A stretch of DNA of 64,000 nucleotides from Caenorhabditis elegans (lineage: Eukaryota > Nematoda > Chromadorea > Rhabditida > Rhabditidae): contig NC_003284.9 in NCBI RefSeq assembly GCF_000002985.6, positions 12,152,001 through 12,216,000 on the forward strand, written 5' to 3'. Positions within the stretch are counted from its first letter, which is position 1, and each line of letters begins with the position of its first letter. Made by a program: the position numbers and the translations under genes. The notes under the pieces were generated by a model that ran no database searches, had not been told where the DNA came from, and saw only the letters and a list, made by a program, of their open reading frames with translations. Positions 1 through 64,000 of the stretch are shown in pieces.

Positions 1-2079
1 TAGACCAAAGAATACTCCAGCTGAAAAATGGTTGTTTTGTAAAATTTTTGTGGTTGTAAAAAAATACCTGCGATTTGTCCAAACCCAGTACAAATTGCGT
101 TAAGAGCCAAAAGAGCGTTCGTGTTATTACCCAGCTGTTTGGTAAATGAAATGCAAGTTGGGTAGATTGCTATAACAAGAAAGTTCTCAAGTGAAAGAAA
201 AACATATGTTGGATTTTTATATTTAAATGGGATTCGTAACAAGGAAATTATATTATACATTTTCTTATTTTTCAATACATAGTTTGACCTTTTTTCAAAT
301 TTTAAGTTTTGAAGTAATTGTTGAATTTGCAACAGACATAAGACTTTCAGCCAAGCAAGGTTCAAATTTTGATGTGCTAACTTTTGGCAAGAATTACGAA
401 GCGTTACAAAATTGCTATGGAATTTTGGAGGACAGTAAAAATTACAGAAATAATCAAGTCGTTTCTCATTCACTCAAAATTTTATATGAAAACTTCTCGA
501 ACGTTTTCTTAATTCAAAAGATCTACTACGAACCTAAACGTCACTTTAAATGTTCTCAGCTTCTATTCCATTCTCACCTGTCCAAAAAGATTGCTCAATT
601 CCGGTGTACGCAAAAACAAATGCGAGAAGGATCATTTTCTTGGTTAACATCAACTTGAAGGTTGAAGCAACCAACTTTCCATAATTTTTTCGATCGACTA
701 CCGCAGGGTAAGACGGAGCACGGAGCAATGCAAAGATCACAGTAGAAATGAGGGACAAAACAGTGAAAACGGAGTAGAGAATGTTGATCTGAAAAGTTTT
801 TCATTTTATCAAACACGGATTGCACTAAATATTGAGCATCTGAGTTTCAAGAACATTCAAATGTAAACGAAGACTATTTCAATTAAGTAACCACCAGAAT
901 TAAAACTTTCAAACGGTAACTTTTTATTTATAACAACTTAACAATGTCTTACCCAAGTTTTCCCCATCCTAGTTTTCCGCCTAACTTTGGCCAACTTTAG
1001 GTTTTCTCCAAGTTATATCGAACTTAAAAATAATAATAAAATGTTCTACCCAAAATCTTACTAACTTTTTTTTTAAATTTTAATGATTTGTTTAAAAATT
1101 TAGAAAGAAATTGAAGGTTTTGAGTCAATTTTTATAGCAGGTTTTGACTCAATTTTTTAATTTGATGACTAACCGTAGAAGAAGGTATCTGATCTTGAGC
1201 TCCCTGCACAGTGAAAACAATGAATAGAAAAATACCACCACCCAAAAGTGAACTTTCAGACATTGCCCATAGCATTGAGCTATTTCGACTTGTTGTTTCC
1301 TTGGTGCAATTTTGAGACAAGTATGATCCTTGCCCAGTCCAAATAACTGAAAAATTATGTTTTAGTAAAGAAGACAAATGAAAAGGTCATACTAGATGCT
1401 CCAAATCCAAGAAGTGCACTGCTGGCATAGAGATACCATTCATTGAGGAATAGGAACCCAACCTGGAAATGATTTAAAAAATTAAAGTAGATTCAGTAGT
1501 AGTGAGGGACTGTTGTGCAACGATACAGTATGTTTTTGAACATCATAAACTTGTGAAGTTGGGTGGAAGTGTTTAAAAAACGTCAAACTTATTCGAATGT
1601 ATTTATCTTAACATCGTACATTTGTAACATTTCAACTTATATTGATACACGGTATTGGTGTAGGATAAATTTTGGAAGAAAACTTATGTTTTGTTTTTAT
1701 AATTTTTTTTCCAAATTAATAAATTAAATACTATAATGCTACTTAAATTGAACATTGATGTAGGCATCTAATCGAATCAATTTTATCTTTCCTTGTTTCA
1801 CACCTGGAAAATTGTATAGCAACATGATCCAAACACCATAGCCCATTTTGGAGTCAAAATATCCACAATCGGCGCGGCGGCAAAATTGGCAACCGTAAAA
1901 ACGGCGTAGATAATTGCCAAGCTGTAGTACCCGGCATGTTTGTTTATGCTTCCACTATCCGCTGCACTATCAATGACTGCCTCTTCAATAAATCCTTGTG
2001 AGTTGAACGCAAAAAATGTCGCAAAAAATCCGAACCCGAGCTGGATGACATTTAGCGTTGGGTTATCAAGCAGAGGCAT
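1..2079 (-). CDS. UNC-93-like membrane protein, 5' part of gene (runs off left edge)
   Basis: Multi-pass membrane protein of the UNC-93/MFSD11-like branch of the major facilitator superfamily. The founder UNC-93 regulates a muscle two-pore potassium channel; other members are poorly understood transporters. I read six exons: 2079-1804, 1462-1393, 1346-1174, 788-578, 169-68 and 20 to beyond base 1. All junctions keep the frame and give 284 codons in the window. Family hallmarks are an N-terminal GFGFFATFFAFNSQ helix, the WTGQGSYL segment in exon 3, a hydrophobic LLGGGIFLFIVFTV helix, and SFWTAIYPTCISFTKQLG spanning exons 4-5. The ATG at 2079 follows an ATATTCAG acceptor by 8 bases, which fits SL1 trans-splicing; an upstream cis exon is not excluded. 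The 3' end is missing. The family call is firm, but I cannot name the paralogue. Confidence 0.85.
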
Positions 2080-2086
2080 GGCTTGG

Positions 2087-2095
2087 CCTGAATAT
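2087..2095 (-). promoter_or_regulatory. Probable trans-splice acceptor of the UNC-93-like gene
   Basis: On the minus strand an ATATTCAG acceptor ends at base 2088, leaving an 8-base leader (2087-2080) before the ATG. No in-frame coding exon is evident just upstream, so a spliced-leader acceptor is the simplest reading. Confidence 0.5.
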
Positions 2096-4446
2096 GAATT
2101 GTTGTGGAGGGAAAATTACAAGGAGTCAGTAAAATTGAATATAGTTTGAGTTTGTTTTACAGAGTGAAAATCAAAAAAAGGCGAGGTGGACTATGTGGAA
2201 GTCGAGTAGTTAGGCATGTGGTGATAAGAAAAACTGTTGCAATTATATGGGCATTATGACTGCCAGACAGTAAAACAAAGGCATTAATAATGACCAAAAT
2301 CGGATTATTAAGAAAAATGGACAAAAGTTCGGTTGGAAAGCGGGGCGGAAGGTGCGCATAATTCATGTTGTCTCTTTGACAGGGGGTCGTCACACTATTC
2401 TAAAAAGATATTTCAAGTAGATAAGAAGACGTGAATATGGAAGGTGAACGGGAACAGGTAAAATGTAGGTATTTGAGGGGACGAACAACATTGGAGACCT
2501 TCAGGAAACAAGAAATAGAGTTGTAACTTTCACGTTTGATTGATTTGAATTTCCTCATGCAGGAACAATGTGTTTGTTGTGACGATTAGATGACACGAAA
2601 AACAGTCAACATTGCTTAATCCATGTTTGATGGTCAAGTGTTGGCAGAGCACACTTTTATCATTGGCCAAGTTGGAAAGACCAATTTGAGTGCGATGGGC
2701 GTAATGTTATCTTATCAATTTTGTTCTGACCCATACGAAAGACATTATAGGCTAGTGAGTGGTAAGGGAAGGTGGGTCAAACATTGTTATAGAGCTTCTA
2801 GTTTTTTTTTTGCAGGTAGGGACTAAGAAAATAGTCATATAATTAGAACTTGTTCTGGGTAAATTATTTTGAAACGAATTCAGCGTTCATAATCATCATG
2901 GCTGTGAAATGATTAGGTCTACATGTTTTTTTTTAAATAAAAAACTTTTAGATTCATAAGATTTGATAAAATATACCAAAAATCAGGCGAACTGTTACGA
3001 CTAATATATCTATTGCAATTCAAGAATTATTTTTAAGCACTTTTGAGTGTTGCTCTTTGAAATAAAATAAATTGTTTGAAATGCAATTTTGAGTAGTGTA
3101 AACATTATCCTGAACTGTTGGAAATTTTCATTAGAAATTGATAAAATTATTTACTATGAGAATTATGGAAACTTCTGAATTATTTGAAACTTGTCAAAGA
3201 ACATTATTTTATATATTTTTTTTCTTAATTTTAGTGTCTTAAATTACTTTGTTTCCAAAATGCACAAACTTGTTGGGCGTCCAAGTAAAATTCAATTTTT
3301 TGGCAGTACAAAAAATGATTCAAAAATGTATACAATGCTGATTTAAAAAAAATCAAACAATCTTGCTTTTCAGTGATGGAATACATACATTCGCATTCTT
3401 ATATAAACCGTTTTTGGTATTCAATGAACCGGGAAAAACAACATCAATATGCTAATAGTCTTTGTTCTTCCAGATTTCGGGTGCAAACAATTCAGCTCAT
3501 GTGGATGGTTTTACAGCAAGGCACGATTGAATATGCAAACTTGTGTTGGATCATGGATCATCTCACATGCATGATAGCATAAAAAGAGAGATTAAAAAAA
3601 CAAGCAACAGGTTTTTCAGAAAACATATGATAATTGCTCCAGGTTTGAACTACAAACCGATCAACAAAAATGATTACAGGAATGGTTCGGAAAAATTATG
3701 ATACTACTTATTTATAGCTGTTGATTGCAGGCAAAACGTTGAATTGCTAATCTGACTACACTATTCAGTATGTTCAAACAGTACAAAATAGTACAAAAGT
3801 TGGGACACAATAATGTGACAATACAGACAAAAAGTGACTGTGAAGTGTGAAGTGACACGCAACACTAAAAGTTGATATTCCGGAGAGATAAAAACTTGCA
3901 TATAACACTTTTCATCTGTATTTTTTGTTGTAAGAAATCACATTTTCTTCCTGTATATTTCAAGTATATTTCAATATCTAAAATATATGAGACACGTCTG
4001 AAACATGTTTTGAACGACATAATGAACTACCTTTACCTTTACCTTTTTAACATTTTGTTAGTTTACCGTTTTCGAAACCAATTTTTAGCTTATTGAGTTA
4101 TGGTTTTTAAACACAGCCCCACATTCACGAAAAGTCGTTTGTGCATACCTTCATGACCAGCACTGTACCCGATTATTTGATGTCATATTTACTTAATTTT
4201 TATAACCTTGAAAATATTTAATATAACCGATAAAAAATGCTCCAATAGTTGAATAATAATAAGAATGCATGTGTATAATATGATTTTTGAAAAACCCAAA
4301 TCTAAATATCGTTAATTTTCTTCATTTTTATTTAAACAAAGCGTGACAAAGCAAACAAGTTGGACTAGAGATTTTGTACTTTTTCAAAGTTCTAATCGAG
4401 AAATCTGATGAAAAATTATAAGAATAAAATTTAAAGAATGAATTAG
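2096..4446. other. Intergenic region between the UNC-93-like and zinc-finger genes
   Basis: About 2.3 kb of AT-rich sequence between two genes on the same strand. It should hold the UNC-93-like promoter. I see only short open frames with no matching splice signals. The spacing is far wider than the roughly 100-bp gaps of C. elegans operons, so the two genes are probably transcribed independently. Confidence 0.6.
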
Positions 4447-4452
4447 TTTATT
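4447..4452 (-). terminator. Polyadenylation signal of the zinc-finger gene
   Basis: An exact AATAAA on the minus strand lies about 20 bases past the TAA stop at 4473-4471. A second AATAAA overlaps the stop codon itself. This gives a very short 3' UTR, which is common in nematodes. Confidence 0.5.
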
Positions 4453-4470
4453 ATATTGAATTGCATATGT

Positions 4471-7400
4471 TTATTTGTTTCCGCTGAGATCCACTTCCAT
4501 AGTTTTTGCAATAAGGCGATCAGTTACTTGAAGTTCCTACAATAAAAAAGAGATTTATTTTAAAAGTACCGTTGAATACCTACCATTTTCAGTCTTGGGA
4601 AGCAATAAGTAATCATTTCTTCCATTTTCTTCATGTCTTCAGCTGATAACGGCCCGGCTAATGATGAGTCGAACTTTGTGGATTTTGCCTTATGTACTGT
4701 TGTCACATGAGATTGTATCTTTAAAAAATAATCATATTTGAAAAAGCAATTGAAATAGATACTTACTCGTTCTTGTGTTGTCCGGTAATGTTTACATATT
4801 CTGCACTGAAATGCTGCCATTTTCAGATGGTTTTTCTGCACATGATTCAAGGCACTCGATCCGCTGGAAAAAAGTTGTTGAGAAACTGATGGAATATATT
4901 TTTACGAATAATGTTTTGAGTTTGTTTACCATGGGTTTGTTCACCTAGATAATTTAAAAATGCCTACAAATCTCTTGAAAAAATCAAAAGCCCCACTGAT
5001 CTTTTTTATCGAGACTATACAAAAATGTCTCAACTTCATTCAGGGTGTACGAGAACTCGTACTCTTCTATCTCTTCTTTCATCTTTTGTTTCCCATATAA
5101 TTAATATCAGCAATATTTGATCTTGCTTTTATCACAGTACCTTTTGTCAAAGTGCTTTTGCCCCGCCATTCCTACAGTTTCTCCACCCCCTTTCTTATGT
5201 ATTTATAGCAGCCCATGTGGACTGCTTTTTATCTTTAATCTACAACGTATTGAATTTTTTAAGTTCAAATAGTTTTTCAGTTGACGAGTGCACTAAACAG
5301 CTATTCAATTTTTGATGACAAACTTAAAGATTTGGGCTAATTGGCATGAAAGACCATGAAAATATTTGAGAGTTTTTTAAAATAAACTTTATTAATAAAT
5401 TCGGTCATGTTTTACGATTATGAAGCACCTGAAAAAAAAAACAATTTTCACTCAATTTTTAATACGCTTTTTTTTCATTTGACAAAAAATTTTTAAAAAA
5501 ACTTACTGTGACCCTTTTGGTAGTATTTCATCACACTTCCTGCACTGCATATTTATCGGAAATATACCGCATTCTGTTGATGTCTAAACGTTAGCATGTA
5601 TTTTCGATACATTTTTACTTTTACCTACCATGGATCTGATAATCGGCTTTTGCGCCAATTTTCTGACCATACTCCGTTTTGCTTTGGCACTTGGGAACTG
5701 TGGCGTCATTCTTATATGTGAATCCATGTTAATTATTTCATGCGGTGCTCCATTCGAAGTGGATGCCTCTTGTTGGCATGCCCCTATAAAACGGGTTGGT
5801 GGAACAGAATTGTGACGTGGGATTCCTGAAAATAAAATAAATGCTTTGTTCACACCTCGGGCTTTCAAATATTGTAGTTAGTTATTTTTGATTAAAAAAG
5901 GCATTTTTCTTACCCATCGGGATCATTTGAGGTAGAGGAGGCGGTATCATTGACGGTCCTGGCAGCACAGTAAGGTCAACAAATTCATGGGCAGTCTGAA
6001 ATTAAAAAAAAAAACTATATAAATGCCATAACACACGTCCAACGCCATACCAAAAGAGCCATCAGCCTCTGAACATTGTTTTTAGAATTTAATCCAATGC
6101 GCATACAAATGAAATGATCGAAAACAATTGGGGCAGAAGGTCGCTCGACTTCCACTTGACGTAGTCTGAAAATTACATGAAATGAAAACAAAAAACGTTT
6201 TTCTATGCATTTTTTACAAGGGAATATTGATTTTAAGAAGAGAAAATATTTTTGCGTACATTGTTGTACTGCAAAATGTTTTGAATCAATTTCCGGTATT
6301 TCAACACTCTTGTTATTATTTTTAAATTGTGAGATGAATATTTCCAATCCTTAAAATATACAAAAAATTTTAATTGAATAAAATCGGTTACACTGTGATT
6401 ACAACTAGTATATTAAGCACATTCGTTGCAATAATCATTCTGCGCAAACTCGACCATAAAATATGGTTTCACTGAAACATCCACGTAAAAGTTTTTACAT
6501 TATGCACCAATTTTCGTTTCAAGAATTTTTTTCGAATTTCAATCTTATTAAAAACTTTTAAATTGTATTTGCTTGTTTCACATTCTAACGTTGTTTTTCT
6601 GATGTTTTAAATTATATGAATTTCATAATAAAAACCCCTCGGCTCAAACTCGCATCATTATCTCTCATCTCAGTTTATTTTTAAACTGAAACATTTGCAC
6701 CCGATCAAAACTCATTATCCCAGGTTTTGTATGTTTACACCATTGTTACACTTTTCTGCAGATCGACCAGAGAATTGTTGCCCTCTTGCACAATGAGATT
6801 AGTGTGTGATGTAACGGACTTTTCGCATTTTTATTTTCTGATCTCCACATCAGCTGTCAGAATAATGCCAAAATGTCCGGATTAATTAACCAGTCATCCT
6901 TTTTCCCTCATTTTAAATGAATTCTAGTGATTGAAGTAGTGACGGATACGTACTTCCGGGTTTAGTTCGCGACAAAAAATATATCTAGCTTGTTTTTCTC
7001 TGTTTAAAAGCATAGAGAAAAGACGTGTATTATAGAAGATAATTAATTGTTGTTTTGATAATAATGGAATGATTAAGCCAGCTCACAAAGCTCACAATTA
7101 AAAAACTGTATAATTATAAAACGCCACTAATAGAAAAACTATCGCTGCTTAAAAAATTTAAAAAATTGCATAAGAAGTTTTGTGTTAGTTTGTTTTAACT
7201 TGTTTTAAAATACATTCATAATTTAAGTTTTTTAAAATTAATTTTGATGAGTAACTATCAATTTCAGATGTTTAGATTTTCCTTTACACACCTGATTTTT
7301 CAAAAAAAAAACTGGATTTGGAGCCCTTTTAAATCATATTTTTCCCTTTTTGTAAGTGGCCAAACATTTTAAACTTATGGTCAATTATGAGATACTTGCT

Positions 7401-8039
7401 ATTTAAAATGCTGCTACTTGCTGCTTAAAACTCAATTGCTTAAAATTCAGACTTCATTCTAAATGCACCTAGAATTTCTTTTAACAATTCGAAACTGTTT
7501 GGTGGAAAATGTTAAAAGTACTGGAAACACATAATAATTCAGCTACTTTTTAATAAATGAATTTATATGTGTAGCTTGATGTCATAACAATAATTGTTTT
7601 CAAAGGCAAAAAAATCTACTAACGAATAACCGGTCTTTAAAAAATAAAACGACAAAAGTTTCGATTGATCATTGCGTGCCGCAAATAGACGGTCACCGAC
7701 CGGTATATTTATGCAAGTGGCTCGCGAGCCGGGCACCCGGTTTTATGTGAATTTATGTGCCACCAGAACATTTTCGAACGGAGAGAAAAAAGAAATTGGA
7801 CTCTGAGTTTTGAAAAATAAAGACAGACTTTTATCATTTTTAAACTAATTAAAATGATAAGCATACCGTTCTCTCACAATGTGCGTTGGTGGTGGAGCTG
7901 GTGAAGGGGTATTTGCTTCGTCAAATTCTTGTTTTATTTTTCGAGCAATCATCAGAGCATCTTCATCGTCCTCCTGCTCTTGCCACTTTTCAGCTTCTTC
8001 GTACTCCAAATCCACAATTTCGGCTTTTACTTGCTTCAT
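4471..8039 (-). CDS. Two C2H2 zinc-finger protein, 311 aa, eight exons
   Basis: Probable nuclear nucleic-acid-binding protein; I do not recognise the gene. Exons: 8039-7867, 6165-6051, 5995-5914, 5825-5625, 5573-5507, 4863-4767, 4718-4584 and 4536-4471. They sum to 936 bases, keep the frame throughout and end in TAA. Finger 1 is C201-x2-C204-x15-H220-x4-H225, split between exons 5 and 6. Finger 2 is C233-x2-C236-x12-H249-x4-H254, split between exons 6 and 7. The first has an unusually long middle spacing; the second is canonical. The acidic N-terminus holds two SUMO-type motifs, VKAE (4-7) and IKQE (35-38), then a Ser/Pro-rich stretch near 45-52. The middle (about 105-180) is Pro/Met-rich and then basic. 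The ATG lies 11 bases past a TTTCTTCCAG acceptor. Intron 1 is 1.7 kb. The weakest junction is the exon 7 acceptor (TTTTTAAAG). Confidence 0.8.
6166..7866 (-). other. Long first intron of the zinc-finger gene
   Basis: A 1.7-kb intron, GTATGC donor to AATTTTCAG acceptor. It is AT-rich apart from an island at about 7670-7745, which contains a perfect 12-bp palindrome, GGCTCGCGAGCC, at 7719-7730. First introns in worms often hold enhancers, and this island is the only part that stands out. Confidence 0.6.
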
Positions 8040-8058
8040 TTTTTACAGATCTGGAAGA
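8040..8058 (-). promoter_or_regulatory. Probable trans-splice acceptor and leader of the zinc-finger gene
   Basis: On the minus strand a TTTCTTCCAG acceptor ends at 8051 and is followed by an 11-base leader (8050-8040) and the ATG at 8039. I see no coding exon upstream, so a spliced leader probably joins here. Confidence 0.5.
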
Positions 8059-8339
8059 AAGAGATAGGGATCAAAAATAAAAAATTAAAAACAATAAAAT
8101 ATCGGCGAAGTTTAACGCGATTCAAAATTAAATTGAACTGTCAGTCAGCCTTTTTTCTAAACTAAAAATAGTATTACATTTTGGAATAAGTACCTCAGAG
8201 AAAATTCTTTGTGCAATTTTGCAGAATGATTTTTAACTATTAATTGATTTTTTTCAATCACAAATCAAAATGAAACGTAATAATTCAATTAATTATTTTA
8301 TTTTATAAAATTAACAAATAAAAAACAAGTTGAGTTATT

Positions 8340-8600
8340 AAACTTTGAGAGAAATTAGAATCACAGGCAAAGCGGAGTGTATAGAGGCAGTAGAAACGGG
8401 CTGATGGGCCTGTGCGGTGAGAGAGAGAAAAAGAGGCAAAAGCAAAGACAGTGTGCGGAGGATCGATGCGGACAACTATCCAAAACCGGTCCTCGATTTG
8501 TTCGCGTTTTCTCAATAACCGGCTTGTCGTACGCACTCGCACCAGGAGCGGCCCCACACACAACGTTTCGACAACAATAAAACCCGTCTTACATTTGTTG
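8340..8600 (-). promoter_or_regulatory. GC-rich island, likely promoter of the zinc-finger gene
   Basis: A 260-bp island of clearly higher GC content, set in very AT-rich DNA, lies 300-560 bp upstream of the zinc-finger start codon. It contains GAGAGAGA tracts and several CGG/CCGG steps. Placement and composition fit a core promoter or outron start. The four overlapping open frames in it disagree in frame and strand and look like by-products of low stop-codon density. Confidence 0.4.
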
Positions 8601-9966
8601 CGCCAATTTCCCAGATTTTCACAACCGCCTTTATACATACATAAAATTACCCGGTTTCTAGAAGTTTAGATCAATATGCACAAAAATTTGCAATCCAGAT
8701 ATTTCCATAAAAATTAAAGTTAAATGGCTATCCCTATCTAAAAACGAGTAGTTTATACATATAACAAAACAAAAAACATTGAGAGAGTCCATAATCATCT
8801 CATCCCATTTTTTTTATTTAAAAAAAATTAAGAAATGTTTTGGTTTAAGACAGTTTGGGAACATTAGTTAGTATATCAGTTTTCAAAAATAACTTCAAAG
8901 ATGGGAAGACACTATTCATTTTTTTTCCTATAGAATTAAAATTAAATTAAAACTGTAAGATATTTAGAATATTTTTTGACTATATTAAAACAAAATTCTC
9001 TTATTTTATCAGCTTAACCTATCAATTTTGAATATGACAATTTTCAATAAAAAATAATGACACTGTTACTTTATTCACATTTAAGTCTTAGAATGAGAAA
9101 AGTTTTGCATTGTAAAATGAAATAAAATGTTTTTTCAAGCTCCCGTCAATAAATTTCTCAAAATTTTATAATCACGTTCAAAACTATCAAAATTTGTCAT
9201 ATTTGCTGAAACAACAGTTGAAAAATGTGAAATCTAGCTCAAAACAGTTTTGCTTAAAAATAAATAACTACTGTTATACATAGTTAAAATTATACAAATG
9301 CAAACATTTTCAGCTGTTTGGAATTACAAAAAAAAATGTAATTAATTTAAGAGATTGTCTTAATTTCTCAGAAAAGAATGTATTTGCATAATAACTAGAA
9401 TGAAATACCAAAACTTAACTTAGATCTGCAATTTTCACCAGGCTGCTCTTTGAAAAACCAAATTTCAATATGTATAAAGTGAGGGGAAATAATCAGCTTC
9501 TGAGCATTTTTAGATCAGATCAGTACATTTAAAAATTTCTATTAAACCTTATCAAACTACATTCTGTTTGCTCAAACCGTAAAGCTAACTTAAAGTTTCA
9601 GCAATTTAAATCAATTCAGAAGCCCAGGTTTCAAACTGAGCCAAGCATTTCGTCTAGATAGTGACTTTAAATTGAAGACTTGACAAAACCGGTTGAAACA
9701 TAAATACATACACATGCTTATTGGACGGAGAGAAAAGATTGATTCTCATGAGAACTAGATTGAATTCAAGCAGTCAAAAAAAACTATTTCAAGAGGCTAG
9801 CAAAAGAGATATTCAGATGACAGATAAGGTGAAAGGAAAATATATCACCTTCCAAGGGTTTAGATAATTTGTTTTATCTAAAACCTGGTAGGCATGTTTA
9901 CTTCTTTAATTATTATATCTTGTATATAAAATTAATCTGCATTGTTTCAAATGTATATACAATGAG
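8601..9966. other. Intergenic, no gene seen
   Basis: AT-rich DNA without a supportable exon or recognisable repeat; many A and T runs. Confidence 0.5.
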
Positions 9967-10060
9967 GGTACTATTCCTTTTCTACCCCGCATTCACGTGA
10001 GAATTTAATTTGAATAATTCAATGATTTGTAAAAAATGCGGGTAGAAAAGGAAAAGTACC
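9967..10060. mobile_element. 94-bp MITE with 8-bp target-site duplication
   Basis: Terminal inverted repeats of about 26 bp: GGTACTATTCCTTTTCTACC on the left, and a right end whose complement starts GGTACTTTTCCTTTTCTACC. The element is flanked on both sides by ACAATGAG (9959-9966 and 10061-10068). A perfect 8-bp duplication fits hAT-type insertion. There is no coding capacity. The two arms differ by about two substitutions and one C insertion, so the copy is fairly young. Confidence 0.75.
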
Positions 10061-10068
10061 ACAATGAG

Positions 10069-11162
10069 ATCTATAAATTATTTAAGGATTGCTGTTATAC
10101 CTATTTTTAGCATGTTTTTTGAAACAAGCTTTCATTATTAGTAAAAATAGAAATGTCGCATACAAATTGTTTAAACTAAGCCTGCTATGACGTGTTAAAA
10201 CGTTTGAGATTTCTCTTTTTATTTGAAAAATGGACGTTGTTAAACGAATTTTGTAATTGATTTTGAGGTTCATTTGGATTTTTAAAGTCCATAGTGAGTA
10301 ATATTATAATTTATTTCTATTAAAAAAAACACCATATTTCTTTACGGTAGTACATATTGTTTGCCTGTTGATGTAAGAGTTAGTTACTCTAATATTTTTG
10401 TTTTCTTTCCCGATGTTTTCATTCGTGTCTCAAAAATATTTTCAAACAATTTTCTACTGTATTTTTAAAATTTTTTAATGATATACATCAAAAAACAACA
10501 CAATTTCACATGAATCTTTTTGGTACTTAAAAACGATTTGTTTTGTTTCACTTGTATTTTCTAGCAACGTTTGTCATTAACATCAACTTAACGATCCCTG
10601 CAGCCATTTTTTAAAAACCTAGATTTATTTTATCTCAATGAGTAAACTTGAGATTTTTGCGATACCACCTTGAACTTTTTTCTAGTCATCCAATTCCCTC
10701 GTTTGCTCGTTACTCAGCCAAAATCAGGTACGGTGTTCCGCGATAACTATATGTTTGTGTACGATGTGCGAAGGTCAAAGAAAGATTCGGTGAGAGGTGG
10801 CACAAAAAACATTTCGGGATGAAGAACAGTTGCAGGTAACCTTATGTTTGCGTTCGCAAATAGACTCTCACAACAATGACAAAAAACCAATGAGCGTCAA
10901 CGGTTTTTTTTTCATGACATTTGAGAAGTTGAAAGCAAAGAAAAGTTGGGAACATTTTCGCAAATAGAACGAAGATCACATAATGTTTATTGTTCAATGT
11001 AGAGCTGGGAAATCGGACGAGCAAACGCGCGTGCGTCCGGTTTTAAAACGACGGAAAACCTGATCGAATCAAGCGCCCGGTCGTCCGGTTTTAACCCAAT
11101 TTTTTGCCAACCCAAGCTCAATATCACATTTAAAATGAAGTGTTGAAAATAATTTTATATAG
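10069..11162. other. Intergenic; GC-richer patch with repeated CGTCCGG motif
   Basis: No gene seen. From about 10680 to 11100 the DNA is GC-richer. The string CGTCCGGTTTTAA occurs twice about 50 bp apart, near 11035 and 11085. Confidence 0.4.
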
Positions 11163-11617
11163 GGAAATGTCCAAATATCATAATATTACATGCAAGAAAA
11201 AATTATAAATTTTATGTCTTTTTAAAAATTGTAAAAATCTCAGTTTTTTCCAAATTTGATTTGAACCTCCCACCGTTAGTTTTTTATTTTTGAAAGATAA
11301 GAAGTAATGCTTTATAAACGACTTCGAACTTGAATTAATAAATTTCAAAAACTTACGCTTGTATTTAATGTAGTTTTTTGGCAAAAAATCGTATTTTGAC
11401 ATTTTCTTCAAATAAAAAAAAAATTGAAAAAAACGTGCAAACGCGCTCAATTGAACAAAACATCTTGGCGGGAGGTTCAAAGTGAATTAGGCATAAACTG
11501 AGATTTTTTCCATTTTTCAAATAATGATATAATATTTAGAAATGTTTTCAACTATGATATTTGGTCATTGTGGTTCCATAGGCACGTTTTAAATTAATTT
11601 CCCCTCTTGCGCTACTC
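11163..11617. repeat. Dispersed palindromic repeat of a C. elegans family
   Basis: The right part reads TGATATTTGGTCATTG, then TGGTTCCATAGGCACG, a T-rich stretch and GCGCTACTCC. I recognise this as a diverged copy of a common C. elegans repeat whose usual form contains GGTGGAGTAGCGCC and a 'GGTACCACAATGACC'-type core. The left part is a degenerate inverted copy: a GAACCTCCC block near 11260 pairs with GGGAGGTTC near 11470, and AAATATCAT near 11170 pairs with ATGATATTT near 11555. The single open frame inside is not a gene. Confidence 0.6.
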
Positions 11618-13985
11618 CAATCAAAAAGGATTGTCGACAAAAAATGTTTTCACGACAGGAAAATGATTATTTTGATTTAATTTAAAAAAACTTTTGATGT
11701 TTTTTACACTGAATTCCAAGCTTGGCAAATTAAAACTATCAAGCTTATAGCAGTGTTATAAAATATAAGCGAGATCTGGCAGCAGCATCATAAACGACAC
11801 TTTGGCTGTTCTGAAATTTTTGACAATGCACAAAAAAGTTCATGATTGTTCACCGAAATTTTCACATTTTCAAATTAATCGTAAAGCAGCAAAAACCGAT
11901 AAGAAAAACAAAAAAAAACACAATTTCTTCAATTTTCCTCCTGTTAAATTTTATATCTTTTTTTGCTAAATAATATTATAACAAATTGAAAAAGTTATAA
12001 ATTGGTAATGATTTTGTTTTAATTTAACAAAGATGTTTTGGATCTGAATAAAATTTTGAACCTAGTTAGCCCCTCTAATCAATTTCTTTCAATTTTCTTT
12101 CAGTTTTTTGTTGTTCCGATTCGTTTCAGGTGAGACTGGAAAGACCATAAACTAAATGGAGGATGGTGGAGAATAAAAGAGAAAAAGAGAGAACTATAAA
12201 CATGGGTAATGATGGATGTCTCAAACCGGTTGTGGATCGGAAACTAGTCAGCGACAGGGGTCCTACAGTACATTAGAATCAAATTAAATTAAAATGTATC
12301 GCATACCTAATTGAATTCAGACCACGAATTGGACAGGTGTAATGATTTGGTTTGGACTGTTGAACCTAATTTAATAGAATAAGCACCTTGTTTTAAGATA
12401 GACTCAATTGAAATTATGTTTAAACATTTTATTTGAAAATTTCAAGAAGAAAAATTTTACATAAACGGTCAATTTCTGTGATTTTACGAAACTGTTGTGG
12501 CATTTTGAAGGTAGAGAAGAGTCAGCATGATTTTCTTCCAAATATCATGCTAGCACATCCTGAAATTTTTCAGATTTTTGTGGATTTTATAGAAAAATTT
12601 CAAATATTTTTTGAACGTCGTCACTATATATTTATGTACATTTAGATATATTTATTGGCCAAACGATGTGAGTGGTTTTATATGATTTTCCTGGTGCTGC
12701 TTTACTTTCAAACTCCTTGCATGATTTTAAAACTAGAAAAAATTTAAAGAAAAGTTGTTTATCTAGATAATATTTTAGTAGTGTTACTGTATTATTATGA
12801 GTACAAAATATAACAACAGCAAAAATAATAACTATAGTATTAAAATTTTCAACAGAAAATGAGCCAACTTTTTCACAAAAAATTCCAATTCAAAGTTTTT
12901 GTTTTACAGTAAGTTCATCCCTCAATCATTGTAATTTCCCCGTTTGTTTTCAAGGCCCATTCAACTTTCGTTGTTATTTTCATCCCTCCGCAACCATTAA
13001 ACAATCTGAAAAATGTATATGTCTTGTGTCATTGTTTATCTGATTCCGACACTCGACGATTTATTTTCATCGTTATTGTTCAATCAGAAGCTCTCAGTGT
13101 GTCACATTTTCAATTATTTGTTGGAGAAGCTCGTGGAAAGATTATGACGATAAAGAGCAGAAGGCACATTATGGACAATTTTAGATAAGATATAATGTCC
13201 TAGATTTTTTAGTTTTCAATCTGACAGATTATCCGATTAATGTTGAAATGAAGCAATGGTTAATCAAAAAGAAGTCAAAGACATTGCAAGAATTTAGAGT
13301 TTTTAAGAACTATGCACAAAATAAAATTTGAACTTCTAAGTGTACTCTTTGCTGAAGCTTGCTTAGAAAAAGTGCAACTACTTCACAAACTCATAAAATT
13401 ATCTGCCTAACAATTTTGCACTTTCTTATATCAGAAGAAAGTGCGTGAATTAGTGATACTCTCTAATTTCTAGATGTTAGAGACCAAGTATTTAACTTTG
13501 GGAAACCGGAACTCTTAGAAAGATGCCAGGAACATGCATTGGATTTATTAAAAAATGAAAATAAAAACATAATGTTAATACGTTAATCCTATCACGAAAA
13601 TTATGAAGATTGGCTTCTTGTTTTTATCCCTATAAATAACCTTCTTTACAACTCTCCCTTTAAAAACCATAAAACCTAATACAGAAAACATTTCCGAACT
13701 ATACTTTTCTATACAGTATAACAAACGTTGACAATTTTTCTCAAGTTATCAGACAGGTTAAAAAATAGTTTAACAATAGTCATTGTTGTGAACAATAGAG
13801 TTTGACGGAGCAATTGTTCTGAAAAATCTGTACAGTTGTCGGTTGAAACTACAAACGGTTTTTTGAAACTGAATTTTTAAAAGAGTTTTATTTTTAGAAA
13901 TGATATAATATATTGGTGCAATGGGAAGCACGACGATTTTTTTAAAATTGTTTTTAATGCACCTAAACGTTAGTATTACTCTTAC
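11618..13985. other. Intergenic, no gene seen
   Basis: About 2.4 kb of AT-rich sequence. The only sizeable open frame (12433-12645) has no splice context or family resemblance. Confidence 0.5.
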
Positions 13986-14219
13986 TAGGGAGTGTTTTAA
14001 CTATGTGGTGCGATCGGGTAAAAGTAAACGTGTTATGCGATAGCTGGCGTTTTAGGCTTTCAGAATCTGTAATTTGTTTCGGCAGAAGACCTCTGTGAGT
14101 CTGGAAATTTTCATCTGAAAATGTAGTACTGAAATCAGTGCATTTCCTATGGTTAACAGTGGATTTTGTCTCTGGCGCCAACAGAAGTCTCACCACAATG
14201 GTGGAAGGGTGAAATCATC

Positions 14220-14290
14220 GCTTCGGTGGTCGAGTGGTGAACGCATTCGCCTCTTGAGCAAAAGTTTGTGGGTTCGGTTCCCACACATGG
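14220..14290 (+). pseudogene. tRNA-like sequence, left arm
   Basis: A 71-base stretch with both internal RNA polymerase III promoter blocks: a Ser/Leu-type A box, GTGGTCGAGTGGT, and a B box, GGTTCGGTTCC, inside a good T arm (GTGGG/CCCAC). The anticodon region can fold with the loop CTCTTGA. The acceptor ends do not pair well and there is no proper variable arm, so this is a tRNA-derived pseudogene or SINE-like head and not a working tRNA. Confidence 0.55.
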
Positions 14291-15111
14291 TTTAAATTTT
14301 GGCCTTTTTTTATACAAAATTTTTAGAACGGGAAACAAATGTTTAAAACTGTTTTTTGAGGTTTTTACATTACTTTTTTGCTTTTTGATTGAACCACAAT
14401 TACCCTGGAAACTTTTCAGAAATTTTTATTTTTTCGAAAATTGCCACTTTTTTCTCCACCAAACCCATGAGAAAATTGGTTCCAAAAATTTTTTTTGAAA
14501 TTTTTTCAAAAATGTATGAAATATTGTAGAGTGTCACAAATAACTTAAACACTTTCTTGTAAAAAATTTGGTTGCCAAGATATAGACCTTTAACTATTTA
14601 GAAAATTCAAAAATAATGAAGCTCAAATCAATTGGTTCCAACTCGGCAACCAAATTTTTTACAAGAAAGTGTTTTACTGAAAAGTTTTAGATCACATTAT
14701 TTTCAACAAGTTTCTAGTTGATCACTTTTTAGTGCGATTTTTTTCTGCGGAGATATGGAGTCTTAAAGACAAGGTGTTTTGCCAATATCGATTTGGTAAA
14801 ACGTCTTGATACGGCATCAGAATAAGTGATTCGGTCATTGAAAACAATGAAAAATAAGTTATTTGTGACACTCTACAATATTTCATACATTTTTGAAAAA
14901 ATTTCAAAAAAAATTTTTGGAACCAATTTTCTCATGGGTTTGGTGGAGAAAAAAGTGGCAATTTTCGAAAAAATAAAAATTTCTGAAAAGTTTCCAGGGT
15001 AATTGTGGTTCAATCAAAAAGCAAAAAAGTAATGTAAAAACCTCTAAAAACTGTTTTAAACATTTGTTTCCCGTTCTAAAAGTTTTGTATAAAAAAAGGC
15101 CAAAATTTAAA

Positions 15112-15182
15112 CCATGTGTGGGAACCGAACCCACTAACTTCTGCTCAAGAGGCGAACGCGTTCACCACTCGACCACCGAAGC
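15112..15182 (-). pseudogene. tRNA-like sequence, right arm
   Basis: Mirror copy of the left-arm tRNA-like sequence, with the same A and B boxes. It differs from its partner at a few sites, for example GCGTTCGCC against GCATTCGCC, and GCAGAAG against GCAAAAG. Transcription would run towards the loop in both copies. It is as defective in the acceptor stem as its partner. Confidence 0.55.
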
Positions 15183-15416
15183 GATGATTTCGCCCTTCCA
15201 CCATTGTGGTGAGACTTCTGTTGGCGCCAGAGACAAAATCCACTGTTAACCATAGGAAATGCACTGATTTCAGTACTACATTTTCAGATGAAAATTTCCA
15301 GACTCACAGAGGTCTTCTGCCGAAACAAATTACAGATTCTGAAAGCCTAAAACGCCAGCTATCGCATAACACGTTTAGGGAGTGTTTTAACTATGTGGTG
15401 CGATCGGGTAAAAGTA

Positions 15417-18400
15417 GTTAGTACTGTTGAACTCGAAAAGAAAAAATAAAAATATATTTTCTGGGAAAATCGAGAATTTCAAAAATTCAGATTTAAGATT
15501 TGTAACTGAAAACATTTTTGAGTAATTATTCCGTTTTCAAAATCTCTAAAAATCTAAAACATAAACCAATTTATGAGCACATTTAACTGTAAAAATTTGC
15601 TACACAACGTAAGCCTTGAATCTCTTAAACTGGATGTTGAATCCCGATACCCACGAAAAGTAACTTTTATTTTTTTTCGTGATTTTATTTTCCGAAAATT
15701 CTCAGGTAGATATTTTCGTCGTCGACAACCACAATCGCCCATCTTCTGCCCTCATGTTTCCGTTTTGTCCTCAAAACCATGTGATCCATTACTTTCTTCT
15801 ATTGTGTCGCCCCTGTCGTCCTCGTGCTCTTTGAATCCGCCGTCTACCAATTTATCTTACCCATCTGCAGCACCAGTCCCTTCAGGTATCATCATTCACC
15901 AATCGACTTGCCACAAAATGTTTCGCCTTCAGTGTAGTTGGCATAAATATAGAAGCAAGCAACCCTATGACTCGGCAATGAAAAGGAAACCATAAAGAAA
16001 CATGACACCCTTGATATTGATAATTCATTTTTCAGCAAGCGCAAACTAAACTATCGTCCAAATAAATTTTGCCGAACCAAAATATCATTGTTAGAATTTT
16101 CACTCCAAACAAAATATCAATACTGGTGCCTGCAAGTTTCAATTTCTGTTTATTTTGAGGCCCATAGCTGTATCTTACCACTGCCAAAGTGTACCGACTG
16201 TGTGTGTGTGTTGAGGGCCTTTGTATTTGTGTAAATGTTTGGCACACTTTTGAGCAAAAACGGATGGAAGAAAAACGTTGTGCCCGACTAGACACACTGT
16301 CCCCATTAGTAAATCAAAAAACGTGCAAAAAGTTTATTAAATAAAATGCTTAATTGGATTTTTTCTGCAACATATTTGGTCACTTGCAAGTATGGAATTG
16401 ATATGCAAATTTGAATAACAGGTGGTAAATAAAATGCAAAACTCCAAAAATAGAAAGATCGGTAAGATCAACTAACCAGCTTTCAAGAAACTATTTTTAG
16501 GAACTGGTTGAAGCTTGAAAATTTCTGGACATATATGTGGTAGGAGTATTTACGAACATTACGTTAAATAGATTTTTAAAAAAGTTCTATGCATTGATTT
16601 TCCAAGTTAAAAAAACACATTTTTTCAACATTACGAAAATTGACCAAAGTACTGTTTTTCTTTTTTTCCAGTACTTTTTTGTCGAAATTGTTTTTCCCGT
16701 CACTAAACTTCAGTCCCAAAGAAACATTTTTTAATTGACTTTTTTTCGGCCCAGCTCGTGCAGATAATTTGTCTTATTGTTTCCTCCCTGCCATATTTTG
16801 CAAAAATAATGATTGCTCCCACTGATCCAAGTAATCAACCAGACACCCAATTACATTTCTATTCAAGAGTTGTTGTTGATCAAAGTTTTCTGAGATGAAG
16901 CCCACAATTTGTGCATACTTCTGCGTCATATTCCTCTATATTGTGCCACAACTTAATGATGGTGTAGAAGGACGCTATTAAATCTTATTAAATCAAGGGT
17001 TGAAGCCATAAGTTTTCTTATTTTCCTTTGATGTTCGATGCCTAAGCTTTTTTCTGGAAACTTCTGAAAAGGAAAATGAATACAAACATTTAATTGCCCA
17101 GTAAACTATTCATTTAAATTTTGAATTAGTATTTAAAAAAACACAATAACATGAAGAAAAAAGCTTGATGAGAGAGAAAAAGCCGAGACCAAGAGTGGGT
17201 TGTGTGTGTGGTGTGAACAATACCATTAAAAACATGATGCTTATTGACAACTATAAAAAAAACGAATAGATATATTTGGAAAAGGTAGAAACAACATACA
17301 ATCACAAAGTGCTTGAATGGATCAATCAACAACAATTATACTATTATTACAGACGTTTGGAAGGGAAGCGGTTCGGGAGGTTTCAAAAGGGTGAAGATTT
17401 TCACAGCGTCAGCAAGAATTGTGTTTTCAACCGACGAGAAGCAGCATAACAAAAATAGATTGAGCTGACTCAACTAGTCGGAGTAAAAGGTACAATTGCA
17501 TTCATTTATGCAAAGAGTGGAAGAAGCCTCTTGCTGACGCTGGCGAATCCAGAAAACAAGAAAATGGTAGCACGCTGAGAATGTAGAATGGGTACATGAG
17601 ACGACGACAGAAAATAACCGAGAACGATGGGACAAGAATAGTTATCAATTGTGTCCTTCTGGACAAGGATGGGTTTGAGGTACAAGTATTGATTGCGGCG
17701 GGTAGATGGAACAAGTCACACAAAAATGATATCGATTTGTACGAAGAAGCAAAAACAGGTGAATTTGATGGAAGAGACTAAGAAAGGGGTTGGTCACACG
17801 TTGTGACTCTTTTTGAACTGTTTTTGTTGTAAAAAATTGGATTCTAGATAACCAAAATATGAGTATACACTTGGCCAGCAACATATATGGAATGATTGGT
17901 AAAAAGAGAACGAAATAGTTTGAAGGAAATAATTTTTTGTTTGAACCTTTTTAACTTTTTTTACTAAATTTTTTCAATTTTTTTACAACTAACTCTAAAA
18001 ACATTTTTTTTTTTGTTCAAAAGTATTGAGGCTCGTTTGTTAGTAGTACATTTTTTTGGGGGATTGAACAACGAAATGAAGCATGAGATAAATTGTTTTT
18101 GCATGAGACAGGAGAATTTCAAAATATAGGTAGGATGTGTGAAAAAGTGTGTTAAAGCTGATATTTTTTAGATTTTCTGATTTTTCGGGACTTTCAGGTT
18201 TGAGTCGTATGAACATTTAAGCTTAAAATACAGCTGATATAGTCTAGGAGACAGGGAAAGAGATTGGAAAGGGAATCTAAACTTTCAAGGGGGTGGGTGC
18301 TTAAATATGAATTTGCTACTCGAAACTACTAGGGTGCTGAAAATAAAAGAAAATGAGGTGAAATTAAATTGGAAGAATGTATGAAAACAGTGATCTACAC

Positions 18401-18492
18401 TATAACGGAAATGGTGAATGGTGTGCTGTGAGTTGGAAAGATTCAGATCCCGCTATCCACGTTTCGAAATACAGGAGATGAGATGACATCCT
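15417..18492. other. Region between the palindrome and gene 3; possible plus-strand exon near 15.7 kb
   Basis: Mostly AT-rich. A Ser/Pro-rich open segment on the plus strand at 15705-15884 is bounded by splice-like signals (see findings). A GC-richer patch lies at about 17360-17790, with overlapping open frames on both strands. Nothing here can be assembled into a gene. I see no canonical AATAAA for gene 3 between 18240 and 18492. Confidence 0.4.
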
Positions 18493-19665
18493 TCAGAAGA
18501 TTCTGGAGAATGGTCCCTTCTTCATGTACTTCTCTACAAAGCTGCTGCTTGGCTTAGTCTTCTTTGGGGCAAAGAGGCTAGCGATCTCCTTGGTGATCTC
18601 ATCGCTGAGTGGAGCTGGCAAAAAAGTTGAATTTTCTTTGCACTCCTCGGCGAGCTCAATTGAGTTATCCGAAGTGAATCCAAGAGTGTCATGAATTTCT
18701 TCCTCCTTGATGTCTTCCGGCGCAATTTGCTCTTCCTCGTCGAGCTCTGGGAGTTGCTCGAAATATGGCCAGAACTCGTAATGACGCTCTTTGCGTGGTC
18801 TCTGACGCTCGGTTGGATAATCGATGATCACCTGGCGTGTGAAAGGCATTCCTTGTTGCTCATACCTGAAATTATTCAATTAGTTAATTAGGGTCATGTT
18901 TGATTGAAAATAAAATTAAAAATCTTAGATCACGCTATGATAATTAGTTATTTTTTTCAAGTTTTCAAATTCCAGTTATGTTTTTATCATGCCTACAATT
19001 TATTTCAACTTTGTTCTAGAATTGAAAAATATTAGAGCGTGGGAGAAAAGTCAACTTTCAATCTCCTTCTATTCTCAATTCCTTGTGAAGATACAATTAT
19101 TGAACAAATATTTCTTGCGCTCAGCTACTAATATGTATTCTGAGAGCGAAAAGTACGAAGAGGCCGCCTTTTCCCTTTTCTTTTCAAAATTGTAGCAAGT
19201 CTACGTGCATGAAGTGGGAAAATATTGAAAAGAAAGGAAGGACCACTTTGTTTAGTCCGTGCGAACATTATTGAACTATTATTGAATTTTTGGACAATCA
19301 TTGAAAATTTTAATAAGAACTCACTCCATCTGGAATTTTTGGGTCTTCAAGATCAAATTGTTGAGATGTACGTCGCGGAGCAGACTGACAGCGATGCGGC
19401 GTTTTGGCAAGTGCCTTGGCTCACGATTCTTAATTGTAGACAGTGGCACCGGTACAGTAGTCTCCGTCATCAGGCAGTCCACCGCTCGTTGTATAACTGA
19501 CCAGCTTTTATGGTAACCCGTTGGTCCGCTCATTAAAACATCTTGTTGTACTTCTTTCTTCACCTGGGTTGGTACACGTTTGCGTAGAATTCGCTTCCTT
19601 GCTCCTCCATTTTCAATATTGTTGTTGGTTAATATGGTTTCCCCGTTATTCTGAACTGCGCTCAT
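18493..19665 (-). CDS. Charged protein of unknown function, 237 aa, two exons
   Basis: I do not recognise the family. Exon 1 is 19665-19325 with a strong GTGAGT donor. Exon 2 is 18865-18493 after an AATAATTTCAG acceptor. Together they give 714 bases, in frame, ending in TGA. The N-terminal half is basic: RKRILRKR at 23-30 and RHLPKRR at 84-90 look like nuclear localisation signals. The C-terminal half holds an aromatic patch (YEFWPYF, about 143-149), then an acidic stretch (about 154-173) with a SUMO-type IKEE at 166-169, and it ends in a basic tail (EKYMKKGPFSRIF). There is no signal peptide or membrane segment. The start lies 16 bases past a TATTTACAG acceptor. A nuclear role is an inference from composition only. 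The exon structure is well supported. Confidence 0.75.
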
Positions 19666-19690
19666 TGTTGAAGCAAATCACCTGTAAATA
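19666..19690 (-). promoter_or_regulatory. Probable trans-splice acceptor and leader of gene 3
   Basis: The minus-strand acceptor TATTTACAG ends at 19682, and a 16-base leader (19681-19666) precedes the ATG. It was chosen because no coding exon is seen upstream. Confidence 0.5.
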
Positions 19691-19879
19691 TAATATATTT
19701 TTTGATACTTAGCTGCTAGGTATACGGTAAAACGATGATGGCGTTTGAACATAAAAGACAAAGATTCGAAATGCACATAGGATAAGTGTGAACCTTATTA
19801 AACATCTTTCATGTGTCACACACAGTCCTAGCTAATCCTAATCCTTCAATCTAATCCTAAAGGTCAGAGTCCTATAATT

Positions 19880-20090
19880 GCCAAACACCGCCAAAGCGGG
19901 CCCGGTCGTCGAGCAGCTTGTCCGGTTAAAGACTGACTGCCGCTTCCACAGGCACAGCGGACCGATAAATCGAGTGGCGGGGGGCGATTCGCCTCGAGGG
20001 GCGGGGTCTCAATAAATAAGCGAAAAGGGGCAGGGCCTGGCCGGCAGAGAAGGGGCTGGCCATGGCGGAGAGCAGACAGCGAGACACCAG
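19880..20090 (-). promoter_or_regulatory. GC-rich island with Sp1-like boxes, likely promoter of gene 3
   Basis: This 200-bp stretch is among the most GC-rich in the window and lies 200-400 bp upstream of gene 3. It holds GGGGCGGGG at 19998-20006 and GGCGGGGGGCG at 19976-19986, both Sp1/KLF-type sites, next to an AATAAATAAG stretch. Position and content fit a promoter. It might instead, or also, drive something on the plus strand. Confidence 0.4.
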
Positions 20091-20262
20091 CCAGACTTTC
20101 GGGCCTAGGTTAGAGACACATGCACGCCTTGTCTCTGCGCATCTTCGTCTCGCATGCTGTACAGAAAAACTGTCACCATCTCTGCGTGTCTTTTTCTTGT
20201 CCGTTCACAGAGGCGGTGGGGACTTGGGTAAAGAAGGCTCAGAAGATTGCATCAGAATGAGC

Positions 20263-20297
20263 GCACACACACACACACACACACTCACACACACGCA
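20263..20297. repeat. (CA)n microsatellite
   Basis: About 35 bases of nearly pure CA repeat, interrupted once by CT. Confidence 0.9.
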
Positions 20298-22689
20298 GGA
20301 TATGACAATGGTGATGTTTCTTGGTGTGAATAGTAAAAGGAGATACACACATACAGGAAGGATTACAGTAGGTGTTCAAGGGTGATGTAATATTTAGATT
20401 TAATAGCGAAGGTTTTGTTTCGGAGCTTCCCTTTTTCTGTCTGTCTCCCCTTGTCTTTCAAGTGCAGGAAATGTGGAGAGTCGCGCGGTTTTTGGTGTCT
20501 TCCCAGCTATTCATTCCCAAACGTCTAAACTCTTCAAGTTTGGATTTTAGGCCTTTTGGGGAGGAAGAGGAGCCCAGAATAAAAAATACAAGAAAACATT
20601 TGAAAACCACCGGTTCTCATCTCCATTTGACACCTTCTGACACCATCTGGCGGTGTTGGTGTACAATCAAATGACATCATAATTTTTGTTCGTTAGATGA
20701 CTATCTTCCGAATATACAACATGGGGAGGTTATCTGATTCCGAACACGTACACAATGCGTCTACCCACAGGTGTCTAATGTCCGGATGTTGTGTAAGCAC
20801 TAAAACGAGAGCGGCCCCGGTATTGTATTATTCACCATATTCACCTATGATCTGTAATCTGATGTAATGTATTGAAAATAACAGTTGGCATTAAGTGCCT
20901 TGAAAGGAGCGCAAAACAAGATGAAAACGACTGATAACTATCTCTTCCCACTACCTAATTCAGTCGACAAACTCTTGTTGCGAAATGTTTTGTTGAGGGT
21001 TTTGGACAAAGGTGTCAATCAGCCTAAGAGTCTATGTGTCTATGCGAGTCAAGTGATTCAAAAACGGCGCTCTGTTCCTAAAACTATTACAAGACTGCAC
21101 GGAGCCTCTTGCTTTACTGATAAGTCTGAAAAAAACATATAGTGTTGCCGCCGTCAATTGGAACCAAGTCACAACACCGAACACTTTTTGTATAGTACAC
21201 CCTGGCTTCTGATCTTTGTGTAACTTGGGAGTAATCTAGATGAACGGAACAATTGGTCCCCAATTTATCTGTGCCCCCGTATCATCACTATCATCAAAAA
21301 TTTTGCTCCGATTCGCAGAGTTGACTCGTCTCGAAAAGTGCACTTTTCTCGTTAACCGTTTGGATTCTCTAATCTTATCAACTCACACCGATCCTCTTTC
21401 TTCTTTTGTTGTCATTTTGTTTCTGCAAGTCTTGCACAATTTTTCAGTCTGGCGGGATGAAACGAAGAATGATGAACAACAGAGACAAAAGATACACAGC
21501 TTGATTGATACACTTTGATTACGGTCACAAAAAGACAACAAGACTGTAAAACTAGTACTAGATGTGTTATGAAATCGAACGTCAAAACACAGAAAAAATA
21601 GTTTATAATCGAACCAGGAAATGCCTATAATTTTCAATTTTGAAACTAAATGTTGTTGTTGCTGAAATGCTCACCAAACTTCTGTTACATAGGGTACCAA
21701 TAACTATATAGGGTACCAAATACCAAGAACCACCAGAAAACAAGAAAGATTTGTAACTCAACCACCCAAAAGTGTGTATATAGTTGACGGGCACGTAAAC
21801 ACAACAATAAAACCCTTCTGCCGATGGGGGTTTAAGAAAATGTGTTTTTCTTTGAGTTTCCATTTCCAAACAGCTGGATCGCAGAGTGCTGCTTTTTGAC
21901 AAAATTTCGGGAAAATTCTATTTTCGAATGTTCCCCTTAGTTCCTACTCTCAGGTTTTACGAGTATAGTTGCAAGTGTCCTAGCACAATCAAGTGTGAGA
22001 AGATGAAAGACAAGGCGCCGCAGTTAAAGCTATGATTCCGTGTCGTTTGGACACCGGGCTAGGTCTGAAAGCAAAAGTGTGCATAAATTCGGTTATCAAT
22101 GGTTTGCAGTTGCTGCTTTCTGCCGACTAAACACAAGCATTACACTTACACGTACAGTACCCGCAGCGCTATTAATTCATTATCAATGTGAAACTAGAAA
22201 CGAGGGCCAGACAGTTCAAAAACGCAACATTCGGCATTTTAAACCTAGTTTTGAATGCGATGTTTGTTATATCAAATCCGTCTATTAGAGGCTATGTGAC
22301 TTGTATCTATCTATGTCAAAACCAAAGCATAAATCTGTCTGCAAAATTTTTATGTGGTTTATGAGACCTGATCAAACAGTACATTGATGGGTCAGCGGGA
22401 TCGAGGAGCCGAGAAGAAAGAAGAGCTGTAGGCAACTGACTAGAGAAACTACAATGTGCCCGGCGGCTGACGTTGATTGAAATGCGGCGGCGGCGGAGGT
22501 CCCGAAGAACCCCCAAGAGCTTTTTCTTTTGTGATTCGCCGCCTAATTAACGTGGAGCAAGATATAAATCTTCCAGGCTCAAGACACTAGATTTCAAAAT
22601 AGACTTTGAGACTGACTTTGCTCGAGGCACCCATTTCCCATTTCCCGAAGAAGAAACGAAAATGTTGCCTCTTTTGCTCTTTTCTACTA

Positions 22690-22703
22690 CCCCCCCCCCC
22701 CCC
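22690..22703. repeat. Poly-C tract, 14 bases
   Basis: Uninterrupted run of 14 C (a G tract on the minus strand). Confidence 0.95.
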
Positions 22704-25110
22704 TTCTTTTGCTCCATTCAATGTTTATATGTTTGCTCAAGTTTTCGGCGAAGATGGATTAGTCGAGAAGTGAAATGTACTGTCTACAAAAGAGTCCAAA
22801 CTTTGTACCTCCTGGTGTGAATGGCGAGTACGACACAAATGAAAAAATATCAAGAAATGGAAAGGACTAACCGCAACATTTTGATTGATAACTTAACCTC
22901 TGAAACTGATAAAAAGAATAGAAGAATGATGGGGTGACCGTGGCACTGCCAGTCGCAGTTACAAGTTTAATGTAATGATATTGAGCACTAATAAATTTCG
23001 AGAAATTTAATGAGAATACAACGACTAGCCAGAAATTTAAGAATATACATTTTCAGACGCAGTCTGATTTCCCAAGAAATGAATAGGAGCCAATAAATCA
23101 TTGATCCTTCGATTCTCCCTTATCCTCCCTCTGCGTCTTCTCATTCTCTGCATCTCCGCTAGACCATTGAATCTTCGCCGGCTGTTTGCGAAAAAATCGG
23201 GCCCGGGCCTCGCGATCGATCCAAACAAAGAAACAAAACAGATGGACTCTCCGTCTTCCATCTCTCATTTTCATTCCTCCATTTTCGATTCGCCGACCAG
23301 AATATAAAACAGATAAACACAAAAGGTCCATTTCGGGCGACTCTGCGATGTTTTGAATAATTCAAGCCCTCGTCACCAGCTCACAGAAAGATGTGAAGAG
23401 CCTTAAGAGGGAGTAGATTGGCTTAGTATCTGTAAAATCTAGAAGCCATGCTTTTTCGTGTCACACACTTACTTAAATTTTTAGAAACATTACAGTTTTT
23501 AAAAACAAATCCAGTAAAATATAACCTCTCTTCAAAACTTGGCAATTTTAATTAATATAAGTAAAATGAATTCAAAAATGAGCTTATAGATATTCTCATT
23601 TCCAACTCGCGTTTTTTGACATATAAATTGTCTATCTTTTGTACTGTACTGTAGCGCTAAATCGGCTTGTTCTGTCTAATCGTGTAGTGAACTTGCAACA
23701 TTTATGTTTTGAGTTATGATCTCATAATCTTTTGAGAGCTTTGCACACGGTGTCCCTCTTCTTGCTCCGCCACTCAATTGTGAAATCCGACTAGGCTCAA
23801 GTCTACACTAGACTAACGCGCGGACGGCTTTCTCGAATAACTACGGCGCATCTATGAGACGAAAAGACAACAGACGTGTGTCTATGTCTACGGGCTGTCT
23901 GGGTAAGAGCCACACCCGGTGGCCCTTCCCGTCTCCCGCTCAATATCTCTTATAGTCGCCAAAAGATCACTATAGGCGCCTAATAAACTCTCACGTAGCA
24001 GCAGCCACATCAGTCCAATCTGTCTCCGCGTAGTCAATCAGGGCCGTTGTACTAAAAACAAGTAGGCCACCCACTAGACAAGGGATGGAGATAGAGACGA
24101 GAAAAGAAACCAGATTTTATAGTAGTGTGGTAGTGATGGTGCTGGTTGCCAGACTTTTTATTACGATACCCTTTTGCCGCACCTGGAAATTATGATTCAA
24201 CAGCCCTCACAAATTTGGAAGTTTTTAGTCGATTCTAGATCATTAAAGTTTAGCTCGGCTCAAGTCTACAATAAAGTCAAAGACTAGTTTTCTTCCATCA
24301 CCATCCATCGAATGAATAAATTATCATGGCACACAGAGGCGCGCAAAACCTCTAAATAAATCCCTGACATATTTTCGGTTGGGGTTCTACCACTTGTCGA
24401 CATCAAAAAAGAAGTCTGGGTACAATAGTCTATAAATCTTTTCTCCACTCTCTCTTTCCATCGCCCATCAGTCCACCACTGGTCCTACCGTATCACCATC
24501 ACAGCGTGGGACACCTTTCGGATTGAGAAATCATCATCATCATCGCCGGGGGTCTGTGTTTCGTGAAAGAGAAAGCGAGGCCAGCTGATAAAATGGAAAC
24601 GGCGAATGGGGAGATGAAGAAGATGGAGAAGACGAAAAATACAACGATGATGAAGAAGATGATGATCAAGAGAAGACAGGCAGGTTCTCATACTCTTTGC
24701 ATCACGTTGCGTTTCGCATCCGAAATTTTTATGATTTTGCAATGTGTTACCATACCCGTCGCCCCGATAAACTATAATATCCAAATCTCTGATCACAGAC
24801 CAATAGCGGTTTTGTTTATATATTTTCCATTATTTTTCAAGTTTCAAGTTTTCGCTTTCAGTCGTTATTTCCCAGTGTAAAAAGGTCACTTGAAAGAAGA
24901 ATAAAGAGAGAGAGGCAAACGAGAACTATCCCGCCTTTTCTCTCTATCTTTCTCATTGAAGAAAAATGGAAAAAAGACCGAAAAAAAAACGTTGGCAAGG
25001 TCATGGACATTGTTCATAATTGGAGATTGAGATAGACAGGATGGTAGGTATACGGTACAACGGGAGAGGTGAATTGAGAGTGAAAGACAAGAGAAACGAA
25101 GGGGGGTCGC

Positions 25111-25126
25111 GGGGGGGGGGGGGGGG
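25111..25126. repeat. Poly-G tract, 16 bases
   Basis: Uninterrupted run of 16 G, preceded four bases earlier by another six G. Confidence 0.95.
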
Positions 25127-25951
25127 CAACGTTCTATGAACCCGGTGCATTCAACAGCATTTCACAAAGTGGTGACAATTCAAAGAATGATCATTGGCAA
25201 ATACATGGGAATTTGGGAATTCAGGGTTTTATAAAACTTGAAATGGTTTTGTTGACTTAGTATGGTTTTTCGTTTTTCAAAATTTTCCAAATTAGCTTTT
25301 CTCACGAAAAAAAGCAAAGTATACTTCCATTGTGTTTTTTTGATGAAAAGCTCCAAAAATTGCCGGTATGTTTGAATCTTCAAAAAGTTTCAGAAAAAGC
25401 AATAAAGTCTCATCAGTAGAACCATTTCAGTGGAGTAAAATGTTAGATTTCCTGAAAAAAATGTGGAGCCAATATTTTATGTATTGAAATTTTTTGCAAA
25501 CTTTTTTTTTGCGAAAAAAAAAACAAATTCAGCTTGAAAAAAGAAACACGAGAGAGAGTGTGAAGAAGTCTTGTGTGAGAAGAGGTTTCAAATCTTGATG
25601 CCTTTTTCGCTGCATTTCCACGCATTCTCCGACTCTTCTTCGCGCGCCCTGGGACAAAAAGCGCGAAGAGTACTAATCGTAAGAAACGATCTCTGTCTTT
25701 CTCGCGAGGCGCTGGGCGCATCTCGATTTCTTTTTCATGAATGTGTACATGTGTGCAGCAAAGCAAAGTACATGCTCACATTGTTGCATGTTACGGAAAG
25801 TTAATAATGGAAAATCGGAAATTAATGCTTCAAAATTTGGTAAAAAGTGTTAAAAACCACTAGGAACCGGAGAAAATGAAAGAGCTGAAAAATCAAAAAC
25901 CTCGAATTGTTTTCTTCTTGTTTTCTGTGACGTCTGGAAGAAAACAGACAT

Positions 25952-25964
25952 GGGGGGGGGGGGG
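25952..25964. repeat. Poly-G tract, 13 bases
   Basis: Uninterrupted run of 13 G. Confidence 0.9.
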
Positions 25965-27153
25965 CTCACCGGTTCCCTTTTCCATAGCGTAATGAGCAAA
26001 TAGCAATGTACATTCTAGACTCTTCGTTTCGTTTACTATCTTACAATGTGCTATCAATAAAGAGAGAGAAAGTTTTATAGTGGTTATTTACGTTGATGCT
26101 TGATCACTTAGTCTCCCAGGTATCAAGGCTCGGTCAAAACTGCGTGTGTTCGGTTCTCGAGCCACATGCGATGATGATCGGTTAGCCGTGCCAGTTCCGA
26201 CTTTGTTTTTTTTTACCAATCAGATGGAGCTGGAACAAAATTTTGGGACAGGGGTAACATGATTCAATCAGACGTTTAAAGTAAAGGCGATCTTTTACGG
26301 GTTATATTAAGAAAGTTATAGTGTCGTTACTTTCTTGAACAAAACTGCGTTAAGTACAATTTTTATCAGCCTCTTACAAGGTGTCTACAAACATTTTCCG
26401 ATTTAAAACTGATACAACTCTATTCCATCTTCGCCATCTAGACGTAGTCCACACCAAGATTTTTTCTTTTGGTGTATTTTTTCAAACTACGTCATTTGGC
26501 AAAATATGATGGCTACCGAAGGACGGCAAGTGGAAGGACGGATGGCAAGCATGATTGAAAACTCTTCACTGCCTGATTGTCACGTTGCATTCGTTTCGTT
26601 TTCCCTCCCCGGATGATTGACAAATTACTGTTCTTGAAAGAAAGAGTAGTTTTGGAGGCGAACGGGCGGGCATACGGAATGATGTAAATCACCAGCTACG
26701 AGGAAACTTTGTGTTTTCCTATTTTCTGTTTTTCAACAAACGTGAACTTTAAGAGTTGATCGATCGAAAAGAAGACATCATGCATTGACGCCAGTTGTTC
26801 AGGATTCAGAGGCCAGGAGATCGTTGTCAAGTGTTTTCCTTCTCTTCGCTACTTCGTTTCGCCAATTTGGGGACAAAACGGACCACCAAGAAACAAGGCC
26901 AGCCAACCCAATTATTAGTGCAGCGGCTCGTCAAGCAAATTCTATCTGACCCCTCGCCAGAAACGGAAGCCGAGCAACAAGAAAGGAAAGTGAGGGTCAA
27001 TGTTTTTGTTCAATTTTTTTGCACAGGTAGAAGAGAGCGTAGTTACTATTGTTTTCCGACGTCTTGTCTCGTCCTTCTGTTTGCTCTTGAGTCCCACCAA
27101 ACCCGATCACGGAGCAAAAGATCAGACTTGTTCAATTGAAGTATCGAATGTCT

Positions 27154-27165
27154 GGGGGGGGGGGG
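27154..27165. repeat. Poly-G tract, 12 bases
   Basis: Uninterrupted run of 12 G. Confidence 0.9.
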
Positions 27166-30100
27166 ATCTCTCACCATAAAGACTAGAACATATTGAGTTT
27201 CAAGCCTTTGAACGCCGAGTGAGTCCGTGAAGGCTTTTCGCAGTTCCCATAGCAAAAATGTGAAATTTGAAATGTTTTCGTCTTCGCTTTTTGTCCACCT
27301 CCTCCCTCTTCCCTCAACTCTTACGTTGTTTGCATACAAACACACAAACACTCCGGGGCAGATTCTCATTTCTACTTTGACACCGTCGACCCGAGCGAGG
27401 GAGAAGGGTCGGCGCCGCTGTGGTCGACGGGCGGCCTCAAAAAATCAACAGAATAACATTTTGAGAAAATTGGCAACACTTGAGACTCGGTGGTCAATCG
27501 ATCATTGTAGTTTGAATTTCTACAGTCCAAAAAAAATATTTCCTCCGAAAATTGGACTAAATGGTTAAAATTGTAGGGGCCTACAGTTTTTCCAGATCAA
27601 CACTCACTGTTTGAATCTACCAACCTACAAAATATTCAAAATTGTGTTATGTAGTCTGAATATTTATTTGAAATAATTACTAAACATCTGAAAATTTTCT
27701 TATAAAATGGGAATTGTCTTTTCTGTCTGGCAGGTGCAAATAGATTAGTAATTGGAATAAAATTGAAAATAAATTGAGGAAGTTATAAACTTTGTTTTTC
27801 ATAGATGTCATCTGTAAGTCAAAAAACGATTTTTCTGGATTTTATTAAAAATATTTTACCGACCCTCAATGTTTCCTGTGCTTATTTTTAAAGCATGTCT
27901 TTGGAGCATGTACTAACGAAAACATGAACTTTTTCAAAAACCCCTCATTTGTCATTTATGTACTTTTTGGAATGTATACTAAAAATACTGAAAATTGAAA
28001 AAAATCCAATATATCATATTTCATAACTATGATTGATTGGGAATGGGTGGAAAAGAGAGAGGGGGGGCTCAATTTTCCTCAACCGCTGTTTTTGTTCTCC
28101 TTTGCGTCCCACTTCCGAAACCCACAAACAAAGATTGTTTTTGCGAGAAGTAAATTGCAATTGTATGAATAGCTGAGAAATTGGTAGCCGGGAGGCTCAT
28201 TGCCAGCCACATAACCGTTTCCTGCACTTTTATGTAGGGGGGTAATTGTTGGCGGCGGGCTTGCCAAAAGACATCCAAAGCAACAATTTGACTTTTGGCC
28301 GAATGAGACATCATCTTGAGAGGGTCTAATAATTCTTCCATCGCATGCCACATCAAGTTTGACCGCTGCTTATCAGGCGATTTAATGGGATGATTTGCAG
28401 CGGTTTAATGGAAAAAAAAATGAATTGAGTATTTGGCTTTTGGTGAGAGGTGGAAAATTAATCTGAAATTTGCTCAACGCTTATTCTGAGACATTCAAAA
28501 AAAAATGGTATTGCTACATTTTCCTTGGCTAAGACTACAAAATGGTAAGCACTTTCTCATCTTGCCAAATATTTATTTCAAATATTGTTTTCAAAATTGT
28601 GCCACTACAAAAACAAATAGAAAACAAAATTTTAGATTTCTCGAATTCTCCACAATAGGCTGCAAGAATAGTTCCATCGCAACCATCTACCCGCCATTGA
28701 ATGACTTTTAGTCAGTATCAAGAAGGGTCAAATATTTTGCACGTAGTACCAAAACATGACATTATGCCCCCACGATGTCACTTCTAGTTTGACCACCCGT
28801 ATCGTGTAAATTAGTGAAGCGACAACGAGCTGTCAATATAGATTACCTCGCTTGACGTCTTCTCAATCAACGACAACACAACAGGTTTGCGCCTGAGTGA
28901 GCGCGCAAATCGATTTACTTTGAAAATGTACTCGTCCTAGATTGCCTTGCCTTTCTCCTCCAACACGTCGACACTCACTTTTCGTGCCATTTTTGAGATA
29001 GGAAAAAAAATTGGCGAACGAGAAAAAAAAACATGGAATTGGAGAAGAAAGAAAGAAAGTGTGAATTTATTTTAGATAAAAGAATTTCTGCGAGAGAGAG
29101 AAAAAAACTGTTCCAATCGAGCGAGGGAGACAAATGGTTGTCACGATTCGATGCGCATCACTCACTTTTTATTCAGAAAGATCATGTTTTGATCAAAAAT
29201 TCCAGATTTTAAATTCCAAGATCAAATTGGCAACGAAAACATTGATCTTTGGGTGAAAATATTGAAATTCAAAAGTTTAGCGGCTAGGGAAAAACAACGC
29301 ACAAATTGAAAATAGAATTGTTCCCACGGATTTGTGTTTTTCCCACTCACAGAGGACAGCTCGGTTCGAGCCAAGAAATCAAAATCAAAACTTTCAACAA
29401 CAAAACAAATTTGAGAAGGAAGGGATCTAGACTTTTATGCGATTATTAAGTCATAATTTTTCAGAATAATTTATTGTTGCTTATTTGTGTAATTTGTTTA
29501 TTCAAAGCTTATTTGATATTATGTTTTTTTTAAAGCAAACTCTGAAAATCCCAACCCTTCTCAACAAAAATCTCAACAATTTCAATTTTTGATATCAAAA
29601 TATCAACTCAATTTCCAAAACTTTGTAGCATCATATTTGCATGAATGATCGCTTTCTTTATCATTCTAATTCTCTTCTATCAACTGATATTTTCCCTTTC
29701 TCTCTTTTCTCTTCCCATTCTCATGATGCACTCAAAGAGCCGCATCGCGTTTTTGATTATTTTGATGATCACAAATCGATCAAACAGTACGTACAAATTG
29801 CCCAGGCGTTAAGCTTGTCCGTTAAGTCAATAAGCATGCAATCCTTCCGAGAGGACGCCGCCACCGCCGTGTCGCATAAATTGAATGAAACACTTTTGGG
29901 TTAGTGGGATGAAAAAGAAGAAGATGAAGAATCAAATGTGTTTGGGGTGGGAGAATGTACAGAGTTTGATCAAGACATAAGGATCTAGGGTTACATGTGA
30001 AACTCATTTTTGTCTACAGTTCAAATCCGGAAATTTTTCCTCATGTTCTTCTTTTTCTTCTATTACTCATCTGATCTCATCTGTATGCAAAAAAAAGAGA

Positions 30101-31390
30101 GAAAAGAAGAACAGAGAGAAAAGTGATTTTGGCGAAAATCAGTCAAAACCTTTTCAGGGCCAAAATGGACCAATTTTTCATTTTCCCACTTTCACTGGAA
30201 ATTGGAAATTTCGGAAATGGAAAATTATCGGAAGTTTAGAAGCATTGTTCATTTCGCAAAACAACTTTCAAAATGTATGGGAAGTGTTTGGAAGTTCCAG
30301 AAAATAAATGCACTCATGGATGGTAAAATGATTTCTTTAGGAATTTATAGTTGAAAATTACATCTCAAAAAAACCTCCAAAGATTCTGTAAGCATAATGA
30401 GTTAATTTTTTATTGGACTTTTCAAGACACCAAAAAAGTTTTGTTTGCTCCAAGCGTTGCAATATTTGAATACGAACTATTTATACATAAAATTAAATAA
30501 TAATAACTCTAGTTTAAGTTTTTCCGACTTCCAAACGAATGATAGGAAAAATCTGCGGTAATTCTCCTTTTGTGAGTTGAAGCAATTTTGAGTATCTGTG
30601 CCACTACTTCCTCTGTAATTTCAAAGTAATATGAAAACAAAAATTGATACTTTTGTGAAAACTCTATAGTTTTGTTTTAAAAAAACTTTAAATATTCTCC
30701 TTTTTTGCTGGTTTTTATTAAAATACGTTTCCAGATATTTTGTAAACCGTGTGGAAATGTGAGTAGGTTTTTTCCTTTCTAACGATTCAATGATGAAAAT
30801 GAAAATCCAAAGTCTAAAACCGACAAGTGTTGGCAAAAGTTTGATGTGCAAAGAGTGGAGGAAGATGGATGGATATCGGAACGTCATTTGTTGCTTTCGT
30901 ATTCCAGACTTGCACTTTTTGCACTGGCTCCCAACAGCTCCCTCAGGCTCCAAGTGCACCGAGCTCTGACGTTGGAAAATGTGAATACTAACGGAATAAA
31001 TTTCTTTTTCTCAAAAATATTCCATTGTTTTCCGAAAGCGGTTGACGAATATAAAACAAAAACCACTAGAGCAAAGTTTGTAGTCCAAAAGCAATTTCAT
31101 CTTTCAATAACCTTTTTGTCAGACCCAGACCACCCGTTCTCAATTACACTGGTCTTTGATCAGTGGCTGCCAAGAAATTGGGGCCTTTTGCCGTCAGACG
31201 GATGAATGGAATAGCCCCGTGCCTAATTAACACCACGTTTTAGTTTTTATGGCATTGTCGGAGAGAAATGGAAAAAGGAAACACCCTCGCGTTCTGGCCC
31301 AGTCTTTTTGAAGGATAAAACAGAGAAACTGGAGAATAAAGGACAGCTGGTCCACAGCTGCCCAAAATTCGTTATCCCTCCGTTGTTACT

Positions 31391-34300
31391 GGTACTCTAG
31401 AATTTTCTTGATCGCGTGTATGTGTCCTCATCTATTTTTTTTTTGGAACAAGAAGGTTGGCATGGTCGAACGCATGCAATAACGGCGATAAACACCCCTC
31501 CAATACTGGTCATTATGACGGGAGTGAGAAAGAGATAGAGAAAATGATTCAAAACAATTGGACGACCAGAAAAAAAAAGAGCGTAGGGGTTCTGCAAAGT
31601 TAATCTTTCGAATAATCCGGATCAATGTTGGAATTTAATGATGATTCTGGTGCAAATGGATTGTTACCGGACGGATTTAGAGATTTTGGAATTGAAATTG
31701 CAGATTTGATGCAAAAGAAATCCCGCTCAATGCGACCAGGGTTCAATGATTAGCTAAACTACAATAACTACAATTGAAGCTATTTTCAGCTCGATGCTAT
31801 TGTTATTGTAGATCTAACAGTCCTGAAAAGGTACGACGTGAGCTTGTCACCTTGAGCCGAGAGTTCAAAAATTTTTAATCGTTATCAGTCAATTATCATT
31901 TTCTTTATATTTGTACAGAATTTTTTATTACAGGTAGAAATGAATTACGGCTAGTAGGAAAGGTACTCAATCTTTAATGACACATCGAAATATTTTTAAA
32001 CACAAACAATATGGAGTTTTTTCAGCTTTTAATTTTTATAATTAGCTTAATTTTATTTGTATTTTTTTGAATTTACATTTTCAATTGTTTGCACAAAAAT
32101 AATCCTTTGTCTCCCCGTTCGCCAACCCTGTGTACTTACTTTCAAAACTGTTATATGATATAAAACTAAATGCATTATCAGTTTGTCATTTGATTTTGTC
32201 TGGCCTAGCGACAATTTTGTATTTCCGAGTTTCATTCATACTCATATAATTGCAGAAATCATTCTCAAGACGTGGTATGTACATCTGATCAACAATTGAG
32301 ACAGTATCACGCCGCCTGTGCATACAATCGAGTCCATTGTGATCGTTGAACAAACTTTTTTTTTCTCATTTCTACCCAAATAGGAAGAATGAGGAATAGT
32401 GAAGTACATCCATTTCATTCTAAATCCCATTAGAGATGTAATGTTGAGGAAAGATGCAAAAGAAGTAGTTGAACATGTGCAAATGACAAGCGACCGAAGT
32501 TCATTTTATTTCATTATTCATCTTTCTTGTTCTGGAAATTGAAAAACTCAGTGGAGAGAAACTAAAGAAATGAAAAAGTGCAATTTTATCTCCCTTTCGA
32601 TCTTGTTTCATTTAATTTAAGCTCTCTGCTGGTTGCAACACGACTTTCTCTCATTTTCTTTTTCTCACCATCTCGATCTCAATTCAATTATGAAGGAGTA
32701 GGAGAAAATGATGAATGTTGAATTAGCAAGCGCGGCGGGCAACGGGGACGGTTGAGAAAAATGAGTAGAGAAGAGACGATTAGCATAATTTCCGAGAAAA
32801 AGAGACGACGACCTAGAATATATGGGTGCTTTTCAAGATACTCTAGTGATTAGGGGGATATATGATAACGAACCGTTTAGAATTGCATGTGGAAATGGGG
32901 TTGTATGATGCAACCTGTTCTTCCGAAGAAAAAAAAACGGTTTGCAAAGATTTTTTTTGTAGATACAATACAGAGATTATAACACGACTATCACATAGAT
33001 CGTGTATCAATTGAATTTATTGCGTTTGTGTCTTTTTTTTTGCCTAAAATAACATTTTTTGAATTCAAAAAAATCATGTCTTAGAGCCCGAACAGGGGTG
33101 TTGTTTTTTTGATAAATAAGCGTATTCTATTTTAAAAAATTGTAAAATTTTGCATCTGCAAAGTTTACTTTGAAGTCCTTTTGGGTCAGAAAAATTATTC
33201 ATAAATTCTACGTAAGTTGCAATTTTAAGTTTATCAGTTTTCATATTATTTTTCAGAAAAACTGGCAGAAGCTCACACTTTTTTCCAGCGACCAAGTACC
33301 CGTGTCACTTGTTTATTTATTTTTAAAAGAAAACCGTGAGAATTGCATTTTCTCACTTAGCAACAAGGTTCCACTTTTTCCTTCCGAAACTCTCAAGATG
33401 AGTGCGTATGTATACATGAGTGAATAGATTCGATGTTGTATTTTTGATCTCATGAACATCATGACCACCGCTGCTATTTTCCATTTTCCCGAAAGTTTCT
33501 AAATTTTGTTTCACACATACACACATACGCACCTAGAGAAACTTTTCAATTTCTGAAAAAGGGTCAATCCGTGCGCAAGGGCGAGTGGAAAAATAGAAAT
33601 TTGACGGCAAAGAAGAAAGATCGGGGTTTGTATTATAAATTGAAATTTGCAAGAAATTCCCAGTAACACAAAATGTAGAGGTAAGGGAGTGCAACTTAAA
33701 GACGAGTTTATTTAAAGACGAGTTTATTTTATCATGTTACACTCTATTTTAGCCCATCAATCACAGAATCTAACACTTTCGCTTCGCAACCAAATCTTTT
33801 TTCCTTTTTTTTTGAAACGAATTCAATTGCGTTTCTTAATTTCCTTTTTTGTAGATATGACATTGTAGAAAGTCTTGTGACGACTTTCAGGGGGCTCATA
33901 TCAAGAAATTGAACGCCTCAGTAGCAAACTACATGACAGTATGAAAGTCTTGTCCCAAGCACATGTGACATTGACTTTTGCCCCGTTATTCCAAAAAAAA
34001 AATGAAATGGGTGTGTTTGATGGGAGAAGTGTTCCAACATCAAACCAGTCAATCACTTCATTGTCATAAACCATAAACCCAGGGGTTTTTGAGAAAAGTG
34101 TAGAAGAAAAACGGAGAATGACACAGCGAGTTTTGGTTTTTAATCGCAAACTCTTCTCTTTTTCGTCTTTTTCTCCAGCTATTTTTTGTTCCGACAAGAT
34201 TAACAGTGTTCTTTCAACACTTAACAGCTGAGCCTGTGCAATAGGATAGTCGGCAGAGAACAGCCGGTATGTGATGAACAAAAAACCGAGCGCCCAGAAG

Positions 34301-37300
34301 CAGTTGTAATATTGGCTCCTGGCACCAGGGTCATGTGCACCGGAATAGAATGCGAAGTCTCCCACTGTGACTTTTTTTTTTGGAAAAAAACGAAAGAAAA
34401 AAGGTTCCTCGTGATGAATGGGATGCGAAATGGGAATGATGATCAACTGCCATCGAAGATCAGCGTTACAGAAATTAAAAAAGAGAAAAGTGAGAATCGA
34501 GGGAGAAATCATTGAAGGGAGTCTGACCGAAAACTTTGAATTTCGTAGAGTATTTCAATTAATAAAAATGTATTGAAAAGGTTTATGAAGACAATAATAA
34601 TTATATAAGAGCAAGTGAATAATCATAGTTTATTTAGTGAATTTTTAAAATGCAAGTAACTCAATGATAAAAGCTCGAAAAACAACTTTAATATGGAAAG
34701 TAAAGAAATAAATGAATATAAACTAACTTCCAGCTGTTGCTAGAAAGAGAAGCTGGCGAAAATTCAAAGTTAACCATATTTTTATTGAATTTTTGAACAG
34801 CAATATAAATTTTCGAGACAATTCTACGAAGTCTGATTTTGAAATTATCCAATAAAAAATTAACAGAGAATGTGATCGTTAAATACCTTGAGAAATATAT
34901 AAAAATTGGAAAAGCTTTACTGGAAAACATAAATCATATACAAATCATTCTTAAGACACAAGTCAGGAAATACTCAATGTCAATTTTAAAACTAGAATTC
35001 ATAAATTATGTATGTCATATTTACCCAGAAATGTCAATTTTTTACGAAAACAAAACAAAATCTGAGTTTGCTTTTCTCAAAACCGAACAAAATTTATTAC
35101 TTGCCCAAAAATAAACTTGGTTTTTGCTCTCACTGTCGTGTTATCTTCCAAAAAATATTGTTGATGTAAGGGAACAGCAATCGTGCTCAATCAGACTCTG
35201 AAAACGTTGACAGAGAAATTTATTGGTTTTGAATCAAAAAAGACAGGTGAACTGAAGATGTAAGAATATGTGATTTAATAACTAATTTGCATTATTTAAG
35301 AGGGAAGGGAGGTTTATCTCTTTTCAATAAACACCATCACTTTTATATCAATAAAACATTACGATATTTTTCAAATCATAAAATTCTAGTTTTTAAATGT
35401 TACGTTTTCATTATTCCGGTGTGCGTTCACTCACGTATATTCAATTTATTCCGTTTTTTTTTTTGAAATCAAATTTTTTCGAGATGCATTTATGTTGGAG
35501 ATGATATTCCACTCTACAAAATGTTTTGTGTATTGGTCTTATCCAAAAGTTTAATTTTAATCACCAATTGTCATGTTTAAATGGTCGCAGCAGTCATAAA
35601 AACTCCACTTTCTTAAGTGTTTCATTTGCAATTATCCTCCTCCATTAAACCTACTTCAATCCAATGCCCCTTCATTCAATCAAAAGACCAATCAAATGCA
35701 AAGATCAAGCACTGCGCCAGGGGAGTTTCTTAAGCCTCTACCTGACACACTAACTATTCTTTGACCGGCGACAACTTCTACAAACAGTGTCGCCCTCTTG
35801 AACTCACACTACGCGACGCCGGGTAGTTGGGAGCAAGAAAACCAATATGTTACGTGAAACCGCGAGAAGTTGAGCCTCGCAGCCTTCTCCTTTTCAAACA
35901 TAGACTTCAAAGGTGTCAAATATTTGTTCTTCAAGTTCCACCATTTTTTTCCTCGTTTGTTGACAATACTGAAATGTAACCGGCAAGAATGTATTTGGAA
36001 TGAGGGATTCTAAAAAATAAGTCAAATGTTATATAACACTACAAAAACTGAAAGCATACTTTGCAGCTAAACTTCAATTTTATCTAGAAATTTGTTTTTT
36101 TTTCAAGACGAATATAAAATATTTCTAAAAAAATGTAACTTAAGATATCATTTTTTTTAATTGTATTTTTGATAAAAGAAAAATAATACTTGTTTTCCAA
36201 GAAGAATGTAAACTATTTTTTTAAACATAGCTTCAAAATTCATGCCTATCTGTTATTTCAAAAAATGTTTTTAAAAATATACAAAAAAATATGTTGAAAA
36301 ACTAGATCTTTGATCTCATATCTACCCATGTCTTATTATTCATCTCCAAATTCAGTTCTCATTAATGTATTCCGGCCAACTTTAGAATGTATATATTAAT
36401 TATAAACGCCAAAGAGTTCAAGTGTAATTCTGACTAGAGACTATGTACTCGGTGCAGATGTACCCGTTGTCAAATGCGTCAATCATCAGCCTCTTCAGCA
36501 AGCATCCTCAGGTTAGCAAGGTTGACAAGTGAACTGGCAATAAATTATATATGGCTTAAAATCCTCCGTAGTAACTGGCAAATAGCCTTATTGTTGAGTA
36601 ATACTAGCGGCCTGCATATTCTTCTCCACTTCCCGTGACCACCTGGACAAATAGTCTAATGTTCTTTGCTCACGAGTCTGACAGTCTTATCAATTATGCA
36701 CAGTGTGGGGTGCGTTTGTAATAATTTCCGTATGTAGGTTGCTCGAGTACTGTTTTATTGGTGTTTTCTCAACGTTTAGTTGGCAACAAATGATGCATAT
36801 AAAAATGCTAGAAGGGGGCTCTTTAGCCGCCATTAAAAAAACATCAACAAATCAGCCGAAACAGATGTGCGCATACAGTAGGAAAAGGCCGCCACATCAA
36901 AAGGTGGCCTTCTTTTCGTTCCGCCATCTTGATTGAGCGATGGAGACGAATTAATGAAAAGAGAGGAAAGAAATCGTCTATTTCCATATGCCACAGACTG
37001 TTGATTGTTTGTTTGTTTGTTGCCTGATCGCCACATTTTGAATTTATTGATCTTAGAAAATATCAATGATCCTTTCAAATGTTTGCGGCTTGTTTGAAAT
37101 TGGGGAAAAAGTAAGAAAATGGTACAACTTTTGAATTTTCAGAAAACATAATTTGAGTAGATAAAGGTTTTGAAAACACAAAATTGGGCAGTTTCAAAGT
37201 CAAACGTTAATTAATAATTACATTTTTTGCATCTTTGTGAATTTTGAAGTGAGCAAAAAGTGTAACTTAATTAATATGTTATTTTTACAACTAACAATTA

Positions 37301-37823
37301 TAAATTTAAATTCTAGCATTTCTTTAAAAGTTTTTCAAAAATGCAAAATTTCGTTTGTTATTTTCACTGTATCTAAATCAAAATGATTTTCATTGTTTGT
37401 GTCATGAGATTTACCAATTCAGTCAAAGTTGTTGGAAAAACAATTCGCAAGGTCTAGGTCATTTGGATCGTGGGTTTTGTAGAAAAGAAATGCGATACAA
37501 ATATATATTCGAGACGGGAGGGGGGGAATAAAACAAGGGATATTGTTTCGGTTAGGAGAAAGAACATTGCAGACGGGGAAACGTTAGAGACAATTTATGC
37601 ATCTTTTCAAGTTGGATAAACGACCAGTCCCGGTGTTGGAGAACCTTATTTTATGGCCAACAGCGGGTCTGGAGAACGACGTACAAATTGTCGGCGGTAT
37701 CCTTTTCTACTCTGGAACAGCCACTAAAATTATTTCTCATTGCTAGAAGGGGCTATTCATTTTTGTTTTAAACTGAAATTAGGGAAAGTTTGAAATCAAA
37801 AGCTACAAAAAAAAACAAAAGAA
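31391..37823. other. Gene-poor region with several coding-like fragments
   Basis: No complete gene can be supported. Coding-like pieces lie near 31.4-31.8 kb, 33.9-34.5 kb, 36.5-36.7 kb and 37.6-37.7 kb (see findings). I could not join them into one model. The DNA between them is AT-rich. A 16-bp tandem duplication, AAAGACGAGTTTATTT, lies at about 33698-33729. Confidence 0.4.
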
Positions 37824-38279
37824 TACCGTATTTCCCCTTTTAGTAAGTCATGCAAAACTAATTTTCGGACACCTAATTTGATGCAAAACTAATGGAGGTG
37901 CAAAACTAATAGAGGGTGCAAAACTAATTTTCGAACATTTTTTTCTCATGTTTTCCATTAAGTTATGACATAATATCATCAATTTCAATAACAACTTATG
38001 AACCAAAATGGACGAATTTTACGATGCATACGCAAAAATTGCCCGAGTTGTACTCCTATTTTGCCTATTTTGACTTGTTATACCAAGTCTGTAAGAGTTT
38101 TCCTAATTTTTAGAACGATTTTATAATGCAAATTTTGAATTTCTAAACATAGGGAACAAATGATGGGGTGCAAAACTATTAGAGGTGCAAAACTAATAGA
38201 GGGTGCAAAACTAATTTTCGATTAGTGATTTTAGATGCAAAACTAATAGAGGTGCCTAATTAATAGAGGAAATACGGTA
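37824..38279. mobile_element. 456-bp non-autonomous element with terminal inverted repeats and internal units
   Basis: It begins TACCGTATTTCCCCTTTTA and ends in the near-complement of TACCGTATTTCCTCTATTA (17 of 19 bases alike). Both ends carry TA, as in Tc/mariner-type insertions. Internally, copies of GTGCAAAACTAATAGAGG and GTGCAAAACTAATTTTCG are clustered near both ends (about 37850-37940 and 38165-38270) around an AT-rich centre. No open frame. A decayed relative of the internal units lies in each arm of the giant palindrome. Confidence 0.75.
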
Positions 38280-38992
38280 AGTGTGAGCCAACAAGGTTCA
38301 ATTATTAATGCAAACTTTTCCACTGAAACATTTTTACAGATGGTTCGAAAATTATGTTCTAGTAAAAGCGCCAAAGGAATTCCCTTTTTCAAAAAAATAA
38401 AAACACAATTCTAGAAAAGGTAAACACAAAATTCTATTTCTGACTGGTTCCGAATGGTTAATCTCTGAACTTTGAAATAATAGTTATGATGTCACACGAA
38501 ACAGTAATGAACAAAATGACAATATTTACATAGGTATAATCTAAGGAATAAAATTCAACTGTTTAAGATTTACTCCAAAATATTGTTGAGAATGACGTAT
38601 AACATAAAAATGATTCTGAAATCTAAAGTTTTAGGGTCAGTTTTAATCATGATATTGAAAATTTTAAAGATTTGCAATTTTACAATTAAATTTTTTTAAA
38701 ACTTTCAATAATCTATTCTGATAGGATGAAAAGTTACAGTACAACTTTAGAAAACATACAAATGTAAATTTTTCAATACAAAAATTTTTTGTTAAATTGC
38801 TCTATTTTAGTTAAAGTTTTAACAAGTACAACAAATTTTCTGCACCTATGGAAGTTGTACAAGAATATTCTACTTTAGACATCTTGGAATTGCTCATAAA
38901 ATGAAAACTTTCACTAGTTGCAAGTTAAAAATTGTCTGTTGTTTCACATCTTTTGGTATTTTTACCAGTTATCATTTTACAACAAATCAAAC
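38280..38992. other. AT-rich spacer before the giant palindrome
   Basis: No gene or repeat recognised. Confidence 0.5.
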
Positions 38993-39523
38993 GATCGTAG
39001 TTTACGAAAAAAAACTGTTTCAAGCTATTTTGTAATACTCTTTTTTGATTTTTTAAGATTAAAATTACTTTAAAAAGAATTACGTATAAATTATGTCACA
39101 AATTAATCAAGTATGTTTCATACAATTTGAGTGCCGTGACACTTTTATTGCCATCAAAATCCTTTTTATTGAAAATAACTCTTTGTATTAATCCGTTCTA
39201 CAGTAGTCATAAAGAGTTTGTTTTTGAGCGGAGTATCCGACCTAATTGTTTTTTTTTTCAATAAATCTTGAATGTAAGAAGTTATGTATTTTTGCTTTTG
39301 CAACAACCTTCACTTTGAAGAGAACTGAAATTTTTAAACATTTTTTTACAGTTTTACTGTCGTATTTAGTTACATTATCATTATAGAAGTCAACCAATTT
39401 CAAAGTCTACACTAAAACTTCGGTTTTTTTTTCATGAAAATCTGTTTCATCGGTATATAGTAATGGTTTTGTGCTTCACTGTTAATCCAATTTTGATGTT
39501 AAGTTTAATCTCAAAAGAAGTGC

Positions 39524-39595
39524 AAAGATCAGTAACAAAATAGGTGTTGACTAAAGATAAATATTCCGATTATTGCCTTGATAACCGTTTTGCGG
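39524..39595 (-). repeat. 72-bp motif, copy in left arm (inverted)
   Basis: Mirror of the motif at 43602-43673; it is homologous to the motif in both copies of the 334-bp direct repeat. Confidence 0.6.
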
Positions 39596-40540
39596 GTTCT
39601 ATCGCGACATATTCCTGTTTGCCAATCGTCTATCGCCGGCGCTCTCACTCCACACAGACTGTTACATATTTATCATATTATTGTTTGTCGTTGGATCATT
39701 ATCTTCAATACAAGACAGCAGACAGTTCGGTGCGCGGAGAGCATTGATGACAATGACGTGTGCTTATTTTTCTTTATTTTCCTCATTTCTCTCGATTGTC
39801 TCAACTGAAAAACTGTGCGGAGGTGACCGGGCACGCAGCGGGGGATGAGACGGAAGAATAGAAGAGACGGGAGGGGAGAAGAAATACAGCCGGGAGAGGG
39901 TCATTCGAGGTTAAGATGACGCTATTTACATTGCCTGGTGACAGCAAGAAGCCCATCTGGCAGGTCAACTTTTTATGAGAGAGGGAAGAGAGAACACCCG
40001 GCAGTGATAATTCATGATGTCATATGGGACCAATTCATGGTTCAAGAGGTTTTTTTTTATGAGAGGGGGAGGAAGGGTTACAAATTAGGATGAGCACTGA
40101 GGCTTTTTCTGGGGATCTACCTAAGCATCTGAAACAAAACGTTTTATCAGTGGAAAAATTACAATATCCGGTAGGTTTCTCCTAAAATTGCAACATTATT
40201 TTTGAAAAATAATTGAAAATTAAAATTTTTTAATGAAATGCGTTTCACTCTGGATTTTTTCCAAAAAACACTTTGGACAGGGAAATTCCAAAACCTGGAA
40301 ACTCGAATTTTTTACCATTCAAACATATTGCAATTTCTTAGTACATACCAGCTATCTTCCTTCTTTAAATTCTCTAATTTTTATTGAAACTTTTTAGTTT
40401 TTGAATTTTTAAATACATTCTTTAATTTTTTTTCTAAATTCAAAGTTTGAATGTGAATATGGAAGCATATGTATCTTAGAGTTTCGATCGGCATGAAATA
40501 ATGATTATGGCAAAGAACAGATTTTTTTCCAACGCTATTC

Positions 40541-40640
40541 GAAAATTAATCCTGCATCTCCTAATAGTTTTGCAGTCATTATTAATCTTGCACTCCTACA
40601 AACTGTTTGAAAATTAGTCTTCCATATCAAATTTAGGTAC
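40541..40640 (-). repeat. Decayed fragment related to the 37824-38279 element, left arm
   Basis: Reads GAAAATTAATCCTGCATC, then CTAATAGTTTTGCA and GAAAATTAGTCTTCC. These are degenerate versions, in reverse orientation, of the GTGCAAAACTAATAGAGG and GCAAAACTAATTTTCG units of the 37824-38279 element. Confidence 0.55.
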
Positions 40641-42556
40641 TTGTGTAGTGTTCCTGCCTCTAGAAATTATAATTTGATCAAGAAATTTAGAAATTATAAT
40701 TCAATCAAATAGTGTAATTTTTTATTTATTTTCAGGCTTAATTAAATTATAATTTTAAAAATATATCTTTGTTCTTTAAACTTTCAGAATCTAACAAATT
40801 ATTACCAATTATTTGTTAATACTGTCAATAAATCAACATCATCTTTAAAACTCAATTGATCGCTTGACGATCGCTTCAACATCAGTTGTTTTTTACAGTC
40901 TGTCATCATTCTTATCATGTTCTGCTATCTTTCTGACGTTAAGCTCCAAGTAGTTTCACCGAAGTAATTTTACACTCTAACATCCACCGATAGGCCAATA
41001 TTTTGAGGGGAAATGAGATTTGGTGGATTGATAGGTGGTGAAGGGAGAAGTTGCCGAAATCTTTTCTGATGATAATGGGATTGGCTATAGTGAAAAGTCG
41101 ATTAAGTGGACGATTGATTGCTTACTGGATTGGGCACACAGATTGCACATTTAAGTTTGGAAACTACTCGGGGATCTGTTGATATGTAGTCAAAGTTGTA
41201 GCCTAGCATTCAGTAAAAGATCACTTCAAAAGTTGATAGTCGCTATTTGTAACGATGAGTTTTGAGTTTTGATTTTGTAACACACAGTTGTCAAAGTTCA
41301 TCCTCCTTGTAATCTGATCTCACATAGCTTTTATCCACAGATTACAACATTTACGACTGCAACTTGTCATTAACACACTAGCTATACTGTGGTGTGAAAC
41401 TTGCAGTTGCTTCCTAAAAAACATATGAAGCAAACCACGAAGAGGGGCTGAAAAAATTGTAAGGTTTGCTGAGAAACACACAAAAGTCAAATTCTTATTG
41501 GCATGATTAAGTTTTTGGAAAAGATTCTTTTGGGAAGAGGCATAGTTTTGTAATTCTCACTTCACAAGTAACAATGTAAGTCAAAACTTAGACCAAAACT
41601 AAACATTTTGGTTTTCGGCATTTCGGTTAAAGCATTTCTGTTATATTAGTTTTTGAATTCAAAGTTCATTTAATGTCACCAAAAACTTAATCATGCCAAT
41701 AAGAATTTGACTTTTGTGTGTTTCTCAGCAAACCTTACAATTTTTTCAGCCCCTCTTCGTGGTTTGCTTCATATGTTTTTTAGGAAGCAACTGCAAGTTT
41801 CACACCACAGTATAGCTAGTGTGTTAATGACAAGTTGCAGTCGTAAATGTTGTAATCTGTGGATAAAAGCTATGTGAGATCAGATTACAAGGAGGATGAA
41901 CTTTGACAACTGTGTGTTACAAAATCAAAACTCAAAACTCATCGTTACAAATAGCGACTATCAACTTTTGAAGTGATCTTTTACTGAATGCTAGGCTACA
42001 ACTTTGACTACATATCAACAGATCCCCGAGTAGTTTCCAAACTTAAATGTGCAATCTGTGTGCCCAATCCAGTAAGCAATCAATCGTCCACTTAATCGAC
42101 TTTTCACTATAGCCAATCCCATTATCATCAGAAAAGATTTCGGCAACTTCTCCCTTCACCACCTATCAATCCACCAAATCTCATTTCCCCTCAAAATATT
42201 GGCCTATCGGTGGATGTTAGAGTGTAAAATTACTTCGGTGAAACTACTTGGAGCTTAACGTCAGAAAGATAGCAGAACATGATAAGAATGATGACAGACT
42301 GTAAAAAACAACTGATGTTGAAGCGATCGTCAAGCGATCAATTGAGTTTTAAAGATGATGTTGATTTATTGACAGTATTAACAAATAATTGGTAATAATT
42401 TGTTAGATTCTGAAAGTTTAAAGAACAAAGATATATTTTTAAAATTATAATTTAATTAAGCCTGAAAATAAATAAAAAATTACACTATTTGATTGAATTA
42501 TAATTTCTAAATTTCTTGATCAAATTATAATTTCTAGAGGCAGGAACACTACACAA

Positions 42557-42656
42557 GTACCTAAATTTGATATGGAAGACTAATTTTCAAACAGTTTGTA
42601 GGAGTGCAAGATTAATAATGACTGCAAAACTATTAGGAGATGCAGGATTAATTTTC
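42557..42656 (+). repeat. Decayed fragment related to the 37824-38279 element, right arm
   Basis: Mirror image of the left-arm fragment, in the same orientation as the intact element. It was carried along by the inverted duplication and did not insert separately. Confidence 0.55.
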
Positions 42657-43601
42657 GAATAGCGTTGGAAAAAAATCTGTTCTTTGCCATAATCATTATT
42701 TCATGCCGATCGAAACTCTAAGATACATATGCTTCCATATTCACATTCAAACTTTGAATTTAGAAAAAAAATTAAAGAATGTATTTAAAAATTCAAAAAC
42801 TAAAAAGTTTCAATAAAAATTAGAGAATTTAAAGAAGGAAGATAGCTGGTATGTACTAAGAAATTGCAATATGTTTGAATGGTAAAAAATTCGAGTTTCC
42901 AGGTTTTGGAATTTCCCTGTCCAAAGTGTTTTTTGGAAAAAATCCAGAGTGAAACGCATTTCATTAAAAAATTTTAATTTTCAATTATTTTTCAAAAATA
43001 ATGTTGCAATTTTAGGAGAAACCTACCGGATATTGTAATTTTTCCACTGATAAAACGTTTTGTTTCAGATGCTTAGGTAGATCCCCAGAAAAAGCCTCAG
43101 TGCTCATCCTAATTTGTAACCCTTCCTCCCCCTCTCATAAAAAAAAACCTCTTGAACCATGAATTGGTCCCATATGACATCATGAATTATCACTGCCGGG
43201 TGTTCTCTCTTCCCTCTCTCATAAAAAGTTGACCTGCCAGATGGGCTTCTTGCTGTCACCAGGCAATGTAAATAGCGTCATCTTAACCTCGAATGACCCT
43301 CTCCCGGCTGTATTTCTTCTCCCCTCCCGTCTCTTCTATTCTTCCGTCTCATCCCCCGCTGCGTGCCCGGTCACCTCCGCACAGTTTTTCAGTTGAGACA
43401 ATCGAGAGAAATGAGGAAAATAAAGAAAAATAAGCACACGTCATTGTCATCAATGCTCTCCGCGCACCGAACTGTCTGCTGTCTTGTATTGAAGATAATG
43501 ATCCAACGACAAACAATAATATGATAAATATGTAACAGTCTGTGTGGAGTGAGAGCGCCGGCGATAGACGATTGGCAAACAGGAATATGTCGCGATAGAA
43601 C

Positions 43602-43673
43602 CCGCAAAACGGTTATCAAGGCAATAATCGGAATATTTATCTTTAGTCAACACCTATTTTGTTACTGATCTTT
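43602..43673 (+). repeat. 72-bp motif, copy in right arm
   Basis: CCGCAAAACGGTTATCAA, then TTTATCTTTAGTCAACAC and TTTGTTACTGATCTTT. It aligns with 44393-44464 and 47313-47384 with a few substitutions and small gaps. Confidence 0.6.
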
Positions 43674-44200
43674 GCACTTCTTTTGAGATTAAACTTAACA
43701 TCAAAATTGGATTAACAGTGAAGCACAAAACCATTACTATATACCGATGAAACAGATTTTCATGAAAAAAAAACCGAAGTTTTAGTGTAGACTTTGAAAT
43801 TGGTTGACTTCTATAATGATAATGTAACTAAATACGACAGTAAAACTGTAAAAAAATGTTTAAAAATTTCAGTTCTCTTCAAAGTGAAGGTTGTTGCAAA
43901 AGCAAAAATACATAACTTCTTACATTCAAGATTTATTGAAAAAAAAAACAATTAGGTCGGATACTCCGCTCAAAAACAAACTCTTTATGACTACTGTAGA
44001 ACGGATTAATACAAAGAGTTATTTTCAATAAAAAGGATTTTGATGGCAATAAAAGTGTCACGGCACTCAAATTGTATGAAACATACTTGATTAATTTGTG
44101 ACATAATTTATACGTAATTCTTTTTAAAGTAATTTTAATCTTAAAAAATCAAAAAAGAGTATTACAAAATAGCTTGAAACAGTTTTTTTTCGTAAACTAC

Positions 44201-44534
44201 GATCATAATTTTTATTCATGTTTCCAAATGTATACTTTTTATATAACATTTTAGTGTTTCAGAGTTACACAATTTTTTAATATTTCAATATTTCACAATA
44301 AAAAAATTAGTTACAAAGAGGTACAAAATTATCTGCATTCCAGCAAATTGGTCCCTAGCAATGCTAATCGGGTTATAAGTGATCTCAATTTTCCGCCAAA
44401 CCGTTGTCAATATAGAATTCGCTGTTTATCTTAGACCCACTCATATTTCGTTACTGATCTTTTCCACATTGTTGGTGGGTGATTCACAGCTCAGATGAAG
44501 ATTGTATGCAAATAATTGAAGTAAAAAAATAAAA
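44201..44534 (+). repeat. 334-bp direct repeat, copy 1
   Basis: Identical to 47121-47454 (offset 2,920) by line-by-line comparison. It starts GATCATAATTTTTATTCATG and ends in an AAATAAAA stretch. Its first four bases, GATC, are also the last four of the giant palindrome. No coding capacity, and no TG...CA ends as an LTR would have. Confidence 0.95.
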
Positions 44535-44968
44535 CCGAAATATTCTATAAAATAATGCGAGAGAGGTTAGTTCACAGATTTTGATTAAATTGTTTAAATG
44601 TGACGTACGAACAGTAGAGAAAGAAAAAATAAACACATTTCGACAGTTCTCAAATTATTTTGAAATATTTTATGAAATTTGAAAGAATTACACTAATTTC
44701 AGCCGAAATCTCAAATTTTGCCAAATTTTCCGTGTCGCAGCCGTCCGAAGTTGACTTATGTTTATATATTATATTTTGGTAGTTCATCTGATATTTCTTC
44801 GTTGATTAAGAAACTTAAAAATTTGAAAAGGTTCATTACGAAATTCGTTCATTTGAGCACATTTTCGGCTCCATACGTTCATAATCATCCGAAACGTTAG
44901 TCATTTTTTGAAAACCATTTATGTGATGATAAAATGGTGCAATATCGTAATGAAACTTTAACAAATCT
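44535..44968. other. AT-rich spacer with a dispersed-repeat fragment
   Basis: At 44831-44896 the sequence TTACGAAATTCGTTCATTTG matches 63111-63130 nearly exactly, with further similarity downstream. It is a fragment of a dispersed repeat. No gene. Confidence 0.5.
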
Positions 44969-45202
44969 TGGAAATTTTTTCATTTCGAGTCAAAAAGAGG
45001 TGGAAACTGAGTTCGCGCTTATTTTCAAGAAATCTAAAGCACTGTCGCATTTTCAAATTTTTACAATGTTGAACTATGAATATTTCATGCATAATTGAAA
45101 CATAAAACTGGAAGAATAATTTTTGTATCGATGAATTCTAGTATTCTAATAAGTGAAAATTAAGTATTCACCTCTTTTTGACTCGAAATAAAAAAATTTC
45201 CA
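44969..45202. mobile_element. 234-bp hairpin-type element with 34-bp inverted ends
   Basis: Ends at 44969-45002 and 45169-45202 are inverted copies with one mismatch. The right copy contains CACCTCTTTTTGACTCGAAA. There is no open frame. No target duplication is clear, so a MITE is likely but unproven. Confidence 0.55.
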
Positions 45203-47120
45203 TTTTTTTTTGAAATGTTTTATTAATATTCAGTTATCCTAACATCATAGATATGGTTTTTGATAATTTCTCACTGGCAGTACTACACCTTTAATAATAT
45301 CTACGTAGGTAATTTTTTCTTTTAATTTTTAAATTAAATTAAATGGTCGTGAAATAACTTGCTGTGAAACTTGACTTGAACTGAAACTGTTGTTGGTCCC
45401 TATTTTATTTCCAGGTAACTACAAACTGATAGCGAAAAATCGTAAAACTGTAGATATGTTTGTGCAGCATTTTCTTCACATGAAAAGGAGCTGTCAACAT
45501 GTTTTTCCGCGTTCGATTACACTTTCATTCCATAAAAACTTTCATTCAATTGATAAAACTGACATCAATTGTTGATTGACACAATCCGGACATCACTTGC
45601 AATCAACAGCAACCTGAGATGCGTTTGTTGAAACGAGGAGGAAGTAAATATGCAAAACTAGAGAATACAAGTTTCAAAAAACACATATTTTTCACCTTTG
45701 AATCTGGAAGAAAATTTACAACTATGTTGTAAATCAACCAATTCGGCATTTCTAGAAATAGTATCAGAATTGAATAAAGTGGAACTCAAAACACAACGTG
45801 CAAAAACCAAAGCAGTTATTCAAATTTTTTGTGATGAACTATTTTTAAAAACTGGAAAGTTAAAAAATTAAAATGTTTCCATACGTGAGACTTTTGTAAT
45901 TCATCTTTTGAAAATATGATTACCAAAAAAATAATCACAAAACAGAAATTTGGAAAAAAAATATGTGCTGACGAACCAGTTTTGAAAGTTGCAAACATTT
46001 GAAAACGAACAATACTAGCATGTGCAAAAACGTATTTCTAAATATTTTCTTAAAAATTTGTCTTAACCTTAGCATGCAAAGTATTTTGAAAAGTTATTCA
46101 AGTTTGATCTCAAAATATGTAAGTAGTTCGATACTTTTTTCTTATATTTTACCACGTTCCTGAAATGAAACAATCAAATTTCTTCGCTTAATATCATAAT
46201 TAATACCAAATTGAAACAACTCTGAAGTCATTAAATTTGGAGTTCCCAGTTCCCAATTACCTAAACCTTTCAAAAAAACTATTTTTAAAGCTCACAAAGT
46301 TTAAGCTCCATCAGTATTCTCACATGTGCTTTGTGCTGTGATTCATTGTTCCGCTCAGCGTCAATCATACCAAGAATAACTTTGCAATTCTCTGTTTTCT
46401 GGTTCCCTTTTTGCACTTTTCAAAAGGACCGAAGAATTCCAAATGAGCTCTAACTCAACTATTCCGGATTCCAAGTTTTTCCTATCTTGCTCCAAACATC
46501 CGTTTCCCATTTGCTCAATTTGTCTCCGACCAGAGCTCATCAAAAATGTGCATTTTCCATGATTTTTGAGAAACGCACGTTTTATGTGCTCTTTGAATGT
46601 TTTCACAAGGCAAAAAAAACTGAACTGAAGAAGTAATTCGAGTGGTTCCGTTTTATTCTAAATGTGCCATGTCGGGAAATGGCCCAGAATACACGAAAAC
46701 GTATTGCATAAGCTGATAATTTCAGGCGGCGATTTTTGAACATTCGACGTGTTTGCCTTTTGTTAAGTTGAGAACAAATCACGAACTTTTTCCCATCGCC
46801 CCCTCGTTTTTGTGCCACCATGATAGCAAGTTTCACCTTTTTGATCGAACAATATGAAAATTCTGGAAACTGGGTATACAAAAGAGAAACGGAATCCCTT
46901 TTCATCATCACTTTTCAAAACTTGCAAATTCGAAAAATGTTGAATGCGAAATTAGAGTGTGCTGAATTCAAAATGTAACCAAGCAATGCACGAAAGAGCA
47001 GAGCATTGAAACAGGAAATTTTGCACACGGCTCTTTTCATTTGCAGGATATATGAATAGGCTCATGGGAGAAAACCAGGAAGTGTGAAACTGAACAATGA
47101 GCTTAGAAGTTTGGGTTTCT
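45203..47120. other. Intergenic between the two 334-bp repeats
   Basis: AT-rich, with no recognisable gene. Two open frames on the minus strand at 46361-46911 lack splice partners and family resemblance. Confidence 0.45.
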
Positions 47121-47454
47121 GATCATAATTTTTATTCATGTTTCCAAATGTATACTTTTTATATAACATTTTAGTGTTTCAGAGTTACACAATTTTTTAA
47201 TATTTCAATATTTCACAATAAAAAAATTAGTTACAAAGAGGTACAAAATTATCTGCATTCCAGCAAATTGGTCCCTAGCAATGCTAATCGGGTTATAAGT
47301 GATCTCAATTTTCCGCCAAACCGTTGTCAATATAGAATTCGCTGTTTATCTTAGACCCACTCATATTTCGTTACTGATCTTTTCCACATTGTTGGTGGGT
47401 GATTCACAGCTCAGATGAAGATTGTATGCAAATAATTGAAGTAAAAAAATAAAA
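47121..47454 (+). repeat. 334-bp direct repeat, copy 2
   Basis: Perfect copy of 44201-44534. The left flank (GGGTTTCT) and right flank (ATGCAAGC) differ from those of copy 1. Confidence 0.95.
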
Positions 47455-48318
47455 ATGCAAGCAAGTTTTCTTCTAAAATGACAGCATTCAATCAACCGAG
47501 CGAAAAGTATGTTCTATTTTCTAAAACTCCAAGAAAATTTTTTATTTAATTTCAATACATCCACATCTTAATTTAATTTTTCCAAGATATTGTTTGAGCG
47601 TCATGGCATTCTCTAAAAAAAACAGTAATAACTCATACTTGATTAAAAACCTGATCAACATGAATGATTTATTATCCAAAATTTCACTCGGATAAATTTA
47701 TAGTGGACTCGGTGGGTCGAGGTGTGCGAACGAACTCATCGATGGTAAATGATGATGAATGGGGTGGTTGACAAACGGATCTCTTTTTTTTATCTCACAA
47801 AAATGAAATTAGGAATTCTGATTCGGAGAAGAAAAAGTTTACAATAAACGATTAGAAAAATGTGGAAATGTGTTAGATGGTACTCTCTCTTTTCACCGGT
47901 GTTATGCACAAACTACGAAATTGTTGGTTATAGGGGGGAACGATTCAACAACGGAAAGGGGAAGCAATTTTAAGACAGAAAAGAGAACTAAGCAGTACGC
48001 TTAGTTTTTACAAACAGGAATTTAAGAAAGTTGTCTTGGTTTTCCAACCCTTCAGGTGTTAAGGCTGAAGGGGGTTTTTAAGTATTTTTTTTGTTGTGGC
48101 TTTGAAAAAATGAATGAAAAAGATGATGAAAATGATGGTTGTTGTCGAAAAGACTGATCATGTTATTTTTGAAATAGAAAAACGTTGTTGTTTCAATTGT
48201 TATTATCATTTAACTTTTTTGTTGAGAATACAAGGTAGTTGATAATTATTCGATTTCTCGAAAGAGGCTAAATACAAAGGAGAGGTTGCCGATATGTTCA
48301 TCGAGCACCACGTCGAAT
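47455..48318. other. 3' flank of cab-1
   Basis: AT-rich. It should hold the 3' UTR of cab-1. I see no exact AATAAA on the minus strand close to the stop. No other gene seen. Confidence 0.5.
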
Positions 48319-51300
48319 TTAGGGCTGAGCAGCAAAGTTCGGGTTGCAAACTTCGATGTCACCAGTTGGAGCAAGACCCGGGCACTCGTAGACACTGTAG
48401 TTGTTCTCTTCGTCCGCACCGTCTTCTCCGTCGGACTCGATGATTCCTGGCGCATCTTCTCCGCAGATGATCTTCTGTTTTGCCTGCTGGTACTGGTGGA
48501 GTTGGGCTTTGTAGGCCAAAGTCTCATCTCCCTTGTTTCCCTGAAATCATGTTTGTATCACGTGTCTAGTTTTCATCTCATATCATATTCGTCTGTAATC
48601 GAGCCAAATCGGAAAGCGAGATATGGGATTTATTTGAATCAGATTGCTCTTTTCCGGACTCTGATTTTCAGAATATTAATCACGCGACACTGACTCTTTT
48701 TCTCTAACGCACAAGCTCTCACATTTCACATCATTTTTCTCGATTTCCTCTCTCTTTTTTTCAATGTAATTCTGTTAATGGATTAGCTCAAAGCGACCTA
48801 TGCATATGATGTATGGGGGGAAATATACTCGTTTTTTATGTGAATATGCACATGAGCTGTGTGTGTGACCAAAAGTCGATGCCGAGAGCTCAAATCTATT
48901 TCTAGGAAACGGGAAGAATAATGAAATTTGGATGACAAAAAAATTGAAGCAAATTTAATTGCAAATCGCAAACAAAAAACCAACCAAAAAAGACAAACGT
49001 GACCTAATATTCACACTTCTCTGAGTTTTTAACAGCACAAAAAAAATTTCAGCAAAAACTGATAATACAATTTTTGGGTTTTTTTCTGAAAAATAAGTTT
49101 TTATATTTGGCTGTTATATTTTTGACAAATTTAAAATATTAGCCTAAATATTTCTGTTATGAAAAAACAACGTTGGCGAACGTGGAGTTGAGATTATTAC
49201 CTTGTTCTTACGGAATCCTGGTCCAGTTCCGGCGTATGGAGCGTACTCTCCATCATCTGGGGTCTCGGTACGTCTGTTGTTCCTAAAACACGCATTCCAT
49301 TAATTTAAAAATTAATTCAAAAGTATTACTTGTAGTAATAGGTTCCTCCGGCGACGGTACCAATAAGTCCAACACACATAACAGTTCCGACTGCTGAAAT
49401 TTAGAAAATAGTTGCTTCCTTGACACCCTAATACAAACCTAAAAGCAGAAGGCTGCTGCTACTGTATCTCGGTGCACTTCCTGAATACTCAGCTGAGGTA
49501 GCAAGACGGCGTTTGTCAACGGTTTGAGAAGAGATGGTCTGCTTGGCTGGTTGGGGCTCTTGTTCCACAAACGAGACGAACTCGTTTTGTCCTTTTTTCT
49601 GGGGTACCTGTGGCTCACCAGTGGCAGTCTGCATCGCACTTTCGAGCGACTCGACGTTCGCCTTGGCGGAAGGTGTCTGCTCGGACAGCTTCTCCTGGGT
49701 CTTCTTGAGCTCTGATTCCTTGGCGATTTCATTCTCGAGCATCAGCTCTCCTGAAACAATGGTTTTAGTTGATAGACATCCAATTTCACATCCCATCCAC
49801 CCTCTTAACGTCACTCTTTTATGTATTTTTGTGTTTGCATAGCGCATGTGTGTTTCTGAAGCTTTCAAAGAATCCAAATGAACTCAATTATAAGCTATTT
49901 AGGAGATAGATAGATGAAGTGGATAGTCACGCGGTGGCTCTTTTTTCTTGTTTTTTTTCCTTTTATTTCCGTTTTTTTCCAGCTTGCACTAAATTCTTCC
50001 ATTTATTGCTTCTGTTTGCTCAATCTAAAAAATAAAAAGAACATTTTCCTAGTATTCACGTATGTCTGTTCTCCAAGATTTTCCCGTATTGCCCTAGCCC
50101 CGGGGCAATCGGCAATGTGTAGCGCACTCCAGGAAATATGACTTCCTGGCAGGAAAAAAAAGAAGACGGGGCACATTACGGAGGACAACATCAACATTTT
50201 AAGCTTATTCACGTCATCGGGGCACGAAAACGGAGCACCACATGCCTGCTTTGCTATTCAAAATCTTTTGAACTCGAACTTTGGTGGCATTTTTGATGAT
50301 GTCGATGGGATTTTTTCGTGTGCTCAAAAATGATAAGATGGATTTGAACGAATTTAAATACTAAGGAATGAAACACGATTTCTTTGAAATTGAAGACAAA
50401 TCAATGAGATATTTGTTGGTATTCTTAACAAAAAAGTTAACAAAACATGGAATAATATTTCAGTTTTAAACTGGAAACTTTTGAGTCTAAGTTTTAAAAT
50501 TACTATGGTAATGCTGAAGTTGGCATAATTCCTTCAAAATATTCAACTACCAATTTCACATTCCTTAACCTATCTTGTGAAAAATGGTTAAACAGAAAAA
50601 TAACCAGGACTTTCACAACCGAGTGCAAGAAAATATTTCTCCAGTTGAACTATTGGAGTGCTCCTATAAGTTAAATCATATTTCTTATAAAATCATGACA
50701 AAATATATTTCTACTTCACAATTTTTTTAATAACACAAAAAATTTCTCAGTATTTCCATCTCCAAAACAAAGTTGGGGGGTTAGCAGAACTCCATTCATC
50801 GTCACAGTTTTTGTTGTTGTCGGTTTAGGGTTTTCGCCCACTTTCTAATCATTATAAATGAACACATGCACATGACACACTTACTCACTCCCTATTTGCG
50901 CCACCCCTCTCCCCATTTCATTTCAAAAGGCAGAAGCACACAGACAAAATAGAAAAAGAAAAATATGGCTGAAATGGGAAAGTGAGTGGAACCGCCAAAC
51001 AACACCGAAAATGAAATGAAAAACAAAACAAAACAACGCAAAACTAAATCGGTTTTCAAAAAAAGAAATTACCCCTTCCTTACCTCTCAACAAATCATCC
51101 AAGTCAAATGGCTCCTGGGCAGGTTTCTGAGCAACTTGCTTGTGATGCACTGGAGCCAAAGGTGCCTTCTGTTCAGCATCCTTGACAGCGGCATTGGCTG
51201 GTTCTAGAAGCTCCTGCTCATTCATGAGTTGCTCCAGCCACTGGTTGAGCTCATCCTGATGTTCTTGTTCTGCTTCTTGCTCAAAATTGGGAAACTGGGC

Positions 51301-53632
51301 CGGAACTGGATGACTTTTCATGTACTCAATGAGGTACTCCATGTAGCTGTCATCATCTTTGTATTGTTCCACTTCCTTTCCATAGTACTTCTGAAATGTT
51401 GAGAAAATGGGAATATATTGCAAAGTTTTCTGAAAACGTTCTGAACTAACCAACAAGTCCTCCTTATTTATCTTGTCATCATGCGCAAATTCAACATATT
51501 TGTTGGCTTTGTTATCTTTTCCATTTTGGACCGCTCCTCCTTCTGAAAATTCTAACTGTTTGATTTATGCATGATCATTATGCAATTTGTTTCTGATACT
51601 AAAAACTAGAAAGTCATTGTGATATCACTTTTTAAGATTTCGCTAAAATGTAAAAAGATTATGGGATTTGTTTCTTTTTTCTAATAAAATCCAATCAAGT
51701 TAGAAAAAAACGTATCTCGTATGCTTTTTGCATTTTAACTGCATAGAGGCCTAAGGTATCAATTGAAGATTTTTTAATGGAAAGTGTTTGAAAAGGTGCT
51801 TCACTACTATACGGTATTGAAAACATTTCTAAATATGACATCTCCCAGAAGTACAATTCCAATCACTGTTGGTTGACTTATTTTCTCATTTAATCTCAAA
51901 ATAGTATCCCTTTTTTTTAGTACTTAACATTGGTTGACTGATTCCAAGGACACTACATGTTCGTGCTTTTTCACATTTTCAAATAATCTATTTTTAAAAT
52001 AGTGCCTGCCCAAGTTCAAACATTCCAAATTCTGATAATCTGGCAGAATTTTTTTTGAGTCAACATGAAGAATAGAAGAAAAGTGCGATTCACGCTTCGT
52101 TAAAGAAGCTGATTTGAGATTTTCTTCTTTTTTTCGCAATAATTCTTTTTTGATTTTCCAAGAAAAGGAGTGGGTTTTTGGCCATTGAAAAATTGTATTC
52201 TTTCCATGAAGAATTCTATTCATTGAATGTGCGAAAGAAAGCAAGTGGAATTGGATTTCTTGCTGACTCATATTGTAAACTGAAGATCCTCCAGTATTTT
52301 CGCTTGTTTTTTAATCTGTTTTGATTGATTATTTTTTGTAATTTCTTAAATATAAATGCCTCAAGACCATTTGTCCAAAAATCCACAAAACACGACAAAC
52401 TAATCAGAAGAAAAATGAAATTGTAGAATCAAAAATGTACATGAGGGACTTCCTTTTTTCTTCCCACTTCCGCTTCTTTTTTGTATCTATCCAAGAGCCG
52501 TGCTCAATGAGTCATGTGAGAGCTCACTCTGTCACTGAGCCTGCCTTAATGAGATGTGGTGCGGTGATGCTCTCAAATGAAAGTGTTGCACTTCTTTGGT
52601 ACAAATCACGTGCCCTTTTACACAAGGAGTAAGTGCTCCCGCCATATTGGAGAAAAAGTGTGGGCGAGATTGAAAAAAAAATAGGCAGGTGAGTGAGTTG
52701 TAGGTGAATTGAAAAATGAAATGAGCAGAGAAAATGTCACTAAATTGCACCTGTCATTTTCTGAATTTTTGAGGTTTCTTTTCTTTGCTTATTTTTTTTC
52801 TATTTTTCAATTTCCAAAGAAAAAAGTTACAGAACATGAAGTTGGACTTTAAATAGAAGATGGAAAATGACAGCTTTTGCAGGCTTGATTATGACGGAAA
52901 CCGCTTATAATGGTAACGAGTGGGTGTAAATGCTTATTAATCAACTAAAAATTAAAAACAAAATAATCAATCACATTCGGTACCTTGTTAAAGTTTATAA
53001 ATTGAAACAAAGTTGCAATAACAACTTGAATAGTTTTTTAAAATTTTTTAAAATCTAGCGACTGATTTTCAAAAAAAAACTGACACATTTTTTTCAAAAA
53101 TACTACGCAGAGAGCTAATTATTAATTGTGTTTCATTTTAGTTTCAATTTATGAAACAAATTTAAAACAATTTCAAACTGAGAAATCGAAAAAATTAATT
53201 GAATCAAATTGAGAAATGGTTTTAGTTTTTCATACCCTAGGAAGTTCAACAACAACTTAACATTACAAAAAAAAGTATTAACTCAGTAAACAATTTTTCT
53301 GAAAATGCTAGGTTAATGGTTACTCTTGGCTTGCAATTATAACTTTTAACAACAACAAAAAACATTTTGAAACCATATAATCATAAACAAAAAACTCCCC
53401 TCTAATTACCCTCTTAATATAAATCAGACTTACCTGTGAAGAGTGCGGCATGTGTGGCAGAAAGGCAAGCGAGCAGCGCAACGGCTCGCCACATGCCCAT
53501 CCCGTATGAGTGCCGAAGAGTGGTTCTAGCTGCTCGGCGGTAGCTCGCCGAGTTTAAGAGGCGGGCCTGCGACTTGGCTCGCGACGTCGTCGTCGTCGTC
53601 GCTTTCTTTTCGTCTGAGAATGTATACCGCAT
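48319..53632 (-). CDS. cab-1: CAB-1, NPDC1-family neuronal membrane protein, seven exons
   Basis: Single-pass membrane protein, homologue of vertebrate NPDC1. CAB-1 is known to bind AEX-3, the Rab3 exchange factor, and to act in synaptic transmission and defecation. Exons: 53632-53434, 51542-51451, 51390-51084, 49750-49439, 49393-49330, 49282-49201 and 48540-48319, all in frame. The first in-frame ATG (53632) gives 425 aa; the next likely start (53500) gives 381 aa and begins with a signal peptide (MGMWRAVALLACLSATHA). Using 425-aa numbering, an acidic, Gln/Glu-rich luminal region runs to about 298. A membrane helix (LLLLAVGTVMCVGLIGTVAG) lies at about 300-319. The cytoplasmic tail carries the NPDC1 signatures DDGEYAPYAGTGPGF, AYKAQLHQYQQAK and VYECPGLAPTGDIEV. 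Intron 1 is 1.9 kb. Confidence 0.93.
51543..53433 (-). other. Long first intron of cab-1
   Basis: A 1.9-kb intron, GTAAGT donor to AATTTTCAG acceptor. It is mostly AT-rich, with a GC-richer patch at about 52490-52700. It may hold neuronal enhancers, but no motif is diagnostic. Confidence 0.6.
53584..53603. repeat. (CGT)n trinucleotide run at the cab-1 5' end
   Basis: About 20 bases of near-perfect CGT repeat. On the minus strand it encodes a run of threonines in the extended N-terminus of CAB-1. Confidence 0.8.
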
Positions 53633-53642
53633 CTGCAAGAAC
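53633..53642 (-). promoter_or_regulatory. Splice acceptor directly before the upstream cab-1 ATG
   Basis: The minus strand reads GTTCTTGCAG followed at once by ATG (53632). A spliced leader joined here would make 53632 the first start codon. Confidence 0.4.
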
Positions 53643-56500
53643 TCTCTCGTTGGTTGGAGGATGACGTGCGCGTAGGAGACAAGGCGGGCTGCTCGCGCAC
53701 TCCTTCATTTCATTCAGTCGCCGTCGTGTCGCCGTTGCCTAACGGCTACACTCACTCGCACACTATTTTTCAGTTTCTAGAAAGAGGCTTTGAAAAAGGA
53801 GGATAAAAGAGGGAGGAAAGGAGAAAAACGCCTGAAGGCAATATCTGAGCATTGGAGCATGGACCCCGAAAAAAAGAAGGGCCCCCCTCCAGCTTCACTA
53901 ACATATATGCATGACATACAGAGAAAGAGGAAAGGGACAAAACGGGTCTTGTGACGGACAAAAAAGGAAAGAAAAAGAGATAGATAGAGAGAAAGAAAGC
54001 CGTCCTCATCATCTTCCTCTTTGTTTCCGGAGCCCTCTTACAACAAGTGGAGAAAGGAAACGGGTGCCTCTTCAAGATTTTCAAGTTAAGGGTTTGTTTG
54101 ACTTTCATTTCATTTCAGCTGCTTCACGGTGGCTCATTTTGTTGCTGTTTCAGGGCATTCTAAGAATACATGATGTAGGATGAAAAAGGCAAAAAACGAA
54201 GAGGAAGCAATAGTGCCCGAAACTTAGCTAAACATTTTTGGAAAAGTTAATAGTTGCTGAGACAATATGATTGGTTCTTTCAGTGAAAAAAACCCCCTTT
54301 TTTTGAAGTTGAAGGTTTCTAAAACCAATAATGTATCATTATAAAAACCCAAAAAACAACAAAATAGATCTATCAGAGCTGCACTTCCTATAAAGTTCAA
54401 ATTTTTTTTTGGTAATCAAAACTTTAGTTTGTTTTTGCTTTAGAGACTTCCTTATTTCTATTTTTGCTCCTAACTAAAAGGAACAAAAAAGAAGCTAAAT
54501 CAAAACATTGTACTTTTCAAGATCCAATCTATAATTTCAAGTTTATTCATATTTCCTCAACACAGGTTCATAATGAATGTCACAAAACACTTTTAGAAAT
54601 CAAATAGCCTTTCACCTCATTTTAACATTAAAATGTTTTCTATTCCACCTGCTCGGAGAATTGCCTCTGATGAAAAATTACATTTATTTTAGTAACCATA
54701 AGGATTTCAGAGTATAACAGGAACAAGGAATACTCATTCCACTAAACCATAATTCATTGAAAAGTGGTCTGATGTCTGTTTCAGACATGCTCATTGATTC
54801 TCATCACTGCTTCTCCCCCCATCTACATTTTTTGGTTAGACTCGGAACCCCTAGTGTTCTAACAGACTCAAAACAAGAAAAGAGTGTCAGATGATGAGTC
54901 TGTTTTTGAGCAAACGTTCTTCTTATTTTATTTGGATTTTATTTCATTATCCATAGCACTTATGGTTCTTAAAAAAAACCGATCCGGTTCAAAAAAGATG
55001 TCATTGACGTCAATGGTGAAACTCTTGAGCCGAAAAACTTGAGATCTTCACGTTGTCATTGGAAACTAAAAGTGTATCTGAAACTAAAAAATGTTTTATG
55101 AAGAGGCGTCGAGCATTAATAACACGCTTTGGCGGAGATGAGCAAAATATCTAGATATAATGTTAATTGTGCGCTTGGTAAGACGCACACACACGTGACT
55201 TGTGAATATACAGAGATATTTCAGAAAAATATGAAAAAAGAGCTCATTAGCGATGTGCGAGCTTTTGTCGTTAGACTAACTGGCTCAATATGATCATGGC
55301 TCCAAAAGAAATGAGCATGCAAGTACTTATCAAGGACATTAGCCAATATTCACAGAATTGGAAAACGTAGCACGGAAAGTCGTTATGGGACCTCAACCTT
55401 TAAACTATTCCATGAGGGAGTTATAGTATCAGAATACCGAAAACTCATCAGAACTAAAAACATGTGATTCATGACGCAAGTTATAGGAAACAACATCTCC
55501 CTCACTACTTCTTTTCAGGTGGCTCACTGATATGTGGGAAGGGAATCGAATAATAGGTGGAAAATTATAGACTGCGAATAGTCTGTATTACTCATTTCTT
55601 GATCTGGCGTACTTCTCTGCTTGCAGAAAAATATTGTATGACGTTGGATGGGATTGAGGGTTGATCAGGAAAGCCAGGTTGAGTGACGAAGCTGGGGGGC
55701 ATTATTAATTTTGAAAAGCCATCACAATAGTAGATCTGAGCTATTAATAATTTCATTTATCAGTCGGAAAAAAAACTGAAAGGTTAAAATGAAACTTTAG
55801 TATGAAAAAATTCCTTCAATCGCTTTTGTAGGTTGATTTATTAATATGGAAAATTATTAGTGAAAAAAAAATAAAGCTTAAGATAAGTAAACTAATATAT
55901 TTCGAAATTATCTAAGTACTTTCTTGTTCGGTTGGTACTTTTTTATATTTTTTTTTAGTGATTATTTGGTATTTATGTATTAAATGCCCTCATGTTAAAT
56001 GTTTTTTCTTGTTCAAAAAATACAACGTGTGGAATATTTTTGCATTTTAGGCTTAGAAAGTATTCAGTTCTAATTCCTTCAAGGAAAACTGCATATCATG
56101 TCTATTTTAATTAATGAGAGTTTAATTTAATGTTAAAATGAGAGCATAAAATACAAAAGTCCCGATTTTTTTTCAGTTTTTTATTATTATTTTGTACGTA
56201 CTTTTTTTGTTGAGAAAATTGGGTTTTTAATTGTTACAGTAAGATGACCATACACACGTTACTAATAGAAAATCCTGTGGTAAAAGTGTAACATCCCATG
56301 ATAACTTGAAAATCATTCTTTTAAAAAAATGTTCGGATTAAACATTTCCTCACGTCCCCCCTTTCCTTAATTCCAATATTATTGAATAATAATTTACATT
56401 CAATTTGCCCAAGATTAATCACAAAAAGGTTTCTGAACTTTGGATATAAAGGGATAAGATGGCACTGAACATTTATAAGATGAACATTTTTGTGCCGTAA
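53643..56500. other. Upstream region of cab-1; no gene seen
   Basis: The first 500 bp are GC-richer, with GA-rich and CT-rich stretches, and probably include the cab-1 promoter. Beyond about 54200 the DNA is AT-rich with no supportable exon. Confidence 0.4.
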
Positions 56501-59500
56501 TCTCATATTTTACCCCCGCCCGCCTACATACCTCGCGCTGCTTGCCCATGCACATCAACATTTGCGAACTTTAGTTGAGAAATGAGATTTTTTCGAATTT
56601 TATTTTATTTCCTCAGCCGTTACGTAAATCGCATCAGAAAATGAAGAAGGAAAAAGAGGAACAGCTCATAATAAACTCAACAAGTCCATCATCATTTTTG
56701 TCTCTGATTGACTTTCCGGATGAAGCAACCATTGAAAATTTTCGGGGCTTATCTAAGTGAAAACCAACACCAAAGACCAAGTGCATAAAAAACTTGCGGG
56801 ACCACCGAACTTCTCTCATCCATCTCCACCAACTTGTCCCGAAAGGAGGCAACGGGGAATTGGAGTCTTGTGAGAAAAATGAGAGAAAAATAGTGAAATT
56901 AAAGCCAAAAAGAAAAAAAAGAAGGAGAAGAGCAAGAGGAAAGAGAGCTTGTTGTGGTTGAATGGCTTTGTAACTAGAAAATTATTTCAAAGCGACAAAT
57001 GATGTCATTATACTTTCTAGTTAGAGCAGGAACCAATGCGAATGACATAGAAATATAGATTATAGGTTTTATATTGTTCTCCGTTAGATTAAAGACAAAA
57101 GACATTAAGATAAAGCTTATAAGTGGAGTATTATATATTAGCCCGGAGTGGCTCGAGGAGGGAAGATAAGTAACCTGTTTAGCTTTATTGTTTTTGAGCA
57201 GCACGCAATATCTAGGAATCAGCTCAAAACATGGTTAATCAAATAAAAATTGGTAACAAAAAATCATGGGTAATTGAATAAAAATGTCATAAAATCATAA
57301 AATCATAAAGACAGGGAATTGATTGAAGCAATTATTTTTATTTTCAGTTTGCTTTTGACTACAAATTGTAACAAAATGCATTTGAAAATTTTGAAATTGT
57401 TTTGTAGTTAAAAGACAATACATTCTGCAAAGAAAATATGTTTCCAAAACCAACCATATTCAAATTAGAATTGATTTCTGACATAACAAATATTTTTTCC
57501 AGATACATATGAGAAGCCATCAAGAATATAAAAATAAAATAAGGATGATCAGTGTGATGTATATTTCACCAAAGTTCTGTGATTATCAGGGTTTCAAGTT
57601 TTTGAAATAACATTCGAAGAGGGGATCAACTTCAAACTAAAACAAATTTAAGATCGTAATATTCATTAAATTCGCGTTTTTAGTCAACCGGATCACGGAT
57701 GTATTGAGGGAGCGGAAACAAAAACGTTTTTTTATTAATTTTTGAAGTAGGAAGGCTTAACTTTTTATCATTCAACTACGTAACTTTCAGATTGAATTAA
57801 AAAATTTGAAACTTTTCAAGTAAATTAAGTCACAAATTTAAGGGGTGCGGTCAGTATTATAGACCATAGAAGTGTTCGTAAAATTATAATAACAAGCTAG
57901 GATTCAAGAAAAATTTTTTTGAGAAAAAACTCAAATCCTTCACCTCGTTTATATTCCGAAATATCTTATGTTTCAAAAAAAAAAACTTAGCGTAATTTTG
58001 AAAACGAAAGCATGCCCCAATATTAAAGTTTACATAAAAATATTTTTTTAGTCAAGTGCTCCGATAGTGACAAATATTCTTAGAAATTTTTAACCATTAT
58101 ATCAAAATTATCTCAGTAAAAAAACTACAATTTCTTTAGAGTGATCAACATATCAAGAAATGAATCTAATATTGTCGGTATTCACAAAACTGCTCAGGAA
58201 AGGAAAAAACATGTGACGTATCATGGCGACCGGAATTTCGCCATGTTGGGTATCGATTTCGCAGGAAGGTAAAGAATGTGTAACTGATAACGCAATTGCA
58301 CAAAAACTGAAAGGTGAGAGCAATCGTCGTCATTAATGGTCTTGTTTGTGGATGGTGTGGGTCTTTAGTACATTTCAGATGACCCGATAAAATCACTACA
58401 GTATCTTGTCTATTGTGACTATTCGACATTTCAAAATTGTTTTCCCATATATCGAAAATTTGCTAAAAATAGCTAGAACCTGGTTTCGAGGTCGCCCACC
58501 AAATGGCAATTTTCCAGGAAAAAAAAAGAAAGTAAGAAAGATCAAGTGCAAGATAGCGTGTGTCGATGTCATTAATTATGTCTTTTTCTCGTGTCATCGC
58601 TTAGTTTCTACATGCGTCAATACCTCTCTCATTCCTAATTTTGGAAAATCATAGAAGACATGTAATCTTTTTCTGATTTCATATTTTCAAATTTTTGACG
58701 TATTTGCTACGTACGATAACAATCAGAAGATTATTTGAATATCCAACTACAACATAAAAAATAACAAAGCTAGAAGAAAAAAACAATTAGAAACAAATAA
58801 AAAGCAATTAAAGAAAAGGAACGTAATAGCCAATATTTTTTTTTCTGTGACAAAAAAGTTTAATCAAATTTTATGAGTGCAATAAAGTGCACGCTTTTAC
58901 CAACTAATTAATTTTTGAAAAACTAATTTCGAGAGACATATACTTTGAATCAGTTTAGTCACATAAATTCTCAGAATCTGGATATTTGATTTAGACTATT
59001 CCAGAACAAATATGAAAATGTCTACAAAACGTATGGAGAGTCGTAAATATTTTGAAGCACTTTTTATATTGGCGGCAAGGAAAAAATGAATAGCCTTGAC
59101 TTTGTTAAACCGGGGATTTGAAAGCCACTGGTTCTTTTAATGAAGTGCATTTAAAGTTTAAAAAAACTTCATGACGGTTTTTAATATTCATAATATAACT
59201 CAATTGCTCCTAGCTTGAAAAGTTTTTTATCAGCGAACGTATTTTTCCAACTTAGATATAATAGTAATCCGGAAAAAAGATTTAGAAAATTCAAGAAGAA
59301 AAATAAAAAAAAACAACATGCGGGTAGAGCTTATTTCAAAATTTTTGTTTTCGGGTTTTCTCATCTAATGTAAATATTCGGTTGTTTGGAAATATACTTC
59401 TCTTCATAAATCTTTAACTAAAAGGGTAAAATTTTGAATCAATAGCTCTACTAACATTAACAACAACTAGTCATTTTTCAAGACACATGAATAGTTTTTC

Positions 59501-61880
59501 TAGAAATTTGGTATGAGAAGAGAATAACAATCAAAGTAATCTAAAATGTCAAAAAGATTGAGTCAAACTACAAGTTTATCTTTTTGCAGGCAAACCGACC
59601 GCTCTGTCGACTAGTTGCTCATTTCTATTTTTTGTTGTTGGAAGCTTCTCTTGTAGTGAGAACAAACGCAAAGAAAAAGAAAAACAACTCCAAATAGGAT
59701 ATTTAAATTGAATTTCAACGAGCACAAAACGGAATGGGAACAGAATGGATTTTAGTAAGAAAATGGAAACAAAATACCATTGACTCGTTGTGATTACTGA
59801 GAAATTAAAAGACATTTAACAGATTTAGTAGTTTGAAAAATAATTTGTTTTAATAAAAAAGGGATTGGAAAAATAATGCCAAGTAGTAATGATAAAACTC
59901 AAGATATGAAATGCCAGAAAATTAGTAAGTAAGTTGGCGCAAATAAAATACAATGTTCATTAGACTATCTAACTTACTGAACATTTTATGAAAACATTAC
60001 TTTTATAGTTTATTTCCAAAATTTTTGCCGACTATCACCTGAAATCTTCTAATTATGCTACACAACATTTTATTTTGTTTTGTAATTATCATTATTATCC
60101 CAATATGTGAACTGATTGCAAGGTAACAATATTTAAACTTCACGCTGTATTTACGTTTTTGAGCGGTTTCTGAGTGAGCGGAAATGAAAAAGTTGTGATA
60201 AGTGACGGGAGTTCAAAATAATGTTATAAATGTTACAAAATTAACGAAAAATGTTGTATATATTTTAATTTATGATTTTGAAATCTCCTAAACTATTTTT
60301 TTTTTGATAAAAATTTTTTTTAGCCGGTCAACGAATCTGCATTTGATCTTTTCCAATACATTTGTGAAGTACGAAACAGATGATGAATGCGTAACTGATA
60401 TTGGTTCAAGGCAACGATGCTTTTATGACGTCTGCTTTTGAATTTTCACACTATCGAATTCTACAATTGTAGAATTCAGAGTTATAAATGAAGATTTGAG
60501 AGAAGTACGGAAAAAGTTATCAAATCACGCCAAGCCTAGTTTCTGACATCAAACATATAGAAAAATAAACTCAAATAAGTGTTCAACTTTGAAAATTTTC
60601 AACTAACTTTGTAATTATGAAAAGAGTATTGCAATGTGAAATGGATCAGGGCTCTTTTAAAATGGCAATATAGGCGATTGGAACCCCAAAATCCCACGAA
60701 TTCTTTGGATTGTTACTGTTTGATTTTAAAATATCTTTGAGAGTCTTATTTCCCAAATCTAATGTTGCTTATTATGAGATGAGATCGCAAGAAAAAGGCT
60801 TCAAAAACCGACAACAACATCCGTGACTCACCTCTAATCTGAAGTCATTTGATGCACGAGTTCAACTTGCAAAAACGAACAAAAATAATTCGAATAGTTT
60901 TCTGAAAAATAAAAGCTTTGCTGAACGAAAATATTTTGAGAATATTGGAGAAAAAGGGACACATTGGTATTCACCTTGGTTTGCCCACCTCCAAGAATAG
61001 AATGAAAGAGCGAGCGTAATTAATTTTCTAGAACGAAGAATAAGTTAAAATGGAAGGAAAGAAGAGAGAAAGACAAGGGCATACACAGTAAGAAGAATTT
61101 TCCTTTTTTGGAAATAAACAGGACAGAGTTTTCAAAAGGGATTGGGGGTGGGAAACAGAAGGACTTTGTTTCGAAACTAGATGCACCTGATCAAACGGAT
61201 AAAAATTTTTAAACAATTCGCTGTTGTTCGCTTGCCGCAGTCGCCGCCGAAATTTGTTTTTATCCGAACGAAATCCCCCCTTTTTCCAATATTTTGCCTT
61301 GTTTGTCATAAAACAAACAATCAAGTTTTATCTTTTTTTAAATTCGTTTTAAGTCTTTCTGAAAAATTTTCAGATGGTCGACGAAATAAAGTTTTGTTTT
61401 GGAAGAAAATTCTGAGAAAGTTTTTTTCCAAAAATTTAGTATTCAAAATTCTAGTTTATTTGAGGAACAAAACTAGAACAAAGGGAATTTTGACAGCAAC
61501 AATAAAGTGATAACTTGAAGCTTTTTGTAAATGGCATTAATGTCTAACAACCAACGGCATAAACGGAACAAAAAAACAAGAAAAAAGTTCACAAAAAAAA
61601 TATTTAAAAAAAGGGAATTCATTAAACAACAGCATCACACATTTACGGGCTTCCAATAACTTTTGCGATTTGAAGAGAGGCATATAAAGATTTTTCATCT
61701 AAACGCCAAAGATGCACTGGTCAATGAGCTGAAAGGATTATACATAGATGAATGGCTGATCTAGATATTTTTGAGATTTTCAAGTTTTTGTGTCGTCTAG
61801 AAATAAGAAATTATTAGAAAATAGGGGAAATTTGACTAAAAATTAAAAGCATGCGGCCCGAATGCGGCCCGAAATCTAGA
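56501..61880. other. Gene-poor region beyond cab-1
   Basis: AT-rich. A GC-richer patch at 56500-56570 is followed by a short plus-strand frame to 56760, whose last 39 codons from an ATG at 56641 look weakly coding after a CCTCAG acceptor. A perfect 22-bp palindrome lies at 60456-60477. Nothing else is recognised. Confidence 0.4.
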
Positions 61881-62090
61881 TATTTTTAAAGGTGGTGTAG
61901 TCAAATTGTTTTTATTGCTTTGTTAGGCTCAAAATTGTTTGAAAACACCGAATTTCAAAATGAAACTTCTTGAAAACTTCTCAAAAAAACTTATGACGGC
62001 TCAAAAAATGACCCAAAATTAGTTACAAATTGGAATTTGACCGACTTGTCAATGTCGCAGTGTCAGGAAACAATTTTTTTTTAAATCAAC
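61850..62090 (+). repeat. Dispersed C. elegans repeat, copy A
   Basis: Contains AAAGGTGGTGTAGTCAAATT, then CACCGAATTTCAAAATGAAA and CTTATGACGGCTCAAA. I recognise the arrangement (GGTGGAGTA, then CCGAATTTC..ATGAAACTTC, then TTATGGCGGCTC) as a common C. elegans interspersed repeat family. Confidence 0.6.
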
Positions 62091-62669
62091 GTCAAATTTT
62101 GATTGTACAACATAATTATCTTGCGTTTTTAATTTTATTTAGATATTTTAAAGTCGATGGACGGCGAGATTCTGTAAAAAAAATTTAAAAATCTTTCTCA
62201 AAAAAAAATCAGTTGTTACAATAAGATACAGTAATTGAAAAGCTGATACTTGCAATTTACCACACGACAATCCTTTCATTTATAAATCTATGCCAATTTC
62301 CATCATTAAAAATATTTTGTTTTCGAAAATAACAAGGCATTCGCAAATTACAAGGAAACCCTCTTAAATTATTGCAAGTGAGACATTTGTCAGTGCTGCG
62401 ACTAATTTGATGTAGCATTTCTGCGTCTGTTGACTTGTGAACAAAAAATTTTCAAATTGTTTTCTCCAAAATTTTGATTCGTTAACTTGTCAAGTATGGT
62501 CTGATTCGCAACTGATTTGTTCAAATGTTTAGAAAATTTTGAAATTCAAAAATTTCGGCAGTGCTCATGCTCATTATTGTTTGTAATTTAATCAAATCTA
62601 TTCTAACTAAATTATTTTTTTAATTGTGTGAATCATAATTCGATTTTGTTTGGTTGTGTTTCTCTCGAA

Positions 62670-63180
62670 ATATTCAAAGGTGGAGTGCTTTTTTTTTAAT
62701 CCGAAATTTTCCAAAAGTGCCGAATTTCGTATTGAGACGTTCTGAAAATTTTGCCAAAACAGTTATGGCAGTTCGAAATGTCGAAAAAATGTTACATTTT
62801 CCGCTAAAAAAATTGGTCGCTAAACCAATTTTTGCCAACTTTAAAACGTCTGAAAATGCGAAAATAAATGTTTACTCGAGTTTTTATTTTACAAAGCATA
62901 ATTATGCACAATTTATAAATTTTCATAAAGCTTTAAACAAGGAGTACCGGTTTCTGGGTTGTGTGGTTTTGAGTTGTGCCCAAAGCGTGCTCAAATTAGC
63001 GAATTTCGTAATGTAACTTCTAAAAAAATGTTTATGGCGGTGATTTTAGCTAAAATTGGATTTTTTTTACATTTTGAACAGCCTAAAAATGTTGAATAAT
63101 TTTTGAGATGTTTTATTACGAAATTCGTTTATTTGAGTACATTTTTTGTCAATTCGTTCAAAATACCCAGAAACGATGAG
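62670..63180 (+). repeat. Dispersed C. elegans repeat, copies B and C in tandem
   Basis: Two diverged units about 279 bp apart share the same blocks: GAATTTCGTATTGAGACGTT with GTTATGGCAGTTC near 62722-62780, and GAATTTCGTAATGTAACTTC with TTTATGGCGGTG near 63001-63045. The tail TTACGAAATTCGTTTATTTG at 63115-63134 recurs near 44835. The 120-codon open frame at 62654-63016 is repeat sequence, not a gene. Confidence 0.6.
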
Positions 63181-64000
63181 CTCCTTTAATCAATTTGTTC
63201 TATTCACACTTTAGAATCCGTTTTGCATTGAAATGTTTGATGTAGAAATGCATTCCTAAACTTCAACTGTTCTTTGCGATCAAATTTAAAAAAAACCTAT
63301 TACTAAAGATATGTGAGTTAAATTGAACGACGTCTGGATGTTTTCCTCGGGTATTTTTTTTCTCGAATTTTTCCTCAAACTACCGCTTTCCACCTGCCTT
63401 TCTCGAATAGCAATTTGCATTTTCTCATTCACTCCTCAAACAGGTTTCCCGCACTTTTCGCCACCTTTTTCACACTGTTACCCACTTGATTAGATATATC
63501 ATTCTTTTGTCGGAATGTTTGCTATCAAATCAACAAAGTTTTCTGGTCGCTGATTTCAGACTGATTTTTGAAGTTAAAATTTGGTTTTTCTTGATACGAT
63601 AGTTAAATTGGAACAAGAATCAGTAACTGAAGTCATCGAAATTAAGAGCCGCTCATAAAAATTAAATTACTGATTACACATCCAAAATTTCGGTTACCTC
63701 TTCTAACCATACTGCCGTATACTTGAAAAAATCTTATCACTTCTCATATCATCATAAAGAAACAAACGAAACAACTGCGACGTGGTTTTCAAAAATGGAT
63801 TTGCGATCTTTAAAGATCGGATGACGTTTTCTCATCTCTTGACCACTGATTTATTTTACAAGTGTAGGATAGTGATTCGACGAATTTCGTTGATGCGATA
63901 ATCGATTCAAATCAAACACTACATTCAGTCACCCGAAACGTAGTCATTCAGATCAAGTAGTCTCCACCTTTCTCATTTCAGTTCCCGACCCTCTCATTTT
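63181..64000. other. Right end of window, no gene seen
   Basis: AT-rich with scattered C/T-rich stretches; no supportable exon. Confidence 0.5.

Follow-up and report, generated by a model that had tools for sequence, protein, structure and literature searches.

The window analysed here, 64,000 nucleotides of Caenorhabditis elegans DNA (NC_003284.9, positions 12,152,001 to 12,216,000) from what we take to be the X chromosome of the N2 reference, contains a palindrome with two identical 2,526-nt arms around a 160-nt spacer. We propose that this palindrome is most likely a young inverted duplication that is selectively near-neutral; its recency, the mechanism of its formation and its lack of function are all aspects that we infer. 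The palindrome is real in the reference and is of an ordinary kind that C. elegans is already known to hold, and its perfect, abrupt-edged and apparently gene-free state is somewhat unusual. Long, nearly identical inverted repeats have been reported to be very rare in C. elegans, with several documented cases (PMC1803023). The present one is not mentioned in the titles and abstract openings retrieved in our literature search, and the catalogue of LeBlanc et al. (2000), which covers chromosomes III and X, may list it.

Structure of the palindrome

An earlier note made from the sequence had described a near-perfect 5.2-kb palindrome with a 160-bp loop. The limits, the arm length and the loop given there are exact, and the description understated the similarity, the arms being perfect. 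The palindrome consists of the following parts:

38993..41518, plus strand, left arm, 2,526 nt, 33.5% GC
41519..41678, no strand, spacer (loop), 160 nt, 29.4% GC
41679..44204, minus strand, right arm, the exact reverse complement of the left arm

Base-by-base comparison of the arms, with which a second repeat search concurs, detected 0 mismatches and 0 indels across 2,526 nt, in accord with the statement of the same note that the arms show neither a difference nor a net length change. Many arm mismatches, which that note would have taken as the mark of an old repeat, were not seen at any of the 2,526 aligned positions. The homopolymer runs of 6–10, 17 per arm, are all unchanged between the arms. 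The palindrome (100% identity over 2,526 nt, spacer of 160 nt) thus falls among the long interrupted palindromes, which have inverted arms of more than 1 kb that are more than 95% identical and are separated by a short spacer, and a chance origin of such an arm pair is impossible.

The similarity ends abruptly at the arm edges. There is no likeness above chance between the 150-nt segments beyond the two outer edges (130 of 300 shuffles reach the score) and no detectable complementarity between the two halves of the spacer (71 of 300 shuffles). In a survey of 264 kb, comprising the window and 100 kb on either side (megablast, 20-base words, spacers below 20 kb), no inverted repeat other than this palindrome has arms longer than 1 kb; the other listed pairs with at least 98% identity span 523 nt (98.7%) and 200 nt (98.0%).

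Coding content and copy number

Two genes were predicted in the vicinity by a coding-usage scan combined with reading of the sequence:

exons ~53.5–48.3 kb, minus strand, predicted gene, coding end at ~48.32 kb
exons ~19.7–18.5 kb, minus strand, second predicted gene

By a soft judgement, the palindrome sits in an interval of ~28 kb between these two predicted genes that is free of acceptable exons, with the 3' end of the nearer gene ~4.1 kb away and the accepted exon on the other side ~19 kb away. The usage scan was built on approximate codon figures; the accepted exon at 19324–19674 scores just 17.4, and several segments of the 28-kb interval equal or exceed it, for example, those at 30.8–31.2 kb (22.3) and 33.9–34.5 kb (22.8). 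Because the exon calls in this interval are soft, a long-intron or noncoding transcript may extend over the palindrome.

Each arm contains two overlapping stop-to-stop frames of at least 80 aa (85 and 87 aa) and a single segment detected by the usage scan. The score of this segment, 10.5, compares with 28–48 for the four top segments and is in the range also assigned to many apparently noncoding stretches. With such short, overlapping frames and low usage score, a coding palindrome was rejected; no coding sequence in the arms is convincing, and they are apparently noncoding and intergenic. Among 10 of the 92 listed frames, picked by eye and all located outside the arms, only UNC-93 scored above the Pfam cut-off. 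Rfam yielded no match in the window at the gathering score, nor any in 38800–44400 at E-values up to 1. The inverted repeats of Zhao et al. (2007) are defined by a pair of paralogous genes that the arms carry or separate, and the palindrome does not belong to this class. Its arms have no convincing coding segment, and the coding-like segments that flank the palindrome (minus strand, 18.5–19.7 kb vs. 48.3–53.5 kb) were judged by eye to be unrelated.

When the arm was compared with its own genome (100,286,401 bases in 7 contigs, very common words skipped), two full matches were found among the best 40 of 41 candidates, namely, the two arms themselves. In addition, there are at least 42 partial matches, most with 75–83% identity, all of them inside arm positions 1539–1638, where the arm includes the core of a dispersed repeat:

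40537..40625, plus strand, 89-nt core of a dispersed repeat, with a mirror copy at 42572–42660 in the right arm

As far as the genome search sees, the rest of the arm appears to be unique DNA. Neither is there a target-site duplication at the outer edges, the left flank ending in ...ATCAAAC and the right flank starting with ATAATTT.... With two full copies among those best 40 of 41 candidates and no target-site duplication, a fold-back transposon or MITE was rejected.

A probable young inverted duplication

Under the preferred reading of a recent inverted duplication, an intergenic segment of ~2.5 kb, apparently noncoding and otherwise single-copy, would have been duplicated a single time in the opposite orientation, with 160 bp between source and copy. 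The probable route is fold-back priming or template switching at a break, completed by end joining. The arms would still be identical because there has been too little time for mutations. Formation of interrupted palindromes by fold-back priming at breaks or by template switching between short inverted repeats has been described (PMC10622511; PMC10766186). Neither of two insertion models reveals microhomology at the novel junctions, and the anatomy would suit a fold-back whose loop measured 160 nt and whose far end was joined without microhomology. Newborn duplicates in C. elegans are reported to be often adjacent and inverted, with a median duplication span of 1.4 kb (PMC2728529). The young gene duplicates of that study resemble the palindrome in being adjacent, inverted, short in span and of zero divergence, although they are genes whereas the palindrome is apparently intergenic.

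A rough clock can be obtained from the rate of 2.52e-9 mutations per site per generation, which combines wild-type substitutions and small indels (Konrad, 2019, as quoted in PMC8727991), applied to 5,052 sites. At this rate, the arms have an even chance of staying unchanged for ~54,000 generations and a 5% chance of doing so for ~236,000 generations. These values imply an age below ~240,000 generations at 95%, provided that there was no conversion between the arms; any conversion voids this bound.

As a clue to which arm is the original, a 72-bp likeness between the right arm (43602–43673) and the right flank (44393–44462) was considered and dropped: when the flank was resampled 300 times by a first-order Markov model, 3 resamplings scored as high, and the flank likeness was not returned when 43590–43690 was searched against the genome at E-values up to 0.001.

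Comparison with the heat shock inverted repeats

Two inverted repeats of the same genome served as controls. They were located by searches with the HSP20 and HSP70 families, and the gene names were assigned from gene content and spacer size:

C2:11757079-11761884, hsp-70 repeat (F44E5.4/F44E5.5), arms 2,340 nt, spacer 126 nt, 99.6% identity
C5:9086851-9091046, hsp-16 repeat, arms 1,891 nt, spacer 414 nt, 1 difference

The spacers of 414 and 126 nt agree with those reported in PMC1803023. The repeat listing rounds both controls to 100% and slightly shifts the limits of the hsp-70 arms, and the difference counts come from a separate comparison of the arms. In this comparison, the hsp-70 arms show 10 differences (arm positions 13, 58, 68, 2278, 2320, 2322, 2323, 2327, 2328 and 2333), and the sole difference in hsp-16 is at arm position 10. 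Thus, none of the 11 control differences is more than 70 nt from the end of an arm, and the interiors are identical. The palindrome, its arms delimited by the same aligner, has 0 differences, ends included. Differences confined to the ends should be the expected trace of conversion failing near the arm ends.

The segments beyond the edges and the spacers were compared in the same way as for the palindrome. For the outer 150 nt, the score is reached by 267 of 300 shuffles in hsp-16 and by 218 of 300 in hsp-70; for the spacer halves, by 88 of 300 and 0 of 300, respectively. Thus, the halves of the hsp-70 spacer retain residual complementarity but those of the palindrome and of hsp-16 do not. The edges of the hsp-70 repeat look decayed whereas those of the palindrome do not, and this comparison favours a recent origin of the palindrome without settling the matter. 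The argument from the edges rests mainly on hsp-70, which contributes 10 of the 11 control differences. The hsp-16 repeat, published as ancient, is nearly as clean as the palindrome, so perfect identity and abrupt edges can also stem from conversion.

Both the hsp-70 and the hsp-16 repeat have been called ancient in a study that proposes gene conversion as one mechanism and suggests that the structure is under selection (PMC1803023). According to the same source, the inverted structure of hsp-70 occurs also in C. briggsae and C. remanei; that of hsp-16 (Russnak and Candido, 1985, as cited in PMC1803023 and PMC3966223) has been reported in C. remanei as well. The hsp-70 repeat is nearly equal to the palindrome in size, spacing and identity; however, it holds a divergent pair of HSP70 genes and has all its arm differences near the ends, whereas the palindrome arms look noncoding and undecayed. 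The hsp-16 repeat shares with the palindrome the abrupt edges and near-identical arms but is coding, with four HSP20 matches inside, in contrast to the apparently gene-free palindrome.

Alternative interpretations

We consider it less likely that the palindrome is older and that its arms have been kept identical by arm-to-arm gene conversion. The precedent comes from the hsp-70 and hsp-16 repeats (10 differences and 1 difference, respectively), which are very similar in arm size and spacer and belong to the same genome. A weak hint in the same direction is the GC content of the arms, 33.5%, which exceeds that of the spacer (29.4%) and of the 2-kb flanks (30.0% and 28.9%). As a sign of biased conversion, this excess was discarded as too weak, given that a GC-richer block at ~39.6–40.1 kb, seen by eye, explains it equally well. 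Unlike those of hsp-70, the edges of the palindrome lack a decayed zone, and no gene pair whose function would favour the structure was found in the arms. Furthermore, a survey quoted in PMC3966223 suggests that conversion in the worm is likelier between paralogs in the same orientation.

Conversion between palindrome arms is also documented for primate Y chromosomes, where the palindromes are far larger and gene-bearing. Like the C. elegans palindrome, they are interrupted and have near-identical arms, and comparison of human and chimpanzee is reported to have demonstrated the conversion (PMC3403216). The earlier note was correct in posing two alternatives for such arms, a very recent origin or upkeep by conversion. 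The zero differences, arm ends included, lean toward the former without settling the choice.

A variant of this scenario, which we regard as unlikely, is an older gene-free palindrome that conversion keeps base-perfect to the arm ends because the structure itself is used, either to give rise to a 2.5-kb hairpin RNA or in the form of a cruciform element. Such an element would be a case of a structure maintained without coding selection. Nothing observed shows that the palindrome has any function.

Also improbable, in our view, is a functional hairpin-RNA locus in which a transcript crossing the loop would fold into ~2.5 kb of double-stranded RNA, to be edited by ADR-2 or processed into siRNAs by Dicer. 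Double-stranded RNA and A-to-I editing are known to arise from inverted repeats within worm transcripts (PMC4282642). The two arms are perfectly complementary to each other, as a self-complementary transcript demands, so that the double-stranded RNA, ADAR and siRNA reading is physically possible as judged from the sequence. Nevertheless, the sequence tests found no coding segment or RNA family across the palindrome, and the nearest predicted gene end and the next accepted exon start are, respectively, ~4.1 kb and ~19 kb off, which leaves this reading unsupported rather than disproved. Recently duplicated genes are reported targets of the ERI-6/7 siRNA pathway, and the authors describe finding no terminal inverted repeats at these genes (PMC3213143). 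These targets are genes, however, whereas the arms of the palindrome apparently are not.

An artefact of cloning or assembly in the clone-based reference is highly improbable. The caution in the earlier note that long palindromes are prone to misassembly is a fair one, given a short motif that coincides with the outer edges but is absent from the inner ones:

38993..38996, no strand, GATC exactly at the left outer edge, with a mirror copy at 44201–44204 at the right outer edge

Sau3AI, the enzyme used in making worm cosmid libraries, cuts at GATC. In the window, this motif occurs 171 times in 64,000 nucleotides (0.0027 per base), and between ~490 nt outside and 500 nt inside the left edge there is no copy other than the one at the edge itself. 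Neither the hsp-16 nor the hsp-70 repeat has a GATC at its outer edges. Since the inner edges of the palindrome have no GATC, the novel junctions do not all lie at a cloning site, and a single mis-ligation cannot produce the palindrome. Moreover, the coincidence was spotted post hoc, and other data have long served to check the C. elegans reference. The GATC at the edges is a probable coincidence that leaves a small risk of artefact.

Implications

The comparison of edges suggests a simple genome-wide test to distinguish young palindromes from maintained ones, for the validation of which two controls are too few. If the palindrome is young, this perfect, abrupt-edged and apparently noncoding two-copy structure in a model animal would offer a clean natural site for tracing early decay, deletion or conversion across wild isolates. 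If it is old, worm conversion would be able to keep palindromes identical without a gene under selection.

Edges, octamers and flank of the palindrome

Both outer edges of the palindrome coincide exactly with a short restriction site, and each arm carries two copies of an octamer:

38993–38996 and 44201–44204, GATC (Sau3AI site), at the left and right outer edges
39015 and 39442 (+), 43748 and 44175 (−), octamer CTGTTTCA, two per arm

At the left edge, this GATC is the only one from about 490 nt outside the palindrome to 500 nt inside it. The octamer, known as the upstream motif of 21U-RNA genes, occurs 22 times in the 264 kb comprising the window and 100 kb on each side (both strands counted, the four palindrome copies included), and its presence in the arms is possibly a chance occurrence. 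A little to the left of the palindrome, at positions 37850–38270, the repeat family to which the element inside the arms belongs is represented by two or more copies. Elsewhere in the genome, copies of this family occur in pairs, approximately 240–310 bp apart, at four further sites.

Other features and inverted repeats

Further features were identified in the window and near it:

1798–2112 (−), exon-like frame with a clear match to the UNC-93 family (PF05978, E 8e-20)
14025–15377, inverted pair, arms of 523 nt, 98.7% identical, spacer of 307 nt
C6:12227136–12227441, near the window, self-complementary, MITE-like block (306 bp, 86%)

The 523-nt inverted pair is a member of a dispersed fold-back element with at least 149 matches across contigs C1 to C6, many of them above 90% identity. 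In the inverted repeats of the heat-shock genes, no arm difference is found more than 70 nt from the nearer end of its arm; this holds for 10 of 10 in hsp-70 (within C2:11755001–11764000) and for the single one in hsp-16 (within C5:9085501–9092500). This end-confined pattern looks as if conversion failed close to the arm ends in both repeats.
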